Positions 1-64,000 of a stretch of DNA of 64,000 nucleotides are shown one piece after another. The notes under the pieces were generated by a model. That model was not told where the DNA came from. It searched no databases and saw only the letters and a list, made by a program, of their open reading frames with translations. The DNA comes from Rhodospirillales bacterium (GTDB taxonomy: Bacteria > Pseudomonadota > Alphaproteobacteria > SP197): the NCBI GenBank assembly GCA_014323865.1, contig JACONG010000001.1, positions 284 through 64,283 of the forward strand. Reading direction: 5' to 3'. Each line of letters starts with the position of its first letter. Positions within the stretch are counted from its first letter, which is position 1. The translations under genes were made by a program, and so were the position numbers.

Positions 1-268
1 CTTTCCCAGCGCTCCGGAGGGAAGACGGGTTGGAAAGAGCAGGGCCCAGAAAGACAGCATTACTTATCGAAGCAAGCTTGCTGGCTTGTTTGTTATATGT
101 GCTCGTCTGGATCGTTGCATTTCGAAAACCTGCATAGTGCGGCACTACAAGGGGTTCGGGTCCCTGCTGGCCTGAAGCTCCGGGGGCAACCCCTGCAATC
201 AGGAGCACAGCTGCAACAACGCTTGACAGTTTGTTCATCGTGGATCTGGTCATGGTGGACCTGGTCAT
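1..268 (-). CDS. secreted protein, 5' part only (runs off the window)
   Basis: An open minus-strand frame of at least 89 codons runs from an ATG at 268 to the left edge with no stop. The chosen start has AGAGGAAA about eight bases upstream. Further in-frame ATGs lie at 253 and 238, and the stretch MTRST is directly duplicated at the N-terminus. Residues from about 11 form a classical signal peptide: positively charged start, hydrophobic core [13 protein letters not shown], then ASG-QQ as a likely cleavage site. The mature part that is visible ([15 protein letters not shown] and onward) is not recognised. Export is a safe inference; function is unknown because most of the gene lies outside the window. 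Confidence 0.6.
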
Positions 269-442
269 GGCTGATTTCCTCTTTCTCGTGGTCGCGTTTG
301 TCGTGGTCGAGTGGTCGCACGCCTTGCATGCATCCCGAAGTCTAGAGCACATCAAGTCGGTGTCAAGCCCTTTTTTGCAGCGCCCGAAATCGTCCCGATG
401 TCCTCCGTCCCGATGTCCTCGCGTGCGATCCTGCCGCGGGAC

Positions 443-602
443 CGACAAATTGCAGTGTTGTTGTCCACAGCGTTGGGGTTAAGATGCCCCGCGCCGGCAG
501 GACGTTGGTTCCCATGGGCGGGGGCGGGGCCCGAGCAGGAACACGAGCAGGAAGGAGACGTGACAGGTGCAGTCGCCGGAAGCATGTCCAGCGTTGGTCC
601 TC
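443..602 (+). repeat. direct repeat copy A: orphan 5' region of the HNH endonuclease gene
   Basis: This 160-bp segment is near-identical to 6420-6591 in the same orientation. It contains the upstream region, the AAGGAG ribosome-binding site, the GTG start (567) and the first 12 codons of the HNH endonuclease gene, then diverges abruptly at 603. The only length difference is one fewer copy of a 12-bp unit (gagcaggaacac). Weaker similarity extends left to about 424. Codons after 603 do not continue any recognisable HNH protein, so this is a truncated copy. The rest of the gene-free stretch 269-777 shows nothing else that can be supported. Confidence 0.9.
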
Positions 603-777
603 GGAAATATTTCGGACACCGGACGGCGCCACAAGCTTTCTTCTCAGAGCTCGGCAGGATGTCAGATTATGCCCCGCATAAAACACGGAAGCGACGGACG
701 GTTCATGGAGCACCAATCCTCACGCACGAGCGGAAATGTTGGCCATCATCGGCATCCGCTGACAAGTCCGAAGCCGC

Positions 778-1605
778 TCAGTCGAGGCCCTCGTAGCGCT
801 TCTGCGCCTCCGCCAGCGCGGGCTTCAGGCCCTTCGCATTCGTCGTCTTCTGGAACTCCTCGTACTCGGGCACGGCGTTGAAGGTCAGCATTGACTGCAT
901 GTCCTGATACCAGTCTGTCGCCGACCTGATGCCCTGCAACTCGTAGATGCGATTGAGGTAGAGCTTGTGCGCGCGCTGCATGGCGCTCGGCATGCGGGCG
1001 ACCAGCCGCGCCTTCTTCAGTGTCGCGGCTTCGAGCTCGCCGGGTTGAACGACCTCGGTGACGAGCCCCATGGTCCTGGCCTCGGCCGCGGTCACCTCGC
1101 GACCGGTCAGCATCAGGTCCTTGGCGGTCTTCATGTCGACAAGCCATGGCATAACCATGCTCATGCCGGCGATGCCGTAGCGCATCTCGTTGTAGCCGAG
1201 CCGCGTGTCCGAGGTGACGATGGTGATGTCGCAGAACAGCGCGAGCTCAAAACCCTTGCCGATTGCGCAGTAGTGCACTGAGGCGATGACCGGCTTGGAG
1301 ACCCGCCAGGCCGCCATGAACTCATGCTGCTGGTCGTTATAGGCGTTGCGGTAGTCGTAGATCGTCTTGAAGTCGTCGCCGGCATCCTCCTTGAGGTCGT
1401 GGCCCGAGGAGAAACCCCTGCCCGATCCGCGGATCACGATGGCGTTCACCGCCTCGTCATGCTCGGCCCGCTCCAGTCCGTGACACAGCTCGCTCACCAG
1501 CTTCGCGTTGAAGGCGTTGAGACACTCGGGCCGGTTCAGCGTGAGCCAGCAGATCTTCTCGTCGTCGACCTCGTAGAGGAGGTGCTCGTAGGTGGTGTCG
1601 GTCAT
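778..1605 (-). CDS. enoyl-CoA hydratase/isomerase (crotonase) family protein
   Basis: The 275-residue protein has the crotonase fold signatures. The first oxyanion-hole segment GRGFSSGHDLKE lies near residues 62-73. The second, AIGKGFELALFCDITI, lies near residues 115-130 and is followed by LGYNEMRYGI. Length is normal for the family. Crotonases act on acyl-CoA thioesters (hydration, dehydration, isomerisation). It is the last gene of a minus-strand set with an ADP-forming acyl-CoA synthetase and a gamma-butyrobetaine-hydroxylase-like oxygenase, which suggests a carnitinyl- or betainyl-CoA-type substrate (compare CaiD). That assignment comes from context; the substrate cannot be read from sequence alone. 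Confidence 0.85.
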   Translation of the reverse strand: MTDTTYEHLLYEVDDEKICWLTLNRPECLNAFNAKLVSELCHGLERAEHDEAVNAIVIRGSGRGFSSGHDLKEDAGDDFKTIYDYRNAYNDQQHEFMAAWRVSKPVIASVHYCAIGKGFELALFCDITIVTSDTRLGYNEMRYGIAGMSMVMPWLVDMKTAKDLMLTGREVTAAEARTMGLVTEVVQPGELEAATLKKARLVARMPSAMQRAHKLYLNRIYELQGIRSATDWYQDMQSMLTFNAVPEYEEFQKTTNAKGLKPALAEAQKRYEGLD

Positions 1606-1616
1606 GAATGTCCCCG

Positions 1617-1952
1617 TCAGGAAATAACTCCGTTGCGGCGCTGCGCCGCAATCTCATCGGTGGTGAAGTCGAAATCGGCCAGGATGGCATAGGCTCGAGC
1701 GCCAGATGCAGCGGACGGGCGCTGGATCGCACCCGGCGTCTCCGAGAGCCGCGGTGCGATCCCGGCCTGTTCGATGCCGAAGTCGGTTCGGATCATGTTG
1801 CCGATCTCGCGGCGAAACGCCATGCGATCGTGGCGATGCCCGTTTCCCGTATCGCTGGCGACGAGTTCGAGCTGCAGGAAGGTGTTGAGGGAAAGCCGGA
1901 ACCAGACGTCACGCCATTCCGCCTCGACATCGGTGCGATCCGGCGCGCTCAT
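1617..1952 (-). CDS. small conserved-looking protein in the carnitine-type operon
   Basis: This is a 111-residue protein that I do not recognise. The start overlaps the stop of the upstream oxygenase gene (ATGA), and the stop lies 11 bases before the crotonase start, so it sits tightly in the operon. No signal peptide, membrane segment or metal motif is visible. The N-terminal half (EAEWRDVWFRLSLNTFLQLE) looks helical and amphipathic. Translational coupling is the main evidence that it is real. It might be an accessory subunit or a degraded gene. Confidence 0.55.
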   Translation of the reverse strand: MSAPDRTDVEAEWRDVWFRLSLNTFLQLELVASDTGNGHRHDRMAFRREIGNMIRTDFGIEQAGIAPRLSETPGAIQRPSAASGARAYAILADFDFTTDEIAAQRRNGVIS

Positions 1953-3124
1953 GCCGCGGCTCCACGCCTGAGGACACGGACGGCGGACTCGACTTCCTCG
2001 CGTTCGGAGTAGCAGACGATCATATGGCGTTGGCCGCTCGTGGTGACATAGGTGCCGCGCGCATGCAGGACACGGCGGTTGTCGATAAAGGCGGTCTCGC
2101 CGCGCCGGAGCCGATGGAACACCCGGTTCGCCGGATCGCGCGTGAGTGTGGCGTAGCGGCGGTAGGCGGCATAGAGCGGCTCGACGAGGTCAAACTCGGT
2201 CATCAGCGGTTCACGCAGCCAGTGCGTGTCGCGTACCTCGACCGGGCGGCCAACCTTGTCGAGGGTGATCAGCGGTGCATGGGAGACGTACTCGGTGTCG
2301 GGATGCCGGTTCGCCATCGTCCAGGGAATCGTGGTCAGCAGACGGAAGTCCTCGGGATGATCGCGCCGCAGGATCTCCGCGATGTGGAACCCGTCGGTCC
2401 ACGAGCTCTCACCGCCGTCGACCGTGTTCTCGACGCAATGGAAGATCTGGATGCCGGGCATGTGTTCGCGCGTCGGCCCGTCGACATGCGGCGTGATGAC
2501 GATGCCCTTGTTGGCGATGTATTCGCCGTCCGGCTCATAGACGACGCTGGCGTACTTGCCCCAGTTCATGTCCCGCACGATCAACAGCGCCTCGACCCAG
2601 CGGGCAAAGGCATCCGGGTCGGCGGGCGTGTCGGTGACGACCGTCAGGCCGAGCCGCTGCAGTGCCTCGAACCAGCGCAGCCGCGTGGCCGGATCGTCGC
2701 TGATCGCGTTGCCGTCGAACAGGGGAAGTGAGGCCTGCAGGTTCGCACCCCATGTCGTGCATCCGGATTGTGCGGTGTCCGACTCTCGCCTGTCGTAGCA
2801 ATGCGCCCGCAGCCAGCCGGGATGATACGCACAGGGCCCGGTGCCGTCTGACCAGTCGACCATCAGTGTTCCGTCGTCACCCGCCGACACCGCGCCGGGA
2901 ACGATGTCCTGACCGAAGTCCAGGATGTCGAACACACGCTCACGCGAATGCGCATCGAGATAGGCCGGGCCCGCCGCGTTGTCGCGCAGCCAGACCGCGT
3001 GAAACCGCGCCGTGGTCCCGTCGGCCCAATGCACAACGACCATGCGGTCCTGCGCGACGGCCAAGACAATGCCTGGCTCCATCGGATAGGTCCGGAAATC
3101 GGGGGTCGCCACGACAACGGTCAT
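1949..3124 (-). CDS. gamma-butyrobetaine dioxygenase-like Fe(II)/2-oxoglutarate oxygenase (TauD/TfdA family)
   Basis: The 391-residue protein starts at ATG 3124, which overlaps the stop of the upstream synthetase gene and has GGAG six bases before it. The N-terminal ~100 residues match the small DUF971-like domain of gamma-butyrobetaine hydroxylases, but the cysteines that bind zinc in the eukaryotic enzyme are not evident. The catalytic TauD domain follows with HVD (His213, Asp215) and a distal His near 354 in NRRVLHARGTY, giving the HxD...H iron triad. Members hydroxylate gamma-butyrobetaine or trimethyllysine with O2 and 2-oxoglutarate. The neighbouring CoA ligase, crotonase and CdhR-like regulator support a quaternary-amine role. 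The exact substrate is inferred. Confidence 0.85.
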   Translation of the reverse strand: MTVVVATPDFRTYPMEPGIVLAVAQDRMVVVHWADGTTARFHAVWLRDNAAGPAYLDAHSRERVFDILDFGQDIVPGAVSAGDDGTLMVDWSDGTGPCAYHPGWLRAHCYDRRESDTAQSGCTTWGANLQASLPLFDGNAISDDPATRLRWFEALQRLGLTVVTDTPADPDAFARWVEALLIVRDMNWGKYASVVYEPDGEYIANKGIVITPHVDGPTREHMPGIQIFHCVENTVDGGESSWTDGFHIAEILRRDHPEDFRLLTTIPWTMANRHPDTEYVSHAPLITLDKVGRPVEVRDTHWLREPLMTEFDLVEPLYAAYRRYATLTRDPANRVFHRLRRGETAFIDNRRVLHARGTYVTTSGQRHMIVCYSEREEVESAVRVLRRGAAA

Positions 3125-5271
3125 GATGCGCTCCTCATCGGGGTCCCGGTCTGCCGCAGGACCATGTCGACGGCAACCGCGCCCTGGTCCCGCGGACGGA
3201 TCAGCAGCGGGTTGACTTCCAGTTCGACGAGATCGGGACCGATCTCGCAGGCGACCGCGGCAATCGCGGCAATGGCGCCGAGCACAGCCTGACGGTCGCC
3301 TGCGACGGCACTGCGGAAGCCCCGGCACAGGGACGCTGCGGCGAGGCCATCGAACGCCCGTTCCAGACCGGCGGGATCGGCCGGCAACAGCACGACCGAA
3401 CGGTCGGCGATCAACTCGGTCATGGTACCGCCGGTCGCAAGCGTCATGGCGAGACCGACATGCTCAATCCGTGTCACGCCGACCAGGAGTTCGGCCACGG
3501 CATCACTGACGAAGCTCTCGACGAGAAAACGGTCGGTCGCGATCCCGGGATCATGCGCCCGCACCGATGCGGCAATGGCATCCATCGCCGCGGCCACGCC
3601 CGCACCATCGGGTATATCGACCACGACGGCGCCGAGGTCGGACTTGTGGAGCACGGCATCGTTCGCGAGTTTCACCACATAGGGCCCGTCGAACGGGATG
3701 GCCGGCGCGCTCGCGTCGCGGCGCTCCACGACAATGCTCTCGGGAATCCGCAGTCCCGACGCGGCAGCCCGTTGTTTGGCCTCGTGTTCACCGAGTGTCA
3801 TCACCGGGCCCGCGCTCGGCGGGGCAGAGGCGAGCAGGATGTGCTCGTCCGAGCGCTCAAGGCACGCGCGTCGCAGCGCGCCGTAGCGGACGGCATTGGC
3901 GACCGCCTGCATGCCCTCACGCAGGCCCTGGAGCGGCGCGATGCCGAGTTCGACATGGAGGCGCTTGGCGTCCTCGGGAAAGCTCTCCGGGAAGATGGTG
4001 ACCGTTGCGCCCTTCACGCCGGTCTCCGCGACGACGTCGGCGAAGCCCAGGAATTCCTGCCGCCAGGCCTCGATCTCCCAGATACCCGGACGCGGATAGT
4101 TGCAGACGTTCAGTGCCACATCGTAGCCGTCGGCCAGAAGCGGACGGTAGCAGTCGGCCTGCTCGGTGCGCTGGCCCCAATACACGGTCGTGAGATCGAG
4201 CGGGTTCCCGGGCGTCGCGATGTCGGGGAGAAGCTGGCCGAGCGCATCAGTGGCCGTCTCGCTTGGCAGAGCGACGTCGAGACCGCAGCGCTCGGCTTCG
4301 TCGCCGGCAAGCGACGAGTGCATGCCCGAGGCCGTGACGATCGCCGTGCGCTTGCCGGATGGGATGCCCGCGACCGTGAGCATCTTGAGCGTCTCGGTCA
4401 TCTCCGGCAGGTCGCCCACGCGCAGGATGCCGAGGCGATCGAAGAGGGCATCGTTGACGGCTTCGGGGCTGGTGAGCGAGGCGGTGTGCGAGAACATGGC
4501 CCGCGCGCCGGCATCGCTGGCGCCGGCCTTCATCAGAACGATCGGCACGCCCTGTCGGAGCGCGCGATGGGCCACGGCGCAGAGCTGCGGCACGTCCGGC
4601 AGGCCTTCGACGTAGACAGCCAGGGCCCGGACCCGCGCGTCGTCGAGCACGATGTCCATGCACTCGGGGATCGTGACATCCATCTGGTTGCCGAGGCCGA
4701 TCATGTGGGTCAGCGGCACGTCGCGCATTGATGACAGCAAATCGAGCATCACGCCGCCGCCTTGGGTGACGAGCGCGGTTCCGACGCCGGGATCCTGGAG
4801 ACCGAAACGCTCCATCATGACGGCGGCACGGACCTGAAAGTTCACAAAGCCCGGGCAGTTGGGGCCAAACACCGGCATCTCGCCAGCCGCTTCGGCCAGC
4901 CGGTCCTGAAGCAACGCACCGTCCTTGCCGATCTCGGCGAACCCGGCGGCGTTGCAGACAACCGCTGCGGCACCGAGCGCTCGCAACTCCGGGACGATCT
5001 CCAGCGTCCGTTCCCGGTTGACGCAGACAAAGGCCACGTCGGGTACGAACGGCAGGGCGTCGAGCGACGGAACGCACGGCAGACCGCCGATGCGATCGCG
5101 CCTCGGGTTCACGACCGCAACGTCGCCCTCGAAACCAAGCTGATGAAGATAGGCGATACCTGCCTCCACCCAGCCGCCGCCGACAAATGCGATGCGCTCG
5201 GGTGCCAGCGCCCGCTTCAAGCGCACGCGGCGCGAGGGTGCGATTCCGAGATCGTTCATCAGGTCCTGCAT
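3121..5271 (-). CDS. acyl-CoA synthetase (ADP-forming), fused alpha-beta type
   Basis: The protein is about 716 residues from the chosen ATG at 5271 (MQDLMNDLG); a longer in-frame start at 5364 would run into the divergent regulator. Domain order is CoA-binding Rossmann domain (VAVVNPRRDRIGGLPCVPSL), succinyl-CoA-ligase-like domains with the phosphohistidine segment MFSHTASLTS, and a C-terminal ATP-grasp domain (YVVKLANDAVLHKSDLGA). Such enzymes form an acyl-CoA from acid, CoA and ATP with a phosphohistidine intermediate. It is first in the operon with the oxygenase and crotonase, so it probably activates a carnitine- or butyrobetaine-derived acid. Using an ADP-forming enzyme rather than a CaiC-type AMP-forming ligase is notable. 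Confidence 0.87.
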   Translation of the reverse strand: MQDLMNDLGIAPSRRVRLKRALAPERIAFVGGGWVEAGIAYLHQLGFEGDVAVVNPRRDRIGGLPCVPSLDALPFVPDVAFVCVNRERTLEIVPELRALGAAAVVCNAAGFAEIGKDGALLQDRLAEAAGEMPVFGPNCPGFVNFQVRAAVMMERFGLQDPGVGTALVTQGGGVMLDLLSSMRDVPLTHMIGLGNQMDVTIPECMDIVLDDARVRALAVYVEGLPDVPQLCAVAHRALRQGVPIVLMKAGASDAGARAMFSHTASLTSPEAVNDALFDRLGILRVGDLPEMTETLKMLTVAGIPSGKRTAIVTASGMHSSLAGDEAERCGLDVALPSETATDALGQLLPDIATPGNPLDLTTVYWGQRTEQADCYRPLLADGYDVALNVCNYPRPGIWEIEAWRQEFLGFADVVAETGVKGATVTIFPESFPEDAKRLHVELGIAPLQGLREGMQAVANAVRYGALRRACLERSDEHILLASAPPSAGPVMTLGEHEAKQRAAASGLRIPESIVVERRDASAPAIPFDGPYVVKLANDAVLHKSDLGAVVVDIPDGAGVAAAMDAIAASVRAHDPGIATDRFLVESFVSDAVAELLVGVTRIEHVGLAMTLATGGTMTELIADRSVVLLPADPAGLERAFDGLAAASLCRGFRSAVAGDRQAVLGAIAAIAAVACEIGPDLVELEVNPLLIRPRDQGAVAVDMVLRQTGTPMRSAS

Positions 5272-5369
5272 CGGTCTTCTCGGTGTGACGTCGCTGTCCA
5301 ACGTGTCGAGCAACGCGCTGACAGGCCATGCCGAGAATGCTACAAACCAGGCAGATTCGGACAAACACG
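5272..5369. promoter_or_regulatory. divergent promoter region between acyl-CoA synthetase and AraC regulator
   Basis: These 98 bases separate two divergently transcribed starts, the usual place for binding sites of an AraC-type regulator. No confident -35/-10 pair or exact inverted repeat was identified by eye. The call rests on layout. Confidence 0.4.
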
Positions 5370-6389
5370 ATGACGCAGCCCGTCCGCGCCCAGTACCAAC
5401 CCGTCAATCTTGTGGTGCTTGTCGTGACGCAGTTTCCGTCCATGGCCGCATCCACGCTGACGACCATCTTCCGTGTCGCCAACCGGGAACTCGGACAGAC
5501 ACTCTACCGCTGGCAGATGGCCTCAGCCCATGGCGGCATCGTCGAGGCGAACGATGGCAGCCGGGTCGTGACCGAGGCCTGCGCCTCGCTTCGCGAAACC
5601 GCCAACATCGTCTTCGTTCTCGCCTCCTACACGCCCCTCCCCAGGATCGAGGCGCCACTTCGGTCCTGGCTTCGCGCGCAGCGGCGCCAGGGTGCACGAC
5701 TGGTCGGCGTCGAGAGCGGCACGCGGATTCTCGCGCAACTGGGTCAGCTCGGCGATCACGCCGTCGCACTCCATCCCGAAGACGAGGCGTCGTTTCGCGA
5801 GGCCTGGCCCGACCAGCCGATCCATCGCGGCCTCTTCAACATCGATCGCGGCGTGGCGTCGGTCGCCGGGGTCAGTGCAACGACCGACCTCGCGCTGGCA
5901 CTGATCGAGCACGATGTCGGCACACTGCTCGCCGACCAGGTGGCGCGTGTCTGTCTGCACGCGCGACGGGACGCCCTGGGCCGGGTGGTCGAACCTGCGC
6001 CCGAACATGGACGGACAACCGTTCTGGAGCGCTGCCGCGCCCTGATGCAGAACAATCTTCAGGAGCCGCTGCGCCTGACCGAGCTCTGCCGAAAGCTTGA
6101 GATCGATGAACGCCGGCTCCGCCGCCTGTTCCGGAAGGCGCTCGGCGTCTCGCCGATGCGCTACTATCAGGCGCTGCGCCTGACCGAGGCGCGCTACATG
6201 CTTGTCGGCACCGACATGGCCGTGACCGACGTGGCTCTCGCTTGCGGTTTCGACGACCCGTCGTCCTTTGCACGGGCCTTCCGCGGTCACTTCGGCTTCG
6301 CGCCCTCGACCCAGCGCGAACCCTATGTCGGCCTCTTGCCATCGCCGTTCTGGCCGGAGGAACGGGACGGCGGTCCAGACCGTGACTGA
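5370..6389 (+). CDS. GlxA/CdhR-type AraC family transcriptional regulator
   Basis: The 339-residue protein starts at ATG 5370 (MTQPVRAQYQPVNLVV). Residues about 10-190 form a DJ-1/PfpI (class I amidotransferase-like) domain with FRVANRELGQTLYRW and VGVESGTRILAQLGQL. Residues about 230-330 form a double helix-turn-helix AraC domain, including LRLTELCRKLEIDERRLRRL and ALACGFDDPSSFARAFRGHF. This architecture is that of CdhR/GbdR, which activate carnitine and glycine-betaine catabolism. It is divergent from the oxygenase operon, which it most likely controls. The ligand is inferred from context. Confidence 0.88.
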   Translation: MTQPVRAQYQPVNLVVLVVTQFPSMAASTLTTIFRVANRELGQTLYRWQMASAHGGIVEANDGSRVVTEACASLRETANIVFVLASYTPLPRIEAPLRSWLRAQRRQGARLVGVESGTRILAQLGQLGDHAVALHPEDEASFREAWPDQPIHRGLFNIDRGVASVAGVSATTDLALALIEHDVGTLLADQVARVCLHARRDALGRVVEPAPEHGRTTVLERCRALMQNNLQEPLRLTELCRKLEIDERRLRRLFRKALGVSPMRYYQALRLTEARYMLVGTDMAVTDVALACGFDDPSSFARAFRGHFGFAPSTQREPYVGLLPSPFWPEERDGGPDRD

Positions 6390-6419
6390 CACCATATCTT
6401 GCGGTTCCTGTCACGGGAT

Positions 6420-6591
6420 CGACAAATTGCAGTGTTGTTGTCCACAGCGTTGGGGTTAAGATGCCCCGCGCCGGCAGGACGTTGGTTCCCATGGGCGGGG
6501 GCGGGGCCCGAGCAGGAACACGAGCAGGAACACGAGCAGGAAGGAGACGTGACAGGTGCAGTCGCCGGAAGCATGTCCAGCGTTGGTCCTC
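6420..6591 (+). repeat. direct repeat copy B: upstream region and first codons of the HNH gene
   Basis: This is the partner of 443-602 (172 bp versus 160 bp; the difference is one extra 12-bp gagcaggaacac unit). It begins 30 bases after the AraC stop and continues into the intact HNH endonuclease gene. The two copies bracket the whole 5.8-kb catabolic cluster in direct orientation. Confidence 0.9.
6435..6462 (+). promoter_or_regulatory. candidate sigma-70 promoter of the HNH gene
   Basis: TTGTTG and TAAGAT are separated by 16 bases about 95 bases before the GTG start. The same pair is present in repeat copy A. The match is moderate and untested. Confidence 0.3.
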
Positions 6592-7116
6592 AACGCCGAC
6601 TTCCGTCCGTTGAGCTATTTTCCGCTGTCGCTGTGGTCCTGGCAGGACGCCGTGAAGGCCGTCTTCATGGAAAGGGTCCAGACCCTTTCCGAATACGACC
6701 GGGTCGTCCGCTCGCCCAGGCTGGAGATACAGCTGCCGAGCGTCATCGCACTCCGTGAGTTCGTTCCGCTCAACAAGCGGCCCGCTTTCACGCGCTTCAA
6801 CGTCTTCCTGCGCGACCGGTTCTCCTGCCAGTACTGCGGCAGCCGGTTCGAGACACGCGAACTGACCTTCGACCATGTCATGCCACGCAGCCGCGGCGGG
6901 CGGACAAGCTGGGAAAACGTCGTCACCGCCTGCAGCACCTGCAACATGCGCAAGGCCAACCGAACGCCACGCGAGGCCGGCATGCCGCCTCTCGCCGTGC
7001 CGGCCTCTCCCACCACGTACCAGTTGCGCGAAAACGGGCGGGCCTTCCCGCCCAGTTTCCTTCATGAGGACTGGCGCGATTACCTCTACTGGGACAGCGA
7101 ACTCGAGAGCGACTAG
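6556..7116 (+). CDS. HNH endonuclease family protein
   Basis: The 186-residue protein starts with GTG at 6556, preceded by AAGGAG ten bases upstream. The HNH domain lies at about residues 90-145: CQYCGSRF supplies the first zinc CxxC, LTFDHVMPRSRGG the catalytic His segment, ENVVTACSTCNMRK the Asn and the second CxxC. Stand-alone proteins of this type are widespread in Alphaproteobacteria and have no settled role; nuclease activity is plausible from intact residues. The first 12 codons and the promoter region are duplicated at 443-602, which suggests rearrangement at this locus. Confidence 0.88.
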   Translation: MQSPEACPALVLNADFRPLSYFPLSLWSWQDAVKAVFMERVQTLSEYDRVVRSPRLEIQLPSVIALREFVPLNKRPAFTRFNVFLRDRFSCQYCGSRFETRELTFDHVMPRSRGGRTSWENVVTACSTCNMRKANRTPREAGMPPLAVPASPTTYQLRENGRAFPPSFLHEDWRDYLYWDSELESD

Positions 7117-7262
7117 AGTTGGAACCGCTCCAGCTCCGACAATCCGTCATCGAAGTGTGGATATTGGCCCGCGTCCTGCCCATGAGGCTGCAACGCCTGG
7201 ACCGACCATGCCCCGGCTTTCGACCTGCTGGCGAACAACGTCATATTGCCGGGTGTCCGACA

Positions 7263-7823
7263 TCACACGCGGGTCGACAGCCAGATGGCGACGCGGGTAC
7301 CGGCCTTCACGGCACCGGTCAGCACGGCATGTAGAGGCGCGTCGGCAGCGCCGTGCTCGAGCGCCGTATCACGATGATGCTGCTCGTCGGCCCGGAACGC
7401 CTCGACGGTCGCCCGGAGGTCGGCCTCGTCGTCACCGAGACGCCTGGCCTGTTCGGCATAGTGCTCATCGATCACGCTTTCGACCGCTTCGGTGCAGGCC
7501 ATGGCCGCCTTTTCACCGAGAAGGGCGGATCCAACGCCCAGGGCATACCCGGCGACATGCCAGATCGGTGAGAGCGCGGTCGGCCGGACCCGGCGCTCGG
7601 CGATCAGGTCGTCGAACCGATCCAGGTGGCGCTGTTCCTGATCTGCCATCCCGAGGATGACCTGACCGGCCTTTGTGCCGCCCAGAACGGCAAGCTGACC
7701 GTCGTAGATGCGCCTGGCACCGTACTCGCCGGCGTGGTCGACGCGGATCATCGATTCCACGAGGTCCCCGCGGCTGCGGTCGCCCGGCAGCAGGTCCTCG
7801 CCTGTGATGCGTGTTCGGCTCAT
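7263..7823 (-). CDS. coq7: demethoxyubiquinone hydroxylase, Coq7 family
   Basis: The 186-residue protein has the Coq7 di-iron ligand pattern: EYGARRIY, DQEQRHLDRF (ExxH), CTEAVESVIDEHY and DEQHHRDTALEHG (ExxH). Coq7 hydroxylates 5-demethoxyubiquinone in ubiquinone synthesis. The start at 7823 overlaps the stop of dsbB (ATGA), so the two are translationally coupled. The protein is membrane-associated in the family, and a C-terminal hydrophobic stretch is seen. The order yqaA-dsbB-coq7 is common in Rhodospirillales. Confidence 0.95.
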   Translation of the reverse strand: MSRTRITGEDLLPGDRSRGDLVESMIRVDHAGEYGARRIYDGQLAVLGGTKAGQVILGMADQEQRHLDRFDDLIAERRVRPTALSPIWHVAGYALGVGSALLGEKAAMACTEAVESVIDEHYAEQARRLGDDEADLRATVEAFRADEQHHRDTALEHGAADAPLHAVLTGAVKAGTRVAIWLSTRV

Positions 7824-8332
7824 GCCCGGCTCAACCCCGTCTTCCGCAGACTCCAGGCCGCCACCCCCGCGAGCAGGCTCGAGATCATCATGTTGTAGCC
7901 CGCCATCGAGATCCCCGCGAGTGACCAGGGCACCTCGTCGCAGCGCAGGATTGCCGTCTCCCACAGGGCCGCCTTCAGCTCCTCGACCGTCTGGCCGACG
8001 ACATCGCCGGCACCGCAGAACGAACTCTCGATCCAGCCCTGCTCGACCGCCACGTGGTAGCCCGCAATGCCCATGCTGGCGACGAAACAAAGCGTCAGAA
8101 GGGCCAGCAGCGGAGGGGCCACACTGCCGCGCCCGGCGAAGGCCGTCGCCAGTCCGACGACAAGACAAGCCGCGTGAGCCCAGCGTTGCGAGATGCACAG
8201 AGGACAGGGCTGCAAGCCCTCGACGTACTGGAAATAGAACGCGCCGGCCAGCATCAGCCCGCTGGCGAGTGCCAGAAGCCCCCCCAGGGCGCGGGGGCCG
8301 TCGGTGATCAGGGGCTTTGCCTCGTCAGCCAT
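7820..8332 (-). CDS. dsbB: disulfide bond formation protein B (DsbB family)
   Basis: The 170-residue protein has four predicted membrane helices. The first periplasmic cysteine pair is in LQPCPLCISQRWAH (CxxC); the second pair is in SSFCGAGDV and ILRCDEVPWSL. DsbB re-oxidises DsbA and passes electrons to quinone, which fits its coupling to the ubiquinone gene coq7. Length is typical. Confidence 0.93.
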   Translation of the reverse strand: MADEAKPLITDGPRALGGLLALASGLMLAGAFYFQYVEGLQPCPLCISQRWAHAACLVVGLATAFAGRGSVAPPLLALLTLCFVASMGIAGYHVAVEQGWIESSFCGAGDVVGQTVEELKAALWETAILRCDEVPWSLAGISMAGYNMMISSLLAGVAAWSLRKTGLSRA

Positions 8333-8362
8333 GGGACATCATGTCGTCGCGCCGGGACATCG

Positions 8363-8947
8363 CTACAAGAGCCACTTCACCGATGCGAATCCGGCAAGGG
8401 CGACAAGGAACGAAACGGTCGCGACGAGCGCCAGGCGCTTTTCGATAAAGTTGCGGATCGGCGGTCCGAACCAGTGCAGGAGAGCCGCCTCAAGCAGGAA
8501 ACGCAGCCCGCGCGAAACCAGCGATGCCACGATGAAGACGACGAGGTCGAGGTGCACCGCGCCCGAGGCGACCGTCACGACCTTGTAGGGGATCGGCGTG
8601 AAACCGCCCGCGAAGACGATCCAGGCAGCCCACTCGGCATCGAGATCGTCAACAAGATCAGTGTAGGCGTCCTCGAGGCCGTAAAAGGCCAGGATCGGCT
8701 GGCCGAGACCCTCGTAGAGCAGCGCGCCGATGGCATATCCCAGCACGCCGCCGATCACGGTGCCGACCGTCGCCACACCGGCATAGAGCCAGGCCCGCTT
8801 CGGCCGGGCGAACATCATGGGCAACATCATCGCCTCGACCGGGATCGGGAAAAACGAGGCTTCCGTTGCCGACAGGACAAAAAGCCACCACACCGCATGG
8901 CGATGTGCAGCAAGTTCCATGGTCCGGTCGTAGAGACGTTGCAGCAT
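8363..8947 (-). CDS. YqaA family inner-membrane protein (DedA/SNARE-associated superfamily)
   Basis: The protein is about 194 residues from the start at 8947 (MLQRLYDR); an upstream in-frame start at 8995 adds 16 residues without hydrophobic content. It has several membrane helices with family-like segments EASFFPIPVEAMMLPMM near the N-terminus and FAGGFTPIPYKVVTVASGA in the middle. Function in the family is poorly defined (membrane integrity or lipid flipping in related DedA proteins). It stands 30 bases ahead of dsbB in the same operon. Downstream on the coordinate axis, 8948-9185 contains no gene I can support. Confidence 0.88.
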   Translation of the reverse strand: MLQRLYDRTMELAAHRHAVWWLFVLSATEASFFPIPVEAMMLPMMFARPKRAWLYAGVATVGTVIGGVLGYAIGALLYEGLGQPILAFYGLEDAYTDLVDDLDAEWAAWIVFAGGFTPIPYKVVTVASGAVHLDLVVFIVASLVSRGLRFLLEAALLHWFGPPIRNFIEKRLALVATVSFLVALAGFASVKWLL

Positions 8948-9185
8948 GGCGATTCCGGGGCGATTCCGGGCGGGTGCGACCCTATAAACGCTCAATCAGG
9001 CGATGTCATCCGGCCTTATGCGGTCCGGTCCGAACGGCATGGCTGGACCGGACCGCCGGGACCCTGGGCAGCCCGCTCGTCGTCAGGACACCGGAGGGAC
9101 CGCAGGCTGCCATGGTCCACCGGGTGCCCTTCGTCAATCCAGACAAGAGCAGGATGCGCGGTGCCTGAGCGCCGCACAGCTCCGC

Positions 9186-10307
9186 TCAGAGGCAGTCCGC
9201 CAGGGTGTTGGCCATGTTCCGGAGGAGCTGCGGATAGAGCTCTGGACCGGGCTCCAGATCGGCACCGAGCGGATCCATCACGCCTGTGTTGGCGTCGGTG
9301 CCGTCAAGGACCGTCGCCACGAGGCCCGGATTGAACTGGGGCTCTGACAGGACGCAATCGATTCCCTCGTCCTGAACACGACCCTGGATTTCGGCGATCC
9401 GGGCCGGGCTCGGGTCAGACGCATCGCCCAGCGAGATCGCGCCCGACGCCGGGACGTCGAAGTCGGTCTCGAAATACTGATAGGCGTCGTGGAAGACGAT
9501 GAAGCTGCCGCCACGAACCGGATCGAGGGTCGCGCTGATTTCGGTGGACAGGGCCTCAAGCTCCTCGCGCGCCTCGGCAGCATTCGCCTGATACGTGTCG
9601 GCGTTGTCCGGATCGGCTTGCGAAAGCCCAGCGGCGATGATGGTCAGCCAGGTGCCGGCATTCCGAGGCGAGAGCCAGGCATGCGGATCATGCTCGCCAT
9701 GATCATCGTGACCGTCATGATCCGCGTGATCGTCGTCATGGTCATCGTGACCGTCGTGATCCGCGTGATCGTCGTCATGGTCATCGTGACTGTCATGATC
9801 CGCGTGATCGTCGTCATGGTCATCGTGACTGTCGTGATCCGCGTGATCGTCGTCATGGTCATCGTGACTGTCGTGACCCGCGTGATCGTCGTCATGGTCA
9901 TCGTGACTGTCGTGACCCGCGTGATCGTCGTGGGCATGGGCCTCGAACAGGGCACCTTCCCGGCCATCAAGCAGGACGGTCCCGTCCGCCTCAAGCAGGG
10001 TCGTCACATGGGCTTCCGCCGCCAGGGTCCCGATTGCATCGTCCATCCAGGGGGTGAGGTCCTCGCCCATCCAGAAGACGAGATCGGCTTCCTGCAACGC
10101 CTCGGCTTCAGAGGGCCTCAGGGTGTAGCCATGGGGGGTCGCGCCGGACTGCACGATCAGGCTCGGTGTGCCGACGCCGTCCATGACGCGAGCGACCAGG
10201 GAATGCACCGGCGCGATATCGGCAGTCACGTTCGGAACATCCGCCAGGGCCGTTCCGCTCATCAACACCGTTGTGAACGCTGCAAGCGACGTGAACGTTC
10301 TGGACAT
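9186..10307 (-). CDS. znuA: zinc ABC transporter substrate-binding protein ZnuA, with long His/Asp repeat
   Basis: The 373-residue precursor begins MSRTFTSLAAF with a signal peptide ending near SGTALA. The ATG at 10307 is chosen because AGGAGG sits five to six bases upstream. Zinc ligands are visible: His in IAPVHSLVARV, His in HDPHAWLSP, His in FHDAYQYFE and Asp in GVMDPLGAD. Between the first two lies the flexible acidic/histidine loop typical of ZnuA, here greatly expanded by five 13-residue repeats (HDDHDDDHA-type). ZnuA delivers periplasmic Zn2+ to ZnuBC, encoded divergently. Expression is likely Zur-controlled through the repeated site at 10318-10348. Confidence 0.95.
   Translation of the reverse strand: MSRTFTSLAAFTTVLMSGTALADVPNVTADIAPVHSLVARVMDGVGTPSLIVQSGATPHGYTLRPSEAEALQEADLVFWMGEDLTPWMDDAIGTLAAEAHVTTLLEADGTVLLDGREGALFEAHAHDDHAGHDSHDDHDDDHAGHDSHDDHDDDHADHDSHDDHDDDHADHDSHDDHDDDHADHDGHDDHDDDHADHDGHDDHGEHDPHAWLSPRNAGTWLTIIAAGLSQADPDNADTYQANAAEAREELEALSTEISATLDPVRGGSFIVFHDAYQYFETDFDVPASGAISLGDASDPSPARIAEIQGRVQDEGIDCVLSEPQFNPGLVATVLDGTDANTGVMDPLGADLEPGPELYPQLLRNMANTLADCL
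9717..9932 (-). repeat. 39-bp tandem repeat encoding the ZnuA His/Asp loop
   Basis: Five full 39-bp units (9717-9755, 9756-9794, 9795-9833, 9834-9872, 9873-9911) plus a partial sixth. Units differ at one to three positions, and all encode HxDDHDDDH-like residues in frame. Their near-identity points to recent slippage or unequal exchange, so copy number probably varies between strains. Confidence 0.95.
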
Positions 10308-10317
10308 CATCACCTCC

Positions 10318-10348
10318 TTGTGATTTTATAACGTTGTGATTTTATAAC
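10318..10348. promoter_or_regulatory. tandem Zur-like operator between znuA and zur
   Basis: The 15-bp sequence TTGTGATTTTATAAC occurs twice with a 16-bp period (10318-10332 and 10334-10348). Read on the minus strand each gives GTTATAAAATCAC, an imperfect palindrome resembling the A/T-rich GTTAT...ATAAC cores of alphaproteobacterial Zur boxes. The first copy touches the znuA ribosome-binding site. The position between znuA and zur-znuCB makes a shared Zur operator likely. Binding is inferred. Confidence 0.65.
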
Positions 10349-10399
10349 ATTTCAGCCGCATAACAAATCCAGCATCCCCTGACAAGGGAGGCACGGTGC

Positions 10400-10897
10400 G
10401 TGTCTGCCGGGAATTCACGCATGATCGGTTTCAAAACCCACAATCACGCGACATGTGTCGGGCAGGCCCTGGCGGCAGCCGAAGACCGCTGCGCGTCCGA
10501 CGGACTGCGCCTCACACCCGTCCGTCGCAAGGTGCTCCAGATTCTGTTGCAGCAAAATACGGCGCTGGGCGCGTACGCCATTCTCGACCCTCTGAGGGCG
10601 GCGGGTTTCAGCTCTCAGCCTGTGGTGGCCTATCGCGCACTCGATTTCCTGTCGCGGCACGGGTTCGTTCACAGGGTCGAACGCCTGAACGCTTTCATCG
10701 CCTGTTCTCATCCCGGCGAGAACCACACACCGGCCTTCATGATCTGCCGCCTTTGCAACATCGTCGCTGAAGCCCGATCGGCTCCCGCCAGGGGTCAGCT
10801 CGGTGCTGCCGCCCGGGCCGCAGGCTTCCGGATTGAAAGGGCCGTTGTCGAAGCGGAAGGCGTCTGCTCCTCCTGCGCCGACAAGGCCGACGCATGA
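10400..10897 (+). CDS. zur: Fur-family zinc uptake regulator Zur
   Basis: The 165-residue protein starts at GTG 10400, which has AGGGAGG eight bases upstream; an ATG at 10421 has a weaker site. Fur-family features: N-terminal winged helix (RLTPVRRKVLQILLQQNTAL, QPVVAYRALDFLSRHGFVHRV), structural-zinc cysteines in MICRLCNIV and the C-terminal VCSSCADKADA. Zur represses zinc import when zinc is sufficient. It overlaps znuC by four bases (ATGA) and faces znuA, so it is likely autoregulated from the tandem operator. Confidence 0.92.
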   Translation: MSAGNSRMIGFKTHNHATCVGQALAAAEDRCASDGLRLTPVRRKVLQILLQQNTALGAYAILDPLRAAGFSSQPVVAYRALDFLSRHGFVHRVERLNAFIACSHPGENHTPAFMICRLCNIVAEARSAPARGQLGAAARAAGFRIERAVVEAEGVCSSCADKADA

Positions 10898-11649
10898 GCC
10901 TTGTCTCGGTTGAGAATCTGACCGTCGCCTATGGCGCGAACACGGTGCTTCGCAATGTCTCCATGACCCTGGAGCGCGGCGAAATCGTGACCATCGTCGG
11001 CCCCAACGGCTCGGGCAAGACAAGCCTGCTGCGCGCCATCATCGGCGCAGTCAGGCCCGCAGCGGGCCGGATCCAGCGGACGCCGTGCCTCGGGATCGGC
11101 TACGTGCCGCAGCGATTGCAGATCGATCCGACCCTGCCGATCACGGTCGAACGCTTCATGCGGCTGACCGATCGGGCCTCAAGCGCCGCGTGCGAGGCGG
11201 CCCTTGTGACCGCGGGTGTCCCCGACCTTCTCGAACGGCAGATGACACAGGTGTCGGGCGGGCAATTCCAGCGCGTCCTGCTGGCTCGTGCCCTCATCAA
11301 CAGTCCGGATGTCCTGCTTCTCGATGAAGCCACGGCGGGTCTCGATCAGCCGGGCTCGGCTGCGTTCTATCGGCAAATCGAGGCGGTCCGCCACGACACC
11401 GGCTGTGCCATTCTGATGATCAGCCACGAACTTCACGTCGTGATGAGCGCCTCGGACCGGGTGATCTGCATCAACGGTCATGTCTGCTGCGAGGGCACAC
11501 CGGACGTCGTGGCGTCGGCGCCCGAGTATCGCGCGCTCTTCGGCAGCGGCACCGGCGGCGCACTCGCCCTCTACAAGCACGATCACGATCACGATCATGA
11601 TCGCGCACAAAGCCACGAGGCCGCCCGGTCGTGCTCGACGATTTCATGA
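10894..11649 (+). CDS. znuC: zinc ABC transporter ATP-binding protein ZnuC
   Basis: The 251-residue ATPase has Walker A GPNGSGKTS, signature QVSGGQFQRVLLARAL, Walker B VLLLDEATAGLD and H-loop ISHELHV. The C-terminus ends in an HDHDHDHDR histidine tail, a common ZnuC trait possibly used in metal sensing. It is coupled to zur upstream and overlaps znuB downstream by 19 bases. Confidence 0.94.
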   Translation: MSLVSVENLTVAYGANTVLRNVSMTLERGEIVTIVGPNGSGKTSLLRAIIGAVRPAAGRIQRTPCLGIGYVPQRLQIDPTLPITVERFMRLTDRASSAACEAALVTAGVPDLLERQMTQVSGGQFQRVLLARALINSPDVLLLDEATAGLDQPGSAAFYRQIEAVRHDTGCAILMISHELHVVMSASDRVICINGHVCCEGTPDVVASAPEYRALFGSGTGGALALYKHDHDHDHDRAQSHEAARSCSTIS

Positions 11650-12434
11650 CCCGTGCAACCTTGGCCGGGATCGGCGTGGCATGTGCGGCCGCTCCCCTGG
11701 GGTGTTTCGTTGTCTGGCGGCGCATGGCTTATTTCGGCGACGCCACGGCACATGCCGCGATCCTCGGTGTCGCACTCGCGCTCACGCTCCAGGTCTCGAT
11801 CTTTGCCGGTGCGATGGCTGTCGCGCTGGTGATGGCCTGCACGGTCACGGTGCTGACCGGGCGCGGCTACGCCATGGACACGCTCCTGGGCGTGATGGCC
11901 CATTCCGCGCTGGCGTTCGGACTGGTCGCGGTATCGTTCCTGTCAGGCATCCGCATCGACCTCATGGCCTATCTGTTCGGTGACATCCTGGCGGTGTCCC
12001 GGATCGATCTTCTCGTGATCTGGGGCGGCGCGGCCCTGGTGTTCGGCCTGATCGTCTGGCGATGGTCGGCCCTGCTTGCGTCGACCCTGAACGAAGAGCT
12101 GGCCTATGCGAGCGGGATCGACCCCAGGCGCGAGCAACTGGTGCTGACCCTGTCTCTCGCCATCACCGTGGCCGTCGCGATCAAGGTCGTGGGCGTGCTC
12201 CTGATTGCCGCTCTGCTGATCATCCCCGCCGCCGCCGCGCGGGGCCTTGCCCGCACGCCCGAGGCAATGGCCCGGATCGCGGCCGTGATCGGCACCATCT
12301 CGGCGGTCGCAGGCCTGCAGGGTGCCTATGTGTTCGACACGCCGGCAGGTCCGTCGATCGTCTGCGTCGCAGCGATCATCTTTGCCGCCCTGAACCTCAT
12401 CCGCTGGCGAACCCGAGGCGGCCTGAAAGCCTGA
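11631..12434 (+). CDS. znuB: zinc ABC transporter permease ZnuB
   Basis: The 267-residue protein starts at GTG 11631 inside the end of znuC (MLDDFMTRATLAGIG). It has multiple hydrophobic helices typical of the ABC-3 family, with GCFVVWRRMAYFGDATAHAA near the N-terminus and a GVLLIAALLIIPAAAAR segment. It forms the membrane channel for zinc with ZnuA and ZnuC. Confidence 0.93.
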   Translation: MLDDFMTRATLAGIGVACAAAPLGCFVVWRRMAYFGDATAHAAILGVALALTLQVSIFAGAMAVALVMACTVTVLTGRGYAMDTLLGVMAHSALAFGLVAVSFLSGIRIDLMAYLFGDILAVSRIDLLVIWGGAALVFGLIVWRWSALLASTLNEELAYASGIDPRREQLVLTLSLAITVAVAIKVVGVLLIAALLIIPAAAARGLARTPEAMARIAAVIGTISAVAGLQGAYVFDTPAGPSIVCVAAIIFAALNLIRWRTRGGLKA

Positions 12435-12508
12435 GGCCATGCTACGATGCCGCAACGCCCGCACGCGCGATCGACGCGCGACGCCTCCGGGCGAATTCAT
12501 CGAGCCCC

Positions 12509-12569
12509 AGACATCGACAAGGCCAGACATCGACAAGGCCAGACATCGACAAGGCCAGACATCGACAAG
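12509..12569 (+). repeat. 16-bp tandem repeat array
   Basis: Three exact copies of agacatcgacaaggcc followed by a 13-base partial copy, with no spacers. It lies between znuB and tRNA-Leu in an otherwise gene-free stretch (12435-12672). Some frames stay open through it but show no protein-family features. Confidence 0.9.
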
Positions 12570-12672
12570 AAAGGTCAGGGGCAAATCCGACGCAGGAAGG
12601 GAGAGATTGCGGCCACCCCGTGGTCGTGCGCTTGACCCTGTGGGGAAGCATCGCCATGTTCGCCGCCACGGT

Positions 12673-12759
12673 GCCTCTGTGGCGGAATTGGCAGACGCGA
12701 CAGACTCAAAATCTGTTGTCCGAAAGGGCGTGGGGGTTCGAGTCCCTCCAGGGGCACCA
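12673..12759 (+). tRNA. tRNA-Leu (anticodon CAA)
   Basis: An 87-nt cloverleaf including encoded CCA. The acceptor strands gcctctg and caggggc pair (with G-U allowed). The anticodon stem acaga/tctgt encloses the loop ctCAAaa. A long variable arm is present, and the T arm has ggggg-ttcgagt-ccctc. The D-arm begin tggcggaattggcagac is typical of tRNA-Leu. The 3' end abuts the stop of the convergent DUF393 gene. Confidence 0.95.
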
Positions 12760-12760
12760 G

Positions 12761-13153
12761 TCAACCGTCGCAAGCGTCTCGCGCCCTCAGGGCTGACTGC
12801 AATCGCGGCCGGAAGCGCAGGAAGAGGCGATAGCCTCTCTCCGTGACCCAGGCGAACGGCTGCACACGGAGCACGCGGGCGAATGAACGAAAGATCGGCA
12901 GCTCAAGCCACAACCGGGTGAAAGCCGCCCCGCCCGAGACCAGGTTTCCGTCACTGTCGAGAACGTGGAATCGAGCCAGGGCGGTCTCGCGATCGAGCCC
13001 GCACACGACGGATGACGGGTCGGTGCTGGCGACATCGACCCAGCGGACCGCGTCGGCACCATCCTGACGACGATAGAAGGCGATCTCGCGCGCACACAAA
13101 GGGCACGCGCCGTCGTAGAACACGGTGACAGGTTTCTGTTGAGCGTTCGACAT
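12761..13153 (-). CDS. thiol-disulfide oxidoreductase DCC family protein (DUF393)
   Basis: The 130-residue protein begins MSNAQQKPVTVFYDGACPLC, carrying the DxxCPxC motif that defines the DCC family, and continues with family-like FHVLDSDGNLVSGGAAF and LPIFRSFARVL. Members are thioredoxin-like and presumed redox active; exact roles are unknown. The start overlaps the stop of the gene upstream (TGATG) and the stop lies one base from the tRNA-Leu 3' end. Confidence 0.87.
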   Translation of the reverse strand: MSNAQQKPVTVFYDGACPLCAREIAFYRRQDGADAVRWVDVASTDPSSVVCGLDRETALARFHVLDSDGNLVSGGAAFTRLWLELPIFRSFARVLRVQPFAWVTERGYRLFLRFRPRLQSALRARDACDG

Positions 13154-13440
13154 CAGCGGACATGACCGACAATCAAGGCAATGAAGAGGCTGACCGGGAG
13201 CATCGCGAACGCAGCTCCGGTCCAACCCTGGTTACGCCTCGGGGCCGACATCGGATGAGCCCCGGACGGCGAGCCTGCCGGAGCGCGGCGACAGGTCCCG
13301 ACCGCCCGGTCGATGACAGCACCGATCCGTTCCCGGTCCTCTCCGAACCGGCTGTCGCTCCAGCCCCTGGCGGCGAGGCCCGCCGCGACCGCTGCACGCA
13401 TCCCGTCGCGGGCGAAGCTGCTCCCGGCAACCGGACGCAT
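13153..13440 (-). CDS. small protein with C-terminal membrane segment, unrecognised
   Basis: A 95-residue frame whose stop overlaps the start of the DCC gene (TGATG), which suggests coupling. The C-terminus has one hydrophobic helix (GAAFAMLPVSLFIALIVGHV). The N-terminal part is Arg/Ala-rich and not recognised. Other starts within the frame are possible. Reality rests on the overlap and the membrane segment. Confidence 0.4.
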   Translation of the reverse strand: MRPVAGSSFARDGMRAAVAAGLAARGWSDSRFGEDRERIGAVIDRAVGTCRRAPAGSPSGAHPMSAPRRNQGWTGAAFAMLPVSLFIALIVGHVR

Positions 13441-13622
13441 CAGGGTCGCGCACTGTTCACGTGGCAGCGCGGGGAAGACGTTGAATGCATGTCACCCGGC
13501 CAATCCGTGACCAATCGCGGCCGGAAGCGCATATTGGGGCGCACATCGGGCGCAGCGATTGCCCGATGCATCCCCCGTGCCCTACATTGCGCCGGCAGCG
13601 CCTGACTGTCGAAACCGGACTC

Positions 13623-13657
13623 TGACGTTCGGGCTGTTCAAGTGCGCGTGAACGTCA
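13623..13657. promoter_or_regulatory. perfect inverted repeat upstream of the ankyrin gene
   Basis: TGACGTTC and GAACGTCA are perfect inverted 8-mers separated by 19 bases, 41 bases before the ankyrin start. It could be an operator for a dimeric regulator; no regulator is adjacent. The remainder of 13441-13697 shows nothing else. Confidence 0.35.
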
Positions 13658-13697
13658 ATCCACCGAATCCTTTGGATCAACACGAGGAGACGAGAGA

Positions 13698-14210
13698 ATG
13701 GCTTGTACCGGAACATGGGGCACCGGAACACGGGATGTGGGTGGCAGGATCCGCCACGGGATCGCGGGCGCAATCCTGGCAACGCTGATGCTGACCGGTC
13801 AGGCCGGGGCGCGGACCGAAGACGGATCGATACCGCTGCACATGGCGGCGATTGGCGGCACAGCGGAGAGCGTGGAGGCCCCGGTCGCTGCCGGAGCTGA
13901 CATTGAGGCGCGGGACAGGCACGGATGGACACCGCTGCACATGGCGGCGGGTGGCGGCACAGCGGAGATCGTGGAGGTCCTGATCGCCGCAGGGGCTGAC
14001 ATCGAGGCGCGGGACAGGCACGGATGGACACCGCTGCACGTGGCGGCATTTCTGGGTACAGCGGAGACCGTGCAGGCTCTGATCGCCGCAGGGGCTGAGA
14101 TCGGAGCGCGGACCGAAGACGGCTTGCTCGCCGCCCATCTTGCCGAAGACAACGCAGCGGTGCGCAATCATGACGTGTTCCGGACGCTGAACGAAGCGCG
14201 GTTCGACTGA
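13698..14210 (+). CDS. ankyrin-repeat protein with N-terminal hydrophobic segment
   Basis: The 170-residue protein has GAGGAG nine bases before its ATG. After a hydrophobic region (IAGAILATLMLTGQAGA, a likely signal peptide preceded by an unusually long N-region) come about three 33-residue ankyrin repeats with the TPLHMAA / TAEIVEVLIAAGADIEARD pattern, then a degraded last repeat ending in a short tail. Repeats 1-3 are almost identical in DNA over 99 bp, a sign of recent expansion. Bacterial ankyrin proteins mediate protein contacts; the partner is unknown. Export is inferred from the N-terminus. Confidence 0.75.
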   Translation: MACTGTWGTGTRDVGGRIRHGIAGAILATLMLTGQAGARTEDGSIPLHMAAIGGTAESVEAPVAAGADIEARDRHGWTPLHMAAGGGTAEIVEVLIAAGADIEARDRHGWTPLHVAAFLGTAETVQALIAAGAEIGARTEDGLLAAHLAEDNAAVRNHDVFRTLNEARFD

Positions 14211-14218
14211 CCGGCGGG

Positions 14219-14290
14219 GCCGGGATCGGGGTGCGAAACGAAGGCGGCACGCGTCCCGTCGATCTTGCCGCACAAGGCCGCGGCTTCCGG
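14219..14290 (+). pseudogene. out-of-frame ankyrin repeat remnant
   Basis: Just past the ankyrin stop, in another frame, the translation GAGIGVRNEGGTRPVDLAAQ mirrors the repeat pattern (GAxIxARxEDGxxPxHLAA). It looks like a former further repeat cut off by a frameshift or by the stop at 14208. Confidence 0.4.
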
Positions 14291-14401
14291 CGACGTGGAA
14301 GCAATAAACACCCCGGCCCCGATCCCGGCCCCGACGCCGTGTTGAAACAATCCACGTCCCGTTGAATCCAGCGTCGTCCAGCCCGATCCGGTTGCGGAAG
14401 G

Positions 14402-16810
14402 TCAGGCCTTGGGGCGCCTGTTGTCGGGGTCATAGACTGACCGTTCGAGCCGCGTGGCAGAGCGTTCGTCGCCGAGAACGAGCACGTCGAAGCGGTCACG
14501 CTTGCCCGCGGCGGCCTCGACGAACCCAAGCGCGATGCACTTGCCCGTGCGGTAGCCGTGCGAACCCGAGGTGACAAAACCGACCGGCTTGCCGTCGGCC
14601 AGAATCGGACTGTTGGCGTGGGGATCGCTGTCGCCGGGTGCGACATCGAGCATCACGAACGACCAGTCCGCCGGCTTGTCGCGTGCTGCCAGCACCGCAT
14701 CACGACCCCGGAAGGCGGGTTTGTCGAAAGCGATGAAGCGATCGATCCCGGCATCGAAGGGTGTATACTCGACGCCGAACTCCGCCTGCCAGCCGTGATA
14801 GCCCTTCTCGATCCGCATCGCGTTGAGCGCGTAGGAACCGAAGTCGCCGAGACCGAACGCCGCGCCTTCCGCCCGGAGCGCATTCAGCAAAACGGCAGCG
14901 TCGCCGGGAGCGACATGAAGCTCCCAGCCGAGTTCCCCGACAAAGCTGACCCGCAGTGCCTCGACCGCCACACCCGCAAGCGTGATATGACGCGCGGACA
15001 TCCATGGTGCCGCCTCGCGCGAGAGATCGTCGGATGTCAGACATGACAGAAGAGCACGCGACCGGGGACCCATCACCATCAGCGTCGCCCGGGAGCCCGA
15101 CTCATCGGCCAGCGAGACACTGCCGGTCGTCGGCAGGAGACGCTGGAAGATGTCGAAATCCCGTGTTGCCGCCAGCGTCGGACCGAGCAGGACAAAGTCG
15201 TTCTCGCTCCATCGCGTGACCGTGGCTTCTGTCTCGATCATGCCGCCGGGGGTCAGGAGATAGCGCAGGCCGACCCGTCCCACGGCTGGCAGGCGACCGC
15301 AGATCAGGCCGTCGAGCCAGGCAGCCGCACCCTCGCCCGACACATGGTAGCGGGTGAACCCGCTGTGATCCATGACGCCGACCCGGTCGCGCACGGCGAG
15401 GCACTCCTGTGCCACGGCCGGCATCCAGCCTTCATGACGGAAGCTCGGATGGCCGTCGTCAGGCACGTCCCCGGTCCGGAACCACAGGGCGCGCTCCCAG
15501 CCGCCCATCTGTGCGAACACCGCGCCGCGTTCGGCCATGGTGTCATGGAGCGGGCTGCGTGAGACCGGCCGCGCCGACTGCCAGACCCGGTGCGGCCAGG
15601 GCGGGGCGTACTGGTTCTCGTAGAGTTCGGCGACGCGGGCTGCCGCAAAATCGGCGGTGGCCCAGGCACCGAAGCGGCGGGGATCCCAGGCCCAGTTGTC
15701 CCATTCGGTCTCGCCCCCGGTGATCAGTTCGGCAATGGCCTTGCCCACCGCCGGTCCCTGACAGAAACCGATCTGCACCGCGCAGGCATGGTAGGCGTTG
15801 CGCAAGCCCGGCGCCGGTCCGGCCAGGGGCTGCGCGTCCGGCGCATAGGGAATCGGACCGTTGACGCAGCGCTGAATGCCGGCCTCGGCGATCAGCGGCA
15901 TCATCGTGACGGCATCCTCGTAGATCGCCTCAAGCTGCGCCAGATCGTCGGGGAAGAGCTCCTGACCGAAATCCGCCGGCACACCGTCGCGCCAGACGAT
16001 GTTGGCATCGTGGCCGTAGGAGCCGAGCAGAAGCCCGTCGCGCTCGCGCCGCGCGTAGAACTCGCCGTCGGGGTCACGCACGATCGGGAAACGGCCGTCC
16101 AGCGCCGCGACCTCAGGCACGGCGTCGGTCACCACGTACTGATGGGCGAGATTCGCGATGGGCAGGTCCTGGCCCATCATCGCACCGACCTCGGCACCAC
16201 GGAAACCGGCCGCGTTGATCACGATCTCGCACCGCACCGAACCCGTCGCCCCCCGCACGACCCAGTCGTCACCGTCGCGCTCGATGGCCTCCACCGGATT
16301 GTGGCGCATGACACGCGCGCCCAGGCGGCGGGCTCCGGCAGCCACGGCGTGGACGACCTGGGCCGGATCGATCACGCCTTCGGCGGCGTCGAACAGACCG
16401 CCGACACTGTCACCGGCTTCGAGGAACGGATGCAGCGCCTCCATCTCGGCCGGGCTCACGATCGTCATGTCGAGGCCCTGGGCGCGGGCAATCCCCGCGA
16501 CGTAGTTGAGGTGGTCCATCCGTTCGGCCGAATGGGCGGGATAAAGACAGCCGTCGATGTGGAAGCTGAAAGGGTCGTCGACCGTGCGGGCGAGCTCCTC
16601 ATAGAATCCCCTGGCATAGGCTTGGGCCCGCATGTTGCCCCAGCTTCCCGAGAACGCGGTGACGTGGCCTGCAGCGTGCCAGGACGAACCGGCCGTCAAC
16701 TCCTCGCGCTCGACCAGCAATGTATCGGTTTCGCCCATGCGAGCGAGCTGGTAGAGGCAGCAGACACCGCTCATGCCGCCGCCGATGACCACAATCCGGG
16801 CCTGCTCCAT
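14402..16810 (-). CDS. dimethylglycine/sarcosine dehydrogenase-like FAD oxidoreductase with GcvT domain
   Basis: The 802-residue protein has an N-terminal FAD domain (RIVVIGGGMSGVCCLYQLAR), a SSWHAAGHVTAF segment whose His matches the covalent flavin site of dimethylglycine dehydrogenase, and a C-terminal aminomethyltransferase (GcvT) domain from about residue 430 (GVMDHSGFTRYHVSG; LSFVGELGWELHV-like). Such proteins oxidise N-methyl groups and transfer the one-carbon unit to tetrahydrofolate. The stop of the racemase-like gene lies one base before the start, so it ends a four-gene operon with an MttB-like methyltransferase. The precise N-methylated substrate is unknown. Confidence 0.88.
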   Translation of the reverse strand: MEQARIVVIGGGMSGVCCLYQLARMGETDTLLVEREELTAGSSWHAAGHVTAFSGSWGNMRAQAYARGFYEELARTVDDPFSFHIDGCLYPAHSAERMDHLNYVAGIARAQGLDMTIVSPAEMEALHPFLEAGDSVGGLFDAAEGVIDPAQVVHAVAAGARRLGARVMRHNPVEAIERDGDDWVVRGATGSVRCEIVINAAGFRGAEVGAMMGQDLPIANLAHQYVVTDAVPEVAALDGRFPIVRDPDGEFYARRERDGLLLGSYGHDANIVWRDGVPADFGQELFPDDLAQLEAIYEDAVTMMPLIAEAGIQRCVNGPIPYAPDAQPLAGPAPGLRNAYHACAVQIGFCQGPAVGKAIAELITGGETEWDNWAWDPRRFGAWATADFAAARVAELYENQYAPPWPHRVWQSARPVSRSPLHDTMAERGAVFAQMGGWERALWFRTGDVPDDGHPSFRHEGWMPAVAQECLAVRDRVGVMDHSGFTRYHVSGEGAAAWLDGLICGRLPAVGRVGLRYLLTPGGMIETEATVTRWSENDFVLLGPTLAATRDFDIFQRLLPTTGSVSLADESGSRATLMVMGPRSRALLSCLTSDDLSREAAPWMSARHITLAGVAVEALRVSFVGELGWELHVAPGDAAVLLNALRAEGAAFGLGDFGSYALNAMRIEKGYHGWQAEFGVEYTPFDAGIDRFIAFDKPAFRGRDAVLAARDKPADWSFVMLDVAPGDSDPHANSPILADGKPVGFVTSGSHGYRTGKCIALGFVEAAAGKRDRFDVLVLGDERSATRLERSVYDPDNRRPKA

Positions 16811-16811
16811 C

Positions 16812-17516
16812 TCAGTGGTCCCGCAGCAGGGTGCCGTACCCTTCGATTGCGTCGTTGATGTCGAGCCGACGCAGGGCCTGCCAGTAGAGCGCTGCGTTGC
16901 AGGCGACGAGCGGCAGGCCGTGGCGCTGTTCGAGTTCGTCGATCAGGCCAACCACCGGCAGCGCCGTGCCAACCTGCAGGATGGCATCGATGCCATCGAC
17001 AGCGACCTCTGCAACGACGCGCCGGATGTCCTCAAGCGAGGTCTCGACGATCGCCGGCAGCGATGGCGCTTCCGTGCCCTTGATCGCAACGACCTCGAAA
17101 CCCGCTGCCTCCGTATTGGCCTTCACGTTGGCATCGATCTCGGCGTTGAACGGGGTCACCACCGCGATGCGTTTCGCACCAAACGCCTGAAGCGCGGCAT
17201 AATCGGCGGCCGAGGCGTTCACGACGGGAATGCCTGTCACCTGCTCCAGTCCAGCGCATCGGTCGGCCAGCCTGGCCGGGCCACCGGGACCGGCATCGGT
17301 CGTCAGCCCGATTGCCAGAAGCCTGGGCGAGCAGTCCATCAGCCTGGACGCCTCGTCGTCGAGGTCGTCGGAGATGCGCTCGCCGCCCAGCCGGAAACGC
17401 TGCATCTGGTTGGTCACACCATCGGGCCGGAGCATGGCGAGTTCCGGTTCGACCACGGTGTTCATGGCCGGTGTCATGACACCGATAACGGCGCGGTGTC
17501 CCAGGGTGTCGGTCAT
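16812..17516 (-). CDS. Asp/Glu racemase superfamily protein (maleate isomerase/arylmalonate decarboxylase-like)
   Basis: The 234-residue protein starts at ATG 17516, overlapping the stop of the SRPBCC gene (ATGA). Family features are GVMTPAMNTVVEPEL near the N-terminus, GIPVVNASAADYAALQAFGAKRIAVVTPF in the middle (a segment wider than quoted motifs elsewhere in the family) and HGLPLVACNAALYW near the end. The positions where the family usually has catalytic cysteines read IGLTTDAG and ILQVGTALP, so both seem replaced. Its reaction is therefore uncertain. Racemases of this superfamily also act beside hydantoinases, and hyuAB lie nearby. Confidence 0.75.
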   Translation of the reverse strand: MTDTLGHRAVIGVMTPAMNTVVEPELAMLRPDGVTNQMQRFRLGGERISDDLDDEASRLMDCSPRLLAIGLTTDAGPGGPARLADRCAGLEQVTGIPVVNASAADYAALQAFGAKRIAVVTPFNAEIDANVKANTEAAGFEVVAIKGTEAPSLPAIVETSLEDIRRVVAEVAVDGIDAILQVGTALPVVGLIDELEQRHGLPLVACNAALYWQALRRLDINDAIEGYGTLLRDH

Positions 17517-17950
17517 GAGCAACCTTTCAGGTGGTCGTTGAGGCCGGTCATGCCCCCGACATAGATGAGTTCGCCGACGATATGCTCGAGCTCGGCCGCG
17601 TCTGCGGGATCGCAGGTCAGCGTGCATTCCCAGATGCCCAGCGTCTTCGCGCCCTCGGTGATTTCGACAAACCGGTTGGTCGAGACGTAGTCGTTGCAGG
17701 GCAGCGGGCCCTCGACGATGTCGTATGTATAGGCGTGCTCGCGGTCGGAATGCGCCAGCAGGGTCTCGCGCCAGATCGAGCCGTCCGCCCCGTCGAGATG
17801 CCGGATGGAGCCGACCGACGTCGACGTGCCGGACTCCATGCGCGATGCCGTGACGCCCGGGTTCCAGGTGGCGACACCGTCGAAGGCGCGGACGGCCTCC
17901 CAGACGCGCGCAATCGGTGCGTCGAGCACTAGGCTGCGAAAGACATGCAT
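17513..17950 (-). CDS. SRPBCC (polyketide cyclase/dehydrase-like) family protein
   Basis: The 145-residue protein has the START-like opening HVFRSLVLDAPIARVWEAVR, followed by DGVATWNPGVTASRM, the usual SRPBCC beginning, and a final amphipathic helix. These folds bind hydrophobic ligands; roles range widely. It lies 16 bases after the MttB-like gene and overlaps the racemase-like gene, so it belongs to this operon. What it binds is unknown. Confidence 0.8.
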   Translation of the reverse strand: MHVFRSLVLDAPIARVWEAVRAFDGVATWNPGVTASRMESGTSTSVGSIRHLDGADGSIWRETLLAHSDREHAYTYDIVEGPLPCNDYVSTNRFVEITEGAKTLGIWECTLTCDPADAAELEHIVGELIYVGGMTGLNDHLKGCS

Positions 17951-17966
17951 CGGGTCTGCTCCTTGA

Positions 17967-19478
17967 TCAGGGATCGAGACGAATGGGGAAGCGCATACGA
18001 ATCTCGGTCTGCGCGGCGGCCGAAAGATGCGAGGACGGCGGACTTGAGAGAATCTCGTCGACCCGGGCCCTGGCCCGCTCCCAGATGCTGGTGCCCCCCG
18101 CCGCCTGCCAATCGTCGACGCTGTTGCGGTCAGCGAGACGGGGATAGACGTATTCGGTCTTCATGAGCTGCAGCGTCTCGGGCTCACCGAGATAGTGACC
18201 CTCGCCACCGACGACCCGTGCGATCGCGTCGAGATCAAGGCCGCCTGCCTCAAGGTCGACGCCACGGACCGAACGCAGAATGGCACCGCACATCTCGTCG
18301 TCGATCACGAGAGCCTCGGGGCTCGCCACCATGATCGAACCCAGCATACCGACCGAAAGGTTGATCATGTCCGCACCGGCGTGGGCGGAGAGCGCCACGG
18401 TGTAACCCTTCTCATAGCCTGCCTGCGCATCGGCGATCTTGGCGTCTGTGATCCCTGCCGAGACGGTCGACGGCAGACCGAGATGGAGCAGGAGCTGCGC
18501 CGCCGCCGCGCTTGCGACAGCAGCCTCACCGCTGCCACCCGACATGGCACCGGTCCGGAGATCGGAGATGAAGGGCATGAAGGCATAAATGCAGGGATGG
18601 CCGGGCCGGATCGCCTCAACCAGCATCATGCCCGCCAGGCACTCGGCGAGGCCCTGCGCCAGTGAACCGGCGAGTGAGGCCGGGCTTGTCGCACCGGCCT
18701 GCCCGGCCGAACAGATCTGCGGGATCATGCCGGCCCCGATCGCCTCGGCAAGCACGGCGCAGCCCTCGGGCGCAAAGCGCAGCGGCGGCACGACATGAAC
18801 CACGACCGCCATGCAGAAGGGTTGGCGACGGAATCGCCCCTCGCCGCCGAGCGCCTTGTCGAACATGGACGCCACGGGTGCAACGTGGTCGGCGCTGTCG
18901 AAGCTGATCCCGATCGGCTTGGCAGTTCCCGCCATGCAGGCGAAGGCCGTGTTGATGTCGAGCTCGAACGGATTGTCGAGGTCGCGTGCGATCAGCGGGC
19001 GCAGACCGTAGCTGACGTTCTCGCAACGATCGAGCACACGCATCATGCGCGAGAGATCGTCGAGCGTGCTGTCGCGATAGCCGCCATCCCGCGCATCGAG
19101 AACCTGAACGGCCGCGCCGCCCGTTCCAGCGTGAACGGCACCGCCGCCGATCTGAAGACCTGTCGAATCGAGAAAGCCCGGGAGGGCGACTGTAGACGGT
19201 GCGCGAGAGAGAACGTCCTCGACGGCGGAGCGCGGGAAGAAGACACGGCCGTCCCGCATGTCGGCCGCGCCGGCCGCAAGGAGGCTGTCAAGGATTCCAC
19301 CGGGTGCGGCAAGCCCGATCTGTTCCAGGATACCGAAGGCGGTGTCAACGACCGCCGAAACGCCCGCGCCATCCAGCGGGCAATAGCAACCGCCCAGCGG
19401 TACCGGAAGAATGACAGCCCCGGTCGTGGCCGCCGCCCGTTCGCGTCGTGTCTGACGGACCCGTCGTGTCGCTGCCAT
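17967..19478 (-). CDS. trimethylamine methyltransferase (MttB) superfamily protein, non-pyrrolysine type
   Basis: The protein is about 503 residues from ATG 19478 (MAATRRVRQTRRE). It shows the MttB TIM-barrel pattern: GILEQIGLAAPGG, GAVHAGTGGAAVQVLDARDG, DINTAFACMAGTAKPIGISF and a C-terminal AGGTSIWERARARVDEIL. There is no in-frame amber codon, so pyrrolysine is not used; it belongs with the MtgB/MtpB-like branch that demethylates betaines. No corrinoid-binding MttC partner is present in the window. It leads the operon that ends with the DMGDH/GcvT-like oxidoreductase, which suggests quaternary or tertiary methylamine use. Confidence 0.85.
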   Translation of the reverse strand: MAATRRVRQTRRERAAATTGAVILPVPLGGCYCPLDGAGVSAVVDTAFGILEQIGLAAPGGILDSLLAAGAADMRDGRVFFPRSAVEDVLSRAPSTVALPGFLDSTGLQIGGGAVHAGTGGAAVQVLDARDGGYRDSTLDDLSRMMRVLDRCENVSYGLRPLIARDLDNPFELDINTAFACMAGTAKPIGISFDSADHVAPVASMFDKALGGEGRFRRQPFCMAVVVHVVPPLRFAPEGCAVLAEAIGAGMIPQICSAGQAGATSPASLAGSLAQGLAECLAGMMLVEAIRPGHPCIYAFMPFISDLRTGAMSGGSGEAAVASAAAAQLLLHLGLPSTVSAGITDAKIADAQAGYEKGYTVALSAHAGADMINLSVGMLGSIMVASPEALVIDDEMCGAILRSVRGVDLEAGGLDLDAIARVVGGEGHYLGEPETLQLMKTEYVYPRLADRNSVDDWQAAGGTSIWERARARVDEILSSPPSSHLSAAAQTEIRMRFPIRLDP

Positions 19479-19965
19479 AAGCCTGTGCTGTCCCAGAGAG
19501 CAAGACCCGCCGATGGCGCGGATCCAAGAAAAACGATTCAACAAAGATGACACGCACACAAGATGCGAGCGTGAACAAATTCCACCGCTGTTGCGGTCAG
19601 TCGACCCAGGGATTGTCGGGCAGGTGCCCGACGACAGTGACGGCGATCAGGACGTCGAGGAAAAGCCACTCCTGCGCGACCCGTGTTCGATCCCGGCGAC
19701 CGGCGGCTGGTGGGTCAGGCCCGATTCAACAGGGTGCCGATTGCGGAACAATCCACCGTTCCCCGTCTGCGGAGGCGGTCGGGAAGAAACGGAAGACTTC
19801 AGGCGGCCATGCCGCCTGAAATCCGCCGCCTGAAATCTCAATTGTCCAGATCAACCATGGGCTGATGAAAATCGTTCGCCGATGTTGCGCCGGGCATACG
19901 ATTTCGGTTGTCACGCCCGAAAGACGCTGGCAGCGTCCGCCGCTTTCTCTTGCTGGGGGTTGGCG
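19479..19965. other. 487-bp divergent intergenic region with a hairpin
   Basis: No gene is supported here. It must hold the promoters of the mttB operon and hyuAB. A 9-bp perfect inverted repeat (TTCAGGCGG / CCGCCTGAA, loop ccatg) lies at 19798-19820, and the right arm is repeated again at 19825-19833. A short minus-strand stretch around 19604-19672 translates to a hydrophobic tail ending GHLPDNPWVD-stop, which might be a C-terminal gene scrap. Confidence 0.4.
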
Positions 19966-22044
19966 ATGGCGCGTCTGGCAGTCGATATCGGCGGCACCTT
20001 TACCGACATTGCATTGGAACTTGATGAAGGGCGGCTCGAGACCTCGAAGGTCCCGACCACGCCGCGCACGCCCGAACAGGGTGTGATGAACGGTGCGCGA
20101 CTGGCCCTTGAGAAGGCCGGGCTCGGTGCAGAGGCGGTCACCGGCGTCATTCACGGCACGACGCTCGCGACCAATGCCCTGATCGAACGCAAGGGCGCAG
20201 CGACCGGCCTGATCTGCACCGAAGGTTTCCGCGATACGCTGCGGCTGGCCTACGAAAACCGCTACGACCAGTACGACATCTGGCTCGACAAGCCCGATCC
20301 CATCGTACCGCGCCACCTCACCTTCCCCGTCGCCGAACGCATGGACGTGCGCGGACAGGTCCTCACCGAGCTCGACGAAAATGCGATCGCACCGATCGCG
20401 GAACGCCTGAAGGCCGAAGGCGTGGAGGCTGTCGCGATCGGTCTGCTTCACGCCTATGCCAACCCCGACCACGAACATCGCGTGCGCGACCTGCTGCTGG
20501 CCGAAGCGCCTGATCTCCATGTCACGCTGTCGTCGGAAGTCTGCCCGGAGGTTCGCGAGTACGAACGCCTGACCACGGCAACATGCAACGCCTATGTCCA
20601 GCCGCTGATAGCGCGCTACCTGCAGGCCCTTGATACCGAGCTGCAGGCCGCCGGCATCGGGGGACCGATGCTGCTGATGACATCGGGCGGGGGCGTCTGC
20701 TCACTCGAGACCGCCATACGCTTCCCGATCCGTCTTGTTGAATCCGGCCCCAGCGGCGGCGCGATCCTGGCCGCCAGCGTGGCTGCCGAGCGCGGCGAGG
20801 CCGAGGTGCTGAGCTACGACATGGGCGGCACCACGGCGAAGATCTGCCTGATCGACAATGCCGAACCGATGACCGCCCGCACCTTCGAGATCGCGCGGGC
20901 GGCGCGCTTCATCAAGGGCAGCGGCCTGCCTGTCCGGATCCCGGTGATCGAGATGATCGAGATCGGTGCGGGCGGCGGCTCGATCGCCCGGCTCGACAAT
21001 CTCGATCGGATCACCGTCGGCCCCGACAGCGCAGGCTCCGAGCCCGGCCCCACCTGCTACAGCCGAGGCGGCACCGAACCCACGGTGACCGACGCCGACC
21101 TGACGCTGGGGCGGCTCGACTCCGGCGATTTCGCCGACGGGCGTATGACGCTCGACGGCGAGGCGGCACGCGGCGCGATCGCACGCCAGGTCGGCGACGG
21201 CCTCGGGCTCAACGCGACCGACGGCGCACTCGGCATCTCCGAGGTGATCGACGAGACCATGGCGAATGCCGCCCGCGTGCACGCCGTCGAACGCGGCAAG
21301 GACCTCAGGAAACGCACAATGATCGCCTTCGGCGGGGCGGGCCCGCTCCATGCATGCCGCATGGCAGAAAAACTGCAGATCCCGCGCGTCGTGATTCCCA
21401 ACAACCCCGGCGTCGGTTCGGCCGTCGGCTTCCTGCGCGCGCCGATCGCTTATGAGGTCATCCGCAGCCGCTACATGACGCTCTCGGCATTTGAGCCCGA
21501 GGCCGCCAACGAGGTCTTCCGGCAACTCGGCGATGAGGCGTGCGCGGTGGTGCACGAAAGTGCTGCCGATGCGCCCGTCACGGAAAAACGAAGCTGTTTC
21601 ATGCGCTACCTCGGCCAGGGTCACGAAATCGAGGTGCCGGTCAGCAACGGCGTGCTCGACGGTGCCGAGCGCGATCATCTCCGGGCCGCCTACGACGAGG
21701 AGTATGCCCGACTGTTCAGCCGAAGCGTGCCCGGTATGGACGTCGAGATCCTGGGCTGGAAGCTGGTGGTCTCGACCGAAGTGCCGCGCACCAACGGGCG
21801 CGACAGCGAGAGCCCGGACCACGCCGCCGAACCCTGCCGCTACCGCACGATGGTCGACCCGCGTGCAGGCGTCGCCAGGGAGGCACCCGTGTTCACGCGC
21901 GGCACCATGGCTGCAGGAGCGCAGTTCGAGGGCCCTTGCGTCGTGACCGAGGGCCAGACCACCACCGTCGTGACCGGCGGTTTCACGGGCCGCATCGACG
22001 GCCTGGGCCATATCGTCCTGGAACGCCGCGAGGAGGTCACGTGA
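19966..22044 (+). CDS. hyuA: hydantoinase/oxoprolinase subunit A (N-methylhydantoinase A-like)
   Basis: The 692-residue protein starts at ATG 19966 behind a GGGGG-rich site. The actin-like ATPase opening ARLAVDIGGTFTDIALELD, TTLATNALIERKGA, and the central VLSYDMGGTTAKICLID define HyuA. HyuA with HyuB hydrolyses hydantoin-type rings or 5-oxoproline with ATP. The stop overlaps the hyuB ATG. With the neighbouring racemase-like and methylamine genes, an N-methylhydantoin or related substrate is a reasonable guess. Confidence 0.92.
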   Translation: MARLAVDIGGTFTDIALELDEGRLETSKVPTTPRTPEQGVMNGARLALEKAGLGAEAVTGVIHGTTLATNALIERKGAATGLICTEGFRDTLRLAYENRYDQYDIWLDKPDPIVPRHLTFPVAERMDVRGQVLTELDENAIAPIAERLKAEGVEAVAIGLLHAYANPDHEHRVRDLLLAEAPDLHVTLSSEVCPEVREYERLTTATCNAYVQPLIARYLQALDTELQAAGIGGPMLLMTSGGGVCSLETAIRFPIRLVESGPSGGAILAASVAAERGEAEVLSYDMGGTTAKICLIDNAEPMTARTFEIARAARFIKGSGLPVRIPVIEMIEIGAGGGSIARLDNLDRITVGPDSAGSEPGPTCYSRGGTEPTVTDADLTLGRLDSGDFADGRMTLDGEAARGAIARQVGDGLGLNATDGALGISEVIDETMANAARVHAVERGKDLRKRTMIAFGGAGPLHACRMAEKLQIPRVVIPNNPGVGSAVGFLRAPIAYEVIRSRYMTLSAFEPEAANEVFRQLGDEACAVVHESAADAPVTEKRSCFMRYLGQGHEIEVPVSNGVLDGAERDHLRAAYDEEYARLFSRSVPGMDVEILGWKLVVSTEVPRTNGRDSESPDHAAEPCRYRTMVDPRAGVAREAPVFTRGTMAAGAQFEGPCVVTEGQTTTVVTGGFTGRIDGLGHIVLERREEVT

Positions 22045-23693
22045 TGGCAAGCGCACTGGAACAGATCAACCAACAGATCATGTGGGACCGCCTGATCGCC
22101 GTCGTCGAGGAGCAGGGTCAGACGCTCATGCGTGCGGCCTTCAGTCCGATTGTGCGGGAGTCGGGCGACATCTCCGCCGGGATCTTCGACCTCCAGGGCC
22201 GAATGCTGGCCCAGGCGGTGACCGGCACCCCGGGCCACATCAACACCATGGCCGCCGCGGTCGTCCACTTCCTGGAGCACTTCCCCGCGGAAACCATGGT
22301 GGAAGGCGACATCTATCTCACCAACGATCCCTGGATGGGCGCGGGCCATCTCAACGATTTTGTCCTGGTGAAGCCGTGTTTCGTCGATGGCACGCTCGCT
22401 GGTCTCAACGCCTGCACCTCGCATCTTGCCGACATCGGCGGACGCAGCTTCGGGCCCGACGCCGCCGACGTGCATGAGGAAGGCATCTACATCCCGCCGG
22501 TGAAGCTCGTGAAGCAGGGCCAGATCGATGAAACCATGATGGCCGTGCTTTATGCCAACAGTCGTGTGCCCGTGCAGAACGAGGGCGACCTCTACGCGCT
22601 GATCGCGTGCTGCGAGGTGGGCGAGGAGCGGCTCGCGGAGATGATGACCGAGTTCGCCATGACCTCGCTCAGGAGCCTGGGCGACCACATCATCGAGACG
22701 TCGCGGCAGGCCACGCTGGAGCGTATCCGCAGCTGGCCGAACGGCACGTGGCAATCAGAGATGATGACCGACGGCTATGATTTCGAGATCAGGATCGCAG
22801 CCACGCTGACCGTCACCGACGACAGCATGACGATCGACTACACCGGAAGCTCGGGCCGCTCGCGCTACGGTATCAACTGCCCGTTGACCTATGCCCAGGC
22901 CTACACCGTGTTCGGCATCAAGTGTGTTGTCGCACCCGACATCCCCAACAATGCCGGTGCGCTCGAGCCCTTCATCGTGACGGCACCGCAGGGCTCGATC
23001 ATGAACGCACTGAAACCCGCGCCCGTTGTGATGCGCCACATCGTGGGCCAGATGCTACCCGACGCCGCCTTCGGCTGCCTGCACCAGGCGCGTCCGGGTT
23101 CGGTTCCTGCGGAAGGCACGGGCGTTCTGTGGGATCTCTCCCTGCGCGGCGGCTTCGGTCACCACCAGGGCGAGAACCGGACCCGGTTCGCCATGGAACT
23201 CGTCCACAACGGCGGCACCGGCGGCCGGCCGACGCGTGACGGTCTCGACGCCACGGCCTATCCGTCCGGCGTCATGGGGAGTCAGGTGGAGATGGTCGAA
23301 TCGACCTGTCCGCTGGTCGTCTGGCGGCGCGAGTTGCGTCCCGACTCCGGTGGCGCGGGCAAATATCGGGGCGGACACGGGCAGGTCATGGAGATCGGCT
23401 CGAGCGAGGAGGCTCCCTTCCAGCTTGCCGCCGCGCTCGACCGCATCACCTATCCCGCACGCGGGCGCGCCGGTGGTCACGACGGTGCCCCGGGCGTGCT
23501 ACGGCTCAGTTCGGGCAAGCCGATGAACGGCAAGGGCGAGCAGGACATTCCCCCTGGGGACCGTCTCTGGGTCGAAACTCCCGGCGGCGGCGGTTACGGC
23601 GACCCGGCGGAACGCGACACGCCGCTCATCGAGGCGGACCTTCGCAGCGAACTCGTCAGCGCCGGGGCCGCAGCGCGCGACTACGGATATTGA
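22044..23693 (+). CDS. hyuB: hydantoinase/oxoprolinase subunit B
   Basis: The 549-residue protein begins MASALEQINQQIMWDRL at the ATG overlapping the hyuA stop (TGATG). HyuB features: SPIVRESGDISAGIFDLQG, GHINTMAAAV, DIYLTNDPWMGAGHLND, TSHLADIGGRSFG, and the glycine-rich end VETPGGGGYGDPAERD. It forms the heteromeric hydantoinase or oxoprolinase with HyuA. No separate carbamoylase is next to it. Confidence 0.93.
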   Translation: MASALEQINQQIMWDRLIAVVEEQGQTLMRAAFSPIVRESGDISAGIFDLQGRMLAQAVTGTPGHINTMAAAVVHFLEHFPAETMVEGDIYLTNDPWMGAGHLNDFVLVKPCFVDGTLAGLNACTSHLADIGGRSFGPDAADVHEEGIYIPPVKLVKQGQIDETMMAVLYANSRVPVQNEGDLYALIACCEVGEERLAEMMTEFAMTSLRSLGDHIIETSRQATLERIRSWPNGTWQSEMMTDGYDFEIRIAATLTVTDDSMTIDYTGSSGRSRYGINCPLTYAQAYTVFGIKCVVAPDIPNNAGALEPFIVTAPQGSIMNALKPAPVVMRHIVGQMLPDAAFGCLHQARPGSVPAEGTGVLWDLSLRGGFGHHQGENRTRFAMELVHNGGTGGRPTRDGLDATAYPSGVMGSQVEMVESTCPLVVWRRELRPDSGGAGKYRGGHGQVMEIGSSEEAPFQLAAALDRITYPARGRAGGHDGAPGVLRLSSGKPMNGKGEQDIPPGDRLWVETPGGGGYGDPAERDTPLIEADLRSELVSAGAAARDYGY

Positions 23694-23877
23694 CCCCGCG
23701 TCAACCCTTCCCGGGAGATGGGAGATACCGGGACGTGACCGAATGTCCCGGTTCCATCGACAGGTTTCCCCGGCAAGGACAGCGCCGACTTTGCCCGTAC
23801 TCTGAAGCAGGCCGATGGCATCGCCTCGCTGCGGCGCGACTTCATGCGCTTCTCGCCGCTCGGGTGCCTCGCGAGAT

Positions 23878-25059
23878 CTAGAGCGCGGCGACAGCGGAAG
23901 CCAGCCGCACAATCTCATCGTCCGTATTGTGGTAGTGCACAGCCGCGCGGCAGATCGACGGCATGGCGCGGCTCTCGAAATCGAGCCGTGTCGACGATGG
24001 TGACGAGGCACCGACGACAATGCCCCGGGCACCCAGCTGCGCGACAATCTCGCTGGCGTCCACGCGGTCGTGACTGAAGGTCACGATAGCGCACCGATCG
24101 GCCTGCGTGCCGGCGTCGCGCAACGTGACGCCGTCGAGCGCCGCGAGGCGATCCCGCAGATCTCCAGCCAGCGCGGCATTGCGCCCGGCAATCGCATCGA
24201 GACCGACATCCAGCGCATAATCGACCGCAACGCCGAGGCCGACCTTGCCGGCCACGAAGCTCTCCCAGTTTTCGTAGCGTCGCGCGGTCGGCGCCATTTC
24301 GTAGCGATCCGGCGCGACCCATTCGGCCGACAAGAGGTCGAGAACCGGCGGCTCGTGGTGTTCCATGATCGCTTCTGACGCATAAAGAAAGCCCGTCCCG
24401 CGCGGCCCGCGCAGGAACTTGCGACCGGTGGCCGACAGGAAGTCGCAGCCGATCGCCTGGACATCAAGCGGTATTTGACCGACCGATTGGCAGGCATCCA
24501 GCAGGTAGGGTACGCCCTTTGCACGCGCGATTCGTCCGACCTCCCCGGCCGGTGTGACCAGGCCTCCCGACGTCGGCACGTGCGTCATGGCAATCAGACG
24601 TGTGCGTGCGTCGATCAGACCCTCCAGGGCCGCGACGTCGACCTGGCCGTGCCCGTCATTCGGCGCGACAACGATCTCGATTCCCCGCTGCTTCACCGCC
24701 TGCAGGCAAGCGATGAAGTTCGAGGCGTATTCGGCGACCACCGTGACGACATTGTCGCCGGGCTTCATGGCCTGAACCAGCCCGTAGAAGGCCTGACCCC
24801 AGGCGACGGTCGCGTTTTCGACCAGCGCGATCTCGTCGGACGAACAGTTCAGCATGCGCGCGATCGACATGTAGGTGCCGTCGATCGCGGGGCTGGCCTC
24901 GCCTTCTGCCGCATACCCGCCGACCTCGGCCTCCCGCCGCAGGTGCTCCTGCAACGCATGGAGTACAGGGTCGGGCATCAGGCCCGCACCGCAGCTCATG
25001 AAATAGGCCTGGTTGTCGAGCGCGGGTGTGTCGGCCCGGACCCTGGCGAGATCGATCAT
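23878..25059 (-). CDS. class V aminotransferase-fold PLP enzyme
   Basis: The 393-residue protein starts at ATG 25059 (MIDLARVRADTPALDNQ). Class V signatures are VPTSGGLVTPAGEVGRIAR, PYLLDACQSVGQIPLDV (PLP-binding Asp and Gln) and the Schiff-base lysine in LSATGRKFLRGPRGTGF. Members include cysteine desulfurases, isopenicillin N epimerase-like enzymes and serine-glyoxylate-type aminotransferases. No desulfurase-type catalytic cysteine loop was recognised near the end, so a racemase, lyase or aminotransferase role is as likely. It is convergent with hyuAB. The gap 23694-23877 contains no supported gene. Confidence 0.87.
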   Translation of the reverse strand: MIDLARVRADTPALDNQAYFMSCGAGLMPDPVLHALQEHLRREAEVGGYAAEGEASPAIDGTYMSIARMLNCSSDEIALVENATVAWGQAFYGLVQAMKPGDNVVTVVAEYASNFIACLQAVKQRGIEIVVAPNDGHGQVDVAALEGLIDARTRLIAMTHVPTSGGLVTPAGEVGRIARAKGVPYLLDACQSVGQIPLDVQAIGCDFLSATGRKFLRGPRGTGFLYASEAIMEHHEPPVLDLLSAEWVAPDRYEMAPTARRYENWESFVAGKVGLGVAVDYALDVGLDAIAGRNAALAGDLRDRLAALDGVTLRDAGTQADRCAIVTFSHDRVDASEIVAQLGARGIVVGASSPSSTRLDFESRAMPSICRAAVHYHNTDDEIVRLASAVAAL

Positions 25060-25122
25060 GGCACTGCCCTGTTTCTGTTCGGCGCTGCCTGATATGTCAC
25101 GAGGCCCTGGCATCCGCCAGCG

Positions 25123-26967
25123 TTGAAAAGGACCCTGACAATCCGATCACTCGGCGAGGCACATGCGAAGCCCGCCAACGGCTTTCGCACCATCCTGAGT
25201 CTTCTGCCCTATCTGTGGCCGAAGGGTCAGACGAGCATGCGCGCCCGGGTCGTGCTGGCGTTGATCTGCCTGGTGCTGGCCAAGATCGCGATCGTGACCG
25301 TGCCGATCTTCTACAAGGATGCGGTCGACAGTCTGGTCTCGGCCGAAGAGGGCCTGATCGTCGCGATCCCGATCGGCGTGATCCTGGCCTATGGTGCGGC
25401 GCGCATCGCCTCGCTGGGCTTCAACGAGCTGCGCGATGCGATTTTCGCCCGGCTCGGCCAGCGCGCCATCCGCCGCATCATCCTGAAGGTCTTCCGCCAT
25501 CTTCACAGGCTGTCGCTGCGTTTTCATCTGGAGCGCCAGACCGGCGGCCTCTCGCGCATCATCGAGCGCGGCAACCGGGCGATCGAGCTGCTGCTGCGGA
25601 TCAGCCTGTTCAACCTGATCCCGACCGTGATCGAGCTCGTCCTGACCTTCGGTATCCTCTGGTACATGCTCGACTTCGCCATCGCCGCGGTCACGCTGGT
25701 CACGGTGGTGGTCTACATCGCCTACACGATGGTCGTGACCGAGTGGCGCATCCGCTTCCGGCGGCGCATGAACGACGCCGACACCAGCGCCAACACACGT
25801 GCCATCGACAGCCTGCTGAACTACGAAACCGTCAAGTACTTCGTGAACGAGGAGCACGAGGCAAGGCGTTACGACGACCGGCTGGCGAGCTACGAGGATG
25901 CGGCGGTGAAATCGAATGTTTCGCTCGCCGCGCTCAACTTCGGCCAGGCCGCGATCATCTCGATCGGCCTGACGCTCGTGATGCTGATGTCCGCGGCGGG
26001 CATCGTCGAGGGCAGCATGACGGTGGGCGACTTCGTTCTGGCCAACACCTATCTGATGCAGCTCTATCAGCCGCTCAACCTCTTCGGGTTCGTCTATCGC
26101 GAGATCAAGCAGGCGCTGATCGACATCGAGGAGATGTTCCGCCTGCTCGCCGTCGAGGCCGAGATCACGGACAAGCCCGACGCAAAGCCCCTCGTGATTG
26201 ACGGCGCAGCGATACGGTTCGATGGCGTCGATTTTGCCTATGACAAACGGCGACCGATCCTGCAGGGCATCGATTTCACGGTTCCCGCCGGCAAGAAGGT
26301 TGCAGTCGTCGGCCCTTCGGGTGCGGGCAAGTCGACGCTCTCCCGCCTGCTTTATCGCTTCTACGATGTCGGCACCGGTACGATCACCATCGACGGTCAG
26401 GACCTGCGCGACGTCACGCAGAACAGCCTGCGCCAGGCAATCGGCATCGTTCCGCAGGACACCGTGCTGTTCAACGACACGATTGCCTACAACATTGCCT
26501 ACGGACGGCCCGGGGCATCGCGCGAAGAGGTGGAGGAGGCGGCCCGGCTGGCGCGTATCCACGACTTCGTGACCGGCCTGCCCGACGGCTACGACACGAT
26601 CGTCGGCGAACGCGGGCTCAAGCTCTCCGGCGGTGAGAAACAGCGGGTCGCGATTGCCCGCACGATCCTGAAGAACCCGCAGATCCTGATCTTCGACGAG
26701 GCGACCAGCGCACTCGACACCCACACCGAGCGCGCCATCCAGGCCAATCTCAACGACATCGCGAAGGGGCGGACGACGCTGGTCGTCGCCCACCGCCTTT
26801 CGACCGTGGTCGACGCCGACGAAATCCTAGTGCTCGAGGACGGACAGATCGTCGAACGCGGGCGTCACGCGGACCTGCTCGTCACCGACGACATCTACGC
26901 CGGCATGTGGCACCGCCAGCAGGAAAACGGCGAGGAGCCGAAAGAGCAACACGCGCCGCTTCCGTGA
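25123..26967 (+). CDS. ABC half-transporter, ATM1/HMT1 family (exporter)
   Basis: The 614-residue protein joins a membrane domain of six helices (residues ~40-330) to an ATPase domain with Walker A GPSGAGKST, signature KLSGGEKQRVAIARTIL, Walker B ILIFDEATSALD and H-loop VVAHRLST. The segment SLLNYETVKYFVNEEHE is characteristic of ATM1-like exporters, which export glutathione-derived sulfur or metal conjugates. The first usable codon found is TTG 25123, with no strong ribosome-binding site, so the start is uncertain. Confidence 0.88.
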   Translation: MKRTLTIRSLGEAHAKPANGFRTILSLLPYLWPKGQTSMRARVVLALICLVLAKIAIVTVPIFYKDAVDSLVSAEEGLIVAIPIGVILAYGAARIASLGFNELRDAIFARLGQRAIRRIILKVFRHLHRLSLRFHLERQTGGLSRIIERGNRAIELLLRISLFNLIPTVIELVLTFGILWYMLDFAIAAVTLVTVVVYIAYTMVVTEWRIRFRRRMNDADTSANTRAIDSLLNYETVKYFVNEEHEARRYDDRLASYEDAAVKSNVSLAALNFGQAAIISIGLTLVMLMSAAGIVEGSMTVGDFVLANTYLMQLYQPLNLFGFVYREIKQALIDIEEMFRLLAVEAEITDKPDAKPLVIDGAAIRFDGVDFAYDKRRPILQGIDFTVPAGKKVAVVGPSGAGKSTLSRLLYRFYDVGTGTITIDGQDLRDVTQNSLRQAIGIVPQDTVLFNDTIAYNIAYGRPGASREEVEEAARLARIHDFVTGLPDGYDTIVGERGLKLSGGEKQRVAIARTILKNPQILIFDEATSALDTHTERAIQANLNDIAKGRTTLVVAHRLSTVVDADEILVLEDGQIVERGRHADLLVTDDIYAGMWHRQQENGEEPKEQHAPLP

Positions 26968-27055
26968 CGCAACCCAGCCATGCAGGCGTTTTTCTTGCAT
27001 CTTGTGCCGATGAGGGGTCCCATGACGCCCGGCACAGAGCGAGGGAGCGTGCCGG

Positions 27056-28246
27056 GTGCGTGGTCTTCATCTTCAGGTCTGGCTGGGCGTTGCCGACCTT
27101 CCGCATGCGATGCCGTTCGCGGTGCTTTACGGCTTGCAGGGCATTGCCCGTGCACTACCCCTGACGATCCTTCCGCTCACCGCGCTCGAAATCACCGGAT
27201 CGGCCCAGGAGGTCAGCCTGCTCTATTTCGCGGCCTCCTTCGTCGGCCTGGGTGGCAGCCTGTCGATGCCACTGCTGGTCCATCTCTTCCGACGACGTCG
27301 GGTGGTGGGCATGGGAACGGCACTCATCTGCCTCGCCGCGATCCTACTTTCGCTCGGCAACATCCATGTCTTCGCGGCGGGCCTGACGTGTTTCCTCGTC
27401 GGCTTCATCGCGCTCGATATCTCGTTCAACCTCTACCTGATGGACCACATCCCGCGGCAGGAGTTCAACCGTTTCGAACCGGTGCGGGTGCTTTTCATGG
27501 GATCGGGATTCATCATCGGACCGTTCGGCGGCGTGCTGCTGGCCCAGGCGTTCGGCAGGCCGGCTCCCTTCATGGCCATGGCCGTCCTGGCAACCGTCGC
27601 CTACCTCGTCTTCCTCTATCTGCGCTTCTCCGACAGCGAGGCCATCCAGGCCATGAAATCGTCGCCGCCCAACCCGTTCCGCTTCTTCCCGCACTTCTTC
27701 CGCCAGCCGCGCCTGCGGCTCGCCTGGCTGCTGGCCGTGGGACGGTCGAGCTGGTGGGCGATGTTCTTCGTCTATGCCCCGATCTATTGCGTGGAATCGG
27801 GCCTCGGCGACACGGTCGCCGGCATCATCGTCTCGGCCGGCTCGGGCGCTGTCCTGCTCTGCCCGTTCTGGGGCTGGGTCGGGCGCAAATGGGGTATCCG
27901 CAAACTCCTGATCATGGGTTACCTCGCCTCCGCCGTCGCCACGATCGTCGTCGCTGCGGTTGCCGCCAGCCCCTGGCTCGGCGTGACGCTCTTCATGGTG
28001 GCCGCCCTGGCCACCAGCATGGTCGACGGCGCGGGCAACATGCTCTTCCTGCGCGCCGTGCATCCGCATGAACGCGCCGAGATGACCAGCGTCTTCGCAA
28101 CCTTCCGCGACACCTCGCAGATCGGCCCGCCGGGCCTCTTCTCAGCCCTGCTTCAAATCTTCGCCCTGCCCGCCGTCTTCGTCACCTCGGGCATCGGCAT
28201 GCTCGCCATGGCCTGGTACGCCCGCTACGTTCCCAGGCAGTACTGA
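27056..28246 (+). CDS. major facilitator superfamily transporter
   Basis: The protein is about 396 residues and opens with a GTG start at 27056 preceded by GAGGGAG. Twelve hydrophobic segments are seen, beginning FAVLYGLQGIARALPLTILP, with a MFS-type loop HLFRRRRVVGMG after helix 2. No substrate motif is recognised. It ends MLAMAWYARYVPRQY, which closely resembles the stub at 31282-31347. Confidence 0.85.
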   Translation: MRGLHLQVWLGVADLPHAMPFAVLYGLQGIARALPLTILPLTALEITGSAQEVSLLYFAASFVGLGGSLSMPLLVHLFRRRRVVGMGTALICLAAILLSLGNIHVFAAGLTCFLVGFIALDISFNLYLMDHIPRQEFNRFEPVRVLFMGSGFIIGPFGGVLLAQAFGRPAPFMAMAVLATVAYLVFLYLRFSDSEAIQAMKSSPPNPFRFFPHFFRQPRLRLAWLLAVGRSSWWAMFFVYAPIYCVESGLGDTVAGIIVSAGSGAVLLCPFWGWVGRKWGIRKLLIMGYLASAVATIVVAAVAASPWLGVTLFMVAALATSMVDGAGNMLFLRAVHPHERAEMTSVFATFRDTSQIGPPGLFSALLQIFALPAVFVTSGIGMLAMAWYARYVPRQY

Positions 28247-28282
28247 CAGGGGTCAAAACGTGAGCCCCCACGCCAGAGTGTT

Positions 28283-28466
28283 GCCGAGATCATCAATCCG
28301 AAGGCCATGGCCTTTGTCGGAGCATCCCAAGACCAGCGCAAGTTCGGCGGTGGTATCTTCCACAACACGCTCAGCCCGGGTTTCGGCGGCACCATCGTGC
28401 CGGTCAACCCGAAGCGGGAGACGCTCTTCGATCTGCCCTGCGTGCCGCTTGTTTCCGAAGCACCCT
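28283..28466 (+). pseudogene. N-terminal stub of an ADP-forming acyl-CoA synthetase
   Basis: The translation AEIINPKAMAFVGASQDQRK, then FGGGIFHNTLSPGFGGTIVP and VNPKRETLFDLPCVPLVSEAP, matches the CoA-binding N-terminus of the acyl-CoA synthetase family. The rest of the ~700-residue protein is missing; homology ends just before the palindromic element at 28471. It differs from the synthetase at 3121-5271, so it is not a recent local copy. Confidence 0.7.
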
Positions 28467-28470
28467 GCCC

Positions 28471-28511
28471 GATGTCCCGGCTCCACGCCCTTCGGGCTAC
28501 GGCCGGGATGA
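28471..28511. repeat. nested palindrome (REP-like element)
   Basis: The outer arms TCCCGGC (28475-28481) and GCCGGGA (28502-28508) enclose a second hairpin gcccttcgggc. This TGTCATCCCGGC-type layout resembles palindromic intergenic repeats common in many high-GC genomes. It could also terminate transcription from both sides, because it lies between convergent genes. Confidence 0.55.
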
Positions 28512-28537
28512 CACGACCGCAGCGTTCGTATGCGCAT

Positions 28538-31168
28538 TCAGGCGAGCGACTTGTCGATCTTCTCGATCAGATCGGGCGACAGGCCGTCGCGGGCACGGAC
28601 ACGCCGGAGCTCGGCCTTCATCAGCTCCTGGCGCGCGCTGTCCTGGCGCTGCCATCGTCCCAGGGCATCGACCATACGCGCGGCGACATGGGGATTGAGC
28701 GCGTCGAGTTCGAGCAGTCGATCGGCGAGGAAGCGATATCCGGAACCGTCCTTCTTGTGGAAGTTGACCGGGTTGCCCATCGCGAAGGCACCGACCAGAG
28801 CGTAGACTTTGTTCGGGTTCCTTATGTTGAACGCCTCGTGGCCGAGCAACGCCGCGACGCGATCGACCGCACCCGGCAGCGGTGACAGTGCCTGCACACC
28901 GAGCCATTTGTTGACCACGAGGTCGTCGTTGCGGAAGCGAACATAGAAGTCGTCGAAGCAGGCGGCGCGTTCCGGCGCGTCGATGAGGCCGATCAGGACC
29001 AAAGCGGCCAGCCGCTCGGTCATGTTGTCGGCCCGGTCGTACTCCGCCTTCACCCGTGCGATCGCCTCGGCGTCGGCCGTCGCAGCATAGTAGGTCAGCG
29101 CGGCGCCCTTGAGTGCACGGCGGCCGGCCTGGGCGGCGTCGGGGCTGAACGGTTCGTCGCACCGGCAGGCGTTGAAGGTCGCCAGCCAGTCGTCGCGATA
29201 GCGTTGCCCCAGCGCTAGGCGCATCGCCTCACGTGCCGTGTGAATCGCATCGACGTCGACGGTCTCCATCTGGTCGGCCAGGTAACTCTCGGCAGGCATC
29301 GACAGCGCCTGGGCCTTGGCCATGGGGTCGATCCCGCCATCGGCCAGGACTGCACCGAGCGCCTCGACGTAATGATCGTCGATCGTGGCTTCGACGCCCG
29401 ACCGGATCTGCGCGACCATGTCGAGCAGAACCCTGGTGCCGTACTGCTGGCCCGCCTCCCAGCGCGCGAAGGGATCGGTATCGTGTGCCAGAAGAAAGGC
29501 GCAGTCCTCGTCGCTCAGATCGGTCTTGAGCCGGACCGGAGCGCTGAAGCCGCGATTGAGCGACGGCACCGGCGCGGCGCCGACATTCCCGAAACGGAAG
29601 GTCATGCTGTCCGAGGTCAGATTGAGCACGTGGCTCGACGACGTCACGCCCTCAACCGTCGTCTCCATCTCGCTGCCGTTCGGCCCGATCAGGCCGACCT
29701 CGAATGGGATGTGGAGCGGTTTCTTGTCGGGCTGGCCGGGTGTCGGCGCGGTCGCCTGCGCCAGTGTCAGCTCATAACTGCGGGTGTCGGCATCATACGC
29801 ACCGCTGGCCGAGATGACCGGCGTGCCGGCCTGGCTGTACCAGAGCTTGAAGTGGTTGAGATCAGCGTCGTTGGCATCCGCCATGGCAGCCACGAAGTCA
29901 TCGCAGGTCACCGCCTGGCCATCGTGGCGCTCGAAGTAGAGATCCATGCCCTTGCGGAAGCCGTTGCGGCCCAGAAGGCGCTCCATCATGCGGATCACCT
30001 CGGCGCCCTTCTCATAAACGGTCGCGGTATAGAAGTTGTTGATCTCGATATAGTTTTCGGGCCGGACCGGGTGGGCCAGCGGCCCGGCATCTTCCGGAAA
30101 CTGCGCCGAGCGCAGACGGCGCACGTCGTCGATCCGCTTGACGGCCCGGCTGCGCATGTCGGCGCTGAACTCCTGATCCCGGTAGACCGTCAGCCCCTCC
30201 TTCAGCGAGAGCTGGAACCAGTCGCGGCAGGTCACGCGGTCGCCCGTCCAGTTGTGGAAGTACTCGTGAGCAATGACACTCTCGATAGCGTCGTAGTCGC
30301 CGTCGGTCGCGGTCTCGGGGCTGGCCAGAACCAGCTTCGAATTGAAGATGTTGAGGCTCTTGTTCTCCATCGCTCCCATGTTGAAGTCGCCCACGGCCAC
30401 GATGTTGAAGATGTCGAGGTCGTACTCCAGGCCGTAACGCTCCTCGTCCCAGCGCATGGAGCGCTTCAGCGCATCCATCGCATAGGTGCACTTCTCCTGA
30501 TTGCCGTGCTCGCTCCAGATCCTGAGGTCGACGACACGGCCCGAGGCTGTCGTGAACGTGTCCTTGATCGAGCCAAGATCGCCGGCGACCAGGGCGAAGA
30601 GATAGCTCGGCTTGGGGAACGGATCGTGCCAGACCGCACGATGGCGGCCGTCGCCCAGATCGCACGCCTCGACCAGGTTGCCGTTCGACAGCAGGATCGG
30701 ATAGCGCACCTTGTCGGCATCCATCGTGACCGTGTAGGTCGCCAGCACGTCGGGCCGGTCGGGATAGAAGGTGATGCGCCGGAAACCCTCGGCCTCGCAC
30801 TGGGTGCAGAACATGTCCGACGAGACGTAGAGCCCCTCAAGCGCCGTGTTGGCCGCCGGCGCAATCGTCGTTTCGGTGACGAGCGTGAACGCCCGCGGCG
30901 GTTCATGAATGACCAGACCCGACGCATCGTGCCTGTAGGCGTCGGTGCCGAGCGCCTCGCCGTCGATGGCGACGGCATCGAGCGGGAGATCGTCGCCGTC
31001 GAGTCGGAACGGCCGGGTTTCGCCCTCGTGACTGGCCACCACGCACAACTCCGCGCGCACCTTCGTGGCGTCGGGCACCAGCGTGACGTGGAGCGCAATC
31101 GTCTCCACCCGATAGTCGGGCGGCTGATAGTCGCTGAGATAGATGGCGCGAGGCTCTTCGGTGCGCAT
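28538..31168 (-). CDS. pepN: aminopeptidase N (M1 family)
   Basis: The 876-residue protein starts at ATG 31168 (MRTEEPRAIYLSDYQPPDYR). It has the exopeptidase motif GAMENKSLNIFN and the zinc site HEYFHNWTG followed 18 residues later by Glu in LSLKEGLTVYRDQEF, then the long C-terminal helical domain of the E. coli-type PepN (TIGR02414-like). It removes N-terminal residues from peptides in the cytoplasm. Length is normal. Confidence 0.95.
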   Translation of the reverse strand: MRTEEPRAIYLSDYQPPDYRVETIALHVTLVPDATKVRAELCVVASHEGETRPFRLDGDDLPLDAVAIDGEALGTDAYRHDASGLVIHEPPRAFTLVTETTIAPAANTALEGLYVSSDMFCTQCEAEGFRRITFYPDRPDVLATYTVTMDADKVRYPILLSNGNLVEACDLGDGRHRAVWHDPFPKPSYLFALVAGDLGSIKDTFTTASGRVVDLRIWSEHGNQEKCTYAMDALKRSMRWDEERYGLEYDLDIFNIVAVGDFNMGAMENKSLNIFNSKLVLASPETATDGDYDAIESVIAHEYFHNWTGDRVTCRDWFQLSLKEGLTVYRDQEFSADMRSRAVKRIDDVRRLRSAQFPEDAGPLAHPVRPENYIEINNFYTATVYEKGAEVIRMMERLLGRNGFRKGMDLYFERHDGQAVTCDDFVAAMADANDADLNHFKLWYSQAGTPVISASGAYDADTRSYELTLAQATAPTPGQPDKKPLHIPFEVGLIGPNGSEMETTVEGVTSSSHVLNLTSDSMTFRFGNVGAAPVPSLNRGFSAPVRLKTDLSDEDCAFLLAHDTDPFARWEAGQQYGTRVLLDMVAQIRSGVEATIDDHYVEALGAVLADGGIDPMAKAQALSMPAESYLADQMETVDVDAIHTAREAMRLALGQRYRDDWLATFNACRCDEPFSPDAAQAGRRALKGAALTYYAATADAEAIARVKAEYDRADNMTERLAALVLIGLIDAPERAACFDDFYVRFRNDDLVVNKWLGVQALSPLPGAVDRVAALLGHEAFNIRNPNKVYALVGAFAMGNPVNFHKKDGSGYRFLADRLLELDALNPHVAARMVDALGRWQRQDSARQELMKAELRRVRARDGLSPDLIEKIDKSLA

Positions 31169-31281
31169 GGTCGGTCCTTTTTGGTTCTGTGCATCCTGTC
31201 CGATTCGGGGGAGACACGCCAAACGAAAGGCCATCAGGCTCCGACATTCCCGGATGCCGGGTGGCCCGCCTTCCCGGGCGG

Positions 31282-31347
31282 TTTTCCGGTGTCGCGGCGA
31301 TGCTGGTCTACGCCTGGTCCGCCCGCCACCTGCCGCAGGGCATGTGA
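31282..31347 (+). pseudogene. C-terminal stub of an MFS transporter
   Basis: The last 21 codons, FSGVAAMLVYAWSARHLPQ-GM-stop, align with the C-terminus of the MFS protein at 27056-28246 (SGIGMLAMAWYARYVPRQY). Nothing of the preceding ~370 residues remains; upstream is the pepN start region and a CCCGG-atg-CCGGG palindrome. It may be the tail of a lost paralogue separated by pepN. Confidence 0.55.
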
Positions 31348-31350
31348 CGA

Positions 31351-32577
31351 CTAGCCGCGTGTGGCCTGGAGCCGTGCCAGCGGCTTCTCGTCGATCGGGA
31401 TGTGCAGGATGGCGGCGACAAGGCCGAGACCAGCGCTGATCCACCAGACGATGTCGTAGGAGCCGGTGGTATCGTAGAGCCAGCCGGCGAGCCAGACGCC
31501 GACGAAACTGCCAAGCTGATGGCTCACGAAGACGATGCCGAAGAGTGTGGCCATCCAGCGCACGCCGAAGATCTGGGCCACCAGCCCTGTCGTGAGCGGG
31601 ACCGTGGCGAGCCACAGGAAACCCATGCCGGCCGCAAAGGCATAGATCGTGAACTCGGTCCTGGGCGCCAGCATCAGGGCCACAACGAAGATCGACCGGA
31701 CGAAATAAATCCAGGCAAGGCTGTAGCGCTTGGACCAGCGCTGCCCCGCCGCGCCCGCCGCCAGCGATCCCAGAATGTTGCAGCCGCCGACGATCGCAAT
31801 GGCCACGGCCGCAACGGTCGGCGCCAGACCCAGGCCGGTGACATAGGCGGGGAAATGGATGGTGATGAAGGCAATCTGGAAACCACAGACGAAGAAGCCG
31901 AGCGTGAGCAACACGTATCCGCGGTGTGCGGCGGCTTCACGGAGGGCCTCGACCATCTTCTGGTCGCTCGCGACCTCGCCGACACCGGCCGAGCTGCGCG
32001 GCAGGATAAACGCCAGAGGAATCATGACCAGCGCCGCTGCGGACAAGGCGAGCAGCGCACCCTGCCAGCCGAACATGTCGATCGCAAATTGGGCGTTGGG
32101 CGAGAACACGACCTGGCCGAACGAACCCGCCGCGGTGCCAAGGCCAAGCACGAGCGACCGCTTCTCCGGTCCGACAACACGCGCCATCGCTGCCATGGCC
32201 AGCGAAAACGTGGTGAAAGCAATGCCGAGACCGACCACAACGCCGGCGGTGACGTGGAACAGCCATCCCGCCTCCACCACTGACATCGCCCAGTTGCCGA
32301 AGGCGTAGAGCACCGAACCGAAGATGATCACGCGCGCCGGGCCGAAGCGGTCGGCAATGGCGCCGGCGACCGGAACGCCGAGGCCCCAAAGCAGGTTCTG
32401 GATCGCGAGCGCAATGGAGAAGGTCTCGCGGCTCCACATACGCGCCTCTGTTATCGGCTCGAGGAAAAGGCCGTAGACCGAACGAATCCCGAAGCCGATC
32501 ATCGCGATGGCGCAGCCCGCGGCGATCACCATCAGCGGCGTGCGCCATGTCGAGGCAGTGGGCTCGGTATGGGTCAT
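31351..32577 (-). CDS. major facilitator superfamily transporter (OxlT/MCT-like)
   Basis: The 408-residue protein has 12 predicted helices. GFGIRSVYGLFLEPITEARMW with SRETFSIALAIQNLLWGLGVP is typical of bacterial oxalate/formate- and monocarboxylate-type MFS proteins, and DRFGPARVI is the loop after helix 2. The substrate is unknown, but organic acids are common for this group. Confidence 0.87.
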   Translation of the reverse strand: MTHTEPTASTWRTPLMVIAAGCAIAMIGFGIRSVYGLFLEPITEARMWSRETFSIALAIQNLLWGLGVPVAGAIADRFGPARVIIFGSVLYAFGNWAMSVVEAGWLFHVTAGVVVGLGIAFTTFSLAMAAMARVVGPEKRSLVLGLGTAAGSFGQVVFSPNAQFAIDMFGWQGALLALSAAALVMIPLAFILPRSSAGVGEVASDQKMVEALREAAAHRGYVLLTLGFFVCGFQIAFITIHFPAYVTGLGLAPTVAAVAIAIVGGCNILGSLAAGAAGQRWSKRYSLAWIYFVRSIFVVALMLAPRTEFTIYAFAAGMGFLWLATVPLTTGLVAQIFGVRWMATLFGIVFVSHQLGSFVGVWLAGWLYDTTGSYDIVWWISAGLGLVAAILHIPIDEKPLARLQATRG

Positions 32578-32674
32578 GTCAGGATGCTTTCGGGCTGCAG
32601 TGCAGAAACGGTTGCCATCCTATCCGGTCAGACGGCCGAGGAAAGAACCCGGTTGTCCCGCTGCAACCGGCCGT

Positions 32675-32887
32675 TCAGCCGTCCAGAAGCTTCTTGAACG
32701 CGCGGCCGACGAAGCGCACCGGATGTTCTCCGGCCGGTCGCTCGGCGGCCATCTGCTTCATCGCGCGCGCCTTCTGCTCAATCACAGGCCTGGCGTTCTC
32801 GTCATAGAGCCGCTTGACGCCGGCCTTGACCCGGGGGTTCGTGGCGGCGTGCCGTGCGGCGGTCATGAGGAGGCGGCGCAAGAGCAT
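32675..32887 (-). CDS. small basic protein, unrecognised
   Basis: The 70-residue protein (MLLRRLLMTAARHAATNPRV, Lys/Arg-rich, helical) starts five bases after the stop of the DUF6445-like gene and is probably cotranscribed with it. No domain is recognised. Its basic, amphipathic helices could be membrane- or nucleic-acid-associated, but this is a guess. Confidence 0.5.
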   Translation of the reverse strand: MLLRRLLMTAARHAATNPRVKAGVKRLYDENARPVIEQKARAMKQMAAERPAGEHPVRFVGRAFKKLLDG

Positions 32888-32892
32888 GGTGA

Positions 32893-33543
32893 TCAGATCG
32901 GTGGAACGATGTCGGTGTTCAAGGCATTGGGCCCCGGTTTGAAGAAGAGCAGCAGGACCAGGCGGCCGTTCTCAACGCTGTCGCCAAAGCCGTCACCGCT
33001 GGAATGCCAGAACCACGGCCGGAACAGGATGCAACGGTTGAACTTCAACGGGAGCGTGAAGGAGTGCTCCCACTCCTCCATGTTTTCACCCTTGGCGGGA
33101 TCGAGCACGTCGATCAGGGCGTCGCGCGGCGTCGGCTTGCCGTAGAGGCGCTGGGCCTCCTCGTCGTTGATCGGCGCGCGATCGCTGCCGGTCCTTTTGT
33201 GGATGAAGAAATCCGTCCCGCCCTGCCAGTCCTCGTCACGGCTGAGCCCGATGATCCCGGCCCAGGCCGCGCCGGGATCGCAGTGCACCCGGCCCGACGG
33301 GCGCGGATCATCGGCCAGAGTTACGCGGACACAGCCGTGGGACTGCCCCAGCGCGACAAGCTGCTGACCCAGAATGTTCGAGAACATCGCCTCGTGATTG
33401 GGCCAGGCCATGGATTGCCGCGAGTTGCGGCCCTGGTAGTAGACTCCCTTCGGGGCCGGCGGGAAGTCGAGCCCGAGGGCCGTCCGGCGCGCCGCCGCCG
33501 GATTGTCGAAGAAGTCGTCGACGATCATGCAGGAGGACTTCAT
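32893..33543 (-). CDS. DUF6445-like protein, probable Fe(II)/2-oxoglutarate-type fold
   Basis: The 216-residue protein opens MKSSCMIVDDFFDNPAAAR. VHCDPGAAWAGIIGLS carries a His-x-Asp-like pair, and FRPWFWHSSGDGF with ENGRLVLLLFF carries a distal His and Arg, the pattern expected of a cupin-type non-haem oxygenase. Related proteins are found beside tryptophan-halogenase-like genes; none is seen here. It is likely cotranscribed with the following 70-residue protein. Confidence 0.65.
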   Translation of the reverse strand: MKSSCMIVDDFFDNPAAARRTALGLDFPPAPKGVYYQGRNSRQSMAWPNHEAMFSNILGQQLVALGQSHGCVRVTLADDPRPSGRVHCDPGAAWAGIIGLSRDEDWQGGTDFFIHKRTGSDRAPINDEEAQRLYGKPTPRDALIDVLDPAKGENMEEWEHSFTLPLKFNRCILFRPWFWHSSGDGFGDSVENGRLVLLLFFKPGPNALNTDIVPPI

Positions 33544-33549
33544 CGGCGG

Positions 33550-33777
33550 TCAGCGCCCCACGATATCGGAGATGTCGTTGATTTCGTCGGGCGTCATCGG
33601 CCAAGCCGTGACCGCGGCCGCATTGGCCTTCGCCTGCTTCGGCCTGGTCGCACCGCAGATCACGGTCGAGACGACCTCGTGGCTCGCAAGCCAGCCGATG
33701 GCCAGCTCGAGCGTGTTGCAGCCCATGCCCGCGAGCGACACGTAGAGACCCGACTCACCGAAGGTGCGGAATTCCAT
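33550..33777 (-). pseudogene. aldo/keto reductase with the middle deleted in frame
   Basis: The frame begins MEFRTFGESGLYVSLAGMGC, the N-terminus of aldo/keto reductases. It then jumps directly to LELAIGWLASHEVVSTVI and CGATRPKQAKANAAAV...DEINDISDI, the family C-terminus. About 220 residues, including the Asp-Tyr-Lys-His active site, are absent, yet the frame is intact from start to stop. It cannot be an active reductase. Confidence 0.8.
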
Positions 33778-33887
33778 GATCTGATCCCCGTCTGGCAGGG
33801 CGCATCCTAGAGCATTGGACGCGACGATTGAATCGCCGGATGCGGGGTGACAGGCCTCGTGCGTGAATCCGCTCTGCATCCAGGGAC

Positions 33888-34154
33888 TCAGAGCATCAGG
33901 TTCGTTCGCTGTGTCGCGAAACCCATGATGCTGACCAGCAAGGTTACCGACAGAACCACGATTCCGGGGCTGTCGCGGCCCAGTTCGACCGGGCGATCGG
34001 TGAACCGGCCGATTGCGAGCACGGCCGGGATCGTGAGCGCGATGGTCGCCAGCGCCGGACCGAGGCAGATGTTGACCGCGCGCTGCAGGAGATTGTGGCG
34101 GGCCGACGTGAATCGCGGTGAGGCCCTCCGGCGTATCGTGAGGCTCTTCATCAT
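33888..34154 (-). pseudogene. C-terminal remnant of a ChaA-like Ca2+/H+ antiporter
   Basis: The fragment from ATG 34154 has LLQRAVNICLGPALATIALT, then IPAVLAIG and VVLSVTLLVSIMGFATQRTN. This matches the last two membrane helices of the ChaA/y4hA family (RTNVLQG end). It stops at LML and lacks the N-terminal ~280 residues and the final helix. Confidence 0.6.
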
Positions 34155-34256
34155 TCGTCCCCTTCCTCGCCGACCAGGCAGAACCGATCGCGCGGGATTG
34201 CGCAACGTCCGGGTCCTGACGGTTGCCGCCACGGTCACACCGCGATAGGTCGGTGC

Positions 34257-34886
34257 ATGGCCGAGGACTTCCCCGTCAACCACGATCTGCGCGCCGCGAT
34301 GGCGCAGCGGCTCGACGCGTTCAAGTGCCAGCCGCAGGAAGATGAGGGTCTCAAGCGTGCGGCCGTCACCATGACAGTGATTTCCGACAGCAGGGGACGG
34401 GGCGCCTTCATCCTGACGCGGCGTGCGCCGCGCATGAACCGCCACGCGGGCCAATGGGCGCTGCCGGGTGGCCGCCTCGACCCGGGCGAAACACCGGAAG
34501 AGGCAGCGCTGCGCGAGCTCGAAGAAGAGGTCAATCTCTCGCTACCGCCCGACGCGGTGCTCGGCCGACTCGACGACTACCCGACCCGTTCGGGTTATCT
34601 GATCACACCGGTGGTGATCTGGGCGGGCGAGCGGGTCGAACTCGTGCCCAATCCCGACGAGGTTGCCTCGATCCATCGTGTACGGTTCTCGATCCTCTTC
34701 CGTCCGGGATCGCCCGAGTTCGTCGAGATCCCCGAAAGCGACCGCCCTGTTATCCGCATGCCCATGCTGGGCAGCAAGATCCATGCGCCGACCGCCGCGG
34801 TGATGTACCAGTTCCGCGAGGTCGCCCTGGCCGGACGCGACACGCGCGTCGCCCATCTCGAACAACCTGTCTTCGCCTGGAAGTGA
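34257..34886 (+). CDS. NUDIX hydrolase (CoA pyrophosphatase-like)
   Basis: The 209-residue protein has the Nudix box GRLDPGETPEEAALRELEEE (around residues 72-91), preceded by HAGQWALPGG. The opening RAAVTMTVISD and RAPRMNRHAGQWALPGG resemble the NUDT7/CoA diphosphatase group. It hydrolyses a nucleoside diphosphate derivative, possibly CoA; the substrate is not certain. It is intact although surrounded by gene scraps. Confidence 0.87.
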   Translation: MAEDFPVNHDLRAAMAQRLDAFKCQPQEDEGLKRAAVTMTVISDSRGRGAFILTRRAPRMNRHAGQWALPGGRLDPGETPEEAALRELEEEVNLSLPPDAVLGRLDDYPTRSGYLITPVVIWAGERVELVPNPDEVASIHRVRFSILFRPGSPEFVEIPESDRPVIRMPMLGSKIHAPTAAVMYQFREVALAGRDTRVAHLEQPVFAWK

Positions 34887-34892
34887 ATCGCT

Positions 34893-35018
34893 GTCGATAT
34901 CCTTCGCATCTTTCTGACCGTCGGCCTCAGGCTCCATTTCTGGCTCAACATCATCCTGCTGACTGTGCCGGGCTATGGGCTCGGCTTGATCCATGGCACC
35001 TGGATCATCGCGACCAGG
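34893..35018 (+). pseudogene. YqaE/Pmp3 membrane protein, start lost and middle deleted
   Basis: The translation VDILRIFLTVGLRLHFWLNI, then ILLTVPGYGLGLIHGTWIIA and TR, is the YqaE/Pmp3 family (about 52 residues, MDILRI...WIIA-R). The ATG is replaced by GTC, and about 10 residues (the LPPLGVFLQ segment) are missing in frame. It begins right after the NUDIX stop in the same frame and ends exactly where antisense molybdopterin-oxidoreductase homology begins. Confidence 0.7.
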
Positions 35019-35084
35019 CGCGCAGGTCGAGGGACAGTCGTGGGGGCAGGCGCTGTAGCCGATCCGAACTCCGCCCTGGGGCAA
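35019..35084 (-). pseudogene. N-terminal stub of a molybdopterin oxidoreductase
   Basis: The minus strand encodes VRIGYSACPHDCPSTCA, the iron-sulfur motif CPHDCPSTC at the extreme N-terminus of DMSO-reductase-family oxidoreductases. Homology ends at once where the YqaE remnant begins. Only about 20 codons remain. Confidence 0.6.
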
Positions 35085-35139
35085 GGCTTCCTCACATTTC
35101 CAGGGTCAGCACGCCACCGTCGAGCGGCAGGGCTTCTCT

Positions 35140-36021
35140 TCACCAGGCCAGCAGCGGCATCACACCACGGGGCCGAACATTCTGCTCGGCACAGGCCTGT
35201 GCCACGCGATCGTGCGGCGGTGCCGTATCGGACGCAATACCCCAGGTGTGGGCGGGCAGCCCCCCAGTGATCCAGACCGAGTCGATCCCGGCCTGCTGCG
35301 CACCGACGATGTCGGTTTCGATGCCATCTCCGACCGCCAGAATGCGCTCGGGCGGCACGTCGCCCATCAGAGCGCGACAACGGCGGTAGACCGCCGGGCA
35401 GGGTTTGCCTTCCTGCCGCATCGCACCGCCGCGCGCCTGCCAGTCCCCGGCGATCGCGCCCGCACATATCTCCCGCTTCTCGCCGCGCAGCACGGACTTG
35501 TCGGGATTGGCGGAGACCAGCGGCAGACCGGCCCGGAAGGCGGGTTCGATCTCAGGCCATATGTCATCCAGCGTTTCACCGCTTTCGCGAATGCCACAGC
35601 ACAGCACGAACTCGGCGTCACCGATGTCGGCGACACGTTCGTAGTCGAGCCCGTCGAGCAGGATCGCATCGTTCTCCGTGCCGACGTGGTAGTAACGGCA
35701 GCCGAGCGCCGCGAACCAGGGGTCGCTCCGTTCCTCCATCTCCAACCTCAGGGCGAGGCCGGCGGTCATGATGGCGTCCCAGGCGTTGTCCGGCACGCCC
35801 ATGCGCGCGATCTGGCCCTTGACCGGCACATCCGTGCGCGGCGCGTTCGACAGCAGCACGATCCGTCCGCCGCGCTCGCGGAAACGGACGAGAGCCTCGA
35901 CGGCTGACGGGTAGGCCACTATCCCGTTGTGCAGACAACCCCAGAGGTCGACCAGGACGCCGTCGTAGTCGTCGGCGATCTCGGCGAGACCAGAGATCAG
36001 GGGAACGGACGCAGTGATCAT
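35140..36021 (-). CDS. HAD superfamily class IIA hydrolase (TIGR01459-like)
   Basis: The 293-residue protein carries HAD motif I modified as DDYDGVLVDLWGCLHNG, motif II VLLSNAPRT, and motif IV ILAVGDGIETDIVGAQQAG near residues 235-253. The order and length match the alphaproteobacterial class IIA group whose members are related to NagD/pyridoxal phosphatases. The substrate is unknown. Confidence 0.87.
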   Translation of the reverse strand: MITASVPLISGLAEIADDYDGVLVDLWGCLHNGIVAYPSAVEALVRFRERGGRIVLLSNAPRTDVPVKGQIARMGVPDNAWDAIMTAGLALRLEMEERSDPWFAALGCRYYHVGTENDAILLDGLDYERVADIGDAEFVLCCGIRESGETLDDIWPEIEPAFRAGLPLVSANPDKSVLRGEKREICAGAIAGDWQARGGAMRQEGKPCPAVYRRCRALMGDVPPERILAVGDGIETDIVGAQQAGIDSVWITGGLPAHTWGIASDTAPPHDRVAQACAEQNVRPRGVMPLLAW

Positions 36022-36067
36022 GACAACGGTCCGGGCTCAGCCGGGGCGTCCTGACACGGTGTGCGCT

Positions 36068-37231
36068 TCAGGGCAAGGACCGGAGATCGAGCAGGGCCGT
36101 CACGGCGCGAACCATGGCGATCTGCCCCGCGACGCCCGTGGCCTCGGACTCGATGTGGGAGAAACCGGGCACGACGAACAGCGTGCTTCCCGGCACGGCC
36201 TCAGCCAGGCGCACGCTTTCCTCGCAGGGCACGATCGGATCGGCATCGCCGTGAACCAGGATGATCTTGCCTTCGAGCCCGGAGAGGTCGTGCAGGATGG
36301 GCGAGACCGCCATCATGCCTGCCCGCAGGCTCGGATCGAGGTCCGCCAGCAAGGGCTCGACGCGGGCCGGGTCCGTGTTGGCCGCGAACGCCAGCAATGC
36401 GCGCGCATCCGGCTGCAGCACTGCCATGACCGCCGCGATCTCGGTCAGCGATGGTGTGCCCTCCACGTAGGCATCGCGAGCAAGCGAGTCGAGCGTCCAT
36501 CGATCTTCGGGGGAGGAGACCAGCGGCGCGTTGGCGAGGAGCAGGATCCACCGGGCGCGCGGATCCGGCTCGCCGATCCGGGCATCCGCTCCGGCGCCGA
36601 TCGCACCGGTCGTCGTGAACCGCACCACCGACAGGGCGTCGTAGTAACCGCCGAGTCCGAGGTAGGCATCCACGAGGTCACCGCGGTCACCCGCGAGCGC
36701 AACGAGCGCGGGTCCCTGGCCGTAGGAGATCGCGACCACGACAGTCGGAAGCTCTGCCTGGCGGGCAACGGGTACAACATGATCAATGACCGATGCGAGC
36801 ACCGCTGCGTCGGCGGCGTCGGTCCGGAAGCGTGTGGCACCGGGAAGCTCCGGCACCACGGTGCGAAAGCCTGAGCCTGCGAGAACTCCAGCCACGGCAA
36901 TGACTCGTTCGTCATCGCGGCCTGCCGGCGTCAGCCCCGGCACGAGGACAAGCACCGCTGTTGCTTCATCGGGTTCGTAAACGTCAAACGCCAGCACGCC
37001 GTCGTCGACAGTCAGCATCACGTCTCGCCGCTCGATGGTGTCCGGGACGACACCGGGCGCTGCGGTGAGCAAGCCGCCCAGAACCGTGACCGACTCGCCA
37101 TGGCGCAGCCAGATGGAACCGGCGGCGAGCAGAAACAGGACGACAACAACGGCCAGGGCCAGGAAGACGCAGCGCCATTTGCCCCGATCTCGCGGCCGAC
37201 GATACAACGTCAGCCTTCGGCGGCGAGGCAT
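36068..37231 (-). CDS. membrane-anchored alpha/beta hydrolase
   Basis: The 387-residue protein starts at ATG 37231, inside the end of the lyase gene (22-base overlap). A single N-terminal helix (CVFLALAVVVVLFLLAAGS) follows a very basic start, suggesting an inner-membrane anchor with the domain outside. The hydrolase core shows VVAISYGQGPAL (nucleophile elbow), LVHGDADPIV (acid) and PGFSHIES (His). The substrate is unknown. It is translationally linked to the histidase-like gene. Confidence 0.78.
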   Translation of the reverse strand: MPRRRRLTLYRRPRDRGKWRCVFLALAVVVVLFLLAAGSIWLRHGESVTVLGGLLTAAPGVVPDTIERRDVMLTVDDGVLAFDVYEPDEATAVLVLVPGLTPAGRDDERVIAVAGVLAGSGFRTVVPELPGATRFRTDAADAAVLASVIDHVVPVARQAELPTVVVAISYGQGPALVALAGDRGDLVDAYLGLGGYYDALSVVRFTTTGAIGAGADARIGEPDPRARWILLLANAPLVSSPEDRWTLDSLARDAYVEGTPSLTEIAAVMAVLQPDARALLAFAANTDPARVEPLLADLDPSLRAGMMAVSPILHDLSGLEGKIILVHGDADPIVPCEESVRLAEAVPGSTLFVVPGFSHIESEATGVAGQIAMVRAVTALLDLRSLP

Positions 37232-38718
37232 GCATCGAAGCGGCCCGCAGCGATGGCCTCCGCGACGGTGCCAAGCTCGTGAGTCATGCTGCGATCGCCG
37301 TCGAGCGGCGACACGATAGTCCGCACCGTGTCGCGGAACGCACAAGCGACATGAGCGGCTTGCGCGGGCGCACGCAGATCGAACGCCTCGGCCGCCGCGA
37401 TCAGTTCGCAGGCCGCAGCCTGGCGCAGCAGGTCGACGGCATCGCGCGCCTGGCGCACGGCGAGAGTCGACATTGGCGCATGATCCTCGACGTTGTAGCC
37501 GGAGCTGTCCTGCAGGCTCGCCGGCGCACCGAGCATGTGAATCTCCTTGGACAGGGTCTCGGAGGTCAGCGACATCAGGCCGAGTCCGGCATGGGTCGTA
37601 CCGTGGCGCGTCAGCGATTCCGGGAGATCGGTGAACCGATTCTGCAGCAGGCGCGAGACACGCTGTGCCACCATCGTGGAGGTCTGCGACATTGCCAGCG
37701 TCAGCGCATCGAAGGCGACCGCCATGGCCGGCGTGTGGAAGTTGCCGGTGGAGAGGATCTCCTCGTCGCGCTCCAGAACCACCGGGTTGTCCCCGGCACC
37801 GTTGAGTTCGACCGTAACATTGGGTTCGCAGAAGTCGATCGCCGCGCGCAGGCTACCATGGACATGGCTGACGCAGCGCAGGCTGATGGGATCCTGGACC
37901 CGGCGCGGCCCGCCCGCTTCGAACAACACCGTGCCCTCGAGCTTGTGCCGCAGGCTCTGCGCCGCGCGCGCCTGTCCCGGCGCCCCGCGCGCCATCACGA
38001 CACGCGGATCGATCGGACTCGGGTTGGCGCGAAAGGCCTCGAACGACAGAACGACGATGCCATCCATCAGATCGAGCAGATGCTCGATGTCGTGCAGGAC
38101 AAGGGCACCCAAGCCTGCGGACACGGCATTGGCCGCACAAAGCGCGAGGCCCTCCTTCTCGAGTGGCTGAACGATATCGATACCGGCGCACATCATGGCC
38201 TCGGCACCATCGAACCACGCGCCATCGAGCTCGGCCCGACCGTCGCCGAACAGCGGCAGCGCCATGTTGGCACACAGCGCCAGATCCGAGGCGCCGACCG
38301 AACCGATCGACGGAATCCAAGGATGCACGCCGCCGTTCAACATGGCGCACAGCGTCTCCGCGATCAGCGGACGTGCGCCCGCTCCGCCGCGCGCCATGCT
38401 GCTGGCCCGTGTGAACATCGCCGCACGCACGGCATCGCGCGGCAGCGGTGCGCCGGCACCACAGGCCCGGGCCAGCACCATGACCCGGCTGAAGTTCTCG
38501 CGTTCTTCCTTGCTGACCTCATGAACCACACGGCCGCCCAGGCCACGCGTCAGGCCGTAGACCGGCCTGTCCTCGGCGCTGAAGCGCTCGACCACCGCGC
38601 GCGAACGCGCCATCGCATCGCGCGCGACATCGGACAGAGCAACAGCTTCACCATCTCTTGATACCGCCACGACATCGGCGATTGCGGTGTCGCCACCACC
38701 AAGAAGGACCGTCGTCAT
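37210..38718 (-). CDS. aromatic amino-acid lyase (histidine ammonia-lyase family) homologue with altered MIO triad
   Basis: The 502-residue protein follows the HAL/PAL fold: VYGLTRGLGG with Tyr54, SIGSVGASDLALCANMAL, VELNGAGDNPVV, STGNFHTPAMAVAF and NVEDHAPMSTLA. The MIO cofactor in this family forms from Ala-Ser-Gly in GSVGASGDLAPL. Here the codons at 38284-38292 give Ala143-Ser144-Asp145, as if the Gly codon were lost. The usual QDPYSLRC is QDPISLRC. The enzyme therefore may not form MIO normally. No other hut gene is nearby; an alpha/beta hydrolase follows. Confidence 0.82.
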   Translation of the reverse strand: MTTVLLGGGDTAIADVVAVSRDGEAVALSDVARDAMARSRAVVERFSAEDRPVYGLTRGLGGRVVHEVSKEERENFSRVMVLARACGAGAPLPRDAVRAAMFTRASSMARGGAGARPLIAETLCAMLNGGVHPWIPSIGSVGASDLALCANMALPLFGDGRAELDGAWFDGAEAMMCAGIDIVQPLEKEGLALCAANAVSAGLGALVLHDIEHLLDLMDGIVVLSFEAFRANPSPIDPRVVMARGAPGQARAAQSLRHKLEGTVLFEAGGPRRVQDPISLRCVSHVHGSLRAAIDFCEPNVTVELNGAGDNPVVLERDEEILSTGNFHTPAMAVAFDALTLAMSQTSTMVAQRVSRLLQNRFTDLPESLTRHGTTHAGLGLMSLTSETLSKEIHMLGAPASLQDSSGYNVEDHAPMSTLAVRQARDAVDLLRQAAACELIAAAEAFDLRAPAQAAHVACAFRDTVRTIVSPLDGDRSMTHELGTVAEAIAAGRFDACLAAEG

Positions 38719-39019
38719 GCCGTTCCTTTCAACAATCCGATCCGAGCGTTACGGACACAGCCTCATGCAAAAAATGCAACCTCGACGACAACGAAGCAAG
38801 GGGATCGTCAGATTGCGGCGCCTGTGAGCCCGACACTATTTGCCCCCAACCAAACCCGATGCATGGTCCCCGCCGATGGCGTATGCCACGGCTTCCTCCG
38901 AGGTTAATCCGATGGTGAGCACGACTCTTGCATCGGCCTGCCCGGACGGGCTTGCATGCCGACGTTGTCGTCCCACGATGGGACATTGAGCGCCCGATTT
39001 GCGAAGGAAGGGTCTTGCC
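38719..39019. other. intergenic region, no supported gene
   Basis: About 300 bases between the lyase start and the AsmA remnant. Short frames exist on both strands but none has a recognisable domain or a good start. It should contain the lyase promoter. Confidence 0.4.
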
Positions 39020-39290
39020 ATGCGCAAGGTTCTGATCGGACCGGGTGTCGTCATCGTTCTGCTGGTAGCGGTCGCCGTCGCGCTGCCGTTTTTCATTCCT
39101 GTCGATTGAGTCAAGGAGCAGGCCGAAGCCCGCCCCACCGATGCAACAGGCTGTCAGCTCTCGATCTTCCCGAACATCCGGATCGAGGCCAACAACATCA
39201 GCCTGGCCGGCGGCGATGTCGATGCCGGCGGCCTGCTCGACGGGTCTGGGCGGCGACGCTGCAGACGCACTCAGGAGCCTGTTCGACTGA
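39020..39290 (+). pseudogene. AsmA family protein, collapsed by internal deletions
   Basis: MRKVLIGPGVVIVLLVAVAV and ALPFFIPVD is the AsmA N-terminal membrane anchor. An in-frame TGA follows at once, then VKEQAEARPTDATG and LSIFPNIRIEANNISLAGG, the next AsmA segments with pieces missing. After a frame change the C-terminal GLGGDAADALRSLFD-stop appears. Family members exceed 500 residues, so roughly 85% is gone while both termini survive. Confidence 0.75.
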
Positions 39291-39312
39291 ACCGACGAGG
39301 CGGCTGCTCGGG

Positions 39313-40197
39313 TCAACCCCGGGCGGTTGCCTCGCTCGTTTCCAGCCAGCCGATCCAGGCGTCGTAGTCGGACCCGAAATCCTCTCCCGTGAGTGCCCTG
39401 AGAGACCAGGACGAGAACCAGCGGACATCGCCCGAATCGTCGTTAAGCGCCTCGATCAGCTCGGGTATGGCACTGACATCACCAATCCGTCCGAGCGACC
39501 AGGCAGCTTCCCAGCGAACACGTTCGTGGTCGTCATGGAGGGCTTCGATCAGGTCAGGCACGGCGATGGGGTCACCGATGTTGCCGAGCGCCGCTGCCAC
39601 CGCGTAGCGGATCGCCGGCTCGTCCTCATGGAGCGATGGCATGATGCTCTCGACGCCCCAGGCCTCCGCCATTGCATGACAGATTTGCTCCAGAAACCCG
39701 CCCGGCTGCTCCAGCGCGATCCGGAAGGGGGCGTTGGCAGGGTCGTCGTAGCCGAGGTTCAGGGTGATGTCGAACGGACGCTGAATGGTGGCAGCGAAAC
39801 TGCGTGCGGCCACGCTCCCGTCTGTTGCGACAATCGTGATCTCACCTGCAAGATTGGCACCGGTGTAAAGATAGGCCCTGCCGGGTTCCAGATAGATTCC
39901 GCCGATCGCCTGTCCCCGGACCTCGACCTGGATCGTCGATTCAGCGTCGCCGTCACCGGGCAGAAGAGGTTCGATGTCGGCGGCAAAGAGCATATCTTCG
40001 ATATGCTCGACCACGGGCAACTCGTGGCCCTCGATCTCGTCGTACTCCATCAGCGAAGGCTTGCGGAACTCGTAGCGCTGGTCGACATTGATCAGGACGC
40101 TTTCGGGCATCACCTGCGCCCGGGACAAGCCCGTTGTCGACATGACAAGTGCCGCAGCCAGGACAGGCGTCAGACGTGCGAGGGAACGGGCATTCAT
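39313..40197 (-). CDS. secreted HEAT-repeat protein
   Basis: The 294-residue precursor starts at ATG 40197 (MNARSLARLTPVLAAALVMS) with a signal peptide ending near GLSRA. Residues ~190-280 hold three HEAT/PBS-lyase-type repeats (IRYAVAAALGNIGDPIAVPD, VRWEAAWSLGRIGDVSAIPE, VRWFSSWSLRALTGEDF). The central part is beta-rich and unrecognised. HEAT repeats bind proteins; the partner is unknown. The following minus-strand gene encodes a Sel1 protein, so two periplasmic repeat proteins are adjacent. Confidence 0.8.
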   Translation of the reverse strand: MNARSLARLTPVLAAALVMSTTGLSRAQVMPESVLINVDQRYEFRKPSLMEYDEIEGHELPVVEHIEDMLFAADIEPLLPGDGDAESTIQVEVRGQAIGGIYLEPGRAYLYTGANLAGEITIVATDGSVAARSFAATIQRPFDITLNLGYDDPANAPFRIALEQPGGFLEQICHAMAEAWGVESIMPSLHEDEPAIRYAVAAALGNIGDPIAVPDLIEALHDDHERVRWEAAWSLGRIGDVSAIPELIEALNDDSGDVRWFSSWSLRALTGEDFGSDYDAWIGWLETSEATARG

Positions 40198-40276
40198 GCT
40201 CCCAGCATAAACCGTCCGTGCCAGGAAATCGCCCGCCTGCCGCCGATTTGAAGACGGCCGGTCGAATCCGCCTCGC

Positions 40277-40864
40277 CTATTGGCCCCGGGACGTCGCCAG
40301 CCAGTCTTCGAAGGCCTGCTGCGCGGCCGCACGCTGGTCGTCACTCATCGCCTGGCTCAGCGCGGCAAGGTTGGCGGCGGCAATCGGATCACCGGCCCGG
40401 GCCGCCAGGCTGAACCAGCGATAGGCGCTCTCGGGATCGGCTGGCTCGCTGCTGGCCAGGATGTATCCCAGAATGGACATCGCGTCGGTCGATCCGGCGT
40501 CAGCCGCGTCCAGAAGATAGCGGCGGGCCAGATCGGGGTCAGCCGCCCCGCCCCTGCCCTCAAGCAGCATCATGGCGAGCCTGACCTGCGCCATGGCATG
40601 GCCCTGCTCTGCGGCCTCGGTGTACCAGTGCCGCGCTTCGGCCGGTGCGGCGGCGGCGTGGACCCCGCTCTCGAGCGCATAAGCGAGAAGGAACTGCGCC
40701 TCCGCATTGCCCGCGGCAGCTTCCTCGCGATACCACGCCATCGCTTCGCCGTAGGTCTCCGGCACCTCACCGGCGGACGACGGCGAGGCAAACGCCACCA
40801 TGAGCGCACAGGCAACAGCCGCGAGAGCGCGACAAGTGAAACTGTCGATCGGTTTCGACATCAT
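40277..40864 (-). CDS. exported Sel1-like repeat protein
   Basis: The 195-residue protein (two adjacent ATGs at 40864 and 40861) has a signal peptide (LAAVACALMVAFASPSSA) and four Sel1-like repeats, e.g. AEAQFLLAYALESG, AMAQVRLAMMLLEGRGGA, TDAMSILGYILASSE and SAYRWFSLAARAGD. Such solenoids are scaffolds, often envelope-located. Upstream on the coordinate axis, 40943-41037 holds an 11-bp tandem (gggatttctgg twice) but no gene. Confidence 0.83.
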   Translation of the reverse strand: MMSKPIDSFTCRALAAVACALMVAFASPSSAGEVPETYGEAMAWYREEAAAGNAEAQFLLAYALESGVHAAAAPAEARHWYTEAAEQGHAMAQVRLAMMLLEGRGGAADPDLARRYLLDAADAGSTDAMSILGYILASSEPADPESAYRWFSLAARAGDPIAAANLAALSQAMSDDQRAAAQQAFEDWLATSRGQ

Positions 40865-41037
40865 CAATCCGAAACGATGAACCCCCAGAATGACCGCTCC
40901 GGCGGCAGCCCGCCCGGCTTCCTGTCGAACGGTCGCGCGCACCCTAGAACAAGTCGATGGGTAACGGAATTGCGCCGATCCCGTGACAACACGACAACAC
41001 GGGATGTTTGTGGGATTTCTGGGGGATTTCTGGGGGA

Positions 41038-41976
41038 TCAGATCGACAGCTCTGCGATCAGGGCGCGGGCGGCTTCATCCAGGCTCATCTCGCCCGACCG
41101 CATCGCGGCCGTCAGGGCATCGAGATGTCTGCTGCCGCCGATCGCCTCGGCCACAAGGGCTGCGGCACGACCGGAGAGCTGGTGCCTGAGGCGGCGTTCG
41201 GCCCCTGACGCGCGAACCCCGTCGGCGCGCCCGGCACGATCGGCGATTCCATCGGCAAGCCCGCCGATGCCCTCACGCCGCACCGCCGATGTCCGCAGAA
41301 TATCGGGCGTCTCGGCGCCTCTGCAGGATGCCGCGCTGCGCAGAGCCGCCTCGGTCGCACCGGCCTGTGGCAGGTCCGCCTTGTTGACGACGATGATGTC
41401 GGCAATCTCGAGAAGACCCGCCTTGGCGGCCTGAACATCGTCACCGGCGCCAGGCGTCCAGACCACGACACGGACATCGGCGAGGTCGGTGACCTCAACT
41501 TCGGACTGCCCCACGCCTACGGTTTCGACAACAACGACATCACGCCCGGACGCGTCCATCACGTTGACCACGGCACAGGCCGAAGGGGCCAGACCGCCCA
41601 GATGGCCACGCGATGCGATGCTGCGGACGAAAACATCGCGGTCCCCGGCATGGCTCAGCATGCGAATCCTGTCGCCGAGCAATGCCCCGCCGGTGAGCGG
41701 ACTGGAAGGATCGACCGCCAGAACGCCGACCGACAGATCCCTTCGGCGCAGCTCCTCGACATAGGCAGCGACCAGGGTCGACTTGCCGGCACCGGGCGCA
41801 CCGGTGAACCCCACGACCATTGCCCTGCCCGCCAGACCGTGTGCTGCCTGAACAATCGCCGGTGCGTCAGGCCCGTCGTTCTCGACAGCCGTGATGGCAC
41901 GCGCGAGATCGGCCCTCTGGCCCCGCGAGAGCGCGTCGCTCCAGCGGGTCACGTGATCGGTCGGGGGTGTGGTCAT
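41038..41976 (-). CDS. meaB: methylmalonyl-CoA mutase-associated GTPase MeaB (ArgK family)
   Basis: The 312-residue G3E GTPase starts at ATG 41976. It has Walker A GFTGAPGAGKST, switch III-type VVVVETVGVGQSE, base recognition NKAD and MLSHAGDRDVFVRSIASRG. MeaB protects and gates cobalamin loading of methylmalonyl-CoA mutase; no mutase gene is in the window. Its presence implies B12-dependent metabolism in this genome. Confidence 0.92.
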   Translation of the reverse strand: MTTPPTDHVTRWSDALSRGQRADLARAITAVENDGPDAPAIVQAAHGLAGRAMVVGFTGAPGAGKSTLVAAYVEELRRRDLSVGVLAVDPSSPLTGGALLGDRIRMLSHAGDRDVFVRSIASRGHLGGLAPSACAVVNVMDASGRDVVVVETVGVGQSEVEVTDLADVRVVVWTPGAGDDVQAAKAGLLEIADIIVVNKADLPQAGATEAALRSAASCRGAETPDILRTSAVRREGIGGLADGIADRAGRADGVRASGAERRLRHQLSGRAAALVAEAIGGSRHLDALTAAMRSGEMSLDEAARALIAELSI

Positions 41977-42062
41977 GGCGGGCGCGGAGCATAGCGACGT
42001 CGGAGACGGCAGCAAGCGGACACGGCTTGATCGGTCGGGACGAACGAAGCACCATCGCCGCC

Positions 42063-43169
42063 GTGCGCACGACCAATCTCCTTGAGCTTCAACGACTGAG
42101 CGGCCAGGACAACGGTTTTCCGCCGGTTGAAGAGGTATCGCTGAGCTTTGCGCCGGGGCAATCCCATTTTCTGATGGGCACATCCGACAGCGGGAGTGGA
42201 AGTCTGTTGCGCCTGATCGCGGGCTTCGGCACCGCCGCATCGGGCCATGTGCTCTACAACGGCCACGATCTCAGCGGCATTCCACCACGACGGCGGCCGT
42301 TTACACTTCTGACGGCGCGTGATGCGCTGTTTCCGCACATGACGGTCAGCAGGAACGTGTCCTACGGGCTCAACACGCGCGATCTGGAGCGCAGCGAACT
42401 GGACCATCGAATCGAGTCCGTTCTGCATCTCGCCGGCATCGACGGCCGCGGCGACGCGATGCCGGACGACCTGACGGCAGGCGAACGACAACAGGTTGCG
42501 CTCGCCCGGGCACTCGCCGTGGAACCGCTCGTTCTGCTGATGGACGAGGCGCTCAGCTACGTCGATCCCGCGGCAGTTGGACGCATCATGACCGGCCTGC
42601 GATCCCTCCGGAAAGATGTCGGTTTCACCCTGATCACGGCGACGGCGGACGGTGCCCTTGCGATGGCTTTCGCCGATCGTATCGTTGTCATGCGTGAGGG
42701 CCGGATCGTCGAGCAGGGTTCGCCGCGCATGCTGTACGATTCGCCGCGCAGCGCCCTGACCGCACGCCTGACCGGTCCCGCCAACCTGATTCCCGGTCAT
42801 GTCCTGCGCGATCTGCCGCGCCACGACGTGAGCAAGCAGACTCGGGACGCCGCAAAGGCCGGTGACCGTCGTGCACTGCTGGTGCGGCCGGACACGCTTG
42901 ACCTGCATCTTGTCCAGCCCGACGCCCCGGCGATCGTGGGACATGTCGCAAGCCTGGCCTATTCGCCCGCAGGGATGGCCGCTCACATCCGCATCGACGG
43001 CATGCCCGAAACACTGATCGCCCGCGTCGACACACCAAGGCTTGATCCCGATGACTTGCCCGAAGGGCGCCGGGTGTGGTGTACGTGGGCGGACGAGTTG
43101 GCACGCGTGGTGCCGCTCGATCCGGAAATTGATCTGGAAACGGGGCCGGCGACGGCTGCAAACAACTGA
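42063..43169 (+). CDS. degenerate PotA-like ABC ATPase, predicted non-hydrolysing
   Basis: The protein is 368 residues from a GTG at 42063; the start is not certain. It aligns along its length with polyamine-type ABC ATPases including a C-terminal TOBE domain (LLVRPDTLDL...). Key residues are changed. Walker A reads GTSDSGSGS where GPSGSGKST is expected, so Lys is Ser at residue 45. The Q-loop is LLTARDALFPHMTV. The signature is LTAGERQQVALARA. The H-loop His is replaced (ITATADGALAMA). Walker B LLMDEALSYVD keeps Glu. No permease or binding protein is adjacent; a glycosyltransferase and a cupin follow within 9 bases and by overlap. Confidence 0.75.
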   Translation: MRTTNLLELQRLSGQDNGFPPVEEVSLSFAPGQSHFLMGTSDSGSGSLLRLIAGFGTAASGHVLYNGHDLSGIPPRRRPFTLLTARDALFPHMTVSRNVSYGLNTRDLERSELDHRIESVLHLAGIDGRGDAMPDDLTAGERQQVALARALAVEPLVLLMDEALSYVDPAAVGRIMTGLRSLRKDVGFTLITATADGALAMAFADRIVVMREGRIVEQGSPRMLYDSPRSALTARLTGPANLIPGHVLRDLPRHDVSKQTRDAAKAGDRRALLVRPDTLDLHLVQPDAPAIVGHVASLAYSPAGMAAHIRIDGMPETLIARVDTPRLDPDDLPEGRRVWCTWADELARVVPLDPEIDLETGPATAANN

Positions 43170-43178
43170 CGGGGCTTC

Positions 43179-44474
43179 GTGATGCGTGACGGCAAGACTA
43201 TTGCCTTCTTTCCCGAGGGGGCTTTCGGGCCCGCGCTGAATTCCGTGGGCATCGCCCAGGTCTGTCGCGAGATGGGCCACAACCCGGTGTTCATCGCCGA
43301 CCGGGGTTTCGGTGGCGTGTTCGAGGGCTACGGCTTCGAAGAGCATCTGATCTCGATGTCCGAGCCCATGGAGCCCGAAGCCATGGCGCGTTACTGGGTC
43401 GACTTCATCAACGGCCAGATCCCGAACTTCCGGACCCCGCCGATCGAGCAGGTCTCGACCTACATCAAGGCCTGCTGGGAGGCGATCATCGATACGGCGC
43501 TGTGGGCCGAGAAGGATCTCCCGGCGACGCTCGACAAGATCAAGCCCGATCTGATCTGCGTCGACAACGTGGTCCTGTTCCCGGCCACCAAGCGCTACGG
43601 CGTGCCCTGGGTCCGCATCATCTCGTGCAGCGAGAACGAGATCGAGGATCCCGACATTCCGCCCCATCTTTCCGGCTGCCGCGAGAATGACCACGCCTGT
43701 TTCGCCACCTATCGCGAAACATTCGATCGCGAGATCGGGCCGATCCATGCCCGGTTCAACGCGTTCCTGAAGGCGTGCGGCGAGGAACCCTACCCGCTCG
43801 GCCAGTTCTTCGAGGCCTCGCCCTATCTCAACCTGCTGCACTATCCGAAGCCGCTGGCGTTCAACCGGCGTCATCCCCTCGACCCCGAGACGTTCGTCTA
43901 TCTCGAAGGCTGCATCCGCAAGGAGAAGCCCTACGAGCTGCCACAGTTCAAGGCGCACAATGACAAGCCCCTGCTCTACGTCAGCTTCGGCAGCCTCGGG
44001 TCGGGCGACACCGACCTGATGAAGCGCCTGATGGCCGCGCTCGGCAACCTGTCCTGCCGCGTTCTGGTCAATGTCGGCGACTACGGCGATGCCTATGACA
44101 ACATCCCCGACAATTGCCATGTCGAGAGCTGGTACCCGCAGCCAAGCGTGATCGAACAGGTCGACGCGGTGATCCATCATGGCGGCAACAACAGCTTCAA
44201 CGAATGTCTCTATTTCGGGAAGCCGGCGCTGATCATGCCCTACTGCTGGGACGGCCACGACAACGCCACCCATATCGACGAACGCGGCTACGGCATTGCC
44301 CAGGAGCGCTACGTCTGGACCGACGCCGATATCGCCGGTCACGTCGAGCGCATGATGACCGATGCGGACATGAAGGCCCGCCTCGAGGCCTTGAGCAGGC
44401 ACATGCAGGCGGAGAACGGCACACGCAAGGGCGCCGAAGCGCTCGACGCTCTGCTGAAGAAGACTTCCCTATGA
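43179..44474 (+). CDS. GT1-family (UDP-sugar type) glycosyltransferase
   Basis: The protein is about 430 residues, with tandem GTG/ATG starts at 43179/43182. The GT-B fold is supported by an N-terminal KTIAFFPEGAFGPALNSVG, a C-terminal LLYVSFGSLGSGD and the donor-site segment VDAVIHHGGNNSFNECLYFG with KPALIMPYCWDGHDNA, as in UGT/MGT macrolide-type transferases. Acceptor and sugar are unknown. It is in an operon with the ATPase-like gene and a cupin. Confidence 0.87.
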   Translation: MMRDGKTIAFFPEGAFGPALNSVGIAQVCREMGHNPVFIADRGFGGVFEGYGFEEHLISMSEPMEPEAMARYWVDFINGQIPNFRTPPIEQVSTYIKACWEAIIDTALWAEKDLPATLDKIKPDLICVDNVVLFPATKRYGVPWVRIISCSENEIEDPDIPPHLSGCRENDHACFATYRETFDREIGPIHARFNAFLKACGEEPYPLGQFFEASPYLNLLHYPKPLAFNRRHPLDPETFVYLEGCIRKEKPYELPQFKAHNDKPLLYVSFGSLGSGDTDLMKRLMAALGNLSCRVLVNVGDYGDAYDNIPDNCHVESWYPQPSVIEQVDAVIHHGGNNSFNECLYFGKPALIMPYCWDGHDNATHIDERGYGIAQERYVWTDADIAGHVERMMTDADMKARLEALSRHMQAENGTRKGAEALDALLKKTSL

Positions 44475-44833
44475 GCGCGCCCACGGTTTCCCTCTTCAAG
44501 GCAGCGGCCACGCTTGCCGATCAGGCGCTGGCCGACTGGGGTCCGGTCCCTGAACCATCAGGCGACACTGTGTCCCACACCTCGGGGCGCACGCTGATCG
44601 GCGGCGGCGGAACCTTCCCGGAGGCAGGCTACTGGCGCTGTACGCCCGGAACATGGCGTTGCGAGGTGGGACGAGCCGAGTTCTGCCAGTTTCTTGAGGG
44701 CGAATGCATCTACACGAGCGACAGCGGCGAGGTAATCGAGATCAGAGGCGGCGACACAGCCTGGTTTCCGGCCGGCTGGAACGGCCGCTGCGAGGTGCGG
44801 CAGACAGTCGCGAAAACATACGTCATCCTGTGA
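44471..44833 (+). CDS. cupin domain protein (DUF861/EutQ-like)
   Basis: The 120-residue single-domain cupin starts at the ATG overlapping the glycosyltransferase stop (ATGA). TPGTWRCEVGRAEFCQFLEG and IRGGDTAWFPAGWNGRCEV match the cupin_3 (DUF861) motifs, in which the usual metal histidines are mostly absent. Likely a small-molecule binding or sugar-modifying cupin; function unknown. Confidence 0.83.
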   Translation: MSAPTVSLFKAAATLADQALADWGPVPEPSGDTVSHTSGRTLIGGGGTFPEAGYWRCTPGTWRCEVGRAEFCQFLEGECIYTSDSGEVIEIRGGDTAWFPAGWNGRCEVRQTVAKTYVIL

Positions 44834-45132
44834 AGCCGATCACGGCGCGGCGGCGACGGGCGACCTGAATCGGAACGGTCCTGTGCCGGACCGGCACGCG
44901 GGTTCCCGATGAGCGGGGGACCAAAGGCAATGGCCCCGTGTCATGCCAGTCACCGGAATCGACGGGCCCATGTCTTTGTCAGGCCAGATTCCCCGGATCG
45001 ATAATCGATAGATAAAGGTATCAACCGTCACACAGACATGTCCCTTTGCTTGTGACACGTTAACCTCACGTTCATGGACTGCCACCGGATACTTCTATCG
45101 GAAACGGCTTCCGGCTGATCAGGGAGACTGCC
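44834..45132. other. intergenic region with a palindrome
   Basis: No gene is supported. A 15-bp perfect palindrome, GTGCCGG-a-CCGGCAC, lies at 44883-44897, about 50 bases after the cupin stop. It could be an operator or a weak stem. The following ~230 bases presumably hold the promoter of the next gene. Confidence 0.4.
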
Positions 45133-46905
45133 ATGCCCCGCCCGATTCGGGTTCTTGTCGTTGCTCTTGCGATGTCGGTTGCCGCGCCCGCCTGGTCGCA
45201 GACCATTGAGGAGGCGGTCGGCCTCCAAGACGGCGGCGATCACGAGGCGGCGTTCGAAGCCTTCTCTGCCCGGGCCGCCGACGACAACCCGTTCGACGTG
45301 CCGGTCGACCCTTGGGACACTGGCGAGGTCCCGAAGGGCGTCCTGAACGAAGACATCATCGCGCGACTGGAAACGGTGCTGGCCGAACGCGCAACCGCCG
45401 TCAGCCTGGTCGAAACCGACGCATCGGTGGACGAGTCCGGGTTGGCGGCCTATCTGCGCGGCCAGATCGACAGCTTCATGTCCAGCATGAACGGGCTCCT
45501 CGGTGAGGAAGGCGGAGACCTTCACTACGTGACCGGGATCGAGGAGGACGATGCTGGCAACATCACCGCACGCGTGCGCGACATCGAAGTCTCGGGTCCC
45601 GACTCCAGCTGGGAAATCGGTGATGCTGTCATGACACTCAGGCCCGTCGGCGACGACCGCTACATGGTGGCCGTGGCCCTTCCCCGGACAACCAGCTTCC
45701 TCGACGGTCGTGGCCGACAGGTCGGCGGCACCGAGATCGGCAGCCAACGTCTCGAAGGCACCATGGTTCCGAGTATCGACATGTGGTCCCAAGCGGTGGG
45801 ACTCTACACCGACCTTCGCATCTGGAGCGACGTTCCCGGTGAGGGCCAGGTCGATGTTGTCATGGACAGCGCGGCGCTCGACATTGATCTCAGCGAGGAC
45901 GCGAACCAGAAATGGAGCGGCCCCGGTTCGATCACGGTGGAGGGCATTACGGCCCGCCTCGAAGGCATGGAACTGATGCGTTTGGGGCAGCTCGACACGG
46001 GTTTTTCCTACGCGGGCTGGGACTTGATCTTCTTTGCGGCCATCGACGAGCAGATAGACGAGCTTCAGGCCGGCATCGCAGACGGCTTGATCCCGGACGG
46101 GGACATCGAGATGCACGCCACCGGGATCCTCGATCTCGTGATGGGCATGGCCGAAGACCGCGCGCCGGTTGCCGAGGCCTTCTCAATGGCCGCGACGGTG
46201 ACCGACCTCTTCTTCCAGGACCCCGACAGCGGTGAAACGGTTGCGATCGCCAGCCTGAACTTCGGTATGGGCATGGACGGGCTCGACGGCAATGCATCGT
46301 CGCTGTTCATCGAATACGGTCACGACGGTCTCGATGTCCCGGTGCCGGGTCCGAAGGCCGATCTCGTGCCGCACATGTTCGACATGCGCATCAGCCTGAA
46401 CGACCTTCCGTTGCAGGACGCCACGGCGATGATGCTCGAAATGCTCGGGGGCGCGATGGAGGATCCGGAGGCTTTCGAGGAGCAGGCCCGGATGGCGCTC
46501 GGCTTCATGGCGCTCGGTCTGCAGCAGCGCATGGTACAGTCCGGCAGCAATGTCCGGATCGAAAGGTTGTCGTATGAGAGCCCGGCGCTCAGCGCCGATC
46601 TCGTGGCCGACATCGTCGCGTCCGACCAGTCACCGAACATGGCCGTTGGCACGGCGCGACTGGAGGTCGTCGGCCTCGACGACTTGATGAAGCGCATGGA
46701 AGAGCAGGCCGCCCGGGGTCATGCCGAGGCCCGGGATGCGGCGCAGGAGGCCGCCCGGAGCCTGGCCATGATGCAGGCCATGGGTGAGCGCCTCGACGAC
46801 GGCGGCACCGTGCGCCACATCTACGATGTCGAACTCGCACCGGACGGCACCGTCCTGCTCAACGGCAACGACATGGGCCCGCTGATTGGCGGCATGATGC
46901 AGTAA
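45133..46905 (+). CDS. large exported protein, unrecognised (590 residues)
   Basis: The ATG at 45133 has AGGGAGA upstream, and a signal peptide (VLVVALAMSVAAPAWSQ) is clear. The mature protein is acidic, rich in alternating beta-type sequence, and contains no recognised motif. Its layout (repeated LxxDVVMDSAALDI-like strands, final NGNDMGPLIGGMMQ) is reminiscent of large periplasmic DUF945/DUF2125-type proteins, but this is not firm. A decayed paralogue of its last ~50 residues lies at 48521-48699. Confidence 0.75.
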   Translation: MPRPIRVLVVALAMSVAAPAWSQTIEEAVGLQDGGDHEAAFEAFSARAADDNPFDVPVDPWDTGEVPKGVLNEDIIARLETVLAERATAVSLVETDASVDESGLAAYLRGQIDSFMSSMNGLLGEEGGDLHYVTGIEEDDAGNITARVRDIEVSGPDSSWEIGDAVMTLRPVGDDRYMVAVALPRTTSFLDGRGRQVGGTEIGSQRLEGTMVPSIDMWSQAVGLYTDLRIWSDVPGEGQVDVVMDSAALDIDLSEDANQKWSGPGSITVEGITARLEGMELMRLGQLDTGFSYAGWDLIFFAAIDEQIDELQAGIADGLIPDGDIEMHATGILDLVMGMAEDRAPVAEAFSMAATVTDLFFQDPDSGETVAIASLNFGMGMDGLDGNASSLFIEYGHDGLDVPVPGPKADLVPHMFDMRISLNDLPLQDATAMMLEMLGGAMEDPEAFEEQARMALGFMALGLQQRMVQSGSNVRIERLSYESPALSADLVADIVASDQSPNMAVGTARLEVVGLDDLMKRMEEQAARGHAEARDAAQEAARSLAMMQAMGERLDDGGTVRHIYDVELAPDGTVLLNGNDMGPLIGGMMQ

Positions 46906-46929
46906 GCCAGGGCGACGGCATCGCCGTCG

Positions 46930-47090
46930 CGACCGGTTCGCTGGACCGGCTCTCATCCGGCGTTGCAAGCCATGGTGGTGGTCAACACGGTCAAGGGGCA
47001 CGAAAACCGGTGAAGGGGTCCCGGCAAGCGAGGAGACGGCCTTTCTGTGGCACCGGCGGGCGGCCAATCACGACCACACCGAAGCCCGAT
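46930..47090 (+). pseudogene. possible transketolase-family scrap
   Basis: Two frames in succession read LQAMVVVNTVKGHENR-stop and, after a one-base shift, GEGVPASEETAFLWHRRAAN. Together they resemble the VxNTVKGxG...ETAFWHRRAP segment of the N-terminal transketolase/pyruvate-dehydrogenase fold. The match is short, so this is tentative. Confidence 0.3.
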
Positions 47091-47122
47091 ACCGATGGGC
47101 AAAATTATATTTTTTTTCGGGA

Positions 47123-47151
47123 TTGAAAAAAAGTTTTTAGCGACATATACT
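47123..47151 (+). promoter_or_regulatory. strong sigma-70 promoter of the four-repeat gene
   Basis: TTGAAA and TATACT are separated by exactly 17 bases inside a very A/T-rich segment (47101-47160), unlike the surrounding high-GC DNA. The leader to the ATG at 47204 is about 45 bases. Confidence 0.65.
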
Positions 47152-47203
47152 ACATATCCGCACACAATAGTGCTTGTTGACCAGAGAAGGAGAGTCAAGA
47201 CTC

Positions 47204-48397
47204 ATGGAAAATACGGATCCTGTGGTGAAGTTCCTCACCGAGATTGGCGTGGAACTCAATAATGGACAGAAGCAGGCAGTCACCGGAAGTCTTTGCCTGA
47301 AGAAGAGCGAGACACTTTACTTCGAAGCTGTAGTCAGGGAGATGCCTGCCAGCACCAGGCTGCCTCGTCAGGCGGAAGTTTGCTTCAAAGCCCTCGCCAA
47401 AGCGGAAAGTCCATTGGATTTAGAGCAGTGGGGGGTCGCTGCAACCAAAGAAGGCCTGAAGACGAAACAGGATCCCGCAGACGTCTGCAGATTCTACAAG
47501 CAGTGGCTCATCAACGTCGGCCTGATCCAGCCGGTCATCTCGGGGGGTGCGTCGTTGCCGCGTCCGAAGAAAAAAGGCAAGATGGCTTACTTCGAAGCTG
47601 TAGACGAGGCCGTCCTTGCGGAGGCGTTCGAGGTCGTCGAGAGCAAGGGGCCTTACTTCGAAGCTGCAGTCAGGGAGATGCCTGCCAGCACCAGGCTGCC
47701 TCGTCAGGCGGAAGTTTGCTTCACGGCCCTCACCAAGGCGACGAGTCCGTTGGACTTCGAGCAGTGGGCGCAGGCTGCGCTGGCCGAGGGTCTGGACACC
47801 GAGCAGGAACCCGTCCGCATCTGCGCGTACTATAAGAAAAGACTCATCGACGAGGGCTTGATCCGGCAGGTCAAGCAGGCCTTCAAAGCTGCAGTCAAGG
47901 ATATTCCTGCCAACGTGAAACTGCCGCCACAAGCGGTAAACTGCTTCACGGCCCTCGCCAAAGCGAAAGGTCCGTTGGACTACGAGCAGTGGGCGCAGGC
48001 TGCGCTGGCCGAGGGTCTGTACACCACGCAGGAACCCGTTCGCATCTGCAAGTACTACAAGAAGAGGCTCATCGATAAGGGCTTGATCCGAAAGGTCATC
48101 TTAAGGGACCCGTCGTTACCGTGTCTGAAGAAGAAGGGTAAGCCGCCTTACTTCGAAGCTATAGTCGAGGAGATTCCTGCAGGCATCCATCTTCCTCTAC
48201 AGGCGGAAGTTTGCTTCAAAGCCCTCGCCAAAGCGAAAGGTCCGTTGGACTACGAGCAGTGGGCGCAGGCTGCTGTTGAAGAAGGGCTCATCACCACGCA
48301 TGAACCCGTCCTCATCTGCAAGTACTACAAGAAGAGGCTCATCGATAAGGGCTTGATCCGAGAGGTAGAGTATAGGGCGCGCGTGCCCTGTTTGTGA
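47204..48397 (+). CDS. four-repeat protein of winged-helix-like units, unrecognised
   Basis: The 397-residue protein starts at ATG 47204 behind AGAAGGAG (11-base gap). After a short N-terminal helix region (PVVKFLTEIGVELNNGQ) it carries four repeats of ~75-85 residues, beginning at codons near 47318, 47654, 47879 and 48149. Each has the order YFEAxVxEIPAxxxLPxQA, then EVCFxALAKAKGPLDYEQWA, then AEGLxTTQEPVRICKYYKKR and LIDKGLI. The helix-helix-helix-turn pattern ending in KRLIDKGLI resembles winged-helix domains, with KKKGK basic linkers after repeats 1 and 3. This suggests nucleic-acid binding, but no family is recognised. Base composition is lower in GC than its neighbours, suggesting transfer. 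Confidence 0.75.
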   Translation: MENTDPVVKFLTEIGVELNNGQKQAVTGSLCLKKSETLYFEAVVREMPASTRLPRQAEVCFKALAKAESPLDLEQWGVAATKEGLKTKQDPADVCRFYKQWLINVGLIQPVISGGASLPRPKKKGKMAYFEAVDEAVLAEAFEVVESKGPYFEAAVREMPASTRLPRQAEVCFTALTKATSPLDFEQWAQAALAEGLDTEQEPVRICAYYKKRLIDEGLIRQVKQAFKAAVKDIPANVKLPPQAVNCFTALAKAKGPLDYEQWAQAALAEGLYTTQEPVRICKYYKKRLIDKGLIRKVILRDPSLPCLKKKGKPPYFEAIVEEIPAGIHLPLQAEVCFKALAKAKGPLDYEQWAQAAVEEGLITTHEPVLICKYYKKRLIDKGLIREVEYRARVPCL

Positions 48398-48520
48398 ACC
48401 TGCTCAATGCCGGCGGCCTTCCCACCGGCGCTGTCCTGCTCAGGCATGCCATACGCCTGGATCTGCTCGCGGACCTCACCACGGAGGCTCGCGTGCGGGC
48501 AATGGTCGACTGACCGGAGG

Positions 48521-48699
48521 ATGCAAGAGCGTGCAAAACAGGTCACGCCGGTTCAGGCGATGGGCAAACGCATCGAAGCTGATGGGGACGTGCTGCACCG
48601 GCACAACGTCGAGCGGACTCCGGAGGGCGACATCCTCCCCCCAACGGCAACGATATCGGCCCGCTTATGCACCGCGCCATGGACTCAGACATCGCCATG
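48521..48699 (+). pseudogene. C-terminal remnant of a paralogue of the 590-residue exported protein
   Basis: The frame VTPVQAMGKRIEADGDVLHR, then HNVERTPEGDIL, and after a one-base shift in a six-C run NGNDIGPLMHRAM, mirrors the end of the 590-residue protein (MMQAMGERLDDGGTVRHIYD, VELAPDGTVLLNGNDMGPL). DNA identity is modest, so it is an old paralogue. Just before it, 48400-48513 translates to NAGGLPTGAVLLRHAIRLDL and on to a stop, another unassigned scrap. Confidence 0.5.
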
Positions 48700-48715
48700 G
48701 ATCAGACATCGAAGA

Positions 48716-49675
48716 TCACTCCAGAGCGGTGGCACCCATCCGCGCCTCCCGCGCCCGCACCGCCTCGCGGTGGAAGACGTAGATACCCGAGCCGGCGATG
48801 ATCGCCGCGCCGAGCAGCGTAGGCCAGTCGGGCACGTCACCGAACACGATCAGGCCGGCAATGATGGCGAGCACCATGTGGCTGAAGGTGAAGGGTGCCA
48901 GGGCCGAGACCGGCGCATTGCGGTAGGCCAGCACGAGGCAGAAGTGGCCCGCCATGGCGAAGCCGCCGACCAGCACCAGCATGGCCCAGTCAACCGCGCC
49001 CAGCGGCGACCACACCCCGGGCACCGTGAGCACCACGATGCTCATCACCACGACACCGGCCATGTTGTTGAAGGCGATCGAGGTCTGGGCGCTGTCGTAA
49101 CGGTTCACCAGACGGGTCAGCACGTTGTAGATCGCCGCCACCAGCGCCACGCCGAGCGGCAGGAAGTAGGCCCAGTGGCGCTCCTCGAAGCCGGGGCGCA
49201 GGACGACCAGCACGCCGATGAATCCCACCAGGATCGCCATCCAGCGCCGGATGCCGACCTTCTCACCCAGCACGGGGATGGCGAGCGCGGTGGTGATGAA
49301 CGGCGCAGCGAAGCCGATGGCCACGGCATCCGCCAGCGGGATGTAACTGACGGTGATGAAGAAACCGCAGGTCATTGAGACCAGCAGGATCGAACGCACG
49401 ACCTGCAGGCCGGGCCGCCTGGTGACAAGGGCCGTGCGCCACGCGCGCGGCCGGATGAGCAGGGGCAGCAGCAGCACGGAGAAAAGGTACCGGCCCCAGG
49501 CAACCTGAAGCGGCGGATGGGCCTCGGTCATCAGCTTGGCCGTGGTGTCGAGCGAGACGAAGAAGAAGATCGAAAGCAGGATCAGAACGATCCCGCGCGG
49601 AATGTTGTCCACGGTCCGTCCCGGAGGTTCGGCAACCCCGTTATAGGCCATCGCCGCCGCGGACGCACCGGTCAT
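48716..49675 (-). CDS. EamA/DMT family transporter
   Basis: The protein is about 319 residues with ten predicted helices in two EamA halves: GIVLILLSIFFFVSLDTTAK starts the first, and FNNMAGVVVMSIVVLTVPGV lies in the second. PVLGEKVGIRRWMAILVGFI is typical. Starts at 49675, 49651 or GTG 49613 are all possible; none has a strong ribosome-binding site. The substrate is unknown. Confidence 0.87.
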   Translation of the reverse strand: MTGASAAAMAYNGVAEPPGRTVDNIPRGIVLILLSIFFFVSLDTTAKLMTEAHPPLQVAWGRYLFSVLLLPLLIRPRAWRTALVTRRPGLQVVRSILLVSMTCGFFITVSYIPLADAVAIGFAAPFITTALAIPVLGEKVGIRRWMAILVGFIGVLVVLRPGFEERHWAYFLPLGVALVAAIYNVLTRLVNRYDSAQTSIAFNNMAGVVVMSIVVLTVPGVWSPLGAVDWAMLVLVGGFAMAGHFCLVLAYRNAPVSALAPFTFSHMVLAIIAGLIVFGDVPDWPTLLGAAIIAGSGIYVFHREAVRAREARMGATALE

Positions 49676-49824
49676 CGCCCGGCGATTGCAGACCCGTCGG
49701 AATCGCGCGACCCTGGCGCGAGGGATCGGTTAGGACAGGCGATGAGCAGCGATTGCGACGAAGGCCAAGCCGGGCTCGTGGGCTTCGGACAGGACGAGGG
49801 CGACGGCAACGGCGTCACGCCAAC

Positions 49825-50103
49825 ATGTTGCCGGCCGATATCCGGATCGACCGGGAGCTGCCGCGCGACCGCATCGTGCTGAACGTCTCGCGCGAGTGTC
49901 TGCTCTTCGCTGCGCCCATCGCCCATGGCGGCAGTGGCTGGTGCGATGCGGACGGCAGACTTCACGCCCGTTATGGCACCGACCATCCCCGCGTCGATGC
50001 GATCCGTCCCGACGGTCCCGACGGTTACCCGGGACTGGCCTGCAACACGCCCGACCTGATGCCCATGATACGCTGCCTGGTGGGGCTGCTTCAGCATGCT
50101 TGA
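49825..50103 (+). CDS. small unrecognised protein, possibly 5'-truncated
   Basis: A 92-residue frame (MLPADIRIDRELPRDRIVLN; AHGGSGWCDADGRLHARYG; CNTPDLMPMIRCLVGLLQHA) ends nine bases before the next MFS gene. Composition looks coding but no family is known to me, and the start lacks a clear site. It may be the tail of a larger lost gene. Confidence 0.4.
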   Translation: MLPADIRIDRELPRDRIVLNVSRECLLFAAPIAHGGSGWCDADGRLHARYGTDHPRVDAIRPDGPDGYPGLACNTPDLMPMIRCLVGLLQHA

Positions 50104-50112
50104 GCGCCTGCC

Positions 50113-51345
50113 ATGACCAATGACGACAGCACGACACAACCGCACGATGCCAGTGTCTTCGAAACCGGGCCGCACGAGACGCCGACCCTGACGCCGCAGC
50201 AGATCTGGCGCAGCATCGGGGCGGTGACAGCAAGTGCCTTCGCGGCCTCGCTGACCTTCTCGATCTGCATGCCGCTGCTGTCGCTGATCCTCGAGGATCG
50301 CGGCACTCCGAGCTGGCTGATCGGTCTCAACAATGCCGCTCAGCCGGCAGGCCTGCTGATCTTCACATTGATCCTGCCCAGGGTGGTGCAGCGTCTGGGC
50401 ACCATGCGCGCGCTCTATCTGGGCTTTGTCCTGATGATCATGTCGATCGCGCTCCTGCCCGTGTTCGACAACGTCTGGGCCTGGTTCCCCCTGCGCTTCA
50501 TCATGGGAATCGGCATCGCGATCCACTGGGTCGTCAGCGAGACCTGGATCAACACGCTGATCGACAACCGCATCCGCGGGCGGGTGATGGGGATCTACGT
50601 GACCGCCTTGTCGGCAGGTTACCTGGCGGGCCTCCCCGTCCTGCTGTTCGTCGGGACCGAAGGCACCACGCACTTCTTCATCGTCGTCGCTGCGCTTGCC
50701 ATCGGGGTGCTGCCGATCCTGCTGGCGCGCGATCTGGCCCCGCACATCACGACCCACGAGGGATTCGGCATCATCGCCGCGATCAGGCGCGCACCCGCCA
50801 CGATGTTTGCGGCGCTGACCGATGGCCTGGTGCTCGGCGCCCTGTTCGTCTTCTTCCTGATCTACGTCGAGCGCCAGGGCTTTCTGCAGGAGACAGCGAT
50901 CACCATGCTGATCGTCATGTCGACCGGCAACGTGATGCTGCAGTATCCGGTCGGCATGATTGCCGACCGGTTTGACCGCCGGATTCTGCTGATCATCTTC
51001 GCCGCGCTGATCTCGGTCTGCACGGCGATCTTCCCCATGGTGCTGCACGACGATGTGCTGCTCTGGCCCCTGCTGTTCTTCTGGGGCGGTATCATGGGCG
51101 GAATTTACACCTGCGGCCTGGCGCATGTCGGCCAGCGCTTCCGCAGGCAAGAACTGTCCGCTGCAAACGCCACGTTCGTCTCGGTTTACGAACTGGGCCA
51201 CCTGATCGGGCCGCCGGCGGCCGGCTTTGCCATGGCGCTCTGGGATCCCCACGGCCTGATCGTCTTCTGTGTCACCGGCGGCCTGCTCTTCGCCGTCATT
51301 GCCACGGTGAGGCACCTCGGGCTTCGCGGCACCGACAGCGACTGA
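50113..51345 (+). CDS. major facilitator superfamily transporter (YcaD-like)
   Basis: The 410-residue protein has 12 helices. MGIGIAIHWVVSETWINTLI followed by DNRIRGRVMGIYVTALSAG is a hallmark of the YcaD-type MFS group, with MIADRFDRRILL as a loop motif. Substrate is not established for the group. Confidence 0.87.
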   Translation: MTNDDSTTQPHDASVFETGPHETPTLTPQQIWRSIGAVTASAFAASLTFSICMPLLSLILEDRGTPSWLIGLNNAAQPAGLLIFTLILPRVVQRLGTMRALYLGFVLMIMSIALLPVFDNVWAWFPLRFIMGIGIAIHWVVSETWINTLIDNRIRGRVMGIYVTALSAGYLAGLPVLLFVGTEGTTHFFIVVAALAIGVLPILLARDLAPHITTHEGFGIIAAIRRAPATMFAALTDGLVLGALFVFFLIYVERQGFLQETAITMLIVMSTGNVMLQYPVGMIADRFDRRILLIIFAALISVCTAIFPMVLHDDVLLWPLLFFWGGIMGGIYTCGLAHVGQRFRRQELSAANATFVSVYELGHLIGPPAAGFAMALWDPHGLIVFCVTGGLLFAVIATVRHLGLRGTDSD

Positions 51346-51625
51346 GCCTGCGACTGAGCCTCGCGATTCGTCCCGAGGCGGATCGACGGGCCGGTCCGTC
51401 CTCTGGTCGGGTTGATTGCCAGAGGTTCGGAATTGGTTGCGCACCCGGCACCGGATGCACACAGATCGCCGGGCACCGCCGGGTTGTTCGGGTTTCTGGC
51501 AATTGATCTGGAATTGATATTATTGTGCTGGACCTTCCAATTCATCCGGACATAAGCTTAACTCACTGACGGGTCGTTCATAAAGGCCCGCACTTCATCA
51601 GGCTTCATCAAGGGAGAAGGTCCCC

Positions 51626-52645
51626 ATGAAATCTCTAAAGGTACTTGGTCTGGCAGCTGGCGCTGCCATGTTCGCCAGCCAGGCGATGGCTGGTGCGACG
51701 CTTGATGCGGTCATGGACCGCGGTGCCGTGCGTTGCGGCGTCGCTGGCACCCTGGCCGGCTTCTCCATTCCGGACAGCCAGGGCGTCATGCAGGGCCTGG
51801 ACGCGGACGTCTGCCGCGCCGTGGCCGCCGCTGTCCTCGGCGACGCCAATGCCGTTGAGTTCGTGCCGCTCAGCCCCCAGCAGCGTTTCACCGCCCTGCA
51901 GTCGGGCGAGGTCGACATGCTTTCGCGTAACACGACCTGGACGCTGACCCGCGACACCGCGCTCGGCCTCAACTTCACCAATGTCACGTTCTACGACGGT
52001 CAGGGCTTCATGGTTCCGACCGCGCTCGGCGTCAGCTCGGCCTACGAGCTCAACGGTGCCGCCGTCTGCGTGCAGACCGGCACCACGACCGAGAAGAACC
52101 TTACGGACTTCTTCCGTGCCAACAACATGTCGTTTGACCCTGTGGTCTTCGAGGGCTTCGAAGAGTCCGTCACCGCCTTCGTCAGCGGCCGTTGCGATGT
52201 CTACACGACGGACGCCTCGGGCCTCGCCTCGATCCGCGTCTCGAACGTCGAGAATCCTGACGACTACGTGATCCTGCCCGAGATCATCTCCAAGGAGCCG
52301 CTCGGCCCGGTCACCCGTAACGACGACGACGAGTGGTTCGACGTCGTGAAGTGGACTGTCTTCGCCCTGCTGCAGGCCGAAGAGTTCGGCATCGACTCAT
52401 CGAACGTCGACGATCACCTGTCGAGCGACGATCCCGGCATCCAGCGCCTGCTCGGCGTTTCGCTCGGCATGGGTGAGAACATGAAGATCAACGAGAAATG
52501 GGCCTACAACGCGATCGCGCAGGTGGGCAACTACAGCGAGATCTTCGAGCGTCATGTCGGCAAGAACACGCCGCTTGGTTTCGAGCGTGGCGTCAACGCG
52601 CTCTGGACCGACGGCGGTCTGATGTACGCGCCGCCGATCCGCTGA
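51626..52645 (+). CDS. aapJ: general L-amino acid ABC transporter substrate-binding protein
   Basis: The 339-residue precursor begins MKSLKVLGLAAGAAMFASQA with a signal peptide ending near AMA-GATLD. The type-3 periplasmic binding pattern is clear: VRCGVAGTLAGFSIPDSQG, GLDADVCRAVAAAVLGD, VDMLSRNTTWTLTRD and VCVQTGTTTEKNL. It binds L-amino acids for the AapQMP transporter encoded downstream. High expression is suggested by its position ahead of a hairpin that could leave extra aapJ transcript. The 280-bp region before it shows no gene. Confidence 0.95.
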   Translation: MKSLKVLGLAAGAAMFASQAMAGATLDAVMDRGAVRCGVAGTLAGFSIPDSQGVMQGLDADVCRAVAAAVLGDANAVEFVPLSPQQRFTALQSGEVDMLSRNTTWTLTRDTALGLNFTNVTFYDGQGFMVPTALGVSSAYELNGAAVCVQTGTTTEKNLTDFFRANNMSFDPVVFEGFEESVTAFVSGRCDVYTTDASGLASIRVSNVENPDDYVILPEIISKEPLGPVTRNDDDEWFDVVKWTVFALLQAEEFGIDSSNVDDHLSSDDPGIQRLLGVSLGMGENMKINEKWAYNAIAQVGNYSEIFERHVGKNTPLGFERGVNALWTDGGLMYAPPIR

Positions 52646-52660
52646 TCGGATCCCGGGTTG

Positions 52661-52693
52661 AACCGCCGCCCGGTGTGACTCCGGGCGGCGGTT
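52661..52693 (+). terminator. hairpin between aapJ and aapQ
   Basis: A perfect 13-bp stem (aaccgccgcccgg / ccgggcggcggtt) with a 7-base loop is followed by tgacttt. Placed 15 bases after the aapJ stop, it fits a partial terminator or mRNA-stabilising stem that keeps binding-protein mRNA in excess over permease mRNA. Confidence 0.7.
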
Positions 52694-52709
52694 TGACTTT
52701 GGGGACATC

Positions 52710-53900
52710 ATGGCCAGCTATTCGGGCGAGTCCGAAGACCTGAAGCCGGCGAAAGCCGTCTTCTGGAACGACCCCAGGGTCCGCGCCATTTTCTGGCAGA
52801 TCGTGGCGGTCATCTGTGTGGTGGCGGTCTTCGGTTATCTGATACACAACACGATCGAAAACCTCGAGCGCCAGAATATCGCGTCGGGATTCGGCTTCTT
52901 CGAGATGGAAGCCGGTTTCGCCATCGGCGAAGGGCTGATCGAGTATTCCTCCGCCGACACCTATCTCCGCGCAATCACCGTCGGCCTGCTGAACACAGTC
53001 AAGGTCGCTGCGATCGGCATCGTCTTCGCGACCATCATCGGCACCATGGTCGGCATCGCCCGGCTGTCGCCGAACTGGATCGTGGCGCGGCTTTCGACCG
53101 TCTACATCGAGATCCTGCGCAACATCCCGCTGCTTCTGCAGCTCTTCTTCTGGTACGCGCTGATCGTCGAGGTGCTCCCCAGGGCCAAGGAGGCCTATGG
53201 GCCGTTCCTCGGCGTCTACCTGTCGAACCGCGGCTTCAATGTCCCGATGCCCAACCACTATGGTTATCTCGGCGTGCTGGCCGGACTGGTCATCGGCTTG
53301 GCGGTCTTTGTCTGGCTCTATCGGCGCAACAAGAAGATCCACGACCAGACCGGTGACGTGAAACCCACCTTCGCCCCGGGTATCGGCCTCGTCGCGGGGC
53401 TCATGATCGTCGGCTGGTTTGCCGGCGGCGTACCGACCAGCTTCGACATGCCGGAACTGGGAAACTTCTCGTTCTCGGGCGGCGGCGAGGTCACGGCCGA
53501 ATTCCTCGCTCTCTGGCTCGGCCTGACGCTCTACACGGCAGCGTTCATCGCCGAGATTGTCCGAAGCGGCATTCTCGCGGTCACCAGGGGCCAATGGGAG
53601 GCGGCCGGCTCGCTCGGGCTGCGTCGCGGGCAGATCCTGCGTTTCGTGGTTCTGCCCCAGGCACTCAGGGTCATCATTCCGCCCACCACGAGCCAATACC
53701 TGAACCTTACCAAGAACAGCTCGCTCGCCGTTGCGATCGGATATCCCGACATCGTCTCCACGGCGAACACGACAATCAACCAGACCGGGCAGGCCATCGA
53801 GGGCATCGCCATCATCATGGGGGTCTACCTGACCCTGAGCCTTTCGATCTCGCTGTTCATGAACTGGTACAACAAGAAAATATCACTGGTGGAGCGATGA
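52710..53900 (+). CDS. aapQ: general L-amino acid ABC transporter permease AapQ
   Basis: The 396-residue protein has the usual long N-terminal insertion of AapQ (membrane helix, then a periplasmic-type region including IASGFGFFEMEAGFAIGE) and the permease core with the HisMQ-type EAA loop (QWEAAGSLGLRRGQILRFVV). It pairs with AapM in the membrane. The stop is one base before aapM. Confidence 0.95.
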   Translation: MASYSGESEDLKPAKAVFWNDPRVRAIFWQIVAVICVVAVFGYLIHNTIENLERQNIASGFGFFEMEAGFAIGEGLIEYSSADTYLRAITVGLLNTVKVAAIGIVFATIIGTMVGIARLSPNWIVARLSTVYIEILRNIPLLLQLFFWYALIVEVLPRAKEAYGPFLGVYLSNRGFNVPMPNHYGYLGVLAGLVIGLAVFVWLYRRNKKIHDQTGDVKPTFAPGIGLVAGLMIVGWFAGGVPTSFDMPELGNFSFSGGGEVTAEFLALWLGLTLYTAAFIAEIVRSGILAVTRGQWEAAGSLGLRRGQILRFVVLPQALRVIIPPTTSQYLNLTKNSSLAVAIGYPDIVSTANTTINQTGQAIEGIAIIMGVYLTLSLSISLFMNWYNKKISLVER

Positions 53901-53901
53901 C

Positions 53902-55011
53902 ATGACGGATTCCACCGCAAACACACAAACCGGGTGGGAAAGCCCGCCCAAGAGCGAGGTCGGCGTTATCGGCTGGATGCGCAAGAACCTGTTCTCGAAC
54001 TGGTTCAACAGCTTCCTGACGATCCTGGCGATCTACCTCCTGGTCACGACGATCCCCGGGATCATCCAGTGGGCGTTCATCGACTCGATCTGGGGCGACA
54101 ACTCGCCCGACATCTGTCGCGAGGCGCAGGGCGCGTGCTGGTCGTTCATCTACGAAAAGCATCGCTTCATCCTGTTCGGCGTCTACACGTTCGACGAACA
54201 CTGGCGTCCGCTGGTGGCGATGATCATCTTCCTGTTCCTGATCTTCGCGAGCTGTCTGAAGCCCGTCTGGCGTCTGGGCTGGTGGATCCTGGCAGGCTGG
54301 GGCATTGGTCTGGTCTTCGTCGGGATCTTCATGTGGGGTGGCGTGTTCGGCATGACCTACGTCGACCAGAGCCAGTGGGGCGGCCTGCCGCTGACACTGT
54401 TTCTGGCGACCTTCGGCACCATCTTCGCCTTCCCGATCGGTATCTTCCTGGCGCTCGGCCGGCGCTCGAAGATGCCGATCATCCGGTCGTTCAGTGTCGC
54501 CTACATCGAGCTGATCCGCGGCGTGCCGCTGATCTCGATCCTGTTCATGGCCTCGGTGATGTTCCCGCTGTTCCTGCCCGCAGGCGTGTCGATCGACAAG
54601 CTGCTGCGTGCGCAGGTGGGCATCATCCTGTTCGGCGGGGCCTATGCCGCGGAAATCATTCGTGGCGGTTTGCAGGCCATCCCGCGCGGCCAGTACGAGG
54701 CCGCGGACGCCATGGGACTGACCTACTGGCAATCCATGCTCAGGATCATCCTGCCCCAGGCGCTCAGGATCACGATTCCGCCGATGGTCAACGGCTTCAT
54801 CGGTGGGTTCAAGGACACCTCGCTGGTGGTCATCATCGGTCTCTTCGACCTGCTGATGACGAGTCGCGTGGCCTTCCAGGACATCAACTGGCGCCCCTTC
54901 TTCGTCGAGGGATACCTGTTCTGCGCCATGATCTACTTCTGCTTCTGCTTCTTCATGTCGCGTTATTCGATGTGGCTGGAGAAGGACCTGTCCAGGGGTC
55001 ACAACCATTAG
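53902..55011 (+). CDS. aapM: general L-amino acid ABC transporter permease AapM
   Basis: The 369-residue permease has an extended N-terminus with several helices, then the conserved transport core ELIRGVPLISILFMASVMFP and the loop GQYEAADAMGLTYWQSMLRI. It works with AapQ, AapJ and AapP in the same operon. Confidence 0.95.
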   Translation: MTDSTANTQTGWESPPKSEVGVIGWMRKNLFSNWFNSFLTILAIYLLVTTIPGIIQWAFIDSIWGDNSPDICREAQGACWSFIYEKHRFILFGVYTFDEHWRPLVAMIIFLFLIFASCLKPVWRLGWWILAGWGIGLVFVGIFMWGGVFGMTYVDQSQWGGLPLTLFLATFGTIFAFPIGIFLALGRRSKMPIIRSFSVAYIELIRGVPLISILFMASVMFPLFLPAGVSIDKLLRAQVGIILFGGAYAAEIIRGGLQAIPRGQYEAADAMGLTYWQSMLRIILPQALRITIPPMVNGFIGGFKDTSLVVIIGLFDLLMTSRVAFQDINWRPFFVEGYLFCAMIYFCFCFFMSRYSMWLEKDLSRGHNH

Positions 55012-55022
55012 GGAGATGAGGC

Positions 55023-55793
55023 ATGGCTAACGCACGAGAGGCCGCCACGCCCAACCTGGGTGTCGCCGTCGAACTGCGGCATCTGCACAAGTGGTACGGG
55101 GACTTCCACGTCCTCAAGGACATCAACCTCACCGTCCGCCAGGGCGAGAAGGTGGTGGTCTGCGGGCCCTCTGGCTCGGGCAAATCGACCATGATCCGGT
55201 GCATCAACCGGCTGGAGGAACACCAGCGCGGGCACCTGTTCGTGGAAGGCCTGGAGCTGACCAACGACCTCAAGCAGATCGAGGCGATCCGCAAGGAGGT
55301 CGGCATGGTGTTCCAGCACTTCAACCTTTTCCCGCACATGACCGTGCTCGACAACCTCATCCTGGGTCCGACCTGGGTGCGCAAGGTGCCGCGCAATGAG
55401 GCGATCGACACCGCCATGATGTATCTGGAGCGCGTGAAGATCCCCGAACAGGTCAACAAGTATCCCGGCCAGCTCTCGGGCGGTCAGCAGCAGCGCGTGG
55501 CAATCGCCCGCTCGCTCTGCATGAAACCCAAGATCATGCTGTTCGACGAACCCACCAGCGCGCTCGATCCGGAGATGATCAAGGAGGTGCTCGACGTCAT
55601 GGTCGAGCTCGCCAACGAGGGTATGACCATGATCTGCGTGACCCACGAGATGGGCTTCGCGCGTACCGTGGGCGACACCATGGTGTTCATGGATCAGGGT
55701 GAGATCGTCGAGATGGAGGAGCCCGAAGAGTTCTTCGCCAATCCGAAGAACGAGCGGACCCAACTCTTCCTGAGCCAGATCCTCTCGCACTGA
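55023..55793 (+). CDS. aapP: general L-amino acid ABC transporter ATP-binding protein AapP
   Basis: The 256-residue ATPase has Walker [10 protein letters not shown], signature [16 protein letters not shown], Walker [16 protein letters not shown] and H-loop VTHEMGF. It energises import through AapQM. All residues expected for ATP hydrolysis are present, unlike the PotA-like protein at 42063-43169. After it, 55794-55966 holds only a short frame with no recognisable family. Confidence 0.95.
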
Positions 55794-55966
55794 TTCCGGA
55801 TCATCACCGGCAGTTGATTCGTTTGGGGCGGTGGTCTGAAAGCCAGAGTGCCGCCGGACGCGTTTCGACGAGGGCCGCTACCCGGTCGTCAAGCGCGACG
55901 GCACCTGCTGTTGGATGCAGGAGAGCCCGGCCACGCTGCATCCCTTCACGGTGATCGAAGGCGATA

Positions 55967-56875
55967 TCACGGCTCGATAGGGGTCGCGCGCCGCTGTGGT
56001 GACAGGACGTCGAGCACTCCCGCGCCGACGATCAGCACAGCGCCGATCAGGACGTTGAGGCCCATCACCTCATCGGTCAGCAGCGCTGCCGAGACGACGC
56101 CGAACAGCACCTCCGACAGCATCAGAATGCCGACCAGGCCGGGCGAGAGCCAACGGGCACCCCAGAAGTTCATCCACATGCTCGGGACGACCCAGACCGC
56201 AGCGGCAACAGCCGCCCAGGGCAAGGCATCGAGCCAGGCAGACGGCGCAGGCGCACCCACCGCCGCAATGGCAGGAATCTGAGCCAGCGCCACGGCGGCC
56301 ACCGCACCTGCCAGCGACTGCACGAAGACCTTTTCAAAATCCGGCAGGGCCGATGTCATGCGCATTCCGACAATGGCGAGCGCAAAAAGCACGCTCGATG
56401 CCAGCGTCATCCATTCCTGCCAGGTCGTGGGCCATGGCGCGGCGTTGCCGTCGCCCGACAACACGACCAGCAGTCCGCCGAAACTGAGCGCGATGGCGCC
56501 CAGGCGCGGCAGTGTGATCGCTTCGCCCAGCAGGAGCCTGCCTGCGAGCGTAGTCCAGATCGGCAAGGTGTAGAAGATCAGAACCGTGCGTGCGACGTCG
56601 CCGTAGATCAGCGCATCCATGTACATCACGGCAGACAGGCCCGCGGTCGAGGCGACGAGCCACAAGCGCAGGTTCCGAAGGCGACGGCGACGAGCGATCG
56701 CGACGGGCAACATCAGAACGACCGCCGCAGCGAAGATGATGGCCGGTGCATAACCTGCGGTGATGCCAACACCATCGAGCCAGCGGCTCGGAATCCACAA
56801 GGTTCCCCAGATGGCTGCCGCACCGAGGATGGCGGCGACCGGAAAAGTACGGGTTCGGGGGGCGTTGGCAGTCAT
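55967..56875 (-). CDS. EamA/DMT family transporter
   Basis: The protein is 302 residues from ATG 56875 (MTANAPRTRTFPVAAILGAA); an upstream ATG at 56905 is possible. Ten helices in two EamA repeats are visible, e.g. AAIWGTLWIPSRWLDGVG and VWVVPSMWMNFWGARWLSPG. It differs from the other DMT transporter at 48716. Substrate unknown. Confidence 0.86.
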   Translation of the reverse strand: MTANAPRTRTFPVAAILGAAAIWGTLWIPSRWLDGVGITAGYAPAIIFAAAVVLMLPVAIARRRRLRNLRLWLVASTAGLSAVMYMDALIYGDVARTVLIFYTLPIWTTLAGRLLLGEAITLPRLGAIALSFGGLLVVLSGDGNAAPWPTTWQEWMTLASSVLFALAIVGMRMTSALPDFEKVFVQSLAGAVAAVALAQIPAIAAVGAPAPSAWLDALPWAAVAAAVWVVPSMWMNFWGARWLSPGLVGILMLSEVLFGVVSAALLTDEVMGLNVLIGAVLIVGAGVLDVLSPQRRATPIEP

Positions 56876-57056
56876 GACGCCGCAACCTTTCCCCAATCGG
56901 ATCACCGGTCAACGCCCGCCCGCATGGACGCCGCTGGGCCGCACGCCTACGATTCTCCCGTCACGCCCCCGGGAGGCCGCCTGATGAACACACAGCGTCG
57001 TTTGCTCTCTTCTCTCGCGGCCGCCCGGCTGGCGCGCGAGGACGGTTTTCATCCGC

Positions 57057-57197
57057 TCAGGCTGACCTTCCGGCAGGGGCTGGGCGGCGCTTGGCATCCT
57101 GCTGGCCGGTATGGCGCTGGTACAGAAACAGCGTGTGGTGCGGGACCAGATCCGGTCGGACGAAGCGGAGGATGCGTTCCTTGTGGGTCATGGCCAT
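57057..57197 (-). CDS. short unrecognised protein (46 residues)
   Basis: A short minus-strand frame MAMTHKERILRFVRPDLVPH (positions 57197-57138) with AAGGGA nine bases upstream continues to a stop at 57057. It is the only candidate in the 455-bp stretch 56876-57330. A plus-strand frame on the opposite side (LGILLAGMALVQKQRVVRDQ) also looks partly coding, so the assignment is weak. Confidence 0.25.
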   Translation of the reverse strand: MAMTHKERILRFVRPDLVPHHTLFLYQRHTGQQDAKRRPAPAGRSA

Positions 57198-57330
57198 GCG
57201 AGATGTTCCCTTTCGGGTGCGCAGACCAGGTGTCGGATGCGGTGACAACAAAGGCTCGATTCCGGCTGGGCTTTTCTTCATAGTCCGGCGTCCCGCGCCC
57301 CGCTCGCCTACCCTTTCCCGGAGACAGACC

Positions 57331-59322
57331 TTGGCCTTGACGCTCGGCATCGACACCGGCGGCACCTATACCGATGCGGTGCTGTTCGACACCGAACGCG
57401 GCGTGCTGACCGGTGCGAAAGCGCTGACCACCAAGCACGACCTGACCATCGGCGTGGCCGAAGCCGTCGACAAGGTGATCGACGAGCATGCCGCAGACAT
57501 CGCGCTGGTCTCTATCTCCACCACGCTGGCGACCAATGCCATCGTCGAAGGCCAGGGCAGTCCGGCCGCGCTGATCCTGGTCGGCCATGCGCCGGCCGAT
57601 GCGACCCGGCCCGATCTGACACGTGCGCTGGGCGGCGATCCCGTCATTGCCGTCCACGGCGGGCATGACGCCATGGGTGAGGAACGCGCCCCGCTCGATC
57701 TCGACACGGTCAGAGCCGAGGCTGACAAGGTGCGTGGCCGCGTTTCCGCCTTTGCCGTCTCCTCGCTCTTTGCCGTGCGCAATCCCGAACACGAGATCGC
57801 GGTGCGCGACATGCTGCGCGAGACGACCGGGCTGCCGGTCTCCTGCGCCCACAGCCTGAGTTCGGAGCTCGACGCACCGCGCCGTGCCCTGACCGCTCTG
57901 CTCAACGCCCGGCTGATCCCGCTCATCCAGGGCCTGATCGTCGCCGTGCGCGACCTCATGGAAGAGCGTGGCGTCGCCGCCCCCATCATGGTGGTCAAGG
58001 GCGACGGCTCGCTGATCGATGCCGCAACGGCGCTGGAATCGCCGGTCGAGACCATTCTCTCCGGTCCGGCTGCCAGCGTGGTAGGCGCTCACCATCTCTC
58101 CTCCCGCGACGACGCCTTTGTCTCCGATATTGGCGGTACGACGACCGACATTGCTCTGGTGCGCGACGGCCGCCCTCTGCTCGACCCGCAGGGTGCCTAT
58201 GTCGGTGGCTATCGCACCATGGTGCGCGCGGTGGCCGTGCACACCTCCGGCCTCGGGGGCGACAGCGAGGTTCGACTGGACGACCGTGGCTGCATTCAGG
58301 TCGGCCCCCGACGGGCGGTACCGCTGGCACTCCTGACCTCGCGCTTTCCCGAGACGATGGCGGTGCTGGAAGCCCAGATGGAGCGTGGTTGGCCCGCCGA
58401 GTACGATGGCATCTTCGTGCTGCGCCAGCGGTCGCTCGACACCGATCTCTCGGAGCTCACGCGGCCCCAACGCCGTCTTTGGGAGCAACTGGCCGACGGC
58501 CCCGTCGGGATGGACGAACTTTATCGCGACCAGTCGCCCAAGCTGCCGCTGGAACGGCTGCTCGACCGCGGGCTGGTGATCCTCTCGCGTTACACGCCAT
58601 CCGACGCCTCCCATGTCTTGGGACTGCACGGATCCTGGAACGCCGAGGCTTCGGCGATCGGCGCGCGTCTCTGGGTGCGCTGGTGGAGCATCACCGGTCA
58701 CAACGCGCCCGAGGACCCGGCCGACTTCGCCACGCTGGTGGTCAACGCCACGAACACGGCGACCACCCGGGCGCTGCTGGAAGCAGCGGCGGCCGAACGA
58801 CACAGGCTGGCCCTGCCCACGGGGCGCGCGGCCGCGGCCCTGCTGGCCCCGGCGCTTGAGGGCCGTGAAAGCGACCTCTTCGACATCGGCATCCACTTCA
58901 AACGCCCGGTGGTGGCCGTCGGCGCACCCGCTGAGACCTACTATCCCGAAATCGGCCGCAGGCTTCACACCGAAGCGGTCGTCCCGCCGCACGCCGATGT
59001 CTGCAACGCCGTCGGCGCAGTCGCCGGCGGCGTAGCCCAACGGGTCGATGCGCTGATCACGGCACCCCAGGAGGGCCTTTACCGTTGTCACCTGTCCGAA
59101 GGCATCGCCGACTTCGAGGACCTCGAGGAAGCGGCCAAGCATACGGAGACCGACGTGAGCCTGCGCGCACGGCTGGCCGCCGAACAGATCGGTGCCGACG
59201 ACATCGCCGTACAAATCGAGCGTCACGACGAGATCGTCGCCGGCAAGGACGGCAGCAGGCTCTTCATCGAAAGCCGGATCTCGGCGCTGGCGACCGGACG
59301 ACCGGCGTTGGCGACCTCCTGA
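57331..59322 (+). CDS. solitary hydantoinase/oxoprolinase A-like protein
   Basis: The 663-residue protein starts at TTG 57331, with GGAG seven bases upstream and the phosphate motif LTLGIDTGGTYTDAVLFD directly after. Further ATPase segments are STTLATNAIVEGQG and FVSDIGGTTTDIALV. Unlike the 19966 gene it has no HyuB partner, which fits the group of single-subunit homologues found widely and of unknown function. It is followed by the SUF regulator. Confidence 0.88.
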   Translation: MALTLGIDTGGTYTDAVLFDTERGVLTGAKALTTKHDLTIGVAEAVDKVIDEHAADIALVSISTTLATNAIVEGQGSPAALILVGHAPADATRPDLTRALGGDPVIAVHGGHDAMGEERAPLDLDTVRAEADKVRGRVSAFAVSSLFAVRNPEHEIAVRDMLRETTGLPVSCAHSLSSELDAPRRALTALLNARLIPLIQGLIVAVRDLMEERGVAAPIMVVKGDGSLIDAATALESPVETILSGPAASVVGAHHLSSRDDAFVSDIGGTTTDIALVRDGRPLLDPQGAYVGGYRTMVRAVAVHTSGLGGDSEVRLDDRGCIQVGPRRAVPLALLTSRFPETMAVLEAQMERGWPAEYDGIFVLRQRSLDTDLSELTRPQRRLWEQLADGPVGMDELYRDQSPKLPLERLLDRGLVILSRYTPSDASHVLGLHGSWNAEASAIGARLWVRWWSITGHNAPEDPADFATLVVNATNTATTRALLEAAAAERHRLALPTGRAAAALLAPALEGRESDLFDIGIHFKRPVVAVGAPAETYYPEIGRRLHTEAVVPPHADVCNAVGAVAGGVAQRVDALITAPQEGLYRCHLSEGIADFEDLEEAAKHTETDVSLRARLAAEQIGADDIAVQIERHDEIVAGKDGSRLFIESRISALATGRPALATS

Positions 59323-59329
59323 TTCCGAC

Positions 59330-59358
59330 TTGACTCCCGGGACGTTCCGCCACATATG
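59330..59358 (+). promoter_or_regulatory. sigma-70 promoter of the SUF operon
   Basis: TTGACT and CATATG are separated by 17 bases, seven bases after the end of the hydantoinase-A-like gene, pointing at the Rrf2 regulator. Confidence 0.6.
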
Positions 59359-59366
59359 GGAGAAAG

Positions 59367-59383
59367 AGAACCAAATCGGTTCT
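59367..59383. promoter_or_regulatory. candidate operator for the Rrf2/SUF regulator
   Basis: AGAACC and GGTTCT form a perfect 6-bp inverted repeat around aaatc, immediately downstream of the -10 box. Its place just after the promoter suits repression by the dimeric regulator encoded next. Binding is inferred. Confidence 0.45.
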
Positions 59384-59400
59384 GTTTCGCGAGATCCAGG

Positions 59401-59435
59401 ACATCCCATGATCAGCCAAGACATCCCATGATCAG
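59401..59435 (+). repeat. duplicated start region and mini-leader of the SUF regulator
   Basis: The 15-bp acatcccatgatcag occurs at 59401-59415 and 59421-59435 (20-bp period). The first copy supplies an upstream ATG (59408) that encodes MISQDIP and stops at the TGA overlapping the real start ATG (59428). A tandem duplication has thus made a seven-codon leader coupled to the regulator. Confidence 0.75.
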
Positions 59436-59880
59436 ATTGAGCCGGATGGCCGACTACGGCGTTGTCGTCATGACCTACCTTGCGTGGCGCCGTCAGGAGA
59501 ACCAGACCGCCCATCAGGTGGCCGCAGGCACGGGCCTGTCGGAGGCAACCGTCGGCAAACTGCTGAAGGTCTTTGCTAGGGGCTGCCTGCTGGAGAGCCA
59601 CCGCGGCGCACGCGGCGGCTACGAGTTGACGCGCAAGCCCGAGGAGATTTCCATCGCCGAAATCGTCCAGGCCGTGGACGGCCCCATTGCGCTGACGCTC
59701 TGCGTCGACGAGCACCCGGGCAGCTGCAATGTCGAGTCGCTGTGTCCCATGCGCGGCGGCTGGAACCAGATCAACACGGCACTGCGCGAAGCCTTCGAGG
59801 ACGTGTCGCTTGCCGCCATGGCCTTCCCCACCGTGACAGAGATTGCCGAGTGCAGCGATGCGCCGGCCGCCAGCCAGTAG
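59428..59880 (+). CDS. Rrf2 family SUF Fe-S assembly regulator
   Basis: The 150-residue protein has the Rrf2 winged helix (MIRLSRMADYGVVVMTYLAW; GLSEATVGKLLKVFARGCLL; HRGARGGYELTRKPEEIS) and three cysteines in LCVDEHPGSCNVESLCP spaced C-x7-C-x5-C, likely Fe-S ligands. This is the pattern of the SUF system regulator (IscR/SufR-like). It heads the sufBCDS operon, sufB starting 10 bases after its stop, so it probably represses its own operon when Fe-S clusters are sufficient. Confidence 0.92.
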   Translation: MIRLSRMADYGVVVMTYLAWRRQENQTAHQVAAGTGLSEATVGKLLKVFARGCLLESHRGARGGYELTRKPEEISIAEIVQAVDGPIALTLCVDEHPGSCNVESLCPMRGGWNQINTALREAFEDVSLAAMAFPTVTEIAECSDAPAASQ

Positions 59881-59889
59881 GAGCACCGA

Positions 59890-61350
<1,461 letters not shown>

Positions 61351-61377
61351 GGCAAAGCAGAAACAACAGGACACACC

Positions 61378-62133
61378 ATGAGCATTCTTTCGATCAGGAA
61401 CCTGCATGCCGAAGTCGACGGCAAGGCAATCCTCAAGGGCATCGACCTGGAGATGGGCGCGGGCGAGGTCCACGCCATTATGGGCCCGAACGGCTCCGGC
61501 AAGTCGACCCTTAGCTACGTGCTCTCGGGCCGAGACGGATACGAGGTCACCAGGGGCGAGGTGATCTACAAGGGTGAGAATCTGCTGGAGATGGAACCCG
61601 AGGAGCGCGCGCAGTCGGGCGTCTTCCTGGCCTTCCAGTATCCGGTCGAGATTCCCGGCGTGCCGACCGTGACCTTCCTGAAGCAGGCCATGAACTCGGT
61701 GCGCAGGGCACGCGGCGAGAAGGAACTCGACGCCTTCGAGTTCAAGAAGCTGATGGATGCGCGTCTGAAGGAACTCTCGATCGCCAACGACATGGTGCGC
61801 CGTGCGCTCAACTCCGGGTTCTCTGGCGGTGAGAAGAAGCGCATGGAAGTGCTCCAGATGGCGCTTCTGGAACCGACCCTGGCGGTGCTTGACGAGACCG
61901 ACTCCGGCCTCGACATCGATGCGCTGAAGCTGGTCGCCGACGGCGTCAACGCACTGCGTTCGCCCGAACGTTCCATGCTGGTGATCACTCACTACCAGCG
62001 TCTGCTCGACTATATCGTGCCCGATCATGTCCACGTGCTGGCTCACGGCAAGATCGTGAAGAGCGGCGACAAATCGCTCGCGCTCGCGCTCGAGGAGAAG
62101 GGTTACGCCGACATCGTGGCGGCGGCGGCCTGA
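61378..62133 (+). CDS. sufC: Fe-S assembly ATPase SufC
   Basis: The 251-residue ABC-type ATPase has Walker A GPNGSGKST, signature FSGGEKKRMEVLQM and Walker B LAVLDETDSGLDID, the last characteristic of SufC. It drives conformational change in SufBC2D. It starts 27 bases after sufB and ends two bases before sufD. Confidence 0.97.
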   Translation: MSILSIRNLHAEVDGKAILKGIDLEMGAGEVHAIMGPNGSGKSTLSYVLSGRDGYEVTRGEVIYKGENLLEMEPEERAQSGVFLAFQYPVEIPGVPTVTFLKQAMNSVRRARGEKELDAFEFKKLMDARLKELSIANDMVRRALNSGFSGGEKKRMEVLQMALLEPTLAVLDETDSGLDIDALKLVADGVNALRSPERSMLVITHYQRLLDYIVPDHVHVLAHGKIVKSGDKSLALALEEKGYADIVAAAA

Positions 62134-62135
62134 CC

Positions 62136-63419
62136 ATGAGCGACGCCGGCCTCCTCACCAACCACGACCCCGCCGCGCTTCCGGGTGCCGGCACGGCCTG
62201 GCTGGACGGCTTGCGCACCAACGGCGCGCGTCGTTTCGCGGGCCTGGGCCTGCCGACTCGCCGGGTCGAGGACTGGAAGTACACCGATTTGCGTGCACTG
62301 ACCGCCGATGCCTTCGGCCCGTCGGTGACGCCGGATGGCGTGACCGTGGCCGATGGCGGGCTGGGCGAAACCCACCGCGCCGTCTTCGTGAACGGCCGCT
62401 TCGATGCCGCGCTGTCCGACCTCGGCGATCTGCCCGCTGGCGTAACGGCTGTCCCGCTGGCGCAGGCCATGACCGATCAACCGAAGCTGCTCGAATCCTG
62501 TCTCGGCCGGGTCGCGACCCTCGGGCGCAAGCATTTCGTGGCGCTCAACACGGCCTGGATGAGCGACGGTTTCGTGCTCGCGGTCAGCGAAGGCGTGGCG
62601 GTCGAGAAGACCATCGAACTCGTGTTCGTCGGCGTCCCCGGCGATTCCCGCGCCGCGTGGCATCCGCGCAATCTCTTCGTCCTGCAGCCCGGTGCCGCGG
62701 TGACCGTAGTCGAACGCCACATCGGCACCGGAACCTATCTGGCCAACACGGTGGCCGAAGTCGTCGTCGCCACCGATTCGCATTTCAACCACTACAAGAT
62801 CCAGGACGAGGCCGCCGACGCCTTCCATGTCGCCACGGCCGAGGCCAGCGTCTCGGCCGGGGCGGTCTACGAGAGCTTCGTGCTGTCACTCGGCAGTGCA
62901 GTGGCACGCAGCCAGATCGCCGTCGAACTGCAGAACGAGGGGGCGTCCTGCCGCCTCAACGGAGCATATCTCGGGCGTGGCCGCCAGCAGCTCGACACAA
63001 CCACTCTGATCGATCATGCCGCGCCGGGCTGCACCAGCAGCGAGGTCTACAAGGGCGTGCTGGACGACCGCTCAAAGGGTGTGTTCCAGGGCAGGATCGT
63101 GGTGCGCAAGGATGCGCAGCAGACCGATGGTCACCAGAGCAACAAGGCGCTTCTGCTGTCGGAACGCGCCGAGATCGACGCCAAGCCCGAACTGGAGATC
63201 TACGCCGACGACGTGCAGTGCAGCCACGGCGCAACCGTCGGCGAACTCAACGAGGACGCGCTGTTCTACCTGCGCGCTCGCGGCATTCCCTTTGAGGAAG
63301 CACGCGGACTGCTGATTGACGCCTTCGTCGAAGGTGCGATCGAGGAGATCAGCCACGTCGGCGTGCGTGACGCCTTCCGTGACGTGGCCGCGGCCTGGCG
63401 CGACGGAGAGGCAGCGTGA
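62136..63419 (+). CDS. sufD: Fe-S assembly protein SufD
   Basis: The 427-residue protein has [14 protein letters not shown] near the N-terminus, then the beta-helix core and the C-terminal [20 protein letters not shown] with [20 protein letters not shown], diagnostic of SufD. It is the partner of SufB and supports iron acquisition by the scaffold. The stop overlaps the sufS GTG start. Confidence 0.96.
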
Positions 63420-64000
63420 ACGCCGCTTTGGCACAGCCGGCGGCAAGCAATGCCGCGCTCGACGTGGCGAAGATACGCGAGGACTTTCCGATTCTCGGCC
63501 GCGAGGTCTACGGCAAGCCGCTGGTCTACCTCGATAGCGCCGCGAGTGCCCAGAAGCCGCGGCAGGTGATTGATGCGGAATCGGCGGTCTATCGCGAGGA
63601 ATACGCCAACGTACACCGCGGCGTTCACCATCTCTCACAGGTCGCCACCGATCATTTCGAAGCCACGCGGACGCGGATCCAGCATTTCCTGAACGCCGTG
63701 AGCGCGGACGAGATCGTCTTCGTGCGGGGTGGCACCGAGGGTGTGAACCTGGTGGCCCGGACCTGGGGCCGAACGGCGCTCCGGGAAGGCGACGAGATCC
63801 TGATCTCAACGCTGGAGCACCACGCCAACATCGTGCCCTGGCACCTGCTGGCCGAGGAGAAGGGCCTGGTCGTGAAGGGCATCCCGATCCACGACGACGG
63901 CCAGATCGACATGGAGGCCTACGGCGGCCTGCTGACCGAACGCACCAGGCTGGTCGCCATCACCCAGATGTCGAACGCACTCGGCGTGATTCCCCCGGTC
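63416..64000 (+). CDS. sufS: cysteine desulfurase SufS, 5' part (cut by window end)
   Basis: The visible 195 codons start at GTG 63416, overlapping the sufD stop (GTGA). [40 protein letters not shown] and [20 protein letters not shown] are SufS signatures. It supplies sulfur from cysteine to SufBCD. The PLP lysine and catalytic cysteine lie beyond the window. Confidence 0.96.

Follow-up and report, generated by a model that had tools for sequence, protein, structure and literature searches.

Several winged helices in tandem within one protein are mostly known as parts of larger machines, such as SelB and MARF1. In MARF1, eight tandem LOTUS domains are listed among the RNA-binding modules of the protein (PMC7279887). 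In another described domain, HARE-HTH, an extra helix is inserted in the HTH motif (PMC11037411). The locus considered here encodes a free-standing array: a 397-aa protein (pI 8.8) of four units of ~77 residues each plus the start of a fifth, read on the forward strand from an ATG at 47204 to a stop at 48397. The gene is a real, intact orphan with a confidently predicted fold. Its features and those of its surroundings are given below; positions are those of the window, the whole stretch of 64,000 nt of Rhodospirillales DNA that was analysed.

45133–46905, forward: upstream neighbor, weakly DUF945-like; closest relatives carry N-terminal Sel1 repeats
47003–47110, forward: Sel1-repeat relic, resembling the N-terminal part of relatives' copies of the upstream gene
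47111–47132, no strand assigned: perfect 8-bp inverted repeat TTTTTTTC-N6-GAAAAAAA, overlapping the -35 box
47123–47151, forward: promoter-like TTGAAA-N17-TATACT
47187–47192, forward: AAGGAG, ribosome-binding-site-like, 11 nt 5' of the ATG
47204–48397, forward: winged-helix array ORF, 397 aa, pI 8.8
47309–47542, forward: unit 1 (aa 36–113), most diverged, helix 3 weakly basic
47567–47629, forward: truncated start of a fifth unit in the 1–2 linker (KKKGKMAYFEAVDEAV; KKKGKMAYFEAVDEAVLAEAF); repeat-search copy at 47569–47603
47645–47875, forward: unit 2 (aa 148–224), abutting unit 3
47873–48100, forward: unit 3 (aa 224–299), most basic unit
48101–48139, forward: basic linker 3–4 (LRDPSLPCLKKKG), which could form a wing loop
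48140–48376, forward: unit 4 (aa 313–391), used for modelling
48554–48669, forward: relic of the upstream gene 3' end, 68% DNA identity, frameshifted
48716–49675, reverse: DMT-type transporter, convergent downstream neighbor, a conserved partner in relatives

Repeat units and their history

An earlier note on this DNA had described an ORF of four repeats at these coordinates, and a DNA-level repeat search recovers all four copies (232 nt) unaided. Relative to unit 4, protein identity is 74% for unit 3, 70% for unit 2, and 56% for unit 1; 37 invariant positions are common to the four, and unit-to-unit DNA identity ranges from 68 to 81%. The units are unevenly spaced (336, 225, and 270 nt): units 2 and 3 abut without a linker, and the linker between units 1 and 2 holds the truncated start of a fifth. 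KKKGK is present in two of the linkers.

Pairs of units had also been reported as nearly identical in DNA, which was read as growth by recent duplications. The near-identity is real: from 47317 onward units 1 and 2 differ at just 1 of 71 nt, and perfectly matching 24-nt blocks are shared by units 1 and 2, 3 and 4, and 2 and 3, at differing places. Duplication stands as well, but its recency does not. Pairwise comparisons between units give dN/dS of 0.43–0.62 and dS of 0.35–0.67, rough figures with only ~52 synonymous sites per pair. With dS in this range, the duplications themselves were probably not very recent, and the mosaic of identical patches is better explained by later gene conversion than by recent duplications in a simple sequence. 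The dN/dS values near 0.5 suggest constraint at the protein level over a non-trivial time since duplication.

Predicted fold

Structure prediction of a single repeat, which the earlier note had proposed along with its suggestion of a winged-helix fold, supports that suggestion. The AlphaFold2 model of unit 4, made with the four units alone as its alignment, has a mean pLDDT of 95.5 and a pTM of 0.85. It consists of a strand (residues 4–7), three helices (20–31, 38–47, and 56–69), a single-residue bridge at 36, and a second strand (73–76), with helices 2 and 3 separated by an 8-residue turn; the predicted three-helix bundle with a small beta sheet is that of the winged-helix fold. A full-length model from the single sequence is poor (pLDDT 49), yet the same three helices recur in all four units. 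The fold of the unit, a three-helix winged helix, is predicted with high confidence.

The sheet in the unit 4 model is made of one strand after helix 3 and a partner from ahead of helix 1. In a textbook winged helix, that position in the sheet is taken by the strand after the wing. With this arrangement, a hairpin wing would have to span a unit border, as far as a full-length model of such quality can indicate. At the 2–3 junction, where the units abut (LIRQV-KQ-AFKAAV), the strands of the two units could make a canonical wing hairpin; the same arrangement would put the KKKGK linker between units 3 and 4 in a wing loop.

The best structural matches are winged helices or unnamed phage proteins. 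Top Foldseek matches to unit 4 are three uncharacterised phage proteins: A0A6J5QDL3 (TM 0.81, 1.8 Å), A0A6J5QS69 (TM 0.74), and POR1_81 (TM 0.72). In the PDB, the top match is the winged helix of RPC39 (TM 0.67), and the DNA-binding regulators Fur and PerR come next, none with E < 0.1. The best E-value is 1.1e-3 in the viral library and 0.13 in the PDB; at such modest values, the kinship with phage proteins is a structural likeness and not proven homology.

Sequence relatives and insertion site

A homologue search, also proposed earlier, found no sequence relative in any collection searched: none in GTDB genome contigs, IMG/VR, phages, or plasmids, and none in 60 relatives, the order, or overlapping samples of the class (385 genomes) and phylum (398 genomes). 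A sequence search of the PDB gave no match, PHROGs and PADLOC gave weak matches only, and Rfam gave nothing credible at the locus. Several candidate matches were set aside. One in genome G003 (E 0.0068) contains in-frame stops, with a reverse strand that is LysR-type-like by eye, and was taken as chance; one on an Ensifer plasmid (E 2) is another gene read out of frame, likewise chance. Matches to Lipase3_N, CNOT1_HEAT, CcoQ, and other Pfam and NCBIfam entries were under their cut-offs and mostly confined to short stretches.

In genome G005, from the same genus, only ~30 bp separates the upstream gene from the DMT transporter gene, which faces it in convergent orientation; the gap here is 1.8 kb. 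The array ORF occupies this added space, flanked on both sides by decayed gene pieces. Its GC content is 56.6%, against 62–67% for five nearby genes, which bears out the lower GC reported earlier; by codon position it is 59/40/71%, while the upstream gene, at 69/43/82%, has the same coding pattern with higher GC. No integrase, transposase, or mobile-element genes adjoin the insert. These comparisons show the array gene to be an insertion, most likely acquired horizontally. The simplest history that may be inferred is that the upstream gene was tandemly duplicated, the second copy decayed, and the array gene arrived in the middle of that copy. The Sel1 relic could instead derive from another of the several Sel1 genes in the genome.

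In the closest relatives of the upstream gene, ~107 residues of Sel1 repeats separate the signal-peptide-like start from the DUF945-like part; the copy here is without them. An 11-bp direct repeat, CGATGGGCAAA (47093–47103 and 48558–48568), was considered as an insertion-site duplication; both copies lie inside the gene relics, and it is probably due to chance. Assembly error is unlikely, since the ORF lies within a 92-kb contig between conserved neighbors.

Upstream sequences

The gene had been credited with its own near-consensus promoter. The motif is there as described, although its weight as promoter evidence, taken alone, appears modest: of 100 shuffled versions of the window, 20 contain a match to TTGAAA-N17-TATACT with up to two mismatches. 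Counting sites that match at 10 of 12 positions, there are two in 2 kb vs. 0.5 expected. The perfect inverted repeat at 47111–47132 was matched in none of 100 window shuffles. Because these shuffles carry the overall base composition of the GC-rich window, they understate how readily homopolymer runs pair by chance within a short stretch that is AT-rich. That it is an operator is speculative, and is offered as a lead only.

Possible function

Helix 3 (PVRICKYYKKRLID) is basic and tyrosine-rich. Its net charge is +3, +4, and +3 in units 2–4 and +1 in unit 1, which is without most of the basic helix-3 residues. The concentration of charge in helix 3 has a p of ~0.07–0.11 per unit for units 2–4, which are not independent of one another, and as a test for nucleic-acid binding it is only suggestive. 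Overall, net charge is +1, -1, and +7 for units 1–3 and ~+2 for most of unit 4, that is, near neutral.

With helix 3 basic in units 2–4 and basic linkers as well, nucleic-acid binding is the leading hypothesis. There is about an even chance that the gene encodes a horizontally acquired, multivalent nucleic-acid-binding protein working through these helices and linkers. Each unit would be a compact three-helix winged helix, with its small sheet closed by the strand preceding helix 1. Helix 3 of units 2–4 would serve as the basic contact helix, and the KKKGK linkers would occupy the wing-loop position, where the closing strand of a unit leads into the opening strand of its successor. A series of individually weak contacts could then add up to tight, extended binding. 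The target would more likely be double-stranded DNA than RNA, a preference that follows, weakly, from the presence of Fur and PerR among the top structural matches. A likely setting would be as a regulator or DNA-coating protein of a phage or another mobile element. The ORF, its repeats, the constraint on them, and the insertion site are established by the analysis and the fold is a high-confidence prediction; nucleic-acid binding, DNA over RNA, and a phage origin are what we infer from the features taken together.

Of the alternatives, the best placed, although unlikely, is that this is an RNA-binding tandem array, comparable to the LOTUS arrays of MARF1 or to bacterial SelB, whose C-terminal part holds four winged helices. 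A basic, tyrosine-rich helix 3 would suit such a role, and the eight tandem LOTUS domains of MARF1, listed as RNA-binding modules (PMC7279887), offer a parallel, but the matches listed for the array include neither structures nor profiles of SelB or LOTUS domains, and there is no RNA element at the locus.

A second alternative, to be rated improbable and next in order, does without nucleic acid: the winged helices would be rigid repeats of a scaffold, holding a protein partner. Many winged helices bind protein, and the near-neutral charge of the units overall and the few basic residues of unit 1 are consistent with this. Three of the four units nevertheless keep the basic helix 3, and two linkers share KKKGK. 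Improbable to the same degree is a further form of the nucleic-acid-binding proposal, in which the gene represents a new family of multivalent arrays whose wing hairpin is built between units. Duplication and conversion would change the repeat number and so tune how long a stretch of DNA or RNA is covered, and the family would have spread from phages as a single gene.

Placed lower again is the possibility of a decaying or idle acquisition: a gene that once functioned, has since lost its role, and sits within a gene copy that had decayed beforehand. The position of the gene between relics of its neighbor points this way, as does its absence from every relative searched. Unit 1 has a degenerate look, and so has the truncated fifth unit; a dN/dS of ~0.5 indicates weaker constraint than in strongly constrained genes. 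Against this, all 397 codons read through without interruption. The gene also has a promoter-like site, a ribosome-binding-site-like motif, and a base composition by codon position that is typical of coding DNA (GC 59/40/71%), and the fold of the unit is predicted with high confidence.

The HARE-HTH family

The earlier note had recognised no family for the protein, which essentially holds, with one caveat. Against the HARE-HTH profile (Pfam PF05066), the whole protein scores 27.2 bits (E 5.1e-6) vs. a cut-off of 25.9, and a naive annotation would accept membership from this score. It is reached via summed repeats only, and fails unit by unit: the best single unit scores 12.8 bits, over profile positions 4–35 of 71, and the genome-wide single-match score is 11.9. 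When nine real HARE-HTH domains are aligned with the units, only helices 1 and 2 align, with a score of 20.5 where 100 column shuffles reach at most 16.7. With a profile of these nine domains, fetched from genomes, unit scores reach 4.6 bits at most, and searching in the reverse direction gives nothing convincing either.

HARE-HTH domains, found in RNA polymerase delta, ASXL, and restriction-associated proteins, thus resemble the units over the stretch from helix 1 through PLxY to helix 2, and a distant common origin of this helix 1–2 core is possible. They differ in that helix 3 and the wing are unaligned and single units stay below the cut-off, while the extra helix of the family is absent from the unit 4 model. 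Membership is not supported on this evidence, and it is very unlikely that the array is a true HARE-HTH protein, acting as a reader of modified DNA as proposed for that family.

Comparison with known systems

The closest structural likenesses are in phages. A0A6J5QDL3 and A0A6J5QS69 (uncultured Caudovirales) and POR1_81 (A0A0N9SJI4, Pseudomonas phage POR1) have the same predicted fold over the whole unit, and POR1_81 has, by eye, a strand-like segment ahead of helix 1, as in the units. At 118, 222, and 202 aa, these proteins are too short for four units, and identity is 22–26%. POR1_81, picked out in the phage record by its length of 202 aa, is itself an orphan; no sequence homology to it was detected, with profile comparison (hhalign) giving a probability of 7.6 over 13 aligned columns. 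It is the last gene (L038:5724–6332) of the linear POR1 record, which begins with the small terminase, the genome being reported as circularly permuted. By eye, POR1_81 may contain two winged-helix-like domains.

The domain-swapped winged helix of RPC39 (RNA polymerase III 39 kDa; PDB 2yu3) matches with a TM of 0.67 over 79 columns, although with 10% identity, an E-value of 0.13, and a setting in a eukaryotic polymerase subunit. The SelB C-terminal domain and the MARF1 LOTUS array likewise carry tandem winged helices in one chain. They are analogies only, with no sequence match or listed structural match to the array, whose ORF is without a GTPase or nuclease domain. The winged-helix fold is already known, and what is new here is a free-standing array without relatives. 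Such an array, evolving through its repeats, would be a compact system for studying the expansion and homogenisation of nucleic-acid-binding repeats. It may also be a pointer to small phage proteins of the same fold that form a class not yet described.
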